DNA of 43,818 bases. Source: Crocinitomicaceae bacterium (GTDB taxonomy: Bacteria; Bacteroidota; Bacteroidia; Flavobacteriales_D; Crocinitomicaceae). The stretch lies in contig JAKVAQ010000002.1 in assembly GCA_022447665.1 (NCBI GenBank), positions 1 to 43,818 of the forward strand. Reading direction: 5' to 3'. The stretch's first letter is position 1. Every line of letters begins with the position of its first letter. The translations under genes and the position numbers were made by a program. The notes under the pieces are model-generated. The model was not told where the DNA came from and ran no database searches. It saw only the letters and a list, made by a program, of their open reading frames with translations. Below are positions 1 to 43,818 of the stretch, piece after piece.

Positions 1-485
1 GCTCACTTAGAATATTATTCTGATGGGGTAACCGCCTGATATCCTTCTTCTCCAATTGAAGCAGGAAGCAATTTCGGAAAAAATTAGAGAGTCCTTGGGA
101 CTTTATAATTTACAAGAAACAAACTGCTGATAACTTCACCATCTCTGATATACGATTTGAATTCTTTAATTAGGATATCACCAAGGGAGGTTATGTAGTC
201 AGTTTTTCCATATCGTTGTATGAAAAGGGATCTGCTAAAAATGTCAAAACTGAGTACGCAAAAAATGGTTACACCTTCTATTCCATGGTACAAGAATAAG
301 AGTATTGTTTACTTTACCGAGTCTCGAAATTTCTTTGTTACTATTCACACCTACTTGCCAAAACCTAAATTCAAAAAAGTAATTACGAACTATTGGCCAG
401 AAGTGATTGATTTATTTGAAGGGGCCAAGTCTTCATTGTAAGTAATATTTAAAAAATGAACTAGACTTAATTCTTTAGGCATTAA
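1..485. other. Left-edge region without a confident gene
   Basis: This stretch holds only short open frames on both strands. On + there is a 12-residue open frame at 1-36 that ends at a stop (37-39), an open stretch from about 32 to 130 in a second frame, and an open frame at 220-441. On - there is an open frame from 293 down to 84 that begins with TTG. None has a recognisable domain, signal peptide or clear promoter. The fragments in shifting frames could be the decayed 3' part of a gene whose body lies left of the window, but this cannot be proved from the sequence alone. Confidence 0.5.
220..441 (+). CDS. Small hypothetical protein, possibly a gene remnant
   Basis: An ATG-started frame of 73 residues; an internal ATG at residue 8 is an equally plausible start. 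The composition looks protein-like (aromatic and lysine-rich, with PWYKNKSIVYF near the middle and a C-terminal FEGAKSSL), but I recognise no family. There is no upstream ribosome-binding or promoter signal, and an in-frame stop lies just before it at 196-198, so it may be the C-terminal remnant of a broken gene. A competing open frame on the opposite strand covers 84-293. Neither is secure. Confidence 0.25.
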   Translation: MKRDLLKMSKLSTQKMVTPSIPWYKNKSIVYFTESRNFFVTIHTYLPKPKFKKVITNYWPEVIDLFEGAKSSL

Positions 486-854
486 CTATATTCCTTTATT
501 TCGCTTCCTCAATAAAGTATCAGCGAAAACAAAGATCCCCACAACAAGAACGATTATTGGCACTAACATAAAGGTTTTTACAAAGGACCTATCCTGAAGG
601 GTTGTAAAATCAATGTTAATCGCTATCGATCCTCCCCTTTCGCCCAAAAGTAGTATTAGCGTAATTAAGATTCCGAAAAGTGTAAAAATCAATCCGCTCA
701 CCCAGTTTACTAATGGACTCTTCTTAATCTCTCTCTTAAGATCAATTTGCTCCACCTTGTCCATAACCTTAAAAGTAAAATTGGAAGAAAGCTCCTGGCT
801 CGAACTCTCTTCATTTATAGCTTCTTGTAGATCCTTATCTAAATTATTATTCAT
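486..854 (-). CDS. Probable membrane anti-sigma factor
   Basis: A 122-residue protein with a charged cytoplasmic N-terminus of about 45 residues and two strongly hydrophobic segments (about residues 48-70 and 92-112), followed by a short basic tail. Its start overlaps the end of the ECF sigma gene by 8 nt, so the two are translationally coupled. That arrangement, and the soluble N-terminus plus membrane anchor, fit an anti-sigma factor holding the sigma factor at the inner membrane. No zinc-binding HxxxCxxC anti-sigma motif is present, so the assignment rests on context and topology. It could instead be an unrelated small membrane protein of the regulon. Confidence 0.55.
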   Translation of the reverse strand: MNNNLDKDLQEAINEESSSQELSSNFTFKVMDKVEQIDLKREIKKSPLVNWVSGLIFTLFGILITLILLLGERGGSIAINIDFTTLQDRSFVKTFMLVPIIVLVVGIFVFADTLLRKRNKGI

Positions 855-1404
855 ACTTCAATTCCTTTATTTCTTCATTGAGCATATTCTCTAATATACT
901 GCCTAATTTCTTTTTAATCCTGTGCACTTTTACCTTGACATTGGAAAGAGACAATCTAGCCACTACAGCGACTTCCTCCAGACTCAGCTCCTTTAAATAA
1001 TACAACGTTATTATTGCTTTTTCTTCCGGTTTTAATTGATTAATCGCTTGATGCAATAAAACTTTTCTTTCGTCTGTTTCTAATTCATTTTTATTCTCTG
1101 ATAAATAGACTTCTTGAAGATCAACACTTTCTTTTTTTCCTTTCCTCGCTGCATTAATAGAAGTGAAATAGGCTATTTGATACAACCACGTTGAAAATTT
1201 AGAATTGCCTCTAAATTTATTCAAGCTTTTAAAAGCCTTCACAAATGTATCTTGTGCAGCTTCCTCCGCCAATTCTTGATTTCCTATAATTTTAAAACAG
1301 ATAGAATAAACCATTCCTTTGTATTGTTCTACAAGAATTGAATACTCCCTTGTATCCCCAGATATAATCTGATTTATATGTTCTTTTACCTGAACTTCCT
1401 CCAT
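847..1404 (-). CDS. ECF-family RNA polymerase sigma factor
   Basis: A 185-residue sigma-70 family protein with the two-domain ECF layout. Region 2 spans about residues 22-90 (YKGMVYSICFKIIGN, then the helix ending FSTWLYQIAYFTSINAARK), and region 4, with its helix-turn-helix, about 115-172 (LKPEEKAIITLYYLKELS, then LSLSNVKVKVHRIKKKL). It would direct RNA polymerase to a small set of promoters in response to an envelope or stress signal. It lies between a DUF6249 membrane protein (13 nt upstream) and a probable membrane anti-sigma factor (8-nt overlap downstream), so it is probably autoregulated and held inactive at the membrane. The start is the ATG at 1402-1404. The inducing signal cannot be read from the sequence. 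Confidence 0.93.
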   Translation of the reverse strand: MEEVQVKEHINQIISGDTREYSILVEQYKGMVYSICFKIIGNQELAEEAAQDTFVKAFKSLNKFRGNSKFSTWLYQIAYFTSINAARKGKKESVDLQEVYLSENKNELETDERKVLLHQAINQLKPEEKAIITLYYLKELSLEEVAVVARLSLSNVKVKVHRIKKKLGSILENMLNEEIKELKYE

Positions 1405-1417
1405 GGAGAGATCATTC

Positions 1418-1756
1418 TTAATCCCTGTTTTTTAACCAAGTTTGTTCAAGAACATACGTCAAGGATAATGCTACCCCTCCAAAAAGAAATGCAAATACAA
1501 GTTGACATATTTCTGCCTCCATATTTAGCGCTTCAAATGATAATCGCCCAATTAGAATTCCTACAGGAACGAAAAGAGCTAATAAAGCCAATCTTAATTT
1601 ATTGTGACTTTTCTCCTTTTTGTTCTCTTCATTTGGATTCATCCCAGCTTCAATCATTGCCATTTTTTCGCGATGACTCGTGATTATTCCAAAATATACT
1701 ATCCCGAATATCATTGCAAACATTGAAATTGGAACAAGTAGTGCTAAACTTCCCAT
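1418..1756 (-). CDS. DUF6249-type small membrane protein
   Basis: A 112-residue protein with an N-terminal membrane helix (about 4-24), a charged segment with the HREKMAMIEAGMNP motif typical of DUF6249-like Bacteroidetes proteins, and two further helices (about 52-72 and 82-102). It is the first gene of the operon with the ECF sigma factor (13-nt gap) and its putative anti-sigma partner. In related genomes such proteins often sit beside sigma/anti-sigma pairs, which suggests a role in sensing or in modulating the anti-sigma factor, but no biochemical function is known to me. The family call rests on the motif and topology only. Confidence 0.7.
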   Translation of the reverse strand: MGSLALLVPISMFAMIFGIVYFGIITSHREKMAMIEAGMNPNEENKKEKSHNKLRLALLALFVPVGILIGRLSFEALNMEAEICQLVFAFLFGGVALSLTYVLEQTWLKNRD

Positions 1757-1841
1757 ATCTTTATTTTATTAGTTTATCTCATTAGTCAATCCAAATTCTC
1801 CTTTGGTTACAGTTTTCTAGAAAAAAAAATGAAACAATAAA

Positions 1842-1861
1842 AAAGTGCCCTAAGGCACTTT
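1842..1861 (-). terminator. Rho-independent terminator
   Basis: A perfect 8-bp stem (AAAGTGCC / GGCACTTT) with a CTAA loop. Read on the minus strand it is followed by a T-rich tract (1841 down to 1821). It lies 22 nt after the stop of the small membrane protein gene at 1884 and closes the E1 operon. It also separates that operon from the sigma-factor operon. Confidence 0.85.
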
Positions 1862-1883
1862 AATATTTTATTTGTTTATGATA

Positions 1884-2123
1884 CTAAATTTCAGTCTCTC
1901 TCGGTGGTGGAACATAATCACCGTTATTATTCTGAGGAGGATCTTTAGGACTTAACCATTTATAAACTCCAGTCCAAATACCAATAGCTGCAACTGCCGC
2001 TCCATAGGTTAATGGCTTACTTGTCTCATCAAAACCTAAAGCTACCATTCCAATTGCTATTCCAACTACAGCAACAATAGCAATTAAGGTAGCAACCAAT
2101 CCAGCTAAAAATTTAGACTTCAT
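1884..2123 (-). CDS. Small two-helix membrane protein
   Basis: A 79-residue protein with a basic N-terminus and two hydrophobic helices (about 5-29 and 39-58), then a Pro/Asn-rich polar tail (DPPQNNNGDYVPPPRE). It has no recognised domain. It starts 3 nt after the stop of the fused E1 dehydrogenase gene and is followed by a clear terminator, so the two are almost certainly cotranscribed. The tight coupling suggests dosage linkage, but nothing in the sequence ties it to dehydrogenase activity. Similar small proteins of unknown function are common in Flavobacteriales. Confidence 0.7.
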   Translation of the reverse strand: MKSKFLAGLVATLIAIVAVVGIAIGMVALGFDETSKPLTYGAAVAAIGIWTGVYKWLSPKDPPQNNNGDYVPPPRETEI

Positions 2124-2126
2124 TTA

Positions 2127-4241
2127 TTAATAGTTTAATAGATTAAGGATTGCATCATTCACCTTATCAGCGTTCGGCAATAATTCTGCCTCTAAAGCTG
2201 AGTTCAAAGGAATCGCAGGCGTATCTACCGATCCAACAATTTCTACTGGCGCATCGAGCTTTTCGAAACAATTACGTTGAATCTTACCAGCCACTCCTAA
2301 AGTGAAAGAAGCTTCTCTTGATTCTTCTGTCACAAGCATAACCTTACCATGTTTTCTTGCTGCTTCATAAACTGTTTCCTCATCCCAAGGGCTTAGAGAT
2401 CTTAAATCAATAATTTCAATAAGTCCTTCATGGTTTTTAGCTGCCTCAAGTGTCCAGTAAACACCTCTTCCATAAGTAATCACCACCATAGATTCTCCTG
2501 CATCTACTTTTGACTGATCTGCTTCTTGAACAATTCTTGCCTTTCCAATAGGAACGACATAATCTTCCGATGGCTCTATGGTTACGGCACCTTCAGTGCC
2601 TTTAATTTTACTCCAATACAATCCTTTATGCTCCAACATTAGAACTGGATTTGGATCGTAATACGCTGCCTTCATTAAGCCTTTTAAATCCGCCCCGGTA
2701 GAAGGATAACAAACCTTAATTCCTCTAATATTAGTCACTACGGACTCAACACTTGAACTATGATAAGGTCCTCCACTTCCATAAGCACCAATTGGTACAC
2801 GAAGTACTGCACTTACAGGCCATTTACCGTTTGACAAATAATATGACCTACTTAATTCAGTAAATAATTGGTTAAGTCCTGGCCAAATGTAATCGGCGAA
2901 CTGCACCTCAACAATTGGCTTTAAGCCTACTGCAGACATACCTACAGTTGAACCAATTATAAATGCCTCTTGAATTGGCGTATTGAATACTCGATCATCT
3001 CCAAATTGCTGCGCGAGTGTAGCAGCCTCTCTAAACACACCTCCTAATCTTCCACCAACATCTTGCCCGTAAAGAAGTGCTTCTGGGTGTTTTTCTAAAA
3101 TCTCTCTAATTCCGAATAAAGCAGAATCAACCATTACCGTTGGCTTTTTACCAGCAGGTTCACGATCTCCTTTTTCCTCTGTTATTGGAGTTGGTGCGAA
3201 GTAGAAATCTTGTATACTCGATGTATCCGGTTCTTCTGCGTTACGTGCCTTATCAAACTCGCCAGCTACAAAGTGTGCTACTTTTTCTTCAATAGCAGAG
3301 AGCTCCTTAGCTGTAGCTCCTGCGTCTTTCGCCAGTTGTTTAATTTTTGGATAAGGATCTCTTTCAGAGTGCTCATCCAAATCATCTCTATACCATTCCT
3401 TTCTAACACCCGAAGTATGATGCCCTAATAAAGGCACTTTCGCATGCACCAAGAATGGTCTTCTTTCCTTTCGGATTGTCTCAATAACTTCTTGAATTGT
3501 TTGATACGATTCTTCAAAATCACTACCATCAATGGTACGAAGTTCTATCCCCTTAAATCCTTTTATATAATGTGAAATATCTTGTGCACGAATCTCTTCA
3601 GCATTTGCTGATATATCCCATTCATTATCTTGAACTAAGTATAAAATCGGAAATTGCTTTAACGCAGCCATTTGAAAGGCCTCCGAAACTTCTCCTTCTG
3701 TACAACTTGCATCTCCCAATGAACATACTACTACTGGATTTTCACCATTGTAGTCCTCTGCTATTCCTTGTTTTTCTTTATACTGAACGCCCATCGCGAC
3801 TCCAGTTGTTGGAATGGCCTGCATACCAGTTGCAGAGGACTGGTGTGGTATTTTTGGAAAATTATCTCTATTTAAACTTGGGTGTGAATAGTATGTTCTA
3901 CCCCCTGAAAAAGGGTCATCCTTCTTGGCAAAAACCTGAAGCATAATTTCATAAGGATCCATTCCTATACCCAACAAAATACTATCGTCTCGGTAATATG
4001 GAGCAACCCAATCCTGTGGTTTAAGCTGCATACCAAGGGCAAGCTGTATCGCTTCGTGCCCCCTCGAGGTCGCGTGCACATACTTTGATGTTTCTTTGGC
4101 ATTAGCCTCGTAAGTTTCAGCCATTGTTTTGGCTGTGCACATTAATTCAAAACCTTTTAAGATTGTTTCTTTAGAAGTTTTTATGCTCTTTTTCGATTTC
4201 TTATTTGTTGTTTTTTTTGACTTGCTAATTGTTTCAGACAT
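2127..4241 (-). CDS. Fused 2-oxoacid dehydrogenase E1 alpha/beta subunit
   Basis: A 704-residue fusion of the thiamine-diphosphate E1 alpha and E1 beta subunits. Residues about 28-350 are the alpha half, with the ThDP/Mg motif GDASCTEGEVSEAF at 176-189 and the downstream N in NEWDIS. Residues about 365-704 are the transketolase-like beta half (YGQDVGGRLGGVFREA and the C-terminal transketolase domain). The enzyme decarboxylates a 2-oxoacid and passes the acyl group to an E2 lipoyl protein. By family resemblance branched-chain 2-oxoacids are the likeliest substrate, with pyruvate or 2-oxoglutarate less likely. The first 25 residues are a Lys/Ser/Thr-rich extension. No E2 or E3 gene is in the window. 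A small membrane protein gene follows at 3 nt. A TAnnTTTG box precedes the gene. Confidence 0.92.
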   Translation of the reverse strand: MSETISKSKKTTNKKSKKSIKTSKETILKGFELMCTAKTMAETYEANAKETSKYVHATSRGHEAIQLALGMQLKPQDWVAPYYRDDSILLGIGMDPYEIMLQVFAKKDDPFSGGRTYYSHPSLNRDNFPKIPHQSSATGMQAIPTTGVAMGVQYKEKQGIAEDYNGENPVVVCSLGDASCTEGEVSEAFQMAALKQFPILYLVQDNEWDISANAEEIRAQDISHYIKGFKGIELRTIDGSDFEESYQTIQEVIETIRKERRPFLVHAKVPLLGHHTSGVRKEWYRDDLDEHSERDPYPKIKQLAKDAGATAKELSAIEEKVAHFVAGEFDKARNAEEPDTSSIQDFYFAPTPITEEKGDREPAGKKPTVMVDSALFGIREILEKHPEALLYGQDVGGRLGGVFREAATLAQQFGDDRVFNTPIQEAFIIGSTVGMSAVGLKPIVEVQFADYIWPGLNQLFTELSRSYYLSNGKWPVSAVLRVPIGAYGSGGPYHSSSVESVVTNIRGIKVCYPSTGADLKGLMKAAYYDPNPVLMLEHKGLYWSKIKGTEGAVTIEPSEDYVVPIGKARIVQEADQSKVDAGESMVVITYGRGVYWTLEAAKNHEGLIEIIDLRSLSPWDEETVYEAARKHGKVMLVTEESREASFTLGVAGKIQRNCFEKLDAPVEIVGSVDTPAIPLNSALEAELLPNADKVNDAILNLLNY

Positions 4242-4267
4242 TAGGTATGGCTTGAATTTTGGAGAAA

Positions 4268-4275
4268 CAAATATA
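4268..4275 (-). promoter_or_regulatory. Bacteroidetes -7 promoter box for E1
   Basis: The minus strand reads TATATTTG, an exact match to the Bacteroidetes -7 consensus TAnnTTTG, about 26 nt upstream of the E1 start codon. Transcription would begin near 4264. The -33 TTG element is not clear; only a T-rich run is present at the right distance. Confidence 0.5.
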
Positions 4276-4361
4276 CGGAATTTGAAACGAGATTAAAAAC
4301 GCTCATAATTTAATAACACCTTTCGCCGAATTGGACATAAATACCACGCTTCAATTCTTTG

Positions 4362-4369
4362 TATGTTTG
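4362..4369 (+). promoter_or_regulatory. Bacteroidetes -7 promoter box for S9 peptidase
   Basis: TATGTTTG followed by C matches TAnnTTTG exactly and lies 18 nt before the ATG at 4388, giving a leader of about 15 nt. A TTG at 4331-4333 is further upstream than the usual -33 spacing. With the opposite box at 4268-4275 it makes 4242-4387 a divergent promoter region. Confidence 0.45.
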
Positions 4370-4387
4370 CAATCACATTTTTGACTT

Positions 4388-6505
4388 ATGAAACATTATC
4401 TGATTACCCTATTACTTTTATTACCTTTTGTAATCACAGCGCAAAAAGAGCTAACGCTTTATGATGCTGTGATGAATCAATATAGAGATTTTTATCCTTC
4501 AGGAACTGCAGGCTTTATGTGGATTCCGGGTACTGATAATTATTCTGTTTATGATGCGAATTATCAATCACTTCTTCGTGGAAATGTTAAGAATGATGAA
4601 ACAGAAGTAATCATCACTACCGATGAGATGAACAAAGCAACAGGAGCTACATTCCGCTATTCAAAAATAGATTCATGGAAAGATGGGACGCATTTTTACA
4701 CTTCTGCTGAAGGAATGTATTATTTAATAGATACAGAAAATAAAACAGCTGAAATAATAGGCGGAACGCCAAGCGTGGCTGAGGAAGAATTTTTACATCC
4801 TTCTACAGGCGCTATTGCTTACAATGGAAATGGAGTCGGAATAATTGGTAAAGCGAACGAAGGTCAAAATGTAATTGATGATGAAAACGGATATGTTAAT
4901 GGTAAAGCCATTGCAAGAAGTGAATTCGGAATTACTACAGGTATTTTTTGGTCAAACTCAGGTAAATATTTGGGGTTCTACAGAAAGGATGAAAGCAATG
5001 TTGCAGATTACCCCTTATTAGATATAACAACTCCAACAGGAAGCTTGAACGCTATAAAATATCCTATGGCGGGACAAGGTTCTGAGCTTTCTGGTGCTGG
5101 AATATTTAATCGTGAAACAGAGAAAACTATTTTACTAAAACCAGAAGGTGATTCGGAAGATTACATGACCAATTTCGGTTGGAGTATGGATGATAAATAC
5201 GTGTTTATTGCGGAGGTTAATCGCGACCAAAACCACATGAAACTTCAAAAATATGAAGCAGAAACTGGTAAGTTCTTAGGCACACTTTTCGAAGAAAAAA
5301 ATGATAAGTGGGTAGAACCTGAAAACCCTCCATATTTTGTTTCTAACGATCAATTCATATGGTTATCGGAAAGGGATGGTTTTATGAATATGTATTTATA
5401 TGATGTTGAAGGGAAGCTTATCAAACAATTAACCAATAACGAGTGGGTAATTAAAGGCATTGATGGACATGATGACGCAGGTAACGTATATTTTCATGGA
5501 ACTGGTGATAGCCCTTTAGAAACACACTATTTCAAGGTGAACATTAAATCAGGTAAGCAAACGCAGTTAACCAATGAATCAGGAACACACCGCGTGTCAT
5601 TTTCCAGCGATTTCGCTTACATGCATGACGCATTTTCAAGTACAGAGATTCCGAACATCGAAACTATAAAGGATGCGAAAGGAAAAGTTAAAAGAACCTT
5701 AATTACCGCGAAAAACAAGTTGGCCGATTACAAAATTGGTACTGCAGAATTTGGAACAATTAAGGCGGCTGACGAAACTACTGATCTCCATTATAGAATG
5801 ATCAAACCAAGTGATTTTGACCCGAGCAAAAAATACCCCGTGCTCGTTTACGTTTATGGTGGTCCGCATGCACAATTAGTAACTAACTCATGGTATGGAG
5901 GAGCAAGTTTATGGATGTATTGGATGGCTGAGCAAGGATACATTGTTTACACGGTAGATAATCGCGGCTCTGCTAATAGAGGCTTTGAATTTGAAAGTGT
6001 AATCCACCGTAATTTAGGAGATGCTGAGATGGCTGACCAAATGGAAGGAGTTAAATTCTTAAAAGGACTTGATTACGTTCAGGGAGATAGAATTGCTGTA
6101 CATGGCTGGAGCTTTGGCGGTTTCATGACCACTTCGTTAATGCTTCGTTATCCAGGTGAATTCACAACTGGTGTTGCTGGTGGTCCGGTAACTGATTGGT
6201 CTTACTACGAAGTAATGTATGGAGAGCGTTACATGGATCGTCCAGAGCAAAATGAGGAAGGGTACAAAAAAGCACGTTTAATGAATTATGTAGATCGTTT
6301 ACAAGGCGAGCTGTTATTAATTCACGGAACGGTTGATGATGTAGTGGTGATGCAACATAACCTTGCACTTGTAAAGGCTTTTGTTGATGCCGGCGTACAA
6401 ATGGATTTCTTCCCTTACCCAATGCATCCGCATAATGTTAGAGGAAAAGACAGAGTGCACTTAATGGAAAAGGTACTTACTTACATTATCAAGAATAATA
6501 AGTAA
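4388..6505 (+). CDS. S9 family dipeptidyl-peptidase IV-like serine peptidase
   Basis: A 705-residue secreted peptidase. A signal peptide (about 1-18, ending FVITAQ) is followed by a DPP IV-type N-terminal beta-propeller (about 90-450) and the alpha/beta-hydrolase domain (about 480-705). The catalytic triad is visible: nucleophile Ser575 in GWSFGG, Asp650 in GTVDDVV, and His682 in MHPHNV. The YGGPHAQ segment is the usual strand before the oxyanion hole. It should release N-terminal dipeptides (X-Pro or X-Ala) from oligopeptides in the periplasm or at the surface, feeding amino-acid uptake. Its promoter region is shared with the E1 gene. The length is normal for bacterial DPP IV. A second S9 enzyme begins at 43281. 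Confidence 0.93.
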   Translation: MKHYLITLLLLLPFVITAQKELTLYDAVMNQYRDFYPSGTAGFMWIPGTDNYSVYDANYQSLLRGNVKNDETEVIITTDEMNKATGATFRYSKIDSWKDGTHFYTSAEGMYYLIDTENKTAEIIGGTPSVAEEEFLHPSTGAIAYNGNGVGIIGKANEGQNVIDDENGYVNGKAIARSEFGITTGIFWSNSGKYLGFYRKDESNVADYPLLDITTPTGSLNAIKYPMAGQGSELSGAGIFNRETEKTILLKPEGDSEDYMTNFGWSMDDKYVFIAEVNRDQNHMKLQKYEAETGKFLGTLFEEKNDKWVEPENPPYFVSNDQFIWLSERDGFMNMYLYDVEGKLIKQLTNNEWVIKGIDGHDDAGNVYFHGTGDSPLETHYFKVNIKSGKQTQLTNESGTHRVSFSSDFAYMHDAFSSTEIPNIETIKDAKGKVKRTLITAKNKLADYKIGTAEFGTIKAADETTDLHYRMIKPSDFDPSKKYPVLVYVYGGPHAQLVTNSWYGGASLWMYWMAEQGYIVYTVDNRGSANRGFEFESVIHRNLGDAEMADQMEGVKFLKGLDYVQGDRIAVHGWSFGGFMTTSLMLRYPGEFTTGVAGGPVTDWSYYEVMYGERYMDRPEQNEEGYKKARLMNYVDRLQGELLLIHGTVDDVVVMQHNLALVKAFVDAGVQMDFFPYPMHPHNVRGKDRVHLMEKVLTYIIKNNK

Positions 6506-6553
6506 GAAATACTCGAGATTCTCGACTACCAATAAATTAATTAAATTAGTGGT

Positions 6554-8737
6554 ATGTCGAGAATTCTGCTCTCTCTACTCTCATTTTTTACTGTTCTAGC
6601 ATTTGCACAGAACGGAGAGTTAACACTTACTTCTGAAACTATTGACCATTCGCAATCTTCGAAGGTTTTATTTTTTGAGGACAAAGAGAAAACGCTGAGT
6701 TTAGAAGAATTATTGGCGCTGCCTGATTCAGATTTTTTTACGGTTGACCTAGACATTCCCAATTTTGATTTTACGACCTCCAAGTACTGGGTTAAATTTT
6801 CTGTAACGAATAAAACGGAGGAAGATTATTTTATTCTAGAAACGGCACGTCCTATCTCTAACAAGGTAATTCTTTATGAGCTGGACTGTGGAATAGTTTC
6901 GAATTCCTATAAAAGCGGGGATGATTTTGCCTACGCCGAAAAAGCTATCCCTCACCCGAAAAACTTATTCCCTTTATTCATAGAACCTGGACAAACAAGA
7001 GATTATGTACTTGAAGTAGAAAGCGACGGAGAGGTACTGATCATGGAGATTAGAATCTTTGATAAAATTGATTTTTTCGAAGATGAGTATGCTTCTCAAT
7101 TTAGCTTCGGATTCTATTATGGATTAATGGCATTGGTTGTCATTATCTATTTCTTTTTCTTCGTACTCCTAAAGGATAAGTCCTTTCTGTATTATGTAGG
7201 ATATGTTCTTGCGCAAGGACTCCTCCAATTTAGCTTGGATGGCTTTGCTTTTCATATCTTCTTTCCAAGTGGAGGATATATTGCCAATCACTTCGTCTTG
7301 TTTACAGCAGGGGTTACCATTTTCGTGCTACTAAAATATGTACATGAATTCTTGCATCTGAAAGAGAAGCTTCCGAGAATGCATAAAGTCTTTATTGGTT
7401 GTCAGATTCTTGTATCATTAGGTGTTGTTCTTTCTTTGATTCCTGGAATAACATATGTCATAGCATATCCACTCATTAATGGCATATCCTTAATCAGTAT
7501 TGTACTTAGTGTTGTTGCCATTTACATTTTAATTTTCAAGGGCGAAAAAGTAGATCGTTTCTTCGCTGCTGCGTTCACTGTGCTTATTTCAGGTGCTATC
7601 ATATTTATTTTAGGAAACTTTGGAATTATTGGGGATGCTGAAACCGCTCAAACGGCCTTAAAAATATCTTCAGCTCTAGAGGTGGCAATATTGAGTATTT
7701 CCATGTCGAATAAGTATCGTGTGCTTCAGAAAGAAAAAGAAGCTGCTCAAGAAGCTGCACTAAAGAGTTTAGAAGAAAAGAACGCGTTGATGGATGACAT
7801 CAATACAAAGCTTGAAGCTCAAGTGAAAGAGCGTACCGCTGAAATAGAACATCAGAAAGAACAATTGGCAGAAAGTAATAAAGAGATTCTTGATAGCATT
7901 CACTATGCCAAAAGAATTCAAGAGGCAATTTTACCCTCGGCAGAGCATGTGCGTCAATTGCTTCCAAAATCCTTTGTTTTTTACCGACCTAAAGATGTGG
8001 TAAGTGGAGACTTTTATTTTGTAGAGAAAACGCTACCTAATCATGGAAATGAATTGGTTGTTTTTGCTGCGGTAGATTGCACAGGGCATGGAGTTCCAGG
8101 AGCCTTTATGAGCATTGTTGGTAGCAATTTCTTAAACCAGACTATTACAGAGCCTAAAGTGAACAGTACTGCACAAGCGCTGGATTTTCTGAACGCGGGT
8201 GTGAGTCATGCGCTGAGACAAGATAGAGAACTAAATGATACAACTGTGAGGGATGGTATGGATATAGCCTTATGTGGTTTGGATACAAAGAATAATATCG
8301 TGTATTTCTCTGGTGCAAAAAACCCTCTATATGTTATTAGGGAAGGAGAAAACGAGGAAGCACTAGGCTTTGATATTGGGGAGAAAAACAAACCACCATT
8401 AAAAGACGAGAATTCCAATTTACACCTCCAAGAATTTAAAGGAGATGCTCATCCAATAGGTGCATACGTTGACGATGAACTCAAACCTTTCAGTCTTAAC
8501 AAAGTTGAACTTAAAAAAGGTGATTTGTTATATGTTTTTTCTGATGGATTCCCTGATCAATTCGGAGGAGAAAGCGGGAAAAAGTATAAGTATAAAACGT
8601 TCAAAAAGTTCTTATTGTCAATAGCCACTAAGCCAATGGACGAACAAAAGGAACTTCTCACAAAAGAATTTGATCGTTGGAAAGGAGATTTTGATCAATT
8701 GGATGACGTACTAGTAATGGGGGTAAAAATCGACTAG
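6554..8737 (+). CDS. 7TMR-DISM receptor fused to SpoIIE-type phosphatase
   Basis: A 727-residue sensor with a signal peptide (1-19), an extracellular 7TMR-DISMED2-like beta domain (about 25-175, with the motif SKYWVKFSVTNKT), seven membrane helices (about 183-385), a coiled coil (about 390-450) and a PPM/SpoIIE serine phosphatase domain (about 465-727). Phosphatase metal-binding positions are present: Asp486 in SGDF, Asp508 in VDCTGHGVPGAFM, the later DGFPDQF, and a final DDVLVMGV. It probably senses an extracellular ligand and dephosphorylates an anti-sigma antagonist or other phosphoprotein inside the cell. The partner is not in the window. It starts 48 nt after the S9 gene and abuts the convergent lipoprotein gene with no gap. 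Confidence 0.92.
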   Translation: MSRILLSLLSFFTVLAFAQNGELTLTSETIDHSQSSKVLFFEDKEKTLSLEELLALPDSDFFTVDLDIPNFDFTTSKYWVKFSVTNKTEEDYFILETARPISNKVILYELDCGIVSNSYKSGDDFAYAEKAIPHPKNLFPLFIEPGQTRDYVLEVESDGEVLIMEIRIFDKIDFFEDEYASQFSFGFYYGLMALVVIIYFFFFVLLKDKSFLYYVGYVLAQGLLQFSLDGFAFHIFFPSGGYIANHFVLFTAGVTIFVLLKYVHEFLHLKEKLPRMHKVFIGCQILVSLGVVLSLIPGITYVIAYPLINGISLISIVLSVVAIYILIFKGEKVDRFFAAAFTVLISGAIIFILGNFGIIGDAETAQTALKISSALEVAILSISMSNKYRVLQKEKEAAQEAALKSLEEKNALMDDINTKLEAQVKERTAEIEHQKEQLAESNKEILDSIHYAKRIQEAILPSAEHVRQLLPKSFVFYRPKDVVSGDFYFVEKTLPNHGNELVVFAAVDCTGHGVPGAFMSIVGSNFLNQTITEPKVNSTAQALDFLNAGVSHALRQDRELNDTTVRDGMDIALCGLDTKNNIVYFSGAKNPLYVIREGENEEALGFDIGEKNKPPLKDENSNLHLQEFKGDAHPIGAYVDDELKPFSLNKVELKKGDLLYVFSDGFPDQFGGESGKKYKYKTFKKFLLSIATKPMDEQKELLTKEFDRWKGDFDQLDDVLVMGVKID

Positions 8738-9190
8738 TTAATCACGGATAATCGTTATTGAAATCATTTTCCCTTGATAGCCCAAAGTCTCTTCACTTTC
8801 AATAGTTAACTCCTTTTTTGAAAGAGAAGTAACATCATAAAGTCCAGAACGATAATAGGATTGTAAACTCGCTTTCGACTCTTGATCAAGTTCACCTTGA
8901 TGGCAAAATTCAAATGTAGAAGCAGATTTCCAAAAACGCCACGTTATAGCCTGCTGGCTGCCATCAGCATGTCGCCATAAAGCAGTTCCATACTCTTCGT
9001 TATTTTGAAAACTTGTTTGATCAACAACCATACTAGAAGTAACAGCGTCCATATTTAATTCGACACCATCATCAAACATTTTCCATTCTTGGCCTTTAAC
9101 AAATGTGTTATTGTACCGGTCTGTTTTATTGCATGCTACAACAAATAAAAACATTGGTAAAAGCCACCTTAAACTTCGCAACCATTTCAT
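8738..9190 (-). CDS. Hypothetical lipoprotein
   Basis: A 150-residue protein with a lipoprotein signal (basic start, hydrophobic core, lipobox VVAC with the modified Cys at about residue 20). The mature part contains a repeated-looking beta pattern (GTALWRHADGSQQAITWRFW, then a segment with CHQGE) and no recognised domain. It should be attached to the outer or inner membrane. Its stop codon directly abuts the stop of the convergent receptor-phosphatase gene, and it appears to be transcribed alone. Function unknown. Confidence 0.75.
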   Translation of the reverse strand: MKWLRSLRWLLPMFLFVVACNKTDRYNNTFVKGQEWKMFDDGVELNMDAVTSSMVVDQTSFQNNEEYGTALWRHADGSQQAITWRFWKSASTFEFCHQGELDQESKASLQSYYRSGLYDVTSLSKKELTIESEETLGYQGKMISITIIRD

Positions 9191-9346
9191 ATCTTGGGTT
9201 TTACCGTATAGAAAACAGGGTTAGATTCCTAGCTTTCTTAATATTAAGCTACAACTTATCATACGCAAAGTCAAGTGTTTAGGTTTCTAGTCTATCCAAA
9301 ACACAAGCAAAAAGGCTAGGTTTTTACTTCTTTAATCTCTTTTCCT

Positions 9347-9354
9347 TATTTTTG
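9347..9354 (+). promoter_or_regulatory. Possible -7 box of a leaderless transcript
   Basis: TATTTTTG matches TAnnTTTG and ends 3 nt before the ATG at 9358. If functional, transcription would begin at or next to the start codon, giving a leaderless mRNA. There is no TTG at the -33 distance, so it may be a chance match. Confidence 0.25.
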
Positions 9355-9357
9355 AAT

Positions 9358-10224
9358 ATGCATAGAACTCTACTTTATTTCGCCCTCATTTTTATCGTCG
9401 TAATTAATGGTTCATGGGCACAAGACCTGAATGCTTTCCAGATTTACACAGAGAAAGGTAAGAAGGTTAAATTTTCAAAAATGGTAAAGAGTACGGCAGA
9501 AAAAGAAGTTGTTCTTTTCGGTGAATTACATAATGTATCCGTTGCACATTGGCTTCAGCTTGAACTTACAAAATCATTCTACTCTATTTACAAGAAGAAA
9601 TTGGTTTTAGGCGCCGAAATGTTCGAAGCTGACAATCAATATATCATTGATGAGTATTTAATGGGATTGATTTCACAGAAAAATTTTCACGAAGAAGTAC
9701 GTCTCTGGCCAAACTATTCCACCGATTATCAGCCGCTAATGGAGTTCGCCAACATAAACGGTATCCCATTTATTGCTACTAATGTTCCTAGAAGATATGC
9801 GAATATGGTGTATAGAAATGGGTTAGAATCTTTGAAACAACTATCTGTTGAAGCTAAGCGATTTATTGTTCCACTAGATGAATTTACATTTGACCCGGAA
9901 GTAGAATGCTACAAAGCGTTAATTATGGATGAGTCACATGGTGGACAAAAATTAGCGATGGCACAAGCCCTCAAGGATGCGACAATGAGTCATTTTATCC
10001 TTAAAAACAGAGCTGAGAAAAACTTATTTCTTCATTATAATGGTGCTTATCACTCCGATAATTTCCAAGGTATATTAGTGTACTTACTCGAGAAAATGGA
10101 ACGCGAAGATGTTGCAACTATTTCCACTGTTTTGCAAAAAGACATTAATGAATTAGAAGATGATAATAAAGGGAAAGCTGACTTCATTATTTGCATTCCT
10201 GAAAACATGACAACAACCTATTAA
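9358..10224 (+). CDS. ChaN-like haem/iron-associated protein
   Basis: A 288-residue exported protein of the ChaN/Tiki (haem-binding uptake) superfamily. A signal peptide covers 1-18 (ending NGSWA) without a lipobox Cys. The family's first metal/haem signature is the GELHN segment near residue 55, followed by EMFEADNQ and the later HYNGAYHSD. ChaN proteins are linked to haem or iron handling at the outer membrane. The ATG at 9358 is preferred over the TTG at 9352, since it begins the signal peptide. It leads a tight operon: the AhpD-like gene follows after 2 nt and a potassium channel gene overlaps that by 1 nt. Confidence 0.83.
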   Translation: MHRTLLYFALIFIVVINGSWAQDLNAFQIYTEKGKKVKFSKMVKSTAEKEVVLFGELHNVSVAHWLQLELTKSFYSIYKKKLVLGAEMFEADNQYIIDEYLMGLISQKNFHEEVRLWPNYSTDYQPLMEFANINGIPFIATNVPRRYANMVYRNGLESLKQLSVEAKRFIVPLDEFTFDPEVECYKALIMDESHGGQKLAMAQALKDATMSHFILKNRAEKNLFLHYNGAYHSDNFQGILVYLLEKMEREDVATISTVLQKDINELEDDNKGKADFIICIPENMTTTY

Positions 10225-10226
10225 CC

Positions 10227-10787
10227 ATGCCGAAAATTAATGTAATTCGCCATAACGAAGCAGAAGGAGAACTTAAAGAGGTATACGACCATCTTGTAGA
10301 AAGCAGGGGTAAGCTCGCTGAAGTTCACCAGATTCAGAGTTTAAATCCGCCCACCATAATGGCGCATATGGATTTATATATGAAAATCATGTATGGTAAG
10401 AGTCCCTTAAAAAGAGTTATTCGTGAAATGATGGCTGTAGTTGTATCCAAGGGAAATAACTGTGAATATTGTCAAGTTCACCATGCAGAGGCTGTGAATC
10501 ATTACTGGAAAGATGATGCAAAAATTAGACTCTTTAGAGAAGATTACAATCAAATTGGATTAAGTAAGGTGGAAACCTTGTTTTGCAATTATGCATGGGA
10601 ACACACAGTAAACCCTTCTTCAGACAAAGAGCCTATTTTTAATGCTCTACGTGCTGAAGGAGTGGATGATAGAAGTATACTAGATGCCACTCTAGTTGTC
10701 GCCTATTTCAATTTTGTGAACAGAATTGTTTTAGGACTTGGTGTAGAATTGGAGCATGAAGGTGCTGCTGGGTATAATTTTGACTAA
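10227..10787 (+). CDS. AhpD-like peroxidase-related protein (carboxymuconolactone decarboxylase fold)
   Basis: A 186-residue cytoplasmic protein of the AhpD/CMD superfamily. It carries the redox motif CEYCQVHH (CxxC followed by His), preceded by the helix IREMMAVVVSKGNN. It corresponds to the 'uncharacterised peroxidase-related enzyme' group, where the two Cys and His act as a thiol relay in peroxide reduction. It follows the ChaN-like gene by 2 nt, and its stop overlaps the start of the K+ channel gene (TAATG), so the three are cotranscribed. The pairing with a haem/iron-type protein is compatible with an oxidative-stress role, which is inference. Confidence 0.88.
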   Translation: MPKINVIRHNEAEGELKEVYDHLVESRGKLAEVHQIQSLNPPTIMAHMDLYMKIMYGKSPLKRVIREMMAVVVSKGNNCEYCQVHHAEAVNHYWKDDAKIRLFREDYNQIGLSKVETLFCNYAWEHTVNPSSDKEPIFNALRAEGVDDRSILDATLVVAYFNFVNRIVLGLGVELEHEGAAGYNFD

Positions 10788-11704
10788 TGGCAACAGAAAT
10801 TAACGACCCGGGTACCGGAAAAAATTTTGGAACTACCTCCAATAGAATTATCAATAATGACGGGACCTTTAACATAAAAAAGAAAGGTGCCCGAACAGGG
10901 TTTCGTGATGTATTTACTTACTTAACGGAAGTATCGTGGCATAAATTCTTCTTGATAATTTTCATCGCCTACTTCTTAATAAACATCCTATTCACTTTCT
11001 TATTCATGCTGGTAGGACCAGAACAAGTTGCGGGGCTTGATCCTGAAAAAAGTACCTTCGGACAGCTATTAGCCTTCTCCTTTCAAACCAGTACAACAGT
11101 TGGTTATGGGGCATTACATCCCATAGGACCAGGGGCACAATTCATCGCTGCAACTGCGGCATTCTTTGGTTTCTTATCCTTCTCTCTAGCCACTGGTTTA
11201 CTTTATGGAAGATTTTCACGACCAAATCCGAAAATATTGTACAGTGATAATATTCTTTATTCTAAATATCAGGAGGGATACTCATTGAAACTGCGCTTAG
11301 CGAATATGAGGAATACAACCCTGATGGATCTCGAAACTCATTTAATTCTTGCTACAGATCGTCCACCCGATGAAAATGGCAATATCATGAAGAATTATTA
11401 CCGATTAAAGTTGGAAAGAGATAGCATACTCATGCTTCCCTTAACCTGGACAATTGTACACCCTATAGATGAGGACAGTCCATTGCATGGTAAATCCAAA
11501 GAAGAAATTACCGCACTAAACCCTGAAATAATGGTGACCATTAAAGGATTCAATGAGGTTTATGGCCAGCATATACGCTCAAGATATTCTTATGGAATAA
11601 AAGATTTTAAATGGAACAAAGGCTTTCAAAGAATCTATTATTCAGATGGTGATAAAGTTGGTTTTGATTTGGCCGACATCAACATGATGGTAGATGAGAA
11701 TTAA
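10787..11704 (+). CDS. Inward-rectifier potassium channel (KirBac type)
   Basis: A 305-residue channel subunit. A polar N-terminus of about 50 residues includes the slide-helix region. TM1 is about 52-77, the pore loop carries the K+ selectivity filter TVGYG at 104-108, and TM2 is about 118-141. The remaining 160 residues form the cytoplasmic immunoglobulin-like gating domain of the Kir family. It should form a tetrameric K+ channel in the inner membrane. It overlaps the AhpD-like gene by 1 nt. The last 4 nt are shared with the convergent SIMPL gene (TTAA, each strand using TAA). Confidence 0.95.
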   Translation: MATEINDPGTGKNFGTTSNRIINNDGTFNIKKKGARTGFRDVFTYLTEVSWHKFFLIIFIAYFLINILFTFLFMLVGPEQVAGLDPEKSTFGQLLAFSFQTSTTVGYGALHPIGPGAQFIAATAAFFGFLSFSLATGLLYGRFSRPNPKILYSDNILYSKYQEGYSLKLRLANMRNTTLMDLETHLILATDRPPDENGNIMKNYYRLKLERDSILMLPLTWTIVHPIDEDSPLHGKSKEEITALNPEIMVTIKGFNEVYGQHIRSRYSYGIKDFKWNKGFQRIYYSDGDKVGFDLADINMMVDEN

Positions 11705-12381
11705 AGAATCTGAAACGTCACCTCAACTTCATACCTTAAGCTAATATTTCTAGGGTTATTATTCCCAGATTGACTTCCACGCGAAGGATAAATGGATGCA
11801 TTACTGAGAGATTGTCCTCCCCACCACCAATTATAACCATCTCCTAATTCCTTAATTGTAATAAGCTCACCCAACTCTTGATCCATAGCTTCTAACATAT
11901 ACGTTGCTTTTTCTTTTGCCTGCTTCAAGGCTTCTATTTTAACCTCTTTCCGGTACTCGTGTATATTCTGATGCGAAAGTTCGCCTAAAGACATATAACC
12001 TATTCCATTCATGTCGATATTTGCTAGAATTAGGTCTATTTCATCCATATTGGATAATTGTATGATAAAGTCTTTCGAAAGTCTTCTATCATCATACTTC
12101 CAGTTCCAATAATTCCCAACACCATAGGTCTGAATTTTATCCGAAGTAATATTTAGTTCGCCAAGCTGCTTTCGTAATTCTCTTTCAATCTTATCTAAGG
12201 AATTTTGATTGTCTTCTTCTATTCCAATTCTGAATTCGATTTGATCCGGTGTAACTTCCATATCAGCACTTCCAGTTACCTGAATGGTGCGCTCTTGAGC
12301 AGTTACGCTGGTAATTTCTGTTGTATCAGAACTACATGAAGCGAATGCCAGAATGGCTACGGGTATTATTAGATATTTCAT
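11701..12381 (-). CDS. SIMPL-domain (DUF541) lipoprotein
   Basis: A 226-residue lipoprotein: signal peptide with lipobox FASC (Cys16), then a SIMPL domain beginning ERTIQVTGSADMEVTPDQIEF and running to the C-terminus (EALKQAKEKATYMLEAM is the conserved helix of the family). SIMPL/DUF541 proteins form periplasmic oligomers; family members are linked to envelope or oxidative stress, but no reaction is known. A Trp/Gly-rich insertion (YNWWWGGQSLSNAS) is unusual. The gene ends inside the stop of the convergent channel gene. It appears monocistronic, lying just downstream of the terminator of the large SprB-repeat gene. Confidence 0.88.
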   Translation of the reverse strand: MKYLIIPVAILAFASCSSDTTEITSVTAQERTIQVTGSADMEVTPDQIEFRIGIEEDNQNSLDKIERELRKQLGELNITSDKIQTYGVGNYWNWKYDDRRLSKDFIIQLSNMDEIDLILANIDMNGIGYMSLGELSHQNIHEYRKEVKIEALKQAKEKATYMLEAMDQELGELITIKELGDGYNWWWGGQSLSNASIYPSRGSQSGNNNPRNISLRYEVEVTFQIL

Positions 12382-12433
12382 GGTCTAAAAATTTGATTTT
12401 CACCCAATCTATCGCTTTAAGGATGATCAAAAA

Positions 12434-12460
12434 AAAATAGGGCTGACTAAGCCCTATTTT
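12434..12460 (-). terminator. Rho-independent terminator of SprB-repeat gene
   Basis: A perfect 10-bp stem AAAATAGGGC / GCCCTATTTT with a 7-nt loop. On the minus strand the 3' arm is followed by a run of T. It lies 21 nt after the stop of the large secreted protein gene. The symmetrical A and T tracts would also allow termination on the opposite strand. Confidence 0.85.
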
Positions 12461-12480
12461 CTAACATTTTTTAAGATAGG

Positions 12481-15400
12481 TTATTCTTTGCGTACTATGG
12501 TCACAGTGCCTTGACCTTCAAACTCGGTTCCGTTTGTGGATTCGCCAGTGTAGGTGTAAAAATATACGCCATCTGCACAAGCGTCACCATTCATGTCAGA
12601 ACCATCCCATTCATCGTCTATCGAAGTAAACTCGAAGACTTTAGTTCCCCACCTATTCACGACAACACAGTTGAACTCTACCATTGCTACGTGAGGAAAG
12701 AAGAAGGTATTATTAATATTATCCTCTCCCGGAGTAAATACATTTGGTGTAATTAGCACTGGCTTATCGAACACAATCAGTGGCTTACACGTAGTATCCG
12801 TGCATCCGTTTTTATTGATTGCAACAAGACAGATTTCATATTCACCACTCTGGGAATACGTTCTATCAAATGTCTCTGAATAATCTTCGCTAATTAACCA
12901 ACCTTCACCTAAATCAAAGTTCCAAAAGAACGTTGTATCCGCATTAGGATTTTGAGGATTAGCAAAGTTCTCTGACTGATTTACGAAATGGATATCCACA
13001 TCCGCAGTACCTTCATACAATGCCGTGAATTGAGGTGAATCCATTGTGAAATCTGCAATTGGATTCAAGGAATCTAAATCAATCTTATCCGTTAATACAC
13101 ATCCATTATCATCTGTTACTGTAATCTCATAAAGCCCCGGATTTAGGCCTCCCCATGTAGTGCTAGTCGTAGTTTCTAATGTGTAAACATTTTCCCACTG
13201 ATAGGTATAATCTGGTGTACCCCCTGTGGCAGCTGCAAACACAACTCCATTTCCACTTTGATAATGAAATAAACGACAGAAGGCTGGATGATAGCCGAAC
13301 TGCGAGAAAGTGATTGGTGCAGGTTCGTTTATGGTGAAATTAAAAGTCTCTGAACACCCATTTTCATCATTAATAATTAAAGCATAATCACCAGCTCCTA
13401 CATTATGTAATGTATCTGTTCCTGTTCCGTTTGTTCCATGCGGATTTGGGTTCCAGTAGTAGCCAATTTCAGTAAAACTTCCCGTATAATTATAGACCGT
13501 ATCAACTTGTATAAATCCTGTCTCATCCCCATGGCATAAAGGATCAAGAATTGAATGGTCAATATCCATTTGATCTGGATCATCGATATAAACTGAATCA
13601 ATGAAATCACAAACATCATCAGACACATTGAAATAATACCATCCTTCATTTAGTGAGTTGGCCGTATTCGAACCGCCCACATTTACAACTGTCCCGTCCG
13701 AATCAGTTATGATATACGTGATAGGTCCTGCACCACCAGAAACATTGATTGTTGCCGATCCATCATTAAATCCGAAACAAGTTGGAGGAGTTGAGAAAAC
13801 TAAGTGAGCACAAGAATCACTCACAATAATATCGATACAATCTTGAGCGTCACATGGTGCAGTTCCCACTGTATAACAAATTTCCCAAACACCATTTCCA
13901 GCTGCCATTGGGTTAAATACGCCAGTAACAGGATCAATACATCCTCCACAATCTGCAGACCATGTTCCACCCGGTGTTCCAGTAACTGTCATTGACTCTG
14001 AAGTAGTAATTGGCTCAAACGGACCTGCTGGCGATACTAATGCCGTAAGTTCAGCAGGCTCTGTAATTGTTATCGTTTCTGTAACAGTACATCCATTTTG
14101 ATCTGTCACAACCACGTCATAGGTTCCAGGAGGTAAATCCGTCAAATCTTCTGAAGTTGACCCTCCAGGTGACCAAAGGAAGTCATATCCCGGCGTGCCT
14201 CCTGCAGGTGTAATATCAATCGTTCCATCGTCAAAACCAAAGCAAGTAACATCAGCAAAAGTCGAGGTCATTGTTGGAGAGTTATAGATGGTAATAACAT
14301 CAGTAATTGTATCTGTAAAACACATGTATTCTACAATCAATTCAACATCATATGTACCTGGACCAGTATAATGATGAATTGGATTTTCTTCTGTTGAACC
14401 CGTGCCATCACCAAAGTCCCATTCGTAAGACACTACTGGACCACCTGATGTGAATGGTGTGAATTCTATAGTATCAACATCACACAGACCTGCAGCCGTA
14501 GAACTTAATGAAGTAAACGAAAGCGAGTCATTAATAGAATTTACACGAACACCTGCAGCATAGAAATAAGACTCTGCCCATTGTAAGCCATAAGTATAAG
14601 CCAAGAAACCACACCCTGAAGAAGTTAAGGTTAACGAACCGGTATCTACACCAACCGTGTTGTAAGAATATGTCGGTTCATATGGAACAGGGGTCCAGCC
14701 GGTTAAAGGAACACCATCTAACTCAATAGTGCTTATATCAGTAGTTCTCGTCACGATTGAAGCGTAATTCGTATCTAAGCCATTGTACTCAACTGCATAA
14801 AATGTTACCGTATCTAAATACATTTGCTCGTTTGAATTAAGCACAATCATTGAAGGGTCACCTGTTCCTGTGGTGCTGCAGTTACCCGTTACCATAGCCT
14901 GAGTAACACAAGTTGGTTTAGTTGATTCTATAAATGCTGCGTCCAATGTAATGACACCATCATAATATTCACCTGCGTCTATTGTAGCAACCACCACTCC
15001 CTCTACGAGAACATCAGTATCATCCTCCAGTGCGGTAACTCGAATCATATTTTTATCCTGGTCTTCTGTTAAAAGTGCGATATATTCATAACCCCATGAT
15101 TGAGCGGGATAGGCAATTTCATAGAGCGGATCTGCAGTGGTTTGTGTACAGCCTGGGTTTTGCATATGGGTCCAACGATGTCCATTAAATACCACGAACT
15201 TATCAGTACCATTTGTAGCTTTTACAGTAGAGCCCGTTAAGTCATATCCATCAACAGCTGCTGATTGAACCTGATACATTTCACCAGGAAGCAAGTCAAC
15301 TATTATTGGAGTCCCTACTCCAACACCACCAGCCGTAGGTGCGGTAGGCACAATCTCTACCTGACAAGGATCTGTTCCACAAACCACTACAAATTCTGAT

Positions 15401-15852
15401 TCCCATATTTGGCCCGAGATATTTTTAGTTGGATAGGTAGTAATCATATAATCTGAACCTAAGGAAGGAACAGGTAAACAAACAGACGCCTCCGAGCGGT
15501 ATAAGTGAAAAGTACTTGCATAAACCGTTACAGGATTGTCTGAGGTTACATGAATTGCCCTATCGATAATAACTTCAGAAAAAGGATTGTGCGCATCTGC
15601 CGCTGGAATTGAAATTGTTGTTACAATTCCTGGAGTTACAGTAAATGGTGCAGTAAAACCAGATCCACCGATTATTTCAACTGTACCTGATGCAGCAGTT
15701 CTCGATGATATATTAATTTCAAAAATTGCTGAAGTATTGTCACGAACTTCAGGGAAAGCCACCCAAAAATCGGTTCCTTCATTGGTAAGGTTTTGAGCGG
15801 AGCCAATTATTGAAGTTAGACATAGCAAGGTTAACGCTAGGTATTTTTTCAT
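12481..15852 (-). CDS. Large secreted adhesin-like protein with PKD and SprB repeats, T9SS type B sorting domain
   Basis: An 1123-residue surface or secreted protein. The ATG at 15850-15852 is chosen because it begins a signal peptide (MKKYLALTLLCLTSIIGSAQ); the open frame extends 60 codons further up into the neighbouring gene. An IgGFc-binding-like N-terminal domain (about 20-425) is followed by a PKD domain (YEWDFGDGTGSTEENPIHHY), four SprB-like repeats (signature TCFGFDDGTIDI / TCFGFNDGSATI), a second PKD-like segment and a C-terminal type B (CHU_C, gliding-associated) domain starting ITPNVFTPGEDNINNTF. It should be secreted by T9SS and anchored to the cell surface, probably for adhesion or gliding. 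The usual partner, a PorP/SprF protein, is encoded about 4 kb away at 19788. Confidence 0.9.
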   Translation of the reverse strand: MKKYLALTLLCLTSIIGSAQNLTNEGTDFWVAFPEVRDNTSAIFEINISSRTAASGTVEIIGGSGFTAPFTVTPGIVTTISIPAADAHNPFSEVIIDRAIHVTSDNPVTVYASTFHLYRSEASVCLPVPSLGSDYMITTYPTKNISGQIWESEFVVVCGTDPCQVEIVPTAPTAGGVGVGTPIIVDLLPGEMYQVQSAAVDGYDLTGSTVKATNGTDKFVVFNGHRWTHMQNPGCTQTTADPLYEIAYPAQSWGYEYIALLTEDQDKNMIRVTALEDDTDVLVEGVVVATIDAGEYYDGVITLDAAFIESTKPTCVTQAMVTGNCSTTGTGDPSMIVLNSNEQMYLDTVTFYAVEYNGLDTNYASIVTRTTDISTIELDGVPLTGWTPVPYEPTYSYNTVGVDTGSLTLTSSGCGFLAYTYGLQWAESYFYAAGVRVNSINDSLSFTSLSSTAAGLCDVDTIEFTPFTSGGPVVSYEWDFGDGTGSTEENPIHHYTGPGTYDVELIVEYMCFTDTITDVITIYNSPTMTSTFADVTCFGFDDGTIDITPAGGTPGYDFLWSPGGSTSEDLTDLPPGTYDVVVTDQNGCTVTETITITEPAELTALVSPAGPFEPITTSESMTVTGTPGGTWSADCGGCIDPVTGVFNPMAAGNGVWEICYTVGTAPCDAQDCIDIIVSDSCAHLVFSTPPTCFGFNDGSATINVSGGAGPITYIITDSDGTVVNVGGSNTANSLNEGWYYFNVSDDVCDFIDSVYIDDPDQMDIDHSILDPLCHGDETGFIQVDTVYNYTGSFTEIGYYWNPNPHGTNGTGTDTLHNVGAGDYALIINDENGCSETFNFTINEPAPITFSQFGYHPAFCRLFHYQSGNGVVFAAATGGTPDYTYQWENVYTLETTTSTTWGGLNPGLYEITVTDDNGCVLTDKIDLDSLNPIADFTMDSPQFTALYEGTADVDIHFVNQSENFANPQNPNADTTFFWNFDLGEGWLISEDYSETFDRTYSQSGEYEICLVAINKNGCTDTTCKPLIVFDKPVLITPNVFTPGEDNINNTFFFPHVAMVEFNCVVVNRWGTKVFEFTSIDDEWDGSDMNGDACADGVYFYTYTGESTNGTEFEGQGTVTIVRKE

Positions 15853-15856
15853 TGGA

Positions 15857-15875
15857 TTTGTTTTTTCAAAACAAA
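15857..15875 (-). promoter_or_regulatory. A/T hairpin next to the start of the SprB-repeat gene
   Basis: A perfect 8-bp inverted repeat TTTGTTTT / AAAACAAA with a 3-nt loop, ending 4 nt before the ATG. Its stability would be low because it has only one G:C pair. It may affect translation start in a gene with no Shine-Dalgarno sequence, or be chance in AT-rich DNA. Confidence 0.3.
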
Positions 15876-15950
15876 GACGAAAAGAAGTCCAAAAAGGCTG
15901 CATTCTATAATTGACCGAACGATTTTTAGACTCGTGAGTGAAAAAGAAGT

Positions 15951-16520
15951 CTAATTTGAAATTGCCATACGAACTATAGGCTCTGCATAGGCTTCGGTTT
16001 CCGCTAAAAGATTTTTTACATCTTCTTCCCAAGCAAGTTGTTTCTCAACAACCGTAGAATGCTTGGTTTCATTATCATAAGCGTCTTGCATTTTCTTCCA
16101 CTTTTTTATTCGCTGATTAAAAAGCTTCTGTATGATCTTTCCAACAGTTTGAGGTTTTTTGAATACTGTATTTAGTAGCTCTTTTCGCATCATCCGCGAA
16201 TGATACTCTGTAATATCGAAATGTAATTGCTCATGTTTTAGTAGCTCTTTCGACAATTTCTTTTTTCTCTTCCAAGAACTTGAAGGATCAAAGAATGTAT
16301 AAACCCCAACAATAACAGAATCCATAGAAACGGCCATTTGAATATCAATGGTACTCATTGTTTCTGCGTCATAATTCGAACCTCTAGGTGGTCTCTTTTT
16401 AAAGTCATCCCACGTTAACGGTGTCGATGACCAATAAATCATTTTCTTATCTATCTCAAAATCTTGAGCATAAGATCCAAGAATGAAAAATGCAAATATG
16501 ACCAATAGAAATCTCCTCAA
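15951..16520 (-). CDS. DUF922-type putative zinc protease
   Basis: A 189-residue exported protein. A signal peptide (1-18, ending GSYA) is followed by a domain with the metalloprotease motif HEQLH at residues 96-100 in LLKHEQLHFDITEYHSR. The region TWDDFKKRPPRGS upstream is typical of DUF922 (WSxTPLTWDDF). The C-terminal third is basic and helical. The HExxH motif suggests a zinc peptidase in the periplasm, though activity in this family is not well shown. It starts 11 nt after the preceding type A T9SS protein gene (same strand), so the two form a unit; the SprB-repeat gene follows after 98 nt. Confidence 0.8.
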   Translation of the reverse strand: MRRFLLVIFAFFILGSYAQDFEIDKKMIYWSSTPLTWDDFKKRPPRGSNYDAETMSTIDIQMAVSMDSVIVGVYTFFDPSSSWKRKKKLSKELLKHEQLHFDITEYHSRMMRKELLNTVFKKPQTVGKIIQKLFNQRIKKWKKMQDAYDNETKHSTVVEKQLAWEEDVKNLLAETEAYAEPIVRMAISN

Positions 16521-16531
16521 TTCTTAAGCTT

Positions 16532-17278
16532 TTACGGAGAACTAATGTACACTTTTTCCTTGGCTACAAATTGGTTTTTAGAGATTAATCCTACGATATA
16601 AAAACCAGAAACTGGATTGCTCAATTCTACTCTACTAGAACCTATTTTGAATGCACGATGTACTACCTGCCCCGTCATATTAATGATCATTACCTCATAT
16701 TCCTCTTCAGAATTGGTTTCGATATTAATCTGATTTTGAAAGGCAAAAAGCTTGTAAAAAGACTCGTCGACATCCTCTTTAACTTCCTCAGTTATTAACG
16801 TTTCAGGATATTTTCCCTGAATAAATATTGACTTCAACGTAAATGACGATTCATCAAAGAACTGAAGGTCAAACTTCAGTTTTACATAACAATCATTCAT
16901 TTTCGAATTTTCGGTAAAATACGGTCCAAATGGAGAATCATTTTCACCATTTCTCCATGATTTTCCATCCGCTGAAAACTGAACAGTAACAGCATTAAGC
17001 GTAGCATTTTCTTTTTCATAATCGAGTTGAAGGTATAACTTATCAAACCCGACTAAATCGTCTATTTTTCGGATTAATTCAATCGTATAATACCCTCCAA
17101 ATTCTCGCTTAAATGTCAAATTATTGTTTGAAAAATCTGCGTTTGCAAATTGTTTGAAAGGTGTTATGCTCCAACCATTAAAAGGAGATTCACTCACTTC
17201 ACCACAAGAGTAAAGCGTCTCTTGTCCATAACTCGTGAGCCCTACTAAAAGGCTTAGTAAAATTCCCATCGTCTTCAT
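16532..17278 (-). CDS. Secreted protein with T9SS type A sorting domain
   Basis: A 248-residue protein. The start at 17276-17278 is preferred because it begins a signal peptide (MKTMGILLSLLVGLTSYGQ); the frame extends 10 codons upstream. The body (about 20-165) is a beta-rich domain with the segments ESPFNGWSITPFKQF and VTVQFSADGKSW, resembling the protein encoded divergently at 17361. The C-terminal ~70 residues form a type A sorting domain (YEVMIINMTGQVVH, then SGFYIVGLI). It should be exported by T9SS and attached or released at the surface. No enzyme motif was seen. It is followed after 11 nt by the DUF922 gene. Confidence 0.8.
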   Translation of the reverse strand: MKTMGILLSLLVGLTSYGQETLYSCGEVSESPFNGWSITPFKQFANADFSNNNLTFKREFGGYYTIELIRKIDDLVGFDKLYLQLDYEKENATLNAVTVQFSADGKSWRNGENDSPFGPYFTENSKMNDCYVKLKFDLQFFDESSFTLKSIFIQGKYPETLITEEVKEDVDESFYKLFAFQNQINIETNSEEEYEVMIINMTGQVVHRAFKIGSSRVELSNPVSGFYIVGLISKNQFVAKEKVYISSP

Positions 17279-17360
17279 ATCCTCGCGTTTTATTAACATA
17301 ATAAGCATCGCGTGTTTCGTTACAGATCGTTATATTCGTGAAAACAAAAAATCGTCCAAA

Positions 17361-18080
17361 ATGAAAAAACTTTTTACCTTACTTTCATTATCTACAGTTA
17401 TTAGTCTTAACGCTCAGTGGACTGATGCTTACGAAACCGGACAAGATGCTGGTGACCCTTGGACAGGATGGTCAATAGACAACACTAACGTAGGATATGA
17501 CAATGTTAATGGTGTAAACCAATATACATTTACAATGTCTGACGCTGGGACAACCTTTATTGTAAATCTTTCAAGACAGTTCACTATCACTGGAACGCCT
17601 ATTAATGTAAGCTATACCGTTACGGCAAGGGATGCAGAACTAAGACTACAATACAGTACTGATGGAGTGACTTACTCAACCTTCGAAACCCATACATATG
17701 GTTCTACCCTTTCGGCTGGTTCTTATTCGACTACGTATACACCAATGGTGGGAACATATTACATCAGAATGCAACTAGAGGGTGATACTGGACCAACAAG
17801 TAATACAGCAAATTTTGCCAAGTTTAAAATTGAAGAAAGTACTACGGGTACTGTTGGAATTCAAGAAGTAAAACTTCCGGAAATGGTTTACTTAAATAGA
17901 GCCATTACTGTGTATTACGCTGGACAAGATTTTTCTGTAGACGTTTATGGAATCAACGGACAGCAAGTTCTTACATCCAAGTCTGTAACTACAGATTTAA
18001 CTGGATTAAATCAAGGAATTTACTTTGTAAGGTATTCAGATAAAGAAGGAAGATCAAACACGATTAAAGTTGTTCGCTAG
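17361..18080 (+). CDS. Secreted protein with T9SS type A sorting domain, paralogue of its divergent neighbour
   Basis: A 239-residue protein. The ATG at 17361 begins the signal peptide (MKKLFTLLSLSTVISLNAQ); the frame is open 42 codons upstream but that part lies in the divergent gene. The mature region (20-160) is a beta-sandwich-like domain with DPWTGWSIDNTNVGY and LRLQYSTDGVTYSTF, matching the pattern of the gene at 16532-17278. The C-terminus is a type A sorting domain (VDVYGINGQQVLTSK, then GIYFVRY). Function unknown; carbohydrate or matrix binding is possible. It ends at a strong terminator. Confidence 0.8.
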   Translation: MKKLFTLLSLSTVISLNAQWTDAYETGQDAGDPWTGWSIDNTNVGYDNVNGVNQYTFTMSDAGTTFIVNLSRQFTITGTPINVSYTVTARDAELRLQYSTDGVTYSTFETHTYGSTLSAGSYSTTYTPMVGTYYIRMQLEGDTGPTSNTANFAKFKIEESTTGTVGIQEVKLPEMVYLNRAITVYYAGQDFSVDVYGINGQQVLTSKSVTTDLTGLNQGIYFVRYSDKEGRSNTIKVVR

Positions 18081-18104
18081 TCTTTCTTGAACACTATTAT
18101 TGAT

Positions 18105-18127
18105 AAGCCGAGGTAATCCCTCGGCTT
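18105..18127 (+). terminator. Rho-independent terminator between convergent genes
   Basis: A perfect 9-bp stem AAGCCGAGG / CCTCGGCTT with a 5-nt loop, followed by T through 18132. It lies 24 nt after the stop of the type A protein gene. The T-run overlaps the stop codon of the convergent aldehyde dehydrogenase gene. Confidence 0.92.
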
Positions 18128-18130
18128 TTT

Positions 18131-19573
18131 TTAGCTTTTAATAAATACGTTTTTAGGTTCTGTGAAGAAATGCAATGCTTCAAATCCACCTTCACGCCCA
18201 ACTCCAGAGTTCTTCACTCCACCAAATGGTGTTCTCAAATCTCTCACCAACCAAGAATTCACCCATACAATTCCTGCATGTAAATTTTCGGCCACTCTGT
18301 GTGCGCGTGATAAATCATTGGTATGAACAGTTGAAGCCAATCCGTACTGCGTTGAATTTGCCAGTTCTAAAGCTTCTTCTTCAGTATCAAATGGTGCAAT
18401 GGTAACAACGGGACCAAAAATCTCTTCCTGATTTGTTCTACAATTTGGACCCAAACCTTCTATAATTGTTGGTCGAATGTAATATCCCTCAGCGTACTCT
18501 CCTTCTAAAATGACTCTTTCTCCTCCTGTTAAAATTGTTCCTCCTTCTTCTTTAGCTAATGCTATGCAGCCGAGAACTTTTTCCATATGAGGTTTTGAAA
18601 CTACTGCGCCCAATTTGGCTTTCTCGTCCGTTGGATATGATACTACTGCTTTTGCTGTTTTGGCAACAAATGCTTCTTTAAACTTCTCATAAATCGGTCT
18701 TTCGATGTAGATACGCGAACCACACAGACAAATTTGCCCTTGATTCGCAAATGAAGAGAGCATTGTAGTTTTTAACGCCTTATCAAAATCACAATCCGCA
18801 AATATTATATTTGGATTTTTACCTCCTAACTCAAGGGATAATTTTTTGAACATCGGCGCTGCAATCTTCGCAATTGTTTCACCAGTATTAGTTCCTCCAG
18901 TAAACGAAATGGCTTTGATTTTTGGATGACGAGTAATAGCATCACCAACATGCTGACCAAGTCCATGTAAGATATTGAATACGCCTTTAGGCATTCCCGC
19001 CTCAATACAAATTTCGCTTAGCATATAGGCCGTCATAGGAGTAACTTCAGATGGTTTAGCAATCACACAATTACCTGCAGCTAAAGCTGGTGCTACTTTC
19101 CAAGTGAATAGATAAAGCGGAAGATTCCAAGGTGAAATACACCCCACAATTCCTATAGGTCTTCTTAAAGTATAATTTACACCCATCCCCTCCATGTAGT
19201 GAGATTCAGAGGCGTAATGCAATATCGCTGTAGCAAAAAATTTCAAGTTACTTACGGCCCTCGGAATATCAACGTGCGTAGCCAAAGAAACAGGTTTTCC
19301 ATTATCTAAAGATTCCGCTGCTGCAAACTCATCCAATCTTTCTTGAATCTTGTTAGCAACATTAATCATAATCTCAGAACGCTTTTCCTTTGGCATATTA
19401 GACCAAATTGGAAACGCTGATTCAGCCGCTGCTACAGCTTCTTCTACATCTTCTTTCTTGGAATCTGGAATTTGAGAATACACAACTCCACGCGAAGGAT
19501 CATAATTGTCAATATGGGTTCCATCCTTGGCTAATTTTAATTCTCCGTTGATGTAATTTTTAATCTGAATCAT
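18131..19573 (-). CDS. Aldehyde dehydrogenase, ALDH8/aminomuconate-semialdehyde type
   Basis: A 480-residue NAD(P)-dependent aldehyde dehydrogenase. The Rossmann glycine motif lies in SFTGGTNTGE, the general-base Glu in LELGGKNPNI, and the nucleophilic Cys in NQGQICLCGSRI. The GQICLC context and the overall pattern resemble ALDH8A1 and 2-aminomuconic or 2-hydroxymuconic semialdehyde dehydrogenases. It may therefore act in the kynurenine route of tryptophan breakdown, but a broader aldehyde role cannot be excluded. No other kynurenine gene is in the window. It stands alone between a T9SS substrate gene and a PorP/SprF gene. The length is standard. Confidence 0.9.
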   Translation of the reverse strand: MIQIKNYINGELKLAKDGTHIDNYDPSRGVVYSQIPDSKKEDVEEAVAAAESAFPIWSNMPKEKRSEIMINVANKIQERLDEFAAAESLDNGKPVSLATHVDIPRAVSNLKFFATAILHYASESHYMEGMGVNYTLRRPIGIVGCISPWNLPLYLFTWKVAPALAAGNCVIAKPSEVTPMTAYMLSEICIEAGMPKGVFNILHGLGQHVGDAITRHPKIKAISFTGGTNTGETIAKIAAPMFKKLSLELGGKNPNIIFADCDFDKALKTTMLSSFANQGQICLCGSRIYIERPIYEKFKEAFVAKTAKAVVSYPTDEKAKLGAVVSKPHMEKVLGCIALAKEEGGTILTGGERVILEGEYAEGYYIRPTIIEGLGPNCRTNQEEIFGPVVTIAPFDTEEEALELANSTQYGLASTVHTNDLSRAHRVAENLHAGIVWVNSWLVRDLRTPFGGVKNSGVGREGGFEALHFFTEPKNVFIKS

Positions 19574-19787
19574 TTCTGAAAATTTAGAGGATAAAAATAC
19601 TCCAAATTTTGATCAAATTGGAATTTGCACAGTGAGAAAAGAAAATAATTCAAAAAAAATTCCCTTCTCAAAACCCTTTTAAAACAAAGGGATAGACCTC
19701 AGAAACTCCTTAATAAAAAAGAGTCGAAAAAATTATCACCTGTAACTTTTGAACTTATCGAAATGTTCCACTTTTAAACTCAAGATT

Positions 19788-20702
19788 ATGCGTCAAATAT
19801 TCTCATTAACAACACTACTTTTTTCAACTTTTTTATTCGGACAAGATGTAAATTTCAATCAAGTCAACTTAACAAACATTTATTCCAACCCCGCCTTAAC
19901 AGGAGTGAATGGTCAACAAAAAATATCGGCGGCCTTCCGAAATCAATGGCCAGGTTTATCTGGGAATTTGGGCTCGGTATTCATCTCTTATCAAAATGGA
20001 CAGAACAAATTTGGGAATATAGGAGCTTATGCCATGAATACCAGTTTCGCAGGCTCTTTTAACTCAACACGCGCTGGATTGAATTATGCATTCCCCATTT
20101 CCATAACAGAGGATCTTACCATTACACCTGGCCTCAGTGGATCCGTAATAAATGATCGAATTGATTTTTCAAAAATCACTTTTGGAGATATTGCAAATCC
20201 TAGAATTGGTGCACTTTATGACATTACAGACCCGCAAAGTCTTAAAGAAAACACCTTATCTGCCGATTTCAGTGGAGGTTTACTCGTTACTTACAAAAAT
20301 TTCTTTCTAGGAACTAGCTTTAATCAATGGGGAAGCATTGGTCTCCAGTCAGTATTTAATACCTATACAAATTTTGGTGCATCATTCAATTTACTGGACA
20401 ATGACCTTGTACTAATTCCTGAAATATCCTACTCAACCTTGAGCGGCTTCCAAAGAATGGAGTTTAAAGTATCCAGCCAGTACAAGTGGGCAAAACTCGG
20501 ACTCGAATATGCAAGTAGAGACGGTTTTTCTTTTGTTACAGGAGCCCAAATAGGTCAATTCGAAGCTTTATTCTCATCAGAAATGATAATTTCACCATTA
20601 ACCAACAACTTTTTCAATGCATATGAACTAGGAATATCTTTCAATATCAAGGGATCCAAGTCTCAAGACACTAAACCAACCTATCAATATTCATTATTCT
20701 AA
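19788..20702 (+). CDS. PorP/SprF-family type IX secretion system membrane protein
   Basis: A 304-residue outer-membrane protein. The ATG at 19788 begins a signal peptide (MRQIFSLTTLLFSTFLFGQ); a TTG 39 nt upstream is less likely. The family hallmark near the N-terminus, NIYSNPALTGVNGQQKISAAFRNQWPGL (read in parts), is clear, and the rest is an outer-membrane beta-barrel. PorP/SprF proteins help T9SS deliver and anchor large type B substrates. Here the nearest type B substrate is the SprB-repeat protein at 12481-15852, separated by four genes. The C-terminal strand ends in YQYSLF with a terminal Phe, as expected for a barrel. Confidence 0.93.
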   Translation: MRQIFSLTTLLFSTFLFGQDVNFNQVNLTNIYSNPALTGVNGQQKISAAFRNQWPGLSGNLGSVFISYQNGQNKFGNIGAYAMNTSFAGSFNSTRAGLNYAFPISITEDLTITPGLSGSVINDRIDFSKITFGDIANPRIGALYDITDPQSLKENTLSADFSGGLLVTYKNFFLGTSFNQWGSIGLQSVFNTYTNFGASFNLLDNDLVLIPEISYSTLSGFQRMEFKVSSQYKWAKLGLEYASRDGFSFVTGAQIGQFEALFSSEMIISPLTNNFFNAYELGISFNIKGSKSQDTKPTYQYSLF

Positions 20703-20756
20703 AACTTGTTGCCAATCTATTTAGGATAGTATTTAAGCTGTTTCAGCTAATTTTGG

Positions 20757-20764
20757 TACCTTTG
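20757..20764 (+). promoter_or_regulatory. Bacteroidetes -7 promoter box for tatA
   Basis: TACCTTTG matches TAnnTTTG exactly. It lies 29 nt upstream of the tatA ATG, giving a leader of about 25 nt. No clear TTG is seen at the -33 distance. It would drive tatA, gatA and the genes that follow. Confidence 0.5.
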
Positions 20765-20793
20765 TGTCTAATACAAGCATTTAAACCAGAAAG

Positions 20794-20991
20794 ATGGAAA
20801 ATATAGCTCAAGCAGGAATGGTAGGTTGGCAACAAATTTTATTAATTGCCCTAGTTATTTTATTGCTATTCGGAGGTAGAAAATTACCTGAGTTAATGAA
20901 GGGTGTTGGTAAAGGCATTAAAGGTTTCAAAGACGAAATGAACGGGAACGGGCCTGAGGATAACAAGCCTAGCGAAACCACGGAAAAATAA
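20794..20991 (+). CDS. tatA: TatA/E-family twin-arginine translocase subunit
   Basis: A 65-residue inner-membrane protein: one N-terminal membrane helix (about 10-28, QQILLIALVILLLFGGRKLPEL), the FGGRKLPEL hinge, then an amphipathic helix (MKGVGKGIKGFKDEM) and an acidic tail. This is the pore-forming component of the Tat pathway, which exports folded proteins carrying an RR signal; the DUF1501 protein at 37983 is a candidate client. gatA begins 13 nt after its stop. tatC is not in the window. Confidence 0.93.
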   Translation: MENIAQAGMVGWQQILLIALVILLLFGGRKLPELMKGVGKGIKGFKDEMNGNGPEDNKPSETTEK

Positions 20992-21004
20992 CTCCTAAGA
21001 AATA

Positions 21005-22414
21005 ATGCTGAATTCATTTGCTAGTGTCCAAGAGGCATTAGATTCAGGGAAAAGTGTTTCAGATATTCTCGAACACTATTTATTAGAAATTGAAAAAAAT
21101 AAGCACCTCAATGCTTTTTTAGAAGTATTTGAGGAATCTGCTCGCGCATCTGCTAAAGAAGTTGATGAAAAGCGTGCCGCTGGAAATGCTGGAAAGCTTG
21201 CTGGAATGGTTATCGGAATCAAAGATAACATGGCTTATAAAGGACATAAAGTAAGTTCAGGCTCAAAAATTTTAGAAGGATTCGAATCACTTTACACTGC
21301 GACAGCAGTCCAGCGCTTGATAGACGAGGATGCTATTATTATAGGTAGATTGAATTGTGATGAGTTCGCAATGGGCTCATCGAACGAGAACTCTGCATAC
21401 GGTAAAGTATTAAATCCAAACAATGAGAAAACTGTACCTGGTGGTTCTTCAGGTGGTTCTTCAGCTGCAATGGCTGCCGGACTTTGTACAGCAACACTTG
21501 GTTCTGATACAGGAGGATCTATAAGACAACCTGCTTCTTTCACAGGTACTGTTGGATTCAAACCAACGTACGGAAGAATATCAAGATTTGGATTATTGGC
21601 ATACGCCTCTTCATTCGATCAAATAGGAACTTTTACAAGTAATGTTGAAGACGCCACTCTTTTAACAAGTATTATGGCCGGAATGGATGAATACGATAGT
21701 ACATTGATCCAAGAGCCTCAAAAAGCTTACTCCATAGAGGCTCCAAAAGAGAAATTAAAAATAGCGTACATTAAAGACTGCTTTAATAGCGAAGGAATTA
21801 ACCCTATTGTTAAAGCGAAGTCTGAAGCGATACTTGAAAAATTAAAGGCAGAAGGCCACGAGGTAGCTGGAGTAGATTTTCCGTATTTGGACATCATGGT
21901 TCCTACCTATTATGTACTAACTACGGCTGAAGCAAGTTCTAATCTATCACGTTATGATGGGGTGCATTATGGTTATCGTGCTCAGGATGCTGAAGGTGTT
22001 GAACCTACCTATAAGAAATCACGCGCTGAAGGATTTGGAGAAGAAGTAAAGCGAAGAATAATGCTTGGAACTTTTGTTTTATCTCAAGGTTATTATGACG
22101 CTTACTATACTAAAGCACAAAAAGTTAGACGTTTAATTCAGGATAAAACAAAGGAGATTTTTAAGGACTATGACTTTATCATCTCCCCTACTACACCTGA
22201 TGTTGCTTTTGAATTCGGTGCTAATTCCGCTGACCCAATTACCATGTATCTTCAAGATATATTTACAGTTCAAGCTAACTTGGCAGGTAACCCAGCAATA
22301 TCACTACCGTTATCTGAAGACGAAAATGGTATGCCTTTTGGACTTCATGTAATGGGAGCATCAAAGGACGATGAGAACCTGCTTGGATTCTCTGCGTACC
22401 TTATGAATAAATAA
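21005..22414 (+). CDS. gatA: Asp-tRNA(Asn)/Glu-tRNA(Gln) amidotransferase subunit A
   Basis: A 469-residue amidase-signature protein. The Ser-cisSer-Lys catalytic triad is in place: Lys73 in GIKDNMA, Ser148 in PGGSSGGSS, and Ser172 in GSDTGGSIRQPASF. GatA releases ammonia from glutamine for GatB to convert Glu-tRNA(Gln), and Asp-tRNA(Asn) where present, to the amide forms. The length fits the family. It sits between tatA (13 nt) and the lytic transglycosylase (7 nt). gatB and gatC are not in the window. General amidases share the triad, but the length and the N-terminal match support GatA. Confidence 0.93.
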   Translation: MLNSFASVQEALDSGKSVSDILEHYLLEIEKNKHLNAFLEVFEESARASAKEVDEKRAAGNAGKLAGMVIGIKDNMAYKGHKVSSGSKILEGFESLYTATAVQRLIDEDAIIIGRLNCDEFAMGSSNENSAYGKVLNPNNEKTVPGGSSGGSSAAMAAGLCTATLGSDTGGSIRQPASFTGTVGFKPTYGRISRFGLLAYASSFDQIGTFTSNVEDATLLTSIMAGMDEYDSTLIQEPQKAYSIEAPKEKLKIAYIKDCFNSEGINPIVKAKSEAILEKLKAEGHEVAGVDFPYLDIMVPTYYVLTTAEASSNLSRYDGVHYGYRAQDAEGVEPTYKKSRAEGFGEEVKRRIMLGTFVLSQGYYDAYYTKAQKVRRLIQDKTKEIFKDYDFIISPTTPDVAFEFGANSADPITMYLQDIFTVQANLAGNPAISLPLSEDENGMPFGLHVMGASKDDENLLGFSAYLMNK

Positions 22415-22421
22415 TTTTAGT

Positions 22422-23939
22422 TTGAGACTTTTAATATTCATCTTATCTTTTTCTATTGGGGGCTACAATTTGCTGGCTCAAGACGATTCGTTAACCTTAG
22501 AACCTACCGTAATCGAAGATACAATGGCTTCGGAACGTTTCTTAGAAATTGTAGAGAATTCCTTATTTGAATATTATGAAGAAACTTGGGGAAAGGAACG
22601 GGCCTATGCCGTTATTGATTCCTTAGGTTATGAAGAAGATTATAGACCTGAGTTTTCTGACTCTATTTACATCGCTCGATTAGAAGAGATGGATAAGCAC
22701 ACCATCATTGACATAGAAGTGAATGATGATTTATTGAGTACGCTAAAATACTTCGTAAGAAAAAGAAGGCGCTTTACGGCTGTTTGTCTTGGAAGGTCTA
22801 AACTCTATTTCCCTATTTATGAGGAGTATCTAGACAAGTACGAAATGCCTTTGGAGTTGAAGTATCTATCCGTAATCGAAAGTGGTTTAAGGCCTACCGT
22901 AAAGTCAAGAGTAGGTGCAACTGGACTATGGCAATTTATGTACCGAACTGGAAGAATGTTTGGACTTGATAACGATTCGTTTATTGATGAAAGGATGGAT
23001 CCAATTTTGGCCACTGATGCGGCTTGTAGATATTTAAAGTACCTCTACGGTTTATATGGTGATTGGAGCATTGCTTTAGCATCGTACAATGCTGGTCCAG
23101 GAAATGTTAATAAAGCCATTCGTAGATCGGGCGGCAAAATGAATTACTGGCAACTTCGACCTTACCTTCCTAAAGAAACTCAGCAGTACGTTCCTAATTT
23201 TATTGCCATGATGTACATGATGACGTATTATGCAGAACACAATATTGTACCAAAAGAAGCTAAAATCCACTTTCATGAAGTAGATACGGTTTGCCTTAGT
23301 TCAAGTATTCGAATTTCTCATGTTGATTCTTTATTAGGAATTAACCGAGATGATTTCCTTTTACTAAATCCAGTTTATAAGACTGATATTGTTCCAATTA
23401 CAGAACCAGGTCAATGTATCAGTTTACCAGTGGATAAACTTGCTTTGTTCTTCGAAATGGAAGATTCTTTGTATGATTTGGATAAATATGTAGACTCTAC
23501 AGGGGGGGCGTTCGTAGCGCTAGAGAAAAAGAAAACACATAAGGTTCTCCCTAATGAAACTATTGGTGGAATTGCGATGAAATATGATGTTACTGTGAAC
23601 GATATAAGAGGATGGAATAATTTAAAATCGAATACGATTTATCCCGGACAACGATTAACCATCCGATTGACCGAAAGAAAGTACATTCCTGGCGATGTCA
23701 GCGCCTCTACCTCCTCTTCGAGTTCAAGTAGCAAAAAAAGCAGTTCAAGTTCGAGTTCTTCCTCTTCCAAAACAACATCCGACGGAACGTATAAATATTA
23801 CTCCCTTAAATCGGGCGAAAGCTTGTGGACCGTGAGCCAAAAATTTGGCATACCCTTTGCAGAATTACAAGAGATGAATAAAGGATTAGACCCTAAAAAA
23901 TTACAGCCCGGTCAAAAGATTAAGATCGGTAAGGTTTAA
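22422..23939 (+). CDS. Membrane-bound lytic transglycosylase D-like protein with two LysM domains
   Basis: A 505-residue peptidoglycan lyase. A signal peptide covers 1-20 (ending NLLAQ). The SLT domain is about 130-290, with catalytic Glu153 in YLSVIESGLRP and the later GLWQFM and ASYNAGPGNV motifs. Two LysM domains follow (about 374-420 and 456-505), separated by a Ser-rich linker of about 30 residues. It cleaves the MurNAc-GlcNAc glycan with 1,6-anhydro products in the periplasm. The start is TTG at 22422: it begins the signal peptide and no ATG is available in frame nearby. It follows gatA by 7 nt and precedes a DUF4837 gene by 20 nt. Confidence 0.93.
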   Translation: MRLLIFILSFSIGGYNLLAQDDSLTLEPTVIEDTMASERFLEIVENSLFEYYEETWGKERAYAVIDSLGYEEDYRPEFSDSIYIARLEEMDKHTIIDIEVNDDLLSTLKYFVRKRRRFTAVCLGRSKLYFPIYEEYLDKYEMPLELKYLSVIESGLRPTVKSRVGATGLWQFMYRTGRMFGLDNDSFIDERMDPILATDAACRYLKYLYGLYGDWSIALASYNAGPGNVNKAIRRSGGKMNYWQLRPYLPKETQQYVPNFIAMMYMMTYYAEHNIVPKEAKIHFHEVDTVCLSSSIRISHVDSLLGINRDDFLLLNPVYKTDIVPITEPGQCISLPVDKLALFFEMEDSLYDLDKYVDSTGGAFVALEKKKTHKVLPNETIGGIAMKYDVTVNDIRGWNNLKSNTIYPGQRLTIRLTERKYIPGDVSASTSSSSSSSKKSSSSSSSSSSKTTSDGTYKYYSLKSGESLWTVSQKFGIPFAELQEMNKGLDPKKLQPGQKIKIGKV

Positions 23940-23959
23940 TTCCCCAAAACCAAAACTTA

Positions 23960-25009
23960 ATGAATCGTCTTATCTACTCAGTGTGCCTCGTTTTCTTGGC
24001 CTCATGTTCTTCTGAAATTTCCCGCGAAGTGCTTCTAACAAATGCAACAGGAACTCCTGGAAACATTCAAGTACTTATGGAAAATGACCTTTGGAATGGA
24101 CCTATTGGGCAAACCGTGACTGTTGCTTTTGAAGAGTATGCAGCAGGTGTTTATTTACGTCCCGAGTCTACGTTTGATTATTTTCAAATAGGCCCAAGCC
24201 AGTTTGATGGAGCTCTTCGTAAAACACGAAATATTTTTCAAATAAGATTACGTAACGACACCTCTTACACGGAATCAGTGCTCAAAGAATATGTTGATCT
24301 CTACGCATATGGCCAATATTATGTGCAGATTGTTGACTCTGATGAAAATCGCCTATTGCAAACAGTGCGTGAAAAAATGCCTGAAGTAGTTGACATGTTC
24401 AACGCCAGTGAAAACTCTCGTTTAGTTAATCAGTTCAATAAAGACTTTCATTTGAGTATAGACGAATCCGCTCAAAAAAATATGGGTTTTTCGATTCACT
24501 TACCGGTAAAATCAGAATTAAAAGTGGAAGAAGAAGGTTTTATGTGGATTAAGCATGATCGCTCTCAAACACAAATGTCTACAGGAGATAATCAGTTCGA
24601 TTCTGGAACCTTCTGGATACAACAAGGATTTGTTTTATGGGAGACACCATACTCGGACTCGGCTTTAAATGTCTCGAATATTTTGATGGATAGAGACACT
24701 ATTTTAAAGTATAACGTTCCTGGTAAAATTAAGGGCTCTTATATGGGTACAGAGTATGACGAATACTATTCTCCCGAAGCGAAAGAGATTAATTACAATG
24801 GATCGAAGGCAGTGAAAATGTATGGTCTTTGGAAACATAAAGGTGATGTCGGTGCTTTTGGAGGAGGCCCTTTTGTTCAAATCTCAATTCAGAATGAAGC
24901 ACGTAACTCTGTGATTAATGTTTGTGGGTATATCTATGCGCCTAAATTCGATAAACGAGAATACATAAGAGAAATTGACGCGCTGTTAGAAACTATTACG
25001 CTTCTATAG
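23960..25009 (+). CDS. DUF4837 family lipoprotein
   Basis: A 349-residue lipoprotein with lipobox LASC (Cys16). The mature part begins with a segment (ATGTPGNIQVLMENDLWNG) typical of the Bacteroidetes-only DUF4837 family and continues as an alpha/beta protein of two similar halves. No reaction is known. It follows the lytic transglycosylase gene by 20 nt on the same strand, so it may take part in cell-envelope maintenance; this is inference from position. The length agrees with the family as I know it. Confidence 0.85.
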   Translation: MNRLIYSVCLVFLASCSSEISREVLLTNATGTPGNIQVLMENDLWNGPIGQTVTVAFEEYAAGVYLRPESTFDYFQIGPSQFDGALRKTRNIFQIRLRNDTSYTESVLKEYVDLYAYGQYYVQIVDSDENRLLQTVREKMPEVVDMFNASENSRLVNQFNKDFHLSIDESAQKNMGFSIHLPVKSELKVEEEGFMWIKHDRSQTQMSTGDNQFDSGTFWIQQGFVLWETPYSDSALNVSNILMDRDTILKYNVPGKIKGSYMGTEYDEYYSPEAKEINYNGSKAVKMYGLWKHKGDVGAFGGGPFVQISIQNEARNSVINVCGYIYAPKFDKREYIREIDALLETITLL

Positions 25010-25031
25010 TAACTGTTTTCACGCATCCCGT

Positions 25032-25039
25032 TATCTTTG
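25032..25039 (+). promoter_or_regulatory. Possible -7 box for the next lipoprotein gene
   Basis: TATCTTTG matches TAnnTTTG and lies 18 nt before the ATG at 25058. It would separate transcription of the following two genes from the transglycosylase operon. No -33 TTG is evident. Confidence 0.35.
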
Positions 25040-25057
25040 AGTCATAGACTTAAAGGC

Positions 25058-25942
25058 ATGAAAAAAATCTTAATTTTTATCGGTGTTACAGTTCTAGCTG
25101 CTTGTGGTGGAGAACGCGAAAACATTGAAGAATTAATCGAAGAAATTGAATCTACTGAAGAGGTTGTAGAAGAAGACAACGCTATCTACCCCATAACTTG
25201 GGACGACGTTCTTACCAACAACTTAACGGCTGAGAAAATAGTAACCATTGAAGGTTATTTAGCAGGGCCGGGTATGTATGTAAGTCAAAGCTATGGAACA
25301 ATGACCGTTTATATTTACCCGAAGCGTAATCAAAGCATAGGTGAATCGGTAAACTTTACAATGCCATTGGGAACAGATGCTAACCATGTTCATGAATTAC
25401 CTGAGGAGTTTGTTCCTGAAGATTTTGTGGTTGTTGATCAGGATGGCAATGAGATGAGCGAAGGGGCAAAGGTTTTAGTTGAAGTAAAAGTTAAAGAGAG
25501 CATTTTTGATGAAGGTGAAATGAATTTCGAATTCAGATCAATCAAAAAACTGGAGGATGCTCCTATTATTTCTGAGACGGTATTCGCAGACGCCATTGAA
25601 CTTACGGATGCAGTAATCGCTGATACAACTAAAAAAGAAATTTATGGCTGGGCAGAAGGCTCTTTTGAACTACCAATGATGGTATTTGAAAATAATGGTA
25701 GACTGAGAATAACTTTCCGAAACAAGAGCAATGAGGAAATTAAATCTGTAGCAATTAAAGTAGGTGATGGTCCGTCAACCATGAATGATTTGCCTGAAGA
25801 CTTTACCGATAAAGATTTTGTGGTTAGAGACTATAAAGGAGATCCAATTACAGTTACAAGGGTTCGAATTTATGGAACTTACCATAGAAGTGAGTATTCT
25901 AATGATGGGCTGTTTTATCTTGAGGAAATAGAGGCGCGTTAA
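25058..25942 (+). CDS. Lipoprotein with internally duplicated OB-like domains
   Basis: A 294-residue lipoprotein. The ATG at 25058 begins a lipoprotein signal (lipobox LAAC); the TTG at 25037 upstream is rejected. After an acidic linker (ENIEELIEEIESTEEVVEE, read as rich in Glu) there are two related halves. Each contains LPE(E/D)F..(E/K)DFVV.D..G(N/D): LPEEFVPEDFVVVDQDGNEM at about 118 and LPEDFTDKDFVVRDYKGDPI at about 252, each after a strand-rich region of OB-fold type (IVTIEGYLAGPGMY). Function unknown; a periplasmic oligonucleotide/oligosaccharide-binding fold is possible. The next gene overlaps by 1 nt. Confidence 0.75.
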   Translation: MKKILIFIGVTVLAACGGERENIEELIEEIESTEEVVEEDNAIYPITWDDVLTNNLTAEKIVTIEGYLAGPGMYVSQSYGTMTVYIYPKRNQSIGESVNFTMPLGTDANHVHELPEEFVPEDFVVVDQDGNEMSEGAKVLVEVKVKESIFDEGEMNFEFRSIKKLEDAPIISETVFADAIELTDAVIADTTKKEIYGWAEGSFELPMMVFENNGRLRITFRNKSNEEIKSVAIKVGDGPSTMNDLPEDFTDKDFVVRDYKGDPITVTRVRIYGTYHRSEYSNDGLFYLEEIEAR

Positions 25943-26310
25943 TGAAGCGTAATGAATTAGTCGATTATTATTTAGAGAAGAAGTTAAACGATGGCTATGA
26001 CTTCTCTATGATAAAAGAAGAGCTTAAAGAAAAACATGAGCTTTCAGGATCCGAACTATCCGAAATTGTAGATTTAATAGCCAATGCAGAACTGAGTCAT
26101 ACAAAGTTCAATTTAAACAAAAGTCATGGCTTTATTTTATTCACGATAGCCCTTGGGGTTATTGCTATTGTTTACTCCATATATGGGATTTCAATGTCCT
26201 TCAAAGCTGAAGCCGTGAAGATGAGTTCATTGTCTCAAACACTAAACTATTTATGTTTGTTAGGTGGAGTTTACGTCGTGTTCAGGAACGTTAAAAAACT
26301 CAGGGGCTAA
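25942..26310 (+). CDS. Small two-helix membrane protein
   Basis: A 122-residue protein with a charged helical N-terminal domain (about 1-55, rich in Lys/Glu) and two membrane helices (about 65-85 and 101-117). It starts inside the stop of the duplicated-domain lipoprotein gene (TAATG, 1-nt overlap), so the two are translationally coupled and may act together at the envelope. Its stop interlocks with that of the convergent GH3 gene over 4 nt. No family recognised. Confidence 0.65.
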   Translation: MKRNELVDYYLEKKLNDGYDFSMIKEELKEKHELSGSELSEIVDLIANAELSHTKFNLNKSHGFILFTIALGVIAIVYSIYGISMSFKAEAVKMSSLSQTLNYLCLLGGVYVVFRNVKKLRG

Positions 26311-27827
26311 CCTAAAATTGATTCCTTTTTCAGGATTGCATCGATAATTGACCTATTATTAGATAGTCTGGGCACTTTATGTTGCCCTCCTAATTTCCCT
26401 TGTGATTTTAGCCATTCTTCAAAAGTGCCTTTTTCGGCAATAGTAATAATTGGCTTATCCAATGCTTTAGAAGAACTTCGCTTTGCTTCATAATCTGAAT
26501 TCAACTCTTGAAGCGCCTTATCCAATTCATTTCTGAAAAGCTCAATATTAGTGGGGACCTTATCGAATTCAACCAACCATTGGTGGCCTCCCCTACTCTC
26601 ATTATCCATATATACAGGGGCAACAGTATACTCTTTTATACTCGCATCTGTGTTTTCACATGCTTTTTTCATAGCAAGCTCAGCATTTTCCACCACTACT
26701 TCTTCCCCAAAAGCATTAATGAAACTCCTGGTCCTTCCTGTTATCTTAAATCTATATGGTGCTTTTGATGTGAATCTTACCGTATCTCCAATTATATAGC
26801 GCCATAGTCCCGAATTCGTGGAGATTACCATTGCATAATTCTTATCCAACTCAACATCTCTTAAGGAAGCCACCTCTTTCGAAAGAACGCCATTATACTG
26901 ATCCATGGGAATAAATTCATAGAAAACGCCATAATCCAGCATCAAAAGAAGCTCGTTTATTTTAAAATCATCCTGAATACCAAAAAAACCTTCTGAAGCA
27001 TTATAGGTCTCTACATAATGCATGTCCTTGAAAGGAATAAGTTCCTCAAACTGCTTACGGTAGGGTTCAAAGTTCACACCACCATGCATAAACAATTCAA
27101 GATTTGGCCATACTTCTCTTAAATGTTTCTTTCCTGTAATTTCCAAAATACGTTTACAAAGTATTAAGGTCCAACTTGGAACGCCTGCAAGGATGTAAAT
27201 GTCTTGATCAATAGTTGAATGGGCCAACTTCTCAATCTTCTCTTCCCACTCACTCATGAGCGCTATTTCCTTAGAAGGTGTTCTTCTTATCTCTGCCCAC
27301 CACGGCATATTTTTCAATATTATGGCAGATAGATCACCAAAATATGAGTCAGAACTTAGGTAATTGATTTCAGCACTCCCGCCAAGAATCAAGTGCTTAC
27401 CTTTATAGAGTTTACGATCTGGAATTTGATTGTAATACAGACTCAGCAAGTCCTTTCCTCCCTTATAATGGCATTCTTCTAAGGCTTCTTTCGAAACTGG
27501 AATAAACTTAGATCTCCCAGTTGTGGTTCCCGAAGATTTTGCAAACCACTTAATTTCATTAGGCCAAAGCGTTTGTTGCTTTCCTCCAAACAACTCATCC
27601 ACATAAGGCTTTAAAATCTCATAATTGGTTAATGGAACTTGCTTCTTATAATCTTCATACGATTCTATAGTTCCATAATGATAATCCTTTCCCCACTTTG
27701 TTCCAATACCTTTATTAATGAGTTCACGAAAAACATCATTCTGAACTTCAATAGGGTACTTCTTGAACAATTCAATTTGGTGTATCCTCTTTTTTATGAT
27801 CCAAGAAAAAATGGAATTGAAAGGCAT
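26307..27827 (-). CDS. GH3-family acyl-adenylate/amido synthetase-like protein
   Basis: A 506-residue protein of the GH3 superfamily (plant auxin and jasmonate-amino acid synthetases such as JAR1). Three ATP/AMP-binding motifs are visible: KSSGTTTGRSKFIP near residue 98, YNASEGFFGIQ near 276, and LWRYIIGDTVRFTS near 340. Such enzymes activate a carboxylate as the acyl-adenylate and then transfer it to an amine or thiol. Bacterial members are widespread in Bacteroidetes but their substrates are not established. It lies 64 nt downstream of the His-rich peptide gene, beyond a terminator, with no strong promoter in between. The C-terminal stop interlocks with the convergent gene. Confidence 0.9.
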   Translation of the reverse strand: MPFNSIFSWIIKKRIHQIELFKKYPIEVQNDVFRELINKGIGTKWGKDYHYGTIESYEDYKKQVPLTNYEILKPYVDELFGGKQQTLWPNEIKWFAKSSGTTTGRSKFIPVSKEALEECHYKGGKDLLSLYYNQIPDRKLYKGKHLILGGSAEINYLSSDSYFGDLSAIILKNMPWWAEIRRTPSKEIALMSEWEEKIEKLAHSTIDQDIYILAGVPSWTLILCKRILEITGKKHLREVWPNLELFMHGGVNFEPYRKQFEELIPFKDMHYVETYNASEGFFGIQDDFKINELLLMLDYGVFYEFIPMDQYNGVLSKEVASLRDVELDKNYAMVISTNSGLWRYIIGDTVRFTSKAPYRFKITGRTRSFINAFGEEVVVENAELAMKKACENTDASIKEYTVAPVYMDNESRGGHQWLVEFDKVPTNIELFRNELDKALQELNSDYEAKRSSSKALDKPIITIAEKGTFEEWLKSQGKLGGQHKVPRLSNNRSIIDAILKKESILG

Positions 27828-27843
27828 AGGCTAAAAATAAAAA

Positions 27844-27868
27844 AACCCAATCACAACGTAATTGGGTT
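27844..27868 (-). terminator. Rho-independent terminator of the His-rich peptide gene
   Basis: An 8-bp stem AACCCAAT / ATTGGGTT with a 9-nt loop, followed on the minus strand by a T-rich tract. It lies 23 nt after the stop at 27892 and 17 nt before the GH3 start codon, so GH3 would be expressed by read-through or from a promoter not recognised here. Confidence 0.75.
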
Positions 27869-27891
27869 CATTTTAATTCTTTATTAAGATT

Positions 27892-28041
27892 CTATCCGAA
27901 CATCAACGTTCCGAAGATAATTAGCAATGCTATAATTATGTAGATCGGAGCTAAAATTGAAGTGGAAGCATCAAAGTAAACACCTTCTTCTTCGTGCCCG
28001 TGTCCGTGGTCGTCGTGTCCGTGATCGTGATCTGCTGACAT
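27892..28041 (-). CDS. 49-residue histidine-rich single-pass membrane peptide
   Basis: A short gene easily missed by length cut-offs. It encodes 49 residues: MSADHDHGHDDHGHGH then EEEG, a linker (VYFDASTSILAPI) and one hydrophobic helix (about 30-49, ending LLIIFGTLMFG). Six of residues 5-16 are His and four are Asp, so the N-terminus should bind divalent metal (Zn, Ni, Cu or Co). Its own ATG, the hairpin terminator after its stop and the clean composition support a real gene. A TATATTTA box (one mismatch to TAnnTTTG) lies upstream, about 25 nt before the ATG. Small His-rich subunits occur in metal transporters and in oxidase complexes, but I do not know this one. Confidence 0.75.
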   Translation of the reverse strand: MSADHDHGHDDHGHGHEEEGVYFDASTSILAPIYIIIALLIIFGTLMFG

Positions 28042-28191
28042 AATTTTAAATGTTTAATTTTTTGTAAATATACAGAATAATTGATTTTAGAAATGATATT
28101 ATTTCAACTTTTTAGTCGCATCCTTTTTAACATTAGCCTTCTAAAATCCATGGTAAATCCCTAAATTTAAAGTACTGAACAACTAGTCCTC

Positions 28192-30540
28192 ATGAAGAAA
28201 TTACTACTATTTATCGCTTTAGTTGCGCTATCCTTTACGTATGCACAAGAAACCTATTCAAGGGTAAAACTATACGCAACAAACCAACAACTCCATGAAA
28301 TTGAGGAGTTTGGAATTGATGTACATCACGGAAAAAGAAAAGACAATACATTTTTAGAAACTGATATGTCCGCTTCAGAAATAGCCATGTTAAAACAAAA
28401 TGGTTTTGAAGTAGAGATACTTATTGAAGACGTACAAGCATTTTATGTGGCGCGTAATTTAGAAGGAGTCCAAAGAACAGGAGATAGAGATGATTGTGCC
28501 GGAACTGGCGGAAGCTCTACTTTCGATCCGGTTGATCCAACTAACTTCCAACTGGGAAGTATGGGTGGTTTTTACACCTACGAAGAGTTCTTAGAAGAAC
28601 TTGATTCAATGCGTTCTAAATATCCCACTTTAATCACTGAACGAGATACTATTGATGACTACCTTAGTCATGAGAACAGACCTATTTATTGGGTAAGAAT
28701 TTCTGATAACCCCGAAGTAGACGAAGATGAAGAAGAGGTATTGTACACCGCTATTCATCATGCACGGGAACCGGCATCTCTATCACAAACAATTTATTAC
28801 ATGTGGTATGTATTAGAGAATTATGGTACCAATGAAGAAGTAACTTATTTGGTTGATAATACAGAAATGTACTTTGTTCCTATGATCAATCCTGACGGAT
28901 ATAAGTATAATCACACGACTAATCCGAGTGGTGGAGGTATGCATCGTAAAAACAGAAACCCATCTGTTGGTTCAACGAATAAAGGAGTTGATTTGAATAG
29001 AAACTATGCCTATCATTGGGATGAAAGTGGTACTTCGCCCAACCCAAACAACGATACTTACGCAGGATCTGGACCTTTCTCAGAACCTGAAACACAAGCC
29101 ATAAAATGGTTCTGTGAAAATCATGATTTTGAATTTGCCTTTAACTGCCATACGTATGGAGATTGGCTTTTATTCCCAATAGGATGGGCTTATTCTGAGT
29201 TCGCTGCTGATCATGACTATTACACGCTATTTACTGATCATATGGTACAGTACAACAGCTACCAAAATGCTAAAAGTTCTACACTTTATCCCGCTGCTGG
29301 TGATTCAGACGATTGGATGTACATTGACTATCCAGGTAAACCTAAAATCTTTGCAATGACACCTGAAGTAGGTGGTGATGATGCAGGATTTTGGCCTGCA
29401 AGTGGTCAAATAACTGAATTGTGTAGAGAAGTCCTTTGGCAAAACTTAAAACTTTCACATATGCCTCATATTTATGTGGTACCGAGAGATCTTGAGCCTA
29501 GTAAAGTGGAAACGATAACTGGTTATTTTAGCTTTGATATTACGCGATTAGGATTAGAAGATGGATCGATCACAGTAAGTCTAGAGCCATTAGTAAATAT
29601 TGATGCTGTTGGTTCTCCTCAAGTGCATACGCTTTCATTAGAAGAAACAAAAGAAGATTCTATTTCTTTTACACTGCCTTCAGGTATTGGTTTTGGTGAT
29701 GAAATCAAATACGTTTTGAATGTAGATAATGGTTTGTGGGTATACAGAGACACCATTGTAAAATCTTACGGTGCCGGAGTTCCTGTATTTGAAGATGATT
29801 GTTCTGATTTAGATTACTGGTCTGGTGACTGGAGCTTTACCAATGAAACGTTTGTATCGCCATCAAGAAGTATTACGGAAAGCCCTTTCACGAACTACTC
29901 TAATAACCAGGAAAAAGAATGTGTATTAACTGAACCCGTTTATTTAGCAGGTGCTGATTACGCTTACGTGACATTCTATGCAAAATGGGAAATTGAAAAC
30001 GATTGGGATTTTGTACAGTTCATGGCTTCTACCGATGGCGGATCTTCATGGACACCTCTATGCGGAAAATATACAAATCCAGGTTCTTCAAACCAACCAG
30101 AGGATGAACCATTATATGACGGAGCTCAAACATCTTGGGTACTTGAAGAGATTAACTTAAGCGATTATATTGGTGAAACTGATTTACGTTTACGATTCTA
30201 TTTTGAATCTGACGGAGGAGTTGTAGATGATGGTTATTTTTTTGATGACTTTACCATCTATACGAATGCAGTGAACAATTTGGACATAACTGATGAAACA
30301 ATTTCATTCTCAGTTTACCCTAACCCAGCTACCGATAATTTAAATATTGTTGCTTCGCAATATGCCGATAATTCAGAAGTGATGATTCAAAATGAATTAG
30401 GACAGGTGGTGTTCACAAAACCATTGGTTTCTACTCACACATCTATTGGAACAGAAGAATGGGCAGAAGGCGTTTACACTTTAACTATATTAACAGAAGG
30501 TGAGCGAGTAACTACCGAGAAGATTGTAATTCTTAGATAA
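28192..30540 (+). CDS. Secreted M14 zinc carboxypeptidase with T9SS type A sorting domain
   Basis: A 782-residue exported peptidase. A signal peptide (1-19) is followed by a propeptide-like region (20-125), the M14 catalytic domain (about 126-430), a beta-sandwich module (about 535-690, DDCSDLDYWSGDW to the DDGYFFDDF strand, resembling MAM/immune-inhibitor-A modules) and a type A sorting domain (about 700-782, SFSVYPNPATDNLNI). Zinc ligands His190 and Glu193 (HHAREPA) and His320 (FNCHTYG), with Arg270 in VDLNRNY and catalytic Glu392 in TPEVGG, are all present. It should remove C-terminal residues from proteins outside the cell. Probably monocistronic; it ends at a strong terminator. Confidence 0.94.
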   Translation: MKKLLLFIALVALSFTYAQETYSRVKLYATNQQLHEIEEFGIDVHHGKRKDNTFLETDMSASEIAMLKQNGFEVEILIEDVQAFYVARNLEGVQRTGDRDDCAGTGGSSTFDPVDPTNFQLGSMGGFYTYEEFLEELDSMRSKYPTLITERDTIDDYLSHENRPIYWVRISDNPEVDEDEEEVLYTAIHHAREPASLSQTIYYMWYVLENYGTNEEVTYLVDNTEMYFVPMINPDGYKYNHTTNPSGGGMHRKNRNPSVGSTNKGVDLNRNYAYHWDESGTSPNPNNDTYAGSGPFSEPETQAIKWFCENHDFEFAFNCHTYGDWLLFPIGWAYSEFAADHDYYTLFTDHMVQYNSYQNAKSSTLYPAAGDSDDWMYIDYPGKPKIFAMTPEVGGDDAGFWPASGQITELCREVLWQNLKLSHMPHIYVVPRDLEPSKVETITGYFSFDITRLGLEDGSITVSLEPLVNIDAVGSPQVHTLSLEETKEDSISFTLPSGIGFGDEIKYVLNVDNGLWVYRDTIVKSYGAGVPVFEDDCSDLDYWSGDWSFTNETFVSPSRSITESPFTNYSNNQEKECVLTEPVYLAGADYAYVTFYAKWEIENDWDFVQFMASTDGGSSWTPLCGKYTNPGSSNQPEDEPLYDGAQTSWVLEEINLSDYIGETDLRLRFYFESDGGVVDDGYFFDDFTIYTNAVNNLDITDETISFSVYPNPATDNLNIVASQYADNSEVMIQNELGQVVFTKPLVSTHTSIGTEEWAEGVYTLTILTEGERVTTEKIVILR

Positions 30541-30558
30541 TCGAAATTTTAAACAAAC

Positions 30559-30587
30559 AAAAAAGCCGGCAATTAGCCGGCTTTTTT
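30559..30587. terminator. Bidirectional terminator shared by convergent genes
   Basis: A perfect 12-bp stem AAAAAAGCCGGC / GCCGGCTTTTTT with a 5-nt loop AATTA. It terminates the carboxypeptidase gene on + (19 nt after its stop) and the methionine operon on -. The loop contains the minus-strand stop codon (30573-30575), and one arm encodes the last residues of the membrane protein, so the minus terminator is built partly from coding sequence. Confidence 0.9.
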
Positions 30588-30989
30588 GTTTTCCTCTTTT
30601 ATAAAAGGAGTTTTTATTTGATAAATATTCAAGACTACATGTATAATAAAAAGTAGTAAAGAGTATACTTCGAATGAAATGCTAAGGCCAAAAATACCGA
30701 ATCCGAATCTACGGGTCATTGGGAAGAACTGAAGGGTCCCTAACATAACACCTATACAGATTAATGTTGTAGCAAGAACTCCGTATTTAGGGTAAAACCA
30801 AGTAAGTAATGATGATAGAATTATTGTGATCAAGGCTGTAAGAACTGGTCCCGAAAATATTATACCGTAGGAATAGCAAATGGCCATTCCTATTGAAAGT
30901 ACAAAAATTACGACCCAATTCTTTATGTGAAAATTAGAACTCTTATTCGCTTCATCAGAAGAATCAAGGATTTCTTCAGGCTCCAACAC
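30573..30989 (-). CDS. Four-helix membrane protein at the end of the methionine operon
   Basis: A 138-residue protein with a polar acidic N-terminus (about 1-22) and four membrane helices (about 25-42, 46-64, 69-86, 103-126), then a basic tail. It contains no recognised domain. It starts 9 nt after the stop of metH part 2, so it falls under the SAM riboswitch and is presumably repressed by high SAM. A transport or sensing role linked to methionine or B12 would fit that control, but is only inference. Its last four codons form one arm of the shared terminator. Confidence 0.7.
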   Translation of the reverse strand: MLEPEEILDSSDEANKSSNFHIKNWVVIFVLSIGMAICYSYGIIFSGPVLTALITIILSSLLTWFYPKYGVLATTLICIGVMLGTLQFFPMTRRFGFGIFGLSISFEVYSLLLFIIHVVLNIYQIKTPFIKEENKKAG

Positions 30990-30998
30990 TGAATTTAT

Positions 30999-33716
30999 TT
31001 AATCTTCCAAGTTAGGACTTAACCAACGTGTCATCTCCTCAAGGGATTTTCCTTTTCCTTCTGCTAAACGGGCTACTTGGTCCATCTTTATTTTTCCTAC
31101 CCCAAAATAGTGTGATTCTGGATGAGCGAAATACCATCCACTTACCGATGCAGCAGGCATCATTGCTAGAGATTCCGTTAATGAAACTCCAGTTATTGAA
31201 GTAGCGTCAAGAATCTCAAATAACCCCTCTTTTTCAGTATGATCAGGATTTGCAGGATAACCTGGTGCAGGACGAATACCGCGATACTTTTCTTTGATTA
31301 AATCTTCATTTGAAAGCGCCTCTGTTTCATATCCCCAGAACTCTTGACGAACTCTTTCATGCAGACGCTCTGCAAATGCTTCTGCCAGTCGGTCAGCTAA
31401 TGCTTTTAAAAGAATCGAGTTATAATCGTCATGATCTTTTTCGAACTCAGCAACCTTTTCTTGAATACCAAGTCCTGTTGTTACAACAAAGCCACCAACA
31501 TAGTCTTTAATCCCACTCTCTTTTGGCGCGACAAAGTCGGATACACATACATTACTTGCTTTTGCCGATTTCTTTATCTGCTGACGTAATCCAAACTGTG
31601 TATAAATTACTTTAGATCTAGTTTCATCAGAATAGATCTCAATGTCATCATCGTTAACCGTATTGGCAGGCCATAAACCAACCACACCTTTAGCAGTCAA
31701 CCATTTTTCATCGATGATCTTATCCAACATAACTTGAGCATCATCATAGAGTTTCTTCGCCTCTTCACCGATTTTAGCATCATCGAAAATCTTTGGATAA
31801 CGCCCTCTAAGCTCCCAAGTATGGAAAAATGGCGTCCAGTCAATATATTTTCGAAGTTCGGCCAAATCGTAATCAACGAATTCATGGCGTCCTAATTTAT
31901 TCGGAACTGCTATATCTTCGTTTTTCCAATCTATATTCAACTTTGCTTTCCTCGCCTCTTCGATTGGTAATAAGACTTTAACTTCTTTTTTCTTCGCGTA
32001 ATTAATACGAACTCCCTCGTATTCTTTTTTTATATCTTCTACAAATGCATCAGCATCATTGCTCAAAAGAGAACCCGCCACTGTTACTGATCTCGACGCA
32101 TCCAAAACATGAACTGTTTGTCCTTTTTTGTAATGCTCCTCAATCTTCACTGCTGTATGCACTCTAGATGTGGTTGCGCCTCCAATCAATAAAGGAATAT
32201 CCATTCCTTCACGCTCCATTTCCTTGGCCACAAATACCATTTCGTCTAGAGAAGGTGTAATTAATCCAGAGAGACCAATCATATCAACCTTCTCTTCTTT
32301 CGCTGCTGCTAAAATCTTTTCACACGGCACCATGACACCTAAGTCAATAATGTCATAATTATTACAGCCAAGCACTACTCCAACAATATTCTTTCCTATA
32401 TCATGCACATCCCCTTTAACCGTGGCCAATAAAATCTTTCCTTTACTAGCGTCGGTATCTGTTTTCTCAGCTTCAATATATGGCAATAAATAAGCAACCG
32501 CTTTTTTCATTACCCTTGCTGATTTTACAACCTGTGGTAAGAACATTTTTCCAGCTCCAAACAGGTCTCCAACTACATTCATCCCTGCCATTAGATTACC
32601 CTCAATCACTTCAATTGGTTTAGTAGCCGCTTGACGTGCTTCTTCAACATCTTCTTCGATATAATCCGCTATACCCTTCACCAAAGCATGGGTAATTCTA
32701 CCTTGTAAAGGTTCTTCCCTCCAGGAAAGATCAACTTTTCTTTCTTTTGCTACACCAGAAACAGTTTCAGAGAAAGCTAGTAAACGCTCTGTTGCATCAT
32801 CCCTCCTATCCAAGAGCACGTCCTCAACATGCTCTAAAAGGTCTTTTGGGATATCATCATAAACTTCCAGCATGGACGGGTTAACAATCCCCATGTCCAT
32901 ACCCTCATTAATAGCATGGTATAAAAATGCCGAGTGCATCGCTTCACGCACAACGTTATTTCCTCTAAAAGAGAAAGAAACATTTGACACACCCCCGCTT
33001 ACATGAGCACCAGGTAGGTTTTCTCTAATCCAACGCGTACCTTGAAAAAAGTCCAAGGCATTTTTACGATGCTCATCCATTCCAGTAGCCACCGGGAAAA
33101 TATTGGGGTCAAAAATGATGTCTTGCGGTGGAAAATTCACCTCATCCACTAATATTCGATAAGATTTTTCGCAGATTTCTACTCTTCTTTCATAGCTATC
33201 CGCTTGTCCAACCTCATCAAAAGCCATTACGATTACCGCAGCACCGTATCTTCTGATTTTTTTAGCTTCCTCCACAAACTTCTCTTTCCCTTCTTTTAAG
33301 CTAATTGAATTCACCACACATTTCCCTTGCACACATTGAAGTCCAGCTTCAATTATTTCCCACTTGGAAGAATCTATCATGATAGGAACGCGCGCAATGT
33401 CAGGCTCCGAAGCAATCAAATTCAAAAATTTGACCATGGCTTCTTTACCATCAATCAAACCATCATCCATGTTTATATCAATGATTTGAGCTCCGCCTTC
33501 AACTTGCTCGCGAGCAACAGAAAGAGCTTCATCAAACTCACCATCCTTAATCAACCGCAAGAATTTTCTTGAACCAGCAACATTGGTTCTTTCGCCAATA
33601 TTGATAAAGTTTAGTTCAGGGGTTACCTCAAGTGGTTCCAAACCACTCAATCGCATAAAGGGCAGATCGTGCCATTTATATTCGTACTTACCTTTATAGT
33701 CAGGATGATGTGACAT
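30999..33716 (-). CDS. metH: Methionine synthase, folate/B12/activation part
   Basis: A 905-residue protein holding the C-terminal three modules of cobalamin-dependent methionine synthase. The pterin-binding (methyl-THF) domain is about 30-300 ([16 protein letters not shown]), the B12 cap and binding domains about 330-580 with the DxHxxG cobalamin motif [10 protein letters not shown] (lower axial His438), and the SAM-dependent activation domain about 590-900 ([20 protein letters not shown]). It transfers a methyl group from methyl-THF to cobalamin and reactivates oxidised cofactor. The homocysteine/zinc domain is a separate gene at 34158; split MetH is common in Bacteroidetes. A QueF-like gene sits between the parts, ending 14 nt before this start. 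Confidence 0.96.
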
Positions 33717-33730
33717 GTCTTACTCTTCAA

Positions 33731-34165
33731 TTACATTAATACGCTCCAATTGTCGTCGCCGCTATGGCCAACCCAATCTTTAAACTTTTCGTTACCTCCT
33801 CTTGCTTCCCAATCAGAATCAATTGTCAGTTTTGAGCTAATACCTCCACGTGGATTACAAATCATCATAATTCTTAAGCGGTCTGGCTCATAAACCTCCA
33901 TTAAATGGTCATAAACGATGTTAATTAATCGTTCATACGAAACTGTAATATCTCTTAGGTGAAAAGAATACTCTTTCAATGATTTCAATTCAATTATCTT
34001 ATTCTTCGGATAGAACGTTAAGAAAATTGTTGCGAAATCTGGTTGTTCTTTCACTCCTAAAAATGTGAATTCTGGAATTTTAATTTTGATTTCATAGGCT
34101 TCCTTCGTTGGATTAGGTATTGCTTTTAGAATACTCTTATCTATATCTTGATATAATTTAGCCAT
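33731..34165 (-). CDS. QueF-like T-fold protein lacking the catalytic cysteine
   Basis: A 144-residue T-fold protein close to the QueF/preQ0 reductase family. Matching blocks are [16 protein letters not shown] (residues 31-49), [15 protein letters not shown] (58-72) and NPRGGIS (104-110). QueF needs a Cys in FTxLC, an Asp in QPDFATI, and His-Glu in the FHEDC segment (B. subtilis Cys55, Asp62, His96, Glu97). Here Cys is Gly37, Asp43 is kept, His is Tyr77, and the substrate-anchoring Glu78 is kept. The only Cys is residue 103, elsewhere. It is unlikely to form the thioimide needed for preQ0 reduction. Its start overlaps metH part 1 by 8 nt. A pterin-binding or folate-related role is suggested, not shown. 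Confidence 0.85.
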
Positions 34166-35153
34166 TCTGCTTTATTTCTAATTTATTATCTACTAATTCT
34201 ACCATTGCTTTGATATGCTCAGGTGTTGTACCACAGCAGCCGCCAACAATGTTTACCAAACCTTCATCTAGAAAGGTTTTGATTTGTGATGCCATCATTT
34301 CTGGTGTTTCGTCGTATTCACCCATTTCATTAGGTAAACCAGCATTAGGATGGGCACTTGTAAAAAACGGCGCCTTTTGTTTTAGCACTTGTAAATAAGG
34401 TCTTAATGCATCTGCACCTAAGGCACAATTTAAACCAACACTTAACAGGTTTGAATGTTGAACTGAAATTAAAAACGCTTCTGTTGTTTGACCGGAAAGT
34501 GTTCTACCACTAGCATCTGTTATTGTTCCAGAGACCATAATAGGTAATTCTGTGCCTTTTTCTTCTTGCGCCTCGTCAATGGCATATAATGCCGCTTTTG
34601 CATTCAAGGTATCAAAAACTGTTTCCACCAAAAATATATCGGCACCACCATCAATTAGTCCAGATACTTGTTCTTTATATGCTGTCACCAATTCTTCATA
34701 AGTCACGTTTCTAAAACCAGGATCATTAACGTCTGGTGATATAGATAAAGTTCTGTTTGTTGGTCCAATTGAACCGGCCACAAATCTTGGTTTATCCGGA
34801 GTCTTAGCAGTAAATTCATCACATACTTCTCGCGCGATCTTTGCTCCATGATAATTGATATCATAAGCAGCAGATTCTAAGTTGTAATCTGCCTGCGCTA
34901 TCGTTGTTCCACTGAATGTATTGGTTTCTACGATATCGCATCCTGCCTCTAGGTATTCTGCATGTATTGCCTTAATAACATCTGGTCGTGTCATTGAAAG
35001 CAAATCATTATTCCCTTTAAGCGGTGATTCATGATCTTCGAACCAGCCTTTTCTGAAATCCTCTTCTTCAAGCTTATAACGCTGAATCATAGTACCCATT
35101 GCACCATCAAGCACAAGCGTTCTTTCTTTTAATATTTCTCGCACATCTGCCAT
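34158..35153 (-). CDS. metH: Methionine synthase, homocysteine-binding part
   Basis: A 331-residue protein equal to the N-terminal module of MetH: a (beta/alpha)8 barrel that binds homocysteine through zinc. The three zinc ligands are Cys243 in GLNCALG and Cys306-Cys307 in [11 protein letters not shown]. It works with the separate folate/B12/activation protein at 30999-33716 to make methionine. It is the first gene of the operon, behind a SAM-I riboswitch, and overlaps the QueF-like gene by 8 nt. The ATG at 35151-35153 is preceded, at 1 nt, by a short A/T hairpin. Confidence 0.95.
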
Positions 35154-35154
35154 A

Positions 35155-35170
35155 ACACAAAAAATTGTGT
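35155..35170 (-). promoter_or_regulatory. Hairpin 1 nt upstream of the metH start codon
   Basis: A perfect 6-bp stem ACACAA / TTGTGT with a TTTT loop, ending 1 nt before the ATG. It belongs to the expression platform downstream of the SAM-I aptamer and could limit ribosome access to the start codon. Alternatively the U-run in the loop could serve a short terminator formed by the stem GTGAGAC / GTCTCAC just upstream. Confidence 0.4.
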
Positions 35171-35202
35171 AGTGAGACCGGACTTATGAATCGTGATTCT
35201 AA

Positions 35203-35315
35203 CTTATCTCGTCTCACCGAAGTTTGACAGGAATTGGCACCTTTTCTCTATCTTTTTGAATTTGAGCAGGTTGCCAAGGCTTCATAGGGCCGGTCCCTCC
35301 ACCTTTCTTAATAAG
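35203..35315 (-). ncRNA. SAM-I (S-box) riboswitch
   Basis: The minus strand carries the SAM-I aptamer in order: P1 5' arm CTTATTAAG, then AAAGGTGGAGGGA, GGCCCTATGAAGCC, TTGGCAACC, and AAGGTGCCAATTCC, a UUCG-capped P4 and the P1 3' arm GAGATAAG. It binds S-adenosylmethionine and should repress the operon when SAM is high. It starts about 13 nt after the promoter and ends 49 nt before the metH ATG. A GTGAGAC in the P4-P1 region (35211-35217) can pair with GTCTCAC (35172-35178) downstream, a likely switching helix. Confidence 0.95.
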
Positions 35316-35332
35316 TTGCTCTAAAAGCACTA

Positions 35333-35364
35333 CAAAGATATAGTGAATCTTTATCAAATCCCAA
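35333..35364 (-). promoter_or_regulatory. Promoter of the SAM-regulated methionine operon
   Basis: The minus strand reads TTG (35364-35362), 21 nt, then TATCTTTG (35340-35333), an exact match to the Bacteroidetes promoter pair TTG / TAnnTTTG. Transcription would start near 35328, so the SAM-I aptamer begins about 13 nt into the RNA. It lies downstream of the end of the preceding membrane protein gene (35391), so the operon is transcribed on its own. Confidence 0.75.
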
Positions 35365-35390
35365 GAAATAACATTTTTTAAGATCGCGAT

Positions 35391-36545
35391 TTATCTTAAA
35401 TCGGAACAGGAAAACTTTTCATACGGACCTGAATCAAAATCTTCCCACATGACGTAAAAGTCTATTTTGGAATTTGGAATTTCTCCGTCACAAAAGGTTC
35501 TTCCCACTTGTTTAAATGTTCTTTCTTCTGGATAAAACGGCACATTCAATTCTTCCAGCGCCCACCAATTCACATAAATCCAGTATTTACCGGGAAACCT
35601 TTGAACATCCCAAAAATAATCATGTAAGCGGTAGTCTATTTTCTTGAGCTGATCTTGATCTATTGCAATCATGTAAATACCATTTGTTCCAGAATACAAT
35701 TTGAACGAAGGATACCTATCCCAACCCCCGAAACTTGATGTAGCCGGCATAACCAAGAATAATATAGCTCCCAAAACCGTTATGAACTTTAACTTAAACC
35801 CTTTTAATTTTATAAGCTCAATATGATTTTCCGCCTTGAAAAAGAGTACAAAAACAAGGGCTATCATTGCTATGTTCCAAGGAAATACTACATAATTATG
35901 ACCTGATAAATAGAGATAAAACAGGATTGTTAGGTGAGATAGAATCGCTCCGAAGACAGCAAAATTTCTAGTTTTCTTAAAAACTAATAAAATTGCCACC
36001 AAAACTTCTAAAGTGGGTATAATATACCCCAGATAATTGAGCGATTGGCGCGTGGCTTCATCCTCTACACCAAAAAGGAAGTACAAGATTCGTTCAAAAG
36101 TAACCACATTGAAATCGCCTGAGAACTTATAAACCCCACTGTATAAGTAAACACCTATCAATAGAATTTGTAAGTAAGAGATATAGTTTCCGTTCTGATT
36201 CTTACGTACAATCAATAATGGCAACAAGAAAAAGAAATAAAGATAAACCCATGGTTGCCAACGCATTTGATCTTGTAAGAGAATAAAAGTCAATAGTAAA
36301 AACATTGGCCATACAATCCACTTCTTTGGAAAGACGGAACTGATGAGTATGAGCACAACAAGTAAATAAATCAATAGCTCACCAATAAAAATTGATGTTT
36401 TAGGAATGAAATCAACTATAGGTAAAGTTGGAAAAAATCGATCTACTCCCCACACCTTCCAAGATAAAAGAACCCCCGTAACAAAGGCTAAACTCACAAT
36501 TATAAAAGATATCCTTACTCTATTTTCAGATTGTAAAAACGGCAT
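35391..36545 (-). CDS. Multi-pass membrane protein, HTTM-like
   Basis: A 384-residue protein with about eight hydrophobic helices between residues 12 and 270, followed by a periplasmic or cytoplasmic tail of about 115 residues containing a Trp/Tyr-rich segment (KYWIYVNWWALEELN) and two Cys (FCDGEI, FSCSDL). The segment QMRWQPWVYLYFFFLLP and the motif YLYSGVYKFSGDF suggest an HTTM/vitamin-K-carboxylase-like or DoxX-like membrane family, which is a weak assignment. It is transcribed separately, upstream of the methionine operon. Function unknown. Confidence 0.65.
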   Translation of the reverse strand: MPFLQSENRVRISFIIVSLAFVTGVLLSWKVWGVDRFFPTLPIVDFIPKTSIFIGELLIYLLVVLILISSVFPKKWIVWPMFLLLTFILLQDQMRWQPWVYLYFFFLLPLLIVRKNQNGNYISYLQILLIGVYLYSGVYKFSGDFNVVTFERILYFLFGVEDEATRQSLNYLGYIIPTLEVLVAILLVFKKTRNFAVFGAILSHLTILFYLYLSGHNYVVFPWNIAMIALVFVLFFKAENHIELIKLKGFKLKFITVLGAILFLVMPATSSFGGWDRYPSFKLYSGTNGIYMIAIDQDQLKKIDYRLHDYFWDVQRFPGKYWIYVNWWALEELNVPFYPEERTFKQVGRTFCDGEIPNSKIDFYVMWEDFDSGPYEKFSCSDLR

Positions 36546-36640
36546 AGTTTGGCACTAATTTAGCATAGAATTCTACAGAAAAGTTTATCCCCTGATTAAA
36601 CCTTTGAAATAAATTTAAGTCCTAGATTTAGAAGTAGATT

Positions 36641-37981
36641 ATGAAATTAAGTAAAGAGGAAAAATATCATTTGTACAGACGAGCTTGTTTTTTTGAGCAC
36701 AGCGCGAACATGCACAAAAGCGAAGAGGCAGAGAAAATTGTAGATGCAATTTTTAAGGAGCAGAAAATTACCCCCTTGACTATTGACATACCTGAATGGT
36801 CTGAATCGGTAGCCAAAAAATCAAAGGGTAAGAAAGGACAAGCTCTACGAAAAAAATGGCGTAAAGACGTGCAGGTGTTAAACCATATGTGGGTGCGACA
36901 AATGATGGCGCCAAAATACGGTTTGCAAGAAAAAATGACGCTTTTTTGGCACGGACACTTCGCTTGCAGAACAGTTACTAGTCCTTATGGAACAATGGCC
37001 TTGAACAATGTTATTCGAGAAAATGCATTCGGCAGTTTCAAAGAATTACTTTTCGCGGTAAGTAAATCCGCACCCATGATCAATTACTTGCATTTAAGGC
37101 AAAATAAAAAGGGACATCCGAATGAAGATTTCGCACGTGAACTTTGTGAACTGTTCACTTTAGGAAGGGATGTAGATTACACCGAAAAAGATGTTCAAGA
37201 AATCGCAAGGGCTTTTACTGGATGGCGTTCAGACCCCATGGGAAAACACATAGTTGTTGAAAGACTTCATGATAATGGAGAGAAAACCATATTCGGTAAA
37301 ACAGGAAACTTCAACGGCGAGGATGTTTTAAATATGATTCTCGAGAATAAAAATACGGCACGTTTCATTTCAAAAAAACTATTCAAATTCCTTGTTGAAG
37401 AAAAAGAAAACCAAGACGCCATTGAGGAAATTGCAACAAGTTTATATAATAGCAACTACGATATTAAAGCGGCCTTAAAAACAATATTTACAAGCAATTG
37501 GTTCTACGCCAGCAGAGGCAAGCTTATTCTAGGGCCTACGGAGTTTTTGGTGCTGCTAGGAAAACTATTTGATCTTAAATATGATGATGTAAAGACCATT
37601 ATTAAAATGGAAGCCTATTTAGGTCAGGTACTCTTTGACCCACCCAATGTTGCAGGTTGGCCAGGAGGCAGAAAATGGATTGATTCTTCGAGACTAGCGC
37701 TCCGTTTGAGATTGGGTTCTTTGATCATTAATCGCGGATATATTGAGGATGCCCTGACACCTGAATTGGATGCCATGATTAAAAAGAAGCAACCCAAGAA
37801 AAAGGAGGTTAAATTTTACGAGGATGTTGACTGGGATGCCTTTTTTAAACTCAATGCTCCAGAAGATTTATACAGTGTCTTCATAACAACCAATAATCCA
37901 GGGCTAAAAGCAAATTATGGTGAGATTACACTGAAGGAAATCATAGAATTAATTAGTACACCAGACTTTCAAATGACATAA
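36641..37981 (+). CDS. DUF1800 domain-containing protein
   Basis: A 446-residue protein of the DUF1800 family, recognised by the conserved segments MTLFWHGHFACR (residues about 98-109), NEDFARELCELFTLG, TEKDVQEIARAFTGW, and the C-terminal DPPNVAGWPGGRKWID. No signal peptide is present. DUF1800 genes are nearly always followed by a DUF1501 gene, as here (1-nt gap), in Bacteroidetes, Planctomycetes and others. The pair is unassigned biochemically; its members are often linked to extracellular or polymer-related functions. Confidence 0.93.
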   Translation: MKLSKEEKYHLYRRACFFEHSANMHKSEEAEKIVDAIFKEQKITPLTIDIPEWSESVAKKSKGKKGQALRKKWRKDVQVLNHMWVRQMMAPKYGLQEKMTLFWHGHFACRTVTSPYGTMALNNVIRENAFGSFKELLFAVSKSAPMINYLHLRQNKKGHPNEDFARELCELFTLGRDVDYTEKDVQEIARAFTGWRSDPMGKHIVVERLHDNGEKTIFGKTGNFNGEDVLNMILENKNTARFISKKLFKFLVEEKENQDAIEEIATSLYNSNYDIKAALKTIFTSNWFYASRGKLILGPTEFLVLLGKLFDLKYDDVKTIIKMEAYLGQVLFDPPNVAGWPGGRKWIDSSRLALRLRLGSLIINRGYIEDALTPELDAMIKKKQPKKKEVKFYEDVDWDAFFKLNAPEDLYSVFITTNNPGLKANYGEITLKEIIELISTPDFQMT

Positions 37982-37982
37982 A

Positions 37983-39167
37983 ATGAAGAGGAGAGATTTT
38001 TTAAGAAATACGGGGATAATTACAGCTGGAAGTTTGTTACTTCCCTCATTTTTGCGTGCTAATGCTTTTATGCCAGGATTTGATGCTTTGAATCAAAAGC
38101 GTTTAATAATGGTACAGTTAAGCGGCGGAAACGATGGACTAAATACAATCGTTCCTTACGGATTGGATGAGTATTATCAGAACAGAGCGGCCCTTGGTTT
38201 AAAAGCTGATGGACTGATTAGAATAGATGATAAATTTGGCTTTAATCCTGCTTTAGGAAAATTCAACGAACTTTTAGATAAAGGGTGGATTTCGATTATT
38301 AATTCGGTAGGATATCCTAACCCAAATCGCTCCCATTTTCGATCAATGGACATCTGGCATACAGCTAGTGACACGAACGAATACTTGAGCGAAGGATGGA
38401 TTGGCAGGTACTTAGACAGTAATTGTGAGCACCCCTATGAAGCTATTGAGATTAATGGTAAACTATCATTAGCATTAAAAGGTGAGCAACGTTCTGGTAT
38501 TGCGTTAACACATCCTAAAGCGTTTTACGACACCATCAATGCGCCTTTCTTTAATGAACTGACGATTCCTGACACAGAAAACGCGGAGCTTAATTACATG
38601 TACAAAGTATTCAATGAAACTAGAAGTTCAGCTAAGTATATTTATGACCAACACAAACTAAAACCAAACAACTCAGAGTATGGTGGCGAGCGTTTTGGCC
38701 AAAACTTAAAGCAGATTGCAACATTAATTAAATCTGATATAGCAACACCTGTTTTTTACACAGAGCTAAGTGGTTTTGATACACATGTTAATCAGAATGC
38801 AACTCAATCTAGACTTCTGAAAAACTTAAACGATGGTATTGGTAGTTTCATTAATGATCTAGAAAAAGATGATCTAATGAAGGAATGTACAATCGTTGTT
38901 TTTTCAGAATTTGGTCGAAGACTAAAGGAAAATGCAAGTAGAGGTACTGATCACGGGGCTGCAAATGTTTTATTTGTGATTGATAAAAACCTTAGCACAA
39001 ACGCTATGAGTTATAATGCGATTGATTTGCAAGATTTAAACGATGGCGATCCGAAATACAAAGTTGATTTTAGATCAGTTTATCAAGATGTCCTTAATAA
39101 GACCTTAAACGTTGATCCTAAATCCGTACTCGGAAAATCTTATGATGAATTAAATCTTTTTAAATAA
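37983..39167 (+). CDS. DUF1501 domain-containing protein with a Tat signal
   Basis: A 394-residue protein with a twin-arginine signal peptide (MKRRDFLRNTGIITAGSLLL, cleavage after about residue 29 near RANAF), so it should be exported folded. The body is the sulfatase-like alkaline-phosphatase fold of DUF1501: VQLSGGNDGLNTIVPYG near residue 45, VGYPNPNRSHFRSMDIWHTA, and the C-terminal EFGRRLKENASRGTDHGAA with the conserved TDHG. It follows the DUF1800 gene by 1 nt. The Tat component TatA is encoded at 20794. No substrate is known. Confidence 0.93.
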   Translation: MKRRDFLRNTGIITAGSLLLPSFLRANAFMPGFDALNQKRLIMVQLSGGNDGLNTIVPYGLDEYYQNRAALGLKADGLIRIDDKFGFNPALGKFNELLDKGWISIINSVGYPNPNRSHFRSMDIWHTASDTNEYLSEGWIGRYLDSNCEHPYEAIEINGKLSLALKGEQRSGIALTHPKAFYDTINAPFFNELTIPDTENAELNYMYKVFNETRSSAKYIYDQHKLKPNNSEYGGERFGQNLKQIATLIKSDIATPVFYTELSGFDTHVNQNATQSRLLKNLNDGIGSFINDLEKDDLMKECTIVVFSEFGRRLKENASRGTDHGAANVLFVIDKNLSTNAMSYNAIDLQDLNDGDPKYKVDFRSVYQDVLNKTLNVDPKSVLGKSYDELNLFK

Positions 39168-39173
39168 GACTAA

Positions 39174-39214
39174 CCTCGGCTGTATAATCATCGTAATTAT
39201 ATCCGATGACGAGG
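39174..39214 (+). other. Nested inverted repeat covering a start codon
   Basis: CCTCG (39174-39178) pairs with CGAGG (39210-39214), and TCATCG (39188-39193) pairs with CGATGA (39204-39209), which contains the ATG at 39206. Together they form an 11-bp interrupted stem with a 9-nt bulge and a 10-nt loop. It lies 7 nt after the DUF1501 stop. It may be a start-codon-masking hairpin or a weak terminator. Confidence 0.4.
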
Positions 39215-39811
39215 TCGAAATTTATCTTTTATCTATTACTGTTCCTATCTTTGAATTATTCTTTTTCACAGGATTTGAATAGTTTCCAAATAGGAATTCA
39301 AGTTGGAGTTAACCCAGAAGATTTTGTAGGTGAAACAGGTTTATTGCACACTCCGGGCGTTGGAAAAATCATTGCCCCTCCACTCTCCTATGGAATTAAT
39401 ATGAATTGGACTCGAAAAAATACTTTCGGATTTAGAATCGAATTTGAGTATTCTCTAATAGGTTATAAATACTTTCTTGATGAAAATGAAACCAATCTTT
39501 ACAAACGATCAACAGAAAGATTTCATTCAATGCTCGTATTCACTAAATATCGCGAACCTGAAAGAATAATTTTTGATCGCTTTTCTTTCGGAATCGGTCC
39601 AAAACTAATTCGTAGAACTCATTTGTATGATGATATTATAAGTGTCCCAAAGGGAATTTTTGACATTCAGTCGTACGGCGCACTAATTCCTATTGCTATA
39701 AGGTTTAGTTTTGGAAAAGACTGGAACATCACTAGTTATTTTTCCCTTGGCTATGAATTAGGAATAGGTGGTGGACCCGCCATTAAACTGCGCTCCAATT
39801 TCAATCTTTAG
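39206..39811 (+). CDS. Outer-membrane beta-barrel-like protein
   Basis: A 201-residue protein with a signal peptide (about 1-22, ending LNYSFSQ) and a body of alternating amphipathic strands: SFQIGIQVGVNPEDF, NTFGFRIEFEYSLIGY, DRFSFGIGPKLI, IPIAIRFSFG, NITSYFSLGYELGIG. This matches a small outer-membrane barrel of the porin-family/OmpA-like beta-barrel type. No specific ligand can be named. It follows the DUF1501 gene by 38 nt, and its stop interlocks with that of the convergent ABC exporter over 4 nt (TTAG). Confidence 0.7.
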   Translation: MTRSKFIFYLLLFLSLNYSFSQDLNSFQIGIQVGVNPEDFVGETGLLHTPGVGKIIAPPLSYGINMNWTRKNTFGFRIEFEYSLIGYKYFLDENETNLYKRSTERFHSMLVFTKYREPERIIFDRFSFGIGPKLIRRTHLYDDIISVPKGIFDIQSYGALIPIAIRFSFGKDWNITSYFSLGYELGIGGGPAIKLRSNFNL

Positions 39812-41643
39812 AGTACCTGCTGAATTTCGCAAAGTGATTTATAATAACCATTCTGGGCAATCAACTCATCATGATTACCCTGCTCAACAATTTCTCCTTT
39901 TTTAAGAACGTAAATCTTGTCAGCATTACGAATAGTGCTCAAGCGATGGGCTATAACAATAGAGGTTCTATTTTTCATAACAGCTTCCAACGCTTTTTGA
40001 ACTACCATTTCAGATTCAGTATCAAGGGCAGAGGTCGCCTCATCTAAAATCATTATCGCCGCATTAGAAAGAACGGCTCTAGCAATACTAATTCTTTGTT
40101 TCTGCCCCCCAGATAGTTTATTTCCTCCGTCACCGATATTCGTATCATATCCTTCAGGAAAATCAGATATAAAATCATGTGCGTTGGCCACTTTAGCCGC
40201 TTGAATAATTTCTTCTCGGGAAGCCTCTGGATTACTCAATGCAATGTTATTCGCAATGGTATCATTAAACAAAATAGAGTCCTGCGTTACCACACTCACC
40301 AGTTTCCTTAAGTCTTTGGTAAGCATATCTCGTACATCAACCCCATCCAGTTTCAAGGCTCCGCTCTTTACGTCATGAAATCTAGGAACTAAATCTGCCA
40401 AAGTGGATTTTCCACTGCCAGACTCACCGACAAGGGCTATGGTTTGACCTTTTTCAATTTTAAAATTAATCCCCTTTAAAACATCCTCATCACCATAATC
40501 GAATCCAATATTATCAAATTCAATATTCTTTTCAAATGAGCTCTTTGCAATGGGAGTCTCGGGGTCTGGAATCGTATCCTCCAACTGAACAATTTCATTG
40601 ATTCTATCCAATGAGGCCTCTGCTTTCTTAAGAGAGGTAATACCTTTTGTAAAAGAAGAAATAGGTCTTAATAATTGGGAGAAAATAATAATAAACGTAA
40701 TAAATGCTTGACCTGTCATTTCAGATTCTTGTTCTAAAATTAAGCTCCCTCCGTACCATACAATACTAACCAATACGGCAGCACCCATAAACTCACTCAA
40801 TGGAGAAGATAAATCTCTCTTTCTAAATGCTCTTGTTAAAAGAGTTTGATGTCTATGATTCCGTTTAGAAAAACGTTCAAAAGTCAATTTCTCAGCTATA
40901 AAAGCCTTTATAATTCTCACTCCACCAAGAGACTCTTCAATTACCGAGAGTAAATGCCCCATTTCATCTTGGCCGTGTTTACTCGTTCTTTTTAGAGATT
41001 TTCCAATTCTCGAAATTATCAAAGCGCTAATTGGCAATAAAACCAACGAAAATAACGTGAGTTCAGTGGACATGTAAAAGAGTATACTCAGACTAATTAT
41101 TATTGACAGAGGTTCTCTAAAAATCATCTCGAGAACTGAGACTACTGCTATCTCTATTTCATTTAAGTCATTGGTCATCCGTGAAAGTAGGTCCCCTTTT
41201 TTCTCTTCAGAATAATAGGACATTGGAAGCCTCATTGATTTATCAAATACTTTCCCCCTCAAATCCCGAACAACAGCCATTCTTGGATAGGATTGAAAAT
41301 AAATAGCGATATACCTGAATAAATTTTTGAAAAAGAAGGCTATTAAAACAGCAATACAAATAAATGTTAATGCTGCAGTTGGCCCTTTATCCGCAACAAA
41401 CTCTGCTTTCCAGTAATCAAAGTAATCACCGTAATATGAAAATATTGATTCCCTCGTTTCCCACACCGGCTTTATTACAGTGGCCGTTTCTTCCGGAGGA
41501 TTAAAGATTAACTCAAGAAAAGGGACAAAAAGTACTAATGAGAGCACATTAAAAATGGTGTAGAATACATTACTCACAATTACAATAATTGCGTGTCGTT
41601 TATAGCTGAACGCCAATTTTACCAGTTCAATGTATCCTTTCAC
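39808..41643 (-). CDS. MsbA-like ABC exporter (membrane plus ATPase)
   Basis: A 611-residue half-transporter. Six membrane helices lie in residues about 17-335, followed by the ATPase domain: Walker A GESGSGKST (406-414), Q-loop VTQDSILF, signature LSGGQKQRISIARA, Walker B IMILDEATSALD, and the H-loop IAHRLSTI. It functions as a homodimer flipping a lipid or lipid-like molecule across the inner membrane; the closest general type is MsbA (lipid A core). A narrower substrate cannot be assigned. The start is GTG at 41643 (MKGYIELVKLAF); no ATG is available in frame upstream. The gene is divergent from rbfA. Confidence 0.92.
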   Translation of the reverse strand: MKGYIELVKLAFSYKRHAIIVIVSNVFYTIFNVLSLVLFVPFLELIFNPPEETATVIKPVWETRESIFSYYGDYFDYWKAEFVADKGPTAALTFICIAVLIAFFFKNLFRYIAIYFQSYPRMAVVRDLRGKVFDKSMRLPMSYYSEEKKGDLLSRMTNDLNEIEIAVVSVLEMIFREPLSIIISLSILFYMSTELTLFSLVLLPISALIISRIGKSLKRTSKHGQDEMGHLLSVIEESLGGVRIIKAFIAEKLTFERFSKRNHRHQTLLTRAFRKRDLSSPLSEFMGAAVLVSIVWYGGSLILEQESEMTGQAFITFIIIFSQLLRPISSFTKGITSLKKAEASLDRINEIVQLEDTIPDPETPIAKSSFEKNIEFDNIGFDYGDEDVLKGINFKIEKGQTIALVGESGSGKSTLADLVPRFHDVKSGALKLDGVDVRDMLTKDLRKLVSVVTQDSILFNDTIANNIALSNPEASREEIIQAAKVANAHDFISDFPEGYDTNIGDGGNKLSGGQKQRISIARAVLSNAAIMILDEATSALDTESEMVVQKALEAVMKNRTSIVIAHRLSTIRNADKIYVLKKGEIVEQGNHDELIAQNGYYKSLCEIQQVL

Positions 41644-41710
41644 AGCGGCAAATGTACAGATGAAAATCTATGAACGCGTGATTTCTAGATGTATTTTAAG
41701 CACAAACACC

Positions 41711-41718
41711 TATTTTTG
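41711..41718 (+). promoter_or_regulatory. Possible -7 box of a leaderless rbfA transcript
   Basis: TATTTTTG matches TAnnTTTG and ends 4 nt before the rbfA ATG at 41723. A transcript from it would be leaderless or nearly so. No TTG is present at -33, so it may be coincidence. Confidence 0.3.
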
Positions 41719-41722
41719 TCCC

Positions 41723-42061
41723 ATGGCTTCAATTCGACAAGAAAAAATAGCGAAAGTTATTCAGCAAGAACTAAGTAGTATTTTCCAGCAAAACGCACGC
41801 GAGTATTGTGATGGTGCAATGGTCACCGTTACTATTTCACGTGTTGCTCCTGATTTATCTTTTGCGAAGAACTTTGTTAGTATTTTTGGTCATCCAAAAC
41901 CACAAGAAGTCTATGAACTCTTAAACGAGAAAAAGAGTGAAATCCGTTATGAAATGGGAAAACGTCTTGGAAAGTCATTGAGAAGAATTCCTGAATTGGC
42001 ATTTGAGATTGACGATTCTCTTGATTACGCTGAAGAAATTAATTCCATTTTGGACCAATAG
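41723..42061 (+). CDS. rbfA: Ribosome-binding factor A
   Basis: A 112-residue protein with the KH-like RbfA fold: N-terminal MASIRQEKIAKVIQQELSSI, central VTVTISRVAPDLSFAKNFVS, and C-terminal LGKSLRRIPELAFEIDDSLDY. It binds the 30S subunit during 16S rRNA maturation. The ATG at 41723 is preferred because it starts the family's N-terminal helix; the frame is open 31 codons upstream without homology. The downstream permease starts immediately after its stop. Confidence 0.95.
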   Translation: MASIRQEKIAKVIQQELSSIFQQNAREYCDGAMVTVTISRVAPDLSFAKNFVSIFGHPKPQEVYELLNEKKSEIRYEMGKRLGKSLRRIPELAFEIDDSLDYAEEINSILDQ

Positions 42062-43279
42062 GTGAACACACCGTTTTTCATAGCGCGACGGTATCTCTTT
42101 TCAAAGAAGACACACAATGTCATCAATATTATTTCAGGAATCTCAGTATTCGGAATAATGATTTCCACGGCTGCTCTCGTCATTGTTTTGTCAGCGTTTA
42201 ACGGCATTGAAAGTTTGGTCATAAATCTATTTTCAGAGTTTGATTCTGATGTAAAGATCATGAGCAAATACTCCAAAACATTTGATCCCAAATTTCTTCC
42301 AGATGAAGTGTATCAAGATGAGGACATCATTAATTACACGCATGTAATCGAAGAGATTTCCGTGATCAAAAACTATGATAATTTCATCATTGGAAAGGTA
42401 AAAGGTGTTGAAGACACTTACCTAGAAATGACTGAAATGAGTGATCATATGCTTGATGGTGAAGCCACTTTGAATGATCAATATGGTCCGCTCGGACTTA
42501 TCGGTGTAGACGCACTGGTTTATTTAGATGGATATATCTATCAGGCCGGTGGGCAATTAGAAACCTTTACATTATTCGCTCCTAATAAAAATGAGACCAT
42601 CAAAAGAAATAATCTTAATGCTTTTAACAGATCTCAAATACCTATTGTAGGCACCTTCTCTTTCAACGGTAAGGTGGATTCTGAATACCTCGTAGTTCCA
42701 ATAGATTATGCTGCTGAAATTTTTGATTATGGAGATAATATTACCGCACTAGAAATTGATTATCCCTCAGGCATCTCATTACCCGTTAAAAAAGAAGAAC
42801 TTGAACAAATTATTGGAGATGCTTTTGAGGTGGAAACCGCTCTTGAACGAAATCAACTAATCTATCAAACTAGCCGTAGCGAGAGACTTATCACGATTCT
42901 TTTACTTGCCTTTATCTTTTTCTTGTCCACTTTTAATATGATTGCATCAATCACTATGCTAATCATAGAGAAACAACAAAACCTAAAAACATTATTCGCC
43001 ATGGGAGCGAAAAAAGACCAACTTCAAAAAATATTTTTCTACGAAGGCTTACTTATTAATGGCATTGGGCTATTACTAGGGCTAGGTTTAGGATATTTGA
43101 TTTGTGGACTACAAATTCAATTCGGATTCGTATCCATGGAAGGTGGAATGGTTGATGCTTATCCGATTGCCTTTAAATTAAATGACTTCTTTTTAATTTT
43201 ATTCATAAGCCTTATTTTTGGAACCCTGGCAGCATTTTTGCCTAGTAAAATTCTTGTTAAAAGAACATTAAACAATTAG
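42062..43279 (+). CDS. LolC/E- or FtsX-type ABC transporter permease
   Basis: A 405-residue permease with an N-terminal helix (about 20-45, ISVFGIMISTAALVIVLSAF), a large periplasmic MacB-like domain (about 46-270), then three C-terminal helices (about 276-300, 320-345, 372-396) forming an FtsX-like domain. The N-terminal motif ARRYLFSKKTHNVINIISGIS is typical of the LolC/LolE lipoprotein-release subunits. It probably works with a separately encoded ATPase to extract lipoproteins or export a substrate. The start is GTG at 42062, next to the rbfA stop. It precedes an S9 peptidase gene by 1 nt. Confidence 0.9.
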   Translation: MNTPFFIARRYLFSKKTHNVINIISGISVFGIMISTAALVIVLSAFNGIESLVINLFSEFDSDVKIMSKYSKTFDPKFLPDEVYQDEDIINYTHVIEEISVIKNYDNFIIGKVKGVEDTYLEMTEMSDHMLDGEATLNDQYGPLGLIGVDALVYLDGYIYQAGGQLETFTLFAPNKNETIKRNNLNAFNRSQIPIVGTFSFNGKVDSEYLVVPIDYAAEIFDYGDNITALEIDYPSGISLPVKKEELEQIIGDAFEVETALERNQLIYQTSRSERLITILLLAFIFFLSTFNMIASITMLIIEKQQNLKTLFAMGAKKDQLQKIFFYEGLLINGIGLLLGLGLGYLICGLQIQFGFVSMEGGMVDAYPIAFKLNDFFLILFISLIFGTLAAFLPSKILVKRTLNN

Positions 43280-43280
43280 C

Positions 43281-43818
43281 ATGTATAAATTATCACTATT
43301 AATCGCATTATTATTTTGTGGACTTAGCTTTGGCCAAGACCGAATGACCCCTGAACTTCTATGGAAGATAAAAAGAGTTGGATCGCCTGCTTTATCTCCA
43401 GATGGTTCCAAGGTGGTATTCTCTATGAGGTCTTATGATTTAAAATCAAACTCTAGTGATGGAGACTTATACTGGGTTGAAACTACAGGGGGTGAAATCC
43501 ATAAACTAACCAATCTTCAAGGATCGGAATATAATGTACAATGGAGTGCGGATAGCAAATCTGTCTATTACATTGGTTCAAATGGTGAGCGAAATACCGT
43601 TTACAAGCATACCATATCAGAGGATTTTGGTGTGCCGATGGCTGAAAAGTTTAAAGGAAGTGGATTTAAAATATCTGAGGATGAAACAAAAATTCTATTC
43701 ATTAGAGAGGTTCGTATTTCAAATCCCCAAGGTAAAGCTGTTCATAACGACCTACCTTATTCAAACGCATTGATCATTGATGACCTAATGTACAGACACT
43801 GGGACTCTTATGAAGATG
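43281..43818 (+). CDS. S9 family peptidase, N-terminal part (cut by window end)
   Basis: An open frame of 179 codons running off the right end. It has a signal peptide (about 1-19, MYKLSLLIALLFCGLSFGQ) and the beginning of an S9-type beta-propeller: VGSPALSPDGSKVVFSMRS, GGEIHKLTNLQGSEYNVQWSADSKSVYYIG. The pattern of SPDGSKV and LTN repeats marks an acylaminoacyl-peptidase or prolyl oligopeptidase-like enzyme; the catalytic domain lies beyond the window. It starts 1 nt after the stop of the permease gene, so rbfA, the permease and this peptidase form one operon. It is distinct from the S9 gene at 4388. Confidence 0.85.
   Translation, partial: MYKLSLLIALLFCGLSFGQDRMTPELLWKIKRVGSPALSPDGSKVVFSMRSYDLKSNSSDGDLYWVETTGGEIHKLTNLQGSEYNVQWSADSKSVYYIGSNGERNTVYKHTISEDFGVPMAEKFKGSGFKISEDETKILFIREVRISNPQGKAVHNDLPYSNALIIDDLMYRHWDSYED

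Follow-up and report, generated by a model that had tools for sequence, protein, structure and literature searches.

A Cys-less QueF-like protein encoded between two metH genes as a candidate methylenetetrahydrofolate reductase

The reduction of 5,10-methylene-tetrahydrofolate (methylene-THF) links the folate cycle to the methionine cycle. This step is normally carried out by MetF, a flavoenzyme that makes 5-methyl-THF from 5,10-methylene-THF. According to the available extracts of PMC11094777, the methylene-THF reductases (MTHFR), Mfr, and Mer are all TIM barrels in which a shared Glu helps convert methylene-tetrahydropterin to a 5-iminium ion that then accepts a hydride. QueF is described, in the available part of PMC5372742, as using NADPH to reduce first a thioimide and then an imine, with the QueF motif binding NADPH and Glu97 anchoring preQ0; sequences without the active-site Cys were excluded there as non-QueF.

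Here, we describe a Cys-less QueF-like gene from a Crocinitomicaceae bacterium. The window, which is the whole stretch of DNA analyzed (43,818 nucleotides of contig JAKVAQ010000002.1, assembly GCA_022447665.1), contains an ATG-start open reading frame (ORF) at 33731..34165 on the minus strand; its 144-aa product matches PF14489 at 63.1 bits. It is flanked on the same strand by the two parts of a split metH. The upstream part (34158..35153, minus strand) encodes a homocysteine S-methyltransferase of 331 aa (PF02574, 340.7 bits) that covers residues 11 to 331 of the 1234-residue methionine synthase model NF007024, while the downstream part (30999..33716, minus strand) encodes the rest of MetH, a 905-aa protein with pterin-binding, B12-binding, and reactivation domains (PF00809, PF02607, PF02310, and PF02965). 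A SAM-I riboswitch (RF00162; 81.5 bits, gathering threshold 44.4) at 35201..35317 on the minus strand forms the operon leader. An earlier note on this DNA had placed the gene between two metH genes under one SAM riboswitch, overlapping the upstream part by 8 nt and ending 14 nt short of the downstream part, and the ORFs together with the domain and riboswitch matches bear out all of these points.

This gene arrangement is not due to chance, because homologues 77 to 85% identical to the window protein, with conserved metH flanks, occur in 14 other genomes of the family. The second metH gene lies directly downstream of the QueF-like gene in all 14 loci, and the first is at least partly present upstream in 13, the remaining locus (L005) beginning at a contig end. 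Moreover, a scan of 14 related loci found a SAM riboswitch upstream in 12, the exceptions being L117 and L133, the latter of which is the metF locus of the window's genome. Some loci vary in their details: the upstream match to the first metH gene covers just its initial 33 residues at L078:5802-5900 and L008:1302-1400, with the remainder absent from the flank examined, and a gap of 866 bp separates the first metH gene from the QueF-like gene at L077:5135-6000, unlike in most relatives, with L016 being similar. The splitting of metH was dropped as an odd feature, since it is found across the family regardless of the QueF-like gene; 139 of 150 family genomes encode the reactivation domain, mostly within an ORF of about 900 aa, and they do so whether or not they carry that gene.

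The window protein belongs to the QueF family. It scores 89.3 bits against TIGR03139, the NCBIfam model for preQ(1) synthase, which is 2.4 bits above the cut-off of 86.9, and the same model matches 65/65 clade members at E<=1e-5. The match to Bacillus subtilis QueF (E=2.8e-16; about one-third identity) aligns Gly37 with the nucleophilic Cys (Cys55), Asp43 with Asp62, Glu78 with the substrate-anchoring Glu97, and Tyr77 with the catalytic His. The segment ELKSLKEY at residues 59 to 66 agrees with the NADPH-binding QueF motif, E(S/L)K(S/A)hK(L/Y)(Y/F/W), at seven of eight places; the seventh residue is Glu65, where the motif gives Leu or Tyr. These data uphold the earlier claim of a retained QueF scaffold with its Asp and Glu, as well as that of a lost nucleophilic Cys. 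The substitution of His by Tyr77 is real too, but it is no mark of lost function and was dropped as a sign of lost catalysis. Among 28 other QueF-family matches in the phylum sample (L021 to L048, excluding L019, a 15-bit match that is no QueF, and L020, a clade member), that position holds His in 1, Tyr in 16, and Phe in 11, making Tyr or Phe usual (27/28). The Cys is present in 27 of the same 28. A distant QueF-family protein outside the clade (L040:1480-1992, minus strand, genome G241) has Gly at the Cys position and comes from a genome whose QueC matches are all weak and partial (26 bits at best); this protein might represent a further QueF with altered function.

A scan of named genomes returned 239 relatives, the best 80 of which were analyzed. 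Within these 80, Gly37, Asp43, and Tyr77 are present in every sequence and Glu78 is present in 79 (the other having an X), such that the Gly and Tyr substitutions are conserved and the catalytic Cys was found in none. Cys103 occurs in 78 and is replaced by Phe103 in the other 2, and the invariant acids are E25, E32, D43, E59, D116, D118, and E126. A C-terminal stretch at about residues 113 to 126 and W140 are conserved in a clade-specific manner. Mean column identity is 80% over 65 clade sequences, and dN/dS is about 0.02 in the three pairs of genes for which it could be computed, other pairs being saturated; on these two grounds, the idea of a decaying QueF was dropped. By record title or tree label, which may be wrong for metagenome-assembled genomes (MAGs), the clade includes members from Bacteroidota, deltaproteobacterial lineages, Nitrospirota, Chlorobiota, Pseudomonadota, and Bacillota. 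A phylogenetic tree unites the 64 clade members (support 100/100) and separates them by a very long stem from seven other QueF-family sequences, a placement that calls for long-branch caution. The clade profile matched 208 of 395 phylum-sample genomes, but with scores above 250 bits only in the window's genome and G401; the others listed scored 69 bits or less.

Structural modeling gave a corresponding picture. The AlphaFold2 prediction, for which 65 clade members were used, reached a mean pLDDT of 84.2, and its best matches among solved structures are to B. subtilis QueF (Foldseek E=1.4e-10; 4fgc_A with Z 16.0 and an rmsd of 2.8 over 130 residues), followed by archaeal QueF-L and then GTP cyclohydrolase I. 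The structural comparison proposed in the earlier note thus returns the same fold. A fold shared with QueF by itself says nothing about function.

For preQ0 reduction, the content of the window's genome is informative. No second PF14489 gene, and hence no canonical QueF, was found there, and a search for QueC (PF06508) returned only partial matches of 28.5 and 21.9 bits in frames of 631 and 421 aa; QueC matches in three genomes with a Cys-bearing QueF score 228 to 249 bits. Because the window's genome has neither a second QueF nor a real QueC, a preQ0 role is unlikely for the window protein, and the preQ0 reductase assignment was dropped. Together with Gly37 in the best 80 of 239 relatives, these absences support the prediction that the protein does not reduce preQ0 via a Cys thioimide. 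When 25 clade carriers were searched for QueC, 24 had no match or partial ones of about 35 bits or less, and G059 had a 191-aa frame with two neighboring partial matches (63 and 35 bits) that may be a divergent QueC. Uptake is a possible source of preQ0 for cells without QueC.

Evidence for a different function comes from the distribution of metF, which was scored by PF02219, a profile that does not recognize Mfr according to the available part of PMC7857596. Among 150 genomes of the window's family, 15 carry the QueF-like gene, the window's genome included; G028 (27% identity, internal stops) and weak second matches of G070 and G088 were dropped from this count. metF is absent from 12 of the 15 carriers versus 10 of 135 non-carriers, and of these 10, six have no MetH reactivation domain and the other four are less than 90% complete. 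When the comparison is confined to good genomes with metH (114 family genomes being classed as good by completeness values), metF is missing from 9/12 carriers versus 0/95 non-carriers (Fisher p=6e-11, relatedness ignored). The carriers that keep metF are G025, G054, and the window's genome, which has an intact copy on another contig, and therefore metF and the QueF-like gene would coexist there. The non-carrier G046 belongs to the same genus as eight of the metF-less carriers; it possesses metF, and its metH pair is directly adjacent, with aligned ends 12 bp apart.

A second family, that of G552, has 9 carriers in 148 genomes after the exclusion of G686, G687, and G726, whose matches score 36 to 42 bits over residues 38 to 118. 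Here, metF is absent from 6/9 carriers versus 4/139 others (Fisher p=1.2e-6, relatedness ignored); two of the four metF-less non-carriers also have no metH, and G643 and G722 have it. The metF-keeping carriers (G544, G551, and G720) have everything in one cluster, in the order hmt-quef-metH2-metF. Separately, a 583-aa frame in G762 (G762:C67:13888-14742) matches PF02219 at 388.9 bits, which is far above other metF matches and has no counterpart in the nearest relatives; a fusion protein is one possibility, and contamination of the contig is another.

The best 80 of 239 named carriers include 43 without a metF match, 3 with only a broken metF, and 34 in which metF is present and was not seen to be broken (no internal stops in the tabulated matches, which were not read individually; G567 has only a partial match of 95 bits). 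The metH neighborhood that is conserved in the window's family extends to only 38 of these 80 loci, with no metH in the examined flank of the other 42. Loci with metH divide into 29 whose genome lacks metF, 3 with a broken copy, and 6 that retain it, metF lying next to metH in three of these (L066, L084, and L090); loci without metH divide into 14 lacking metF and 28 retaining it. The broken copies, compared with the intact metF of carrier G736 (L050), belong to G746, G755, and G747 (loci L060, L075, and L061) and contain 3, 6, and 8 in-frame stops, respectively, with frame breaks in two. These three loci keep both metH frames open, and their QueF-like genes evolve under purifying selection, with dN values of 0.026, 0.032, and 0.009 versus dS values of 1.397, 1.727, and 0.381. 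Carrier counts are not independent of each other, because the named carriers overlap those of the family surveys: L071, L073, and L076 lie in G632, G731, and G696; G741 and G025 share metF coordinates; and G011 and L049 (Crocinitomix algicola, a metF-less isolate) are, judging by coordinates, one genome. Also, carriers and metF loss are clustered by lineage, and many of the genomes are MAGs.

Outside the window's family, several neighborhoods again contain methionine or folate genes. For instance, a Halanaerobiales MAG (L127) has a SAM riboswitch, metH, and quef, and in the metF-less isolate Pleionea sediminis (L117) quef sits beside a full-length metH, where a SAM riboswitch was looked for and not found. 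In G401 (L140), the order is SAM riboswitch, a PF01053 gene (Cys/Met-metabolism PLP enzyme), quef, and homoserine dehydrogenase, and metF is kept. In a Bacteroidales MAG that also keeps metF (L115), quef lies between nrdD and a cobalamin riboswitch with metE; this locus has two cobalamin riboswitches, at 3506-3718 before nrdD-quef and at 6471-6690 before metE. ThyX uses methylene-THF, and thyX directly precedes quef in 10 of the best 80 of 239 loci, all 10 with a metF match (the L083 copy was called by profile and the others by BLAST cluster). Away from metH, a methionine or folate gene is not evident beside quef in most loci; neighbors there include rlmD, a class II tRNA synthetase, and a lumazine-binding protein, and a riboswitch scan of 26 of these loci found none in 24 (14/14 and 10/12).

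On the basis of metF loss and gene context, we propose that the QueF-like protein is probably a flavin-free, NADPH-dependent 5,10-methylene-THF reductase on the QueF fold, which replaces MetF and feeds its product to MetH. The earlier suggestion of a folate or pterin role linked to MetH is well supported by the same evidence, and our prediction narrows it to methylene-THF reduction in MetF's place. MetH here needs methyl-folate, since it has a pterin-binding domain. We also lean toward a broader view of the clade as an independently evolved, non-TIM-barrel methylene-tetrahydropterin reductase, a small flavin-free T-fold protein derived from a nitrile reductase by loss of the nucleophile, that moved between phyla and took over from MetF on more than one occasion, the metF pseudogenes being copies still in the course of decay.

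What we observe is the fold, the residues, the operon with its riboswitch, the loss and decay of metF among carriers, and the absence from the window's genome of a real QueC; from these we infer the substrate, cofactor, direction, and residue roles as follows. A branch of the QueF family would have changed its substrate from preQ0 to a reduced folate, converting 5,10-methylene-THF and NADPH to 5-methyl-THF for the MetH encoded on both sides. Glu78, the counterpart of B. subtilis Glu97, would grip the 2-amino-4-oxopyrimidine edge of the pterin as Glu97 does that of deazaguanine, and a pocket acid (Asp43 or another invariant acid) might open the imidazolidine ring to give the N5-iminium ion. NADPH bound at the largely retained QueF motif would then pass one hydride directly to this ion, in a folate site that may be shaped by the 113 to 126 stretch and W140. 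A covalent Cys adduct would be dispensable, because the second half-reaction of QueF already transfers a hydride to an imine, and this would explain the change from Cys to Gly.

Several observations stand against the reductase reading. metF is intact in the window's genome, G025, and G054, and a metF match is present in 34 of the best 80 of 239 carriers, including the 10 with thyX and G401; many loci have no methionine or folate neighbor or riboswitch; and G643 and G722 have metH and no metF without being carriers. The many carriers that keep metF may also indicate that some clade members have another function.

Alternative explanations also need to be considered. The protein could be a non-catalytic, folate-binding partner of MetH that supplies or holds 5-methyl-THF or protects the cobalamin domain. 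Its position between two metH genes fits such a role, as does the pterin binding by T-fold proteins mentioned in the available part of PMC5372742, but the 42 of 80 loci (best 80 of 239) without metH in the examined flank and the NADPH motif, retained at seven of eight places, argue against it, and it leaves the loss and decay of metF in carriers unexplained; we regard it as unlikely. A different folate or one-carbon enzyme might instead bypass MetF, e.g., through a methenyl-, formyl-, or methyl-folate step or direct cobalamin methylation, given that links to thyX, metE, metH, and metF indicate a one-carbon role and not a reaction. Nevertheless, MetH and MetE require 5-methyl-THF, of which MetF is described as the only known source in the available part of PMC7857596. 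The same reaction is therefore the simplest replacement, and a different one has, in our estimate, a similarly small chance of being correct.

It is also conceivable that metF loss and the QueF-like gene merely travel together, with the cells served by a known but undetected MTHFR, such as Mfr, or by methyl-folate uptake. Mfr would escape the profile used here, and carriers do cluster by lineage. Against this, the pattern appears in two families, plus metF-less carriers labeled Gammaproteobacteria (L117) and Halanaerobiales (L127); the best tree of the QueF-like gene requires a minimum of 8 switches in metF state, with 2 forced by starred branches; and the first Mfr search round, in the available part of PMC7857596, found Mfr in Actinobacteria only. 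Co-travel is thus quite improbable. A true reductase of preQ0 or another deazapurine, with an alternative nucleophile such as Cys103, would account for a QueF-family score that reaches the curated cut-off and for the near-constancy of Cys103 (78/80 of the best 80 of 239), but the 2/80 relatives with Phe103, the absence of a second QueF and a real QueC from the window's genome, and evident neighbor links to methionine and folate genes rather than queuosine genes make it very improbable. Finally, the NADPH motif, the pterin-type pocket, and the thyX neighbor would suit a replacement dihydrofolate reductase; because folA (PF00186) is present in 145/150 family genomes and 14/15 carriers, the exception being 67% complete, this enzyme is not the missing step, and the candidate was dropped as having almost no chance of being right.

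If the methylene-THF reductase reading is true, the QueF fold would provide a second, unrelated solution to the MetF step, next to the TIM-barrel enzymes MTHFR (MetF), Mfr, and Mer described in the extracts of PMC11094777. It would also explain methionine synthesis in metF-less bacteria with a methyl-folate-dependent MetH, correct the annotation given by a preQ1 synthase model that also matches the clade, and show how losing the nucleophile can turn a covalent nitrile reductase into a folate reductase. In the open-access literature, we recognized no description of the clade and found no paper containing both "QueF" and "methylenetetrahydrofolate reductase"; an earlier account elsewhere is possible.

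Compared with known systems, the proposed enzyme resembles different proteins in different respects. It would share its reaction with FAD-dependent MetF (PF02219), which is encoded in the same cluster in G544, G551, and G720 and lost or broken in many carriers. MetF is a TIM barrel of about 310 aa, whereas the window protein is a T-fold of 144 aa with no PF02219 match in a domain profile search and no flavin expected. With the flavin-independent mycobacterial Mfr, it would share direct hydride transfer from NAD(P)H to the 5-iminium, but Mfr is a TIM barrel too (available extracts of PMC11094777; compared by description only, not by sequence). Unimodular QueF, the NADPH-dependent preQ0 reductase of B. 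subtilis (PDB 4fgc and 4f8b), is like the window protein in fold, Asp, anchoring Glu, and the NADPH motif except for its seventh residue. That enzyme has the catalytic Cys, whereas the window clade has Gly, a separate branch on a long stem, its own conserved residues at about 113 to 126 and W140, a methionine and folate context, and no QueC in the window's genome. The archaeosine synthase QueF-L (PDB 5jyx and 5k0p; fold match Z 13.9) is likewise a QueF-family protein with a changed reaction. It is 10% identical, forms a covalent thioimide (as stated in the 5jyx title), and acts in tRNA modification, whereas the window protein has Gly37 at the Cys position and would act on a folate.
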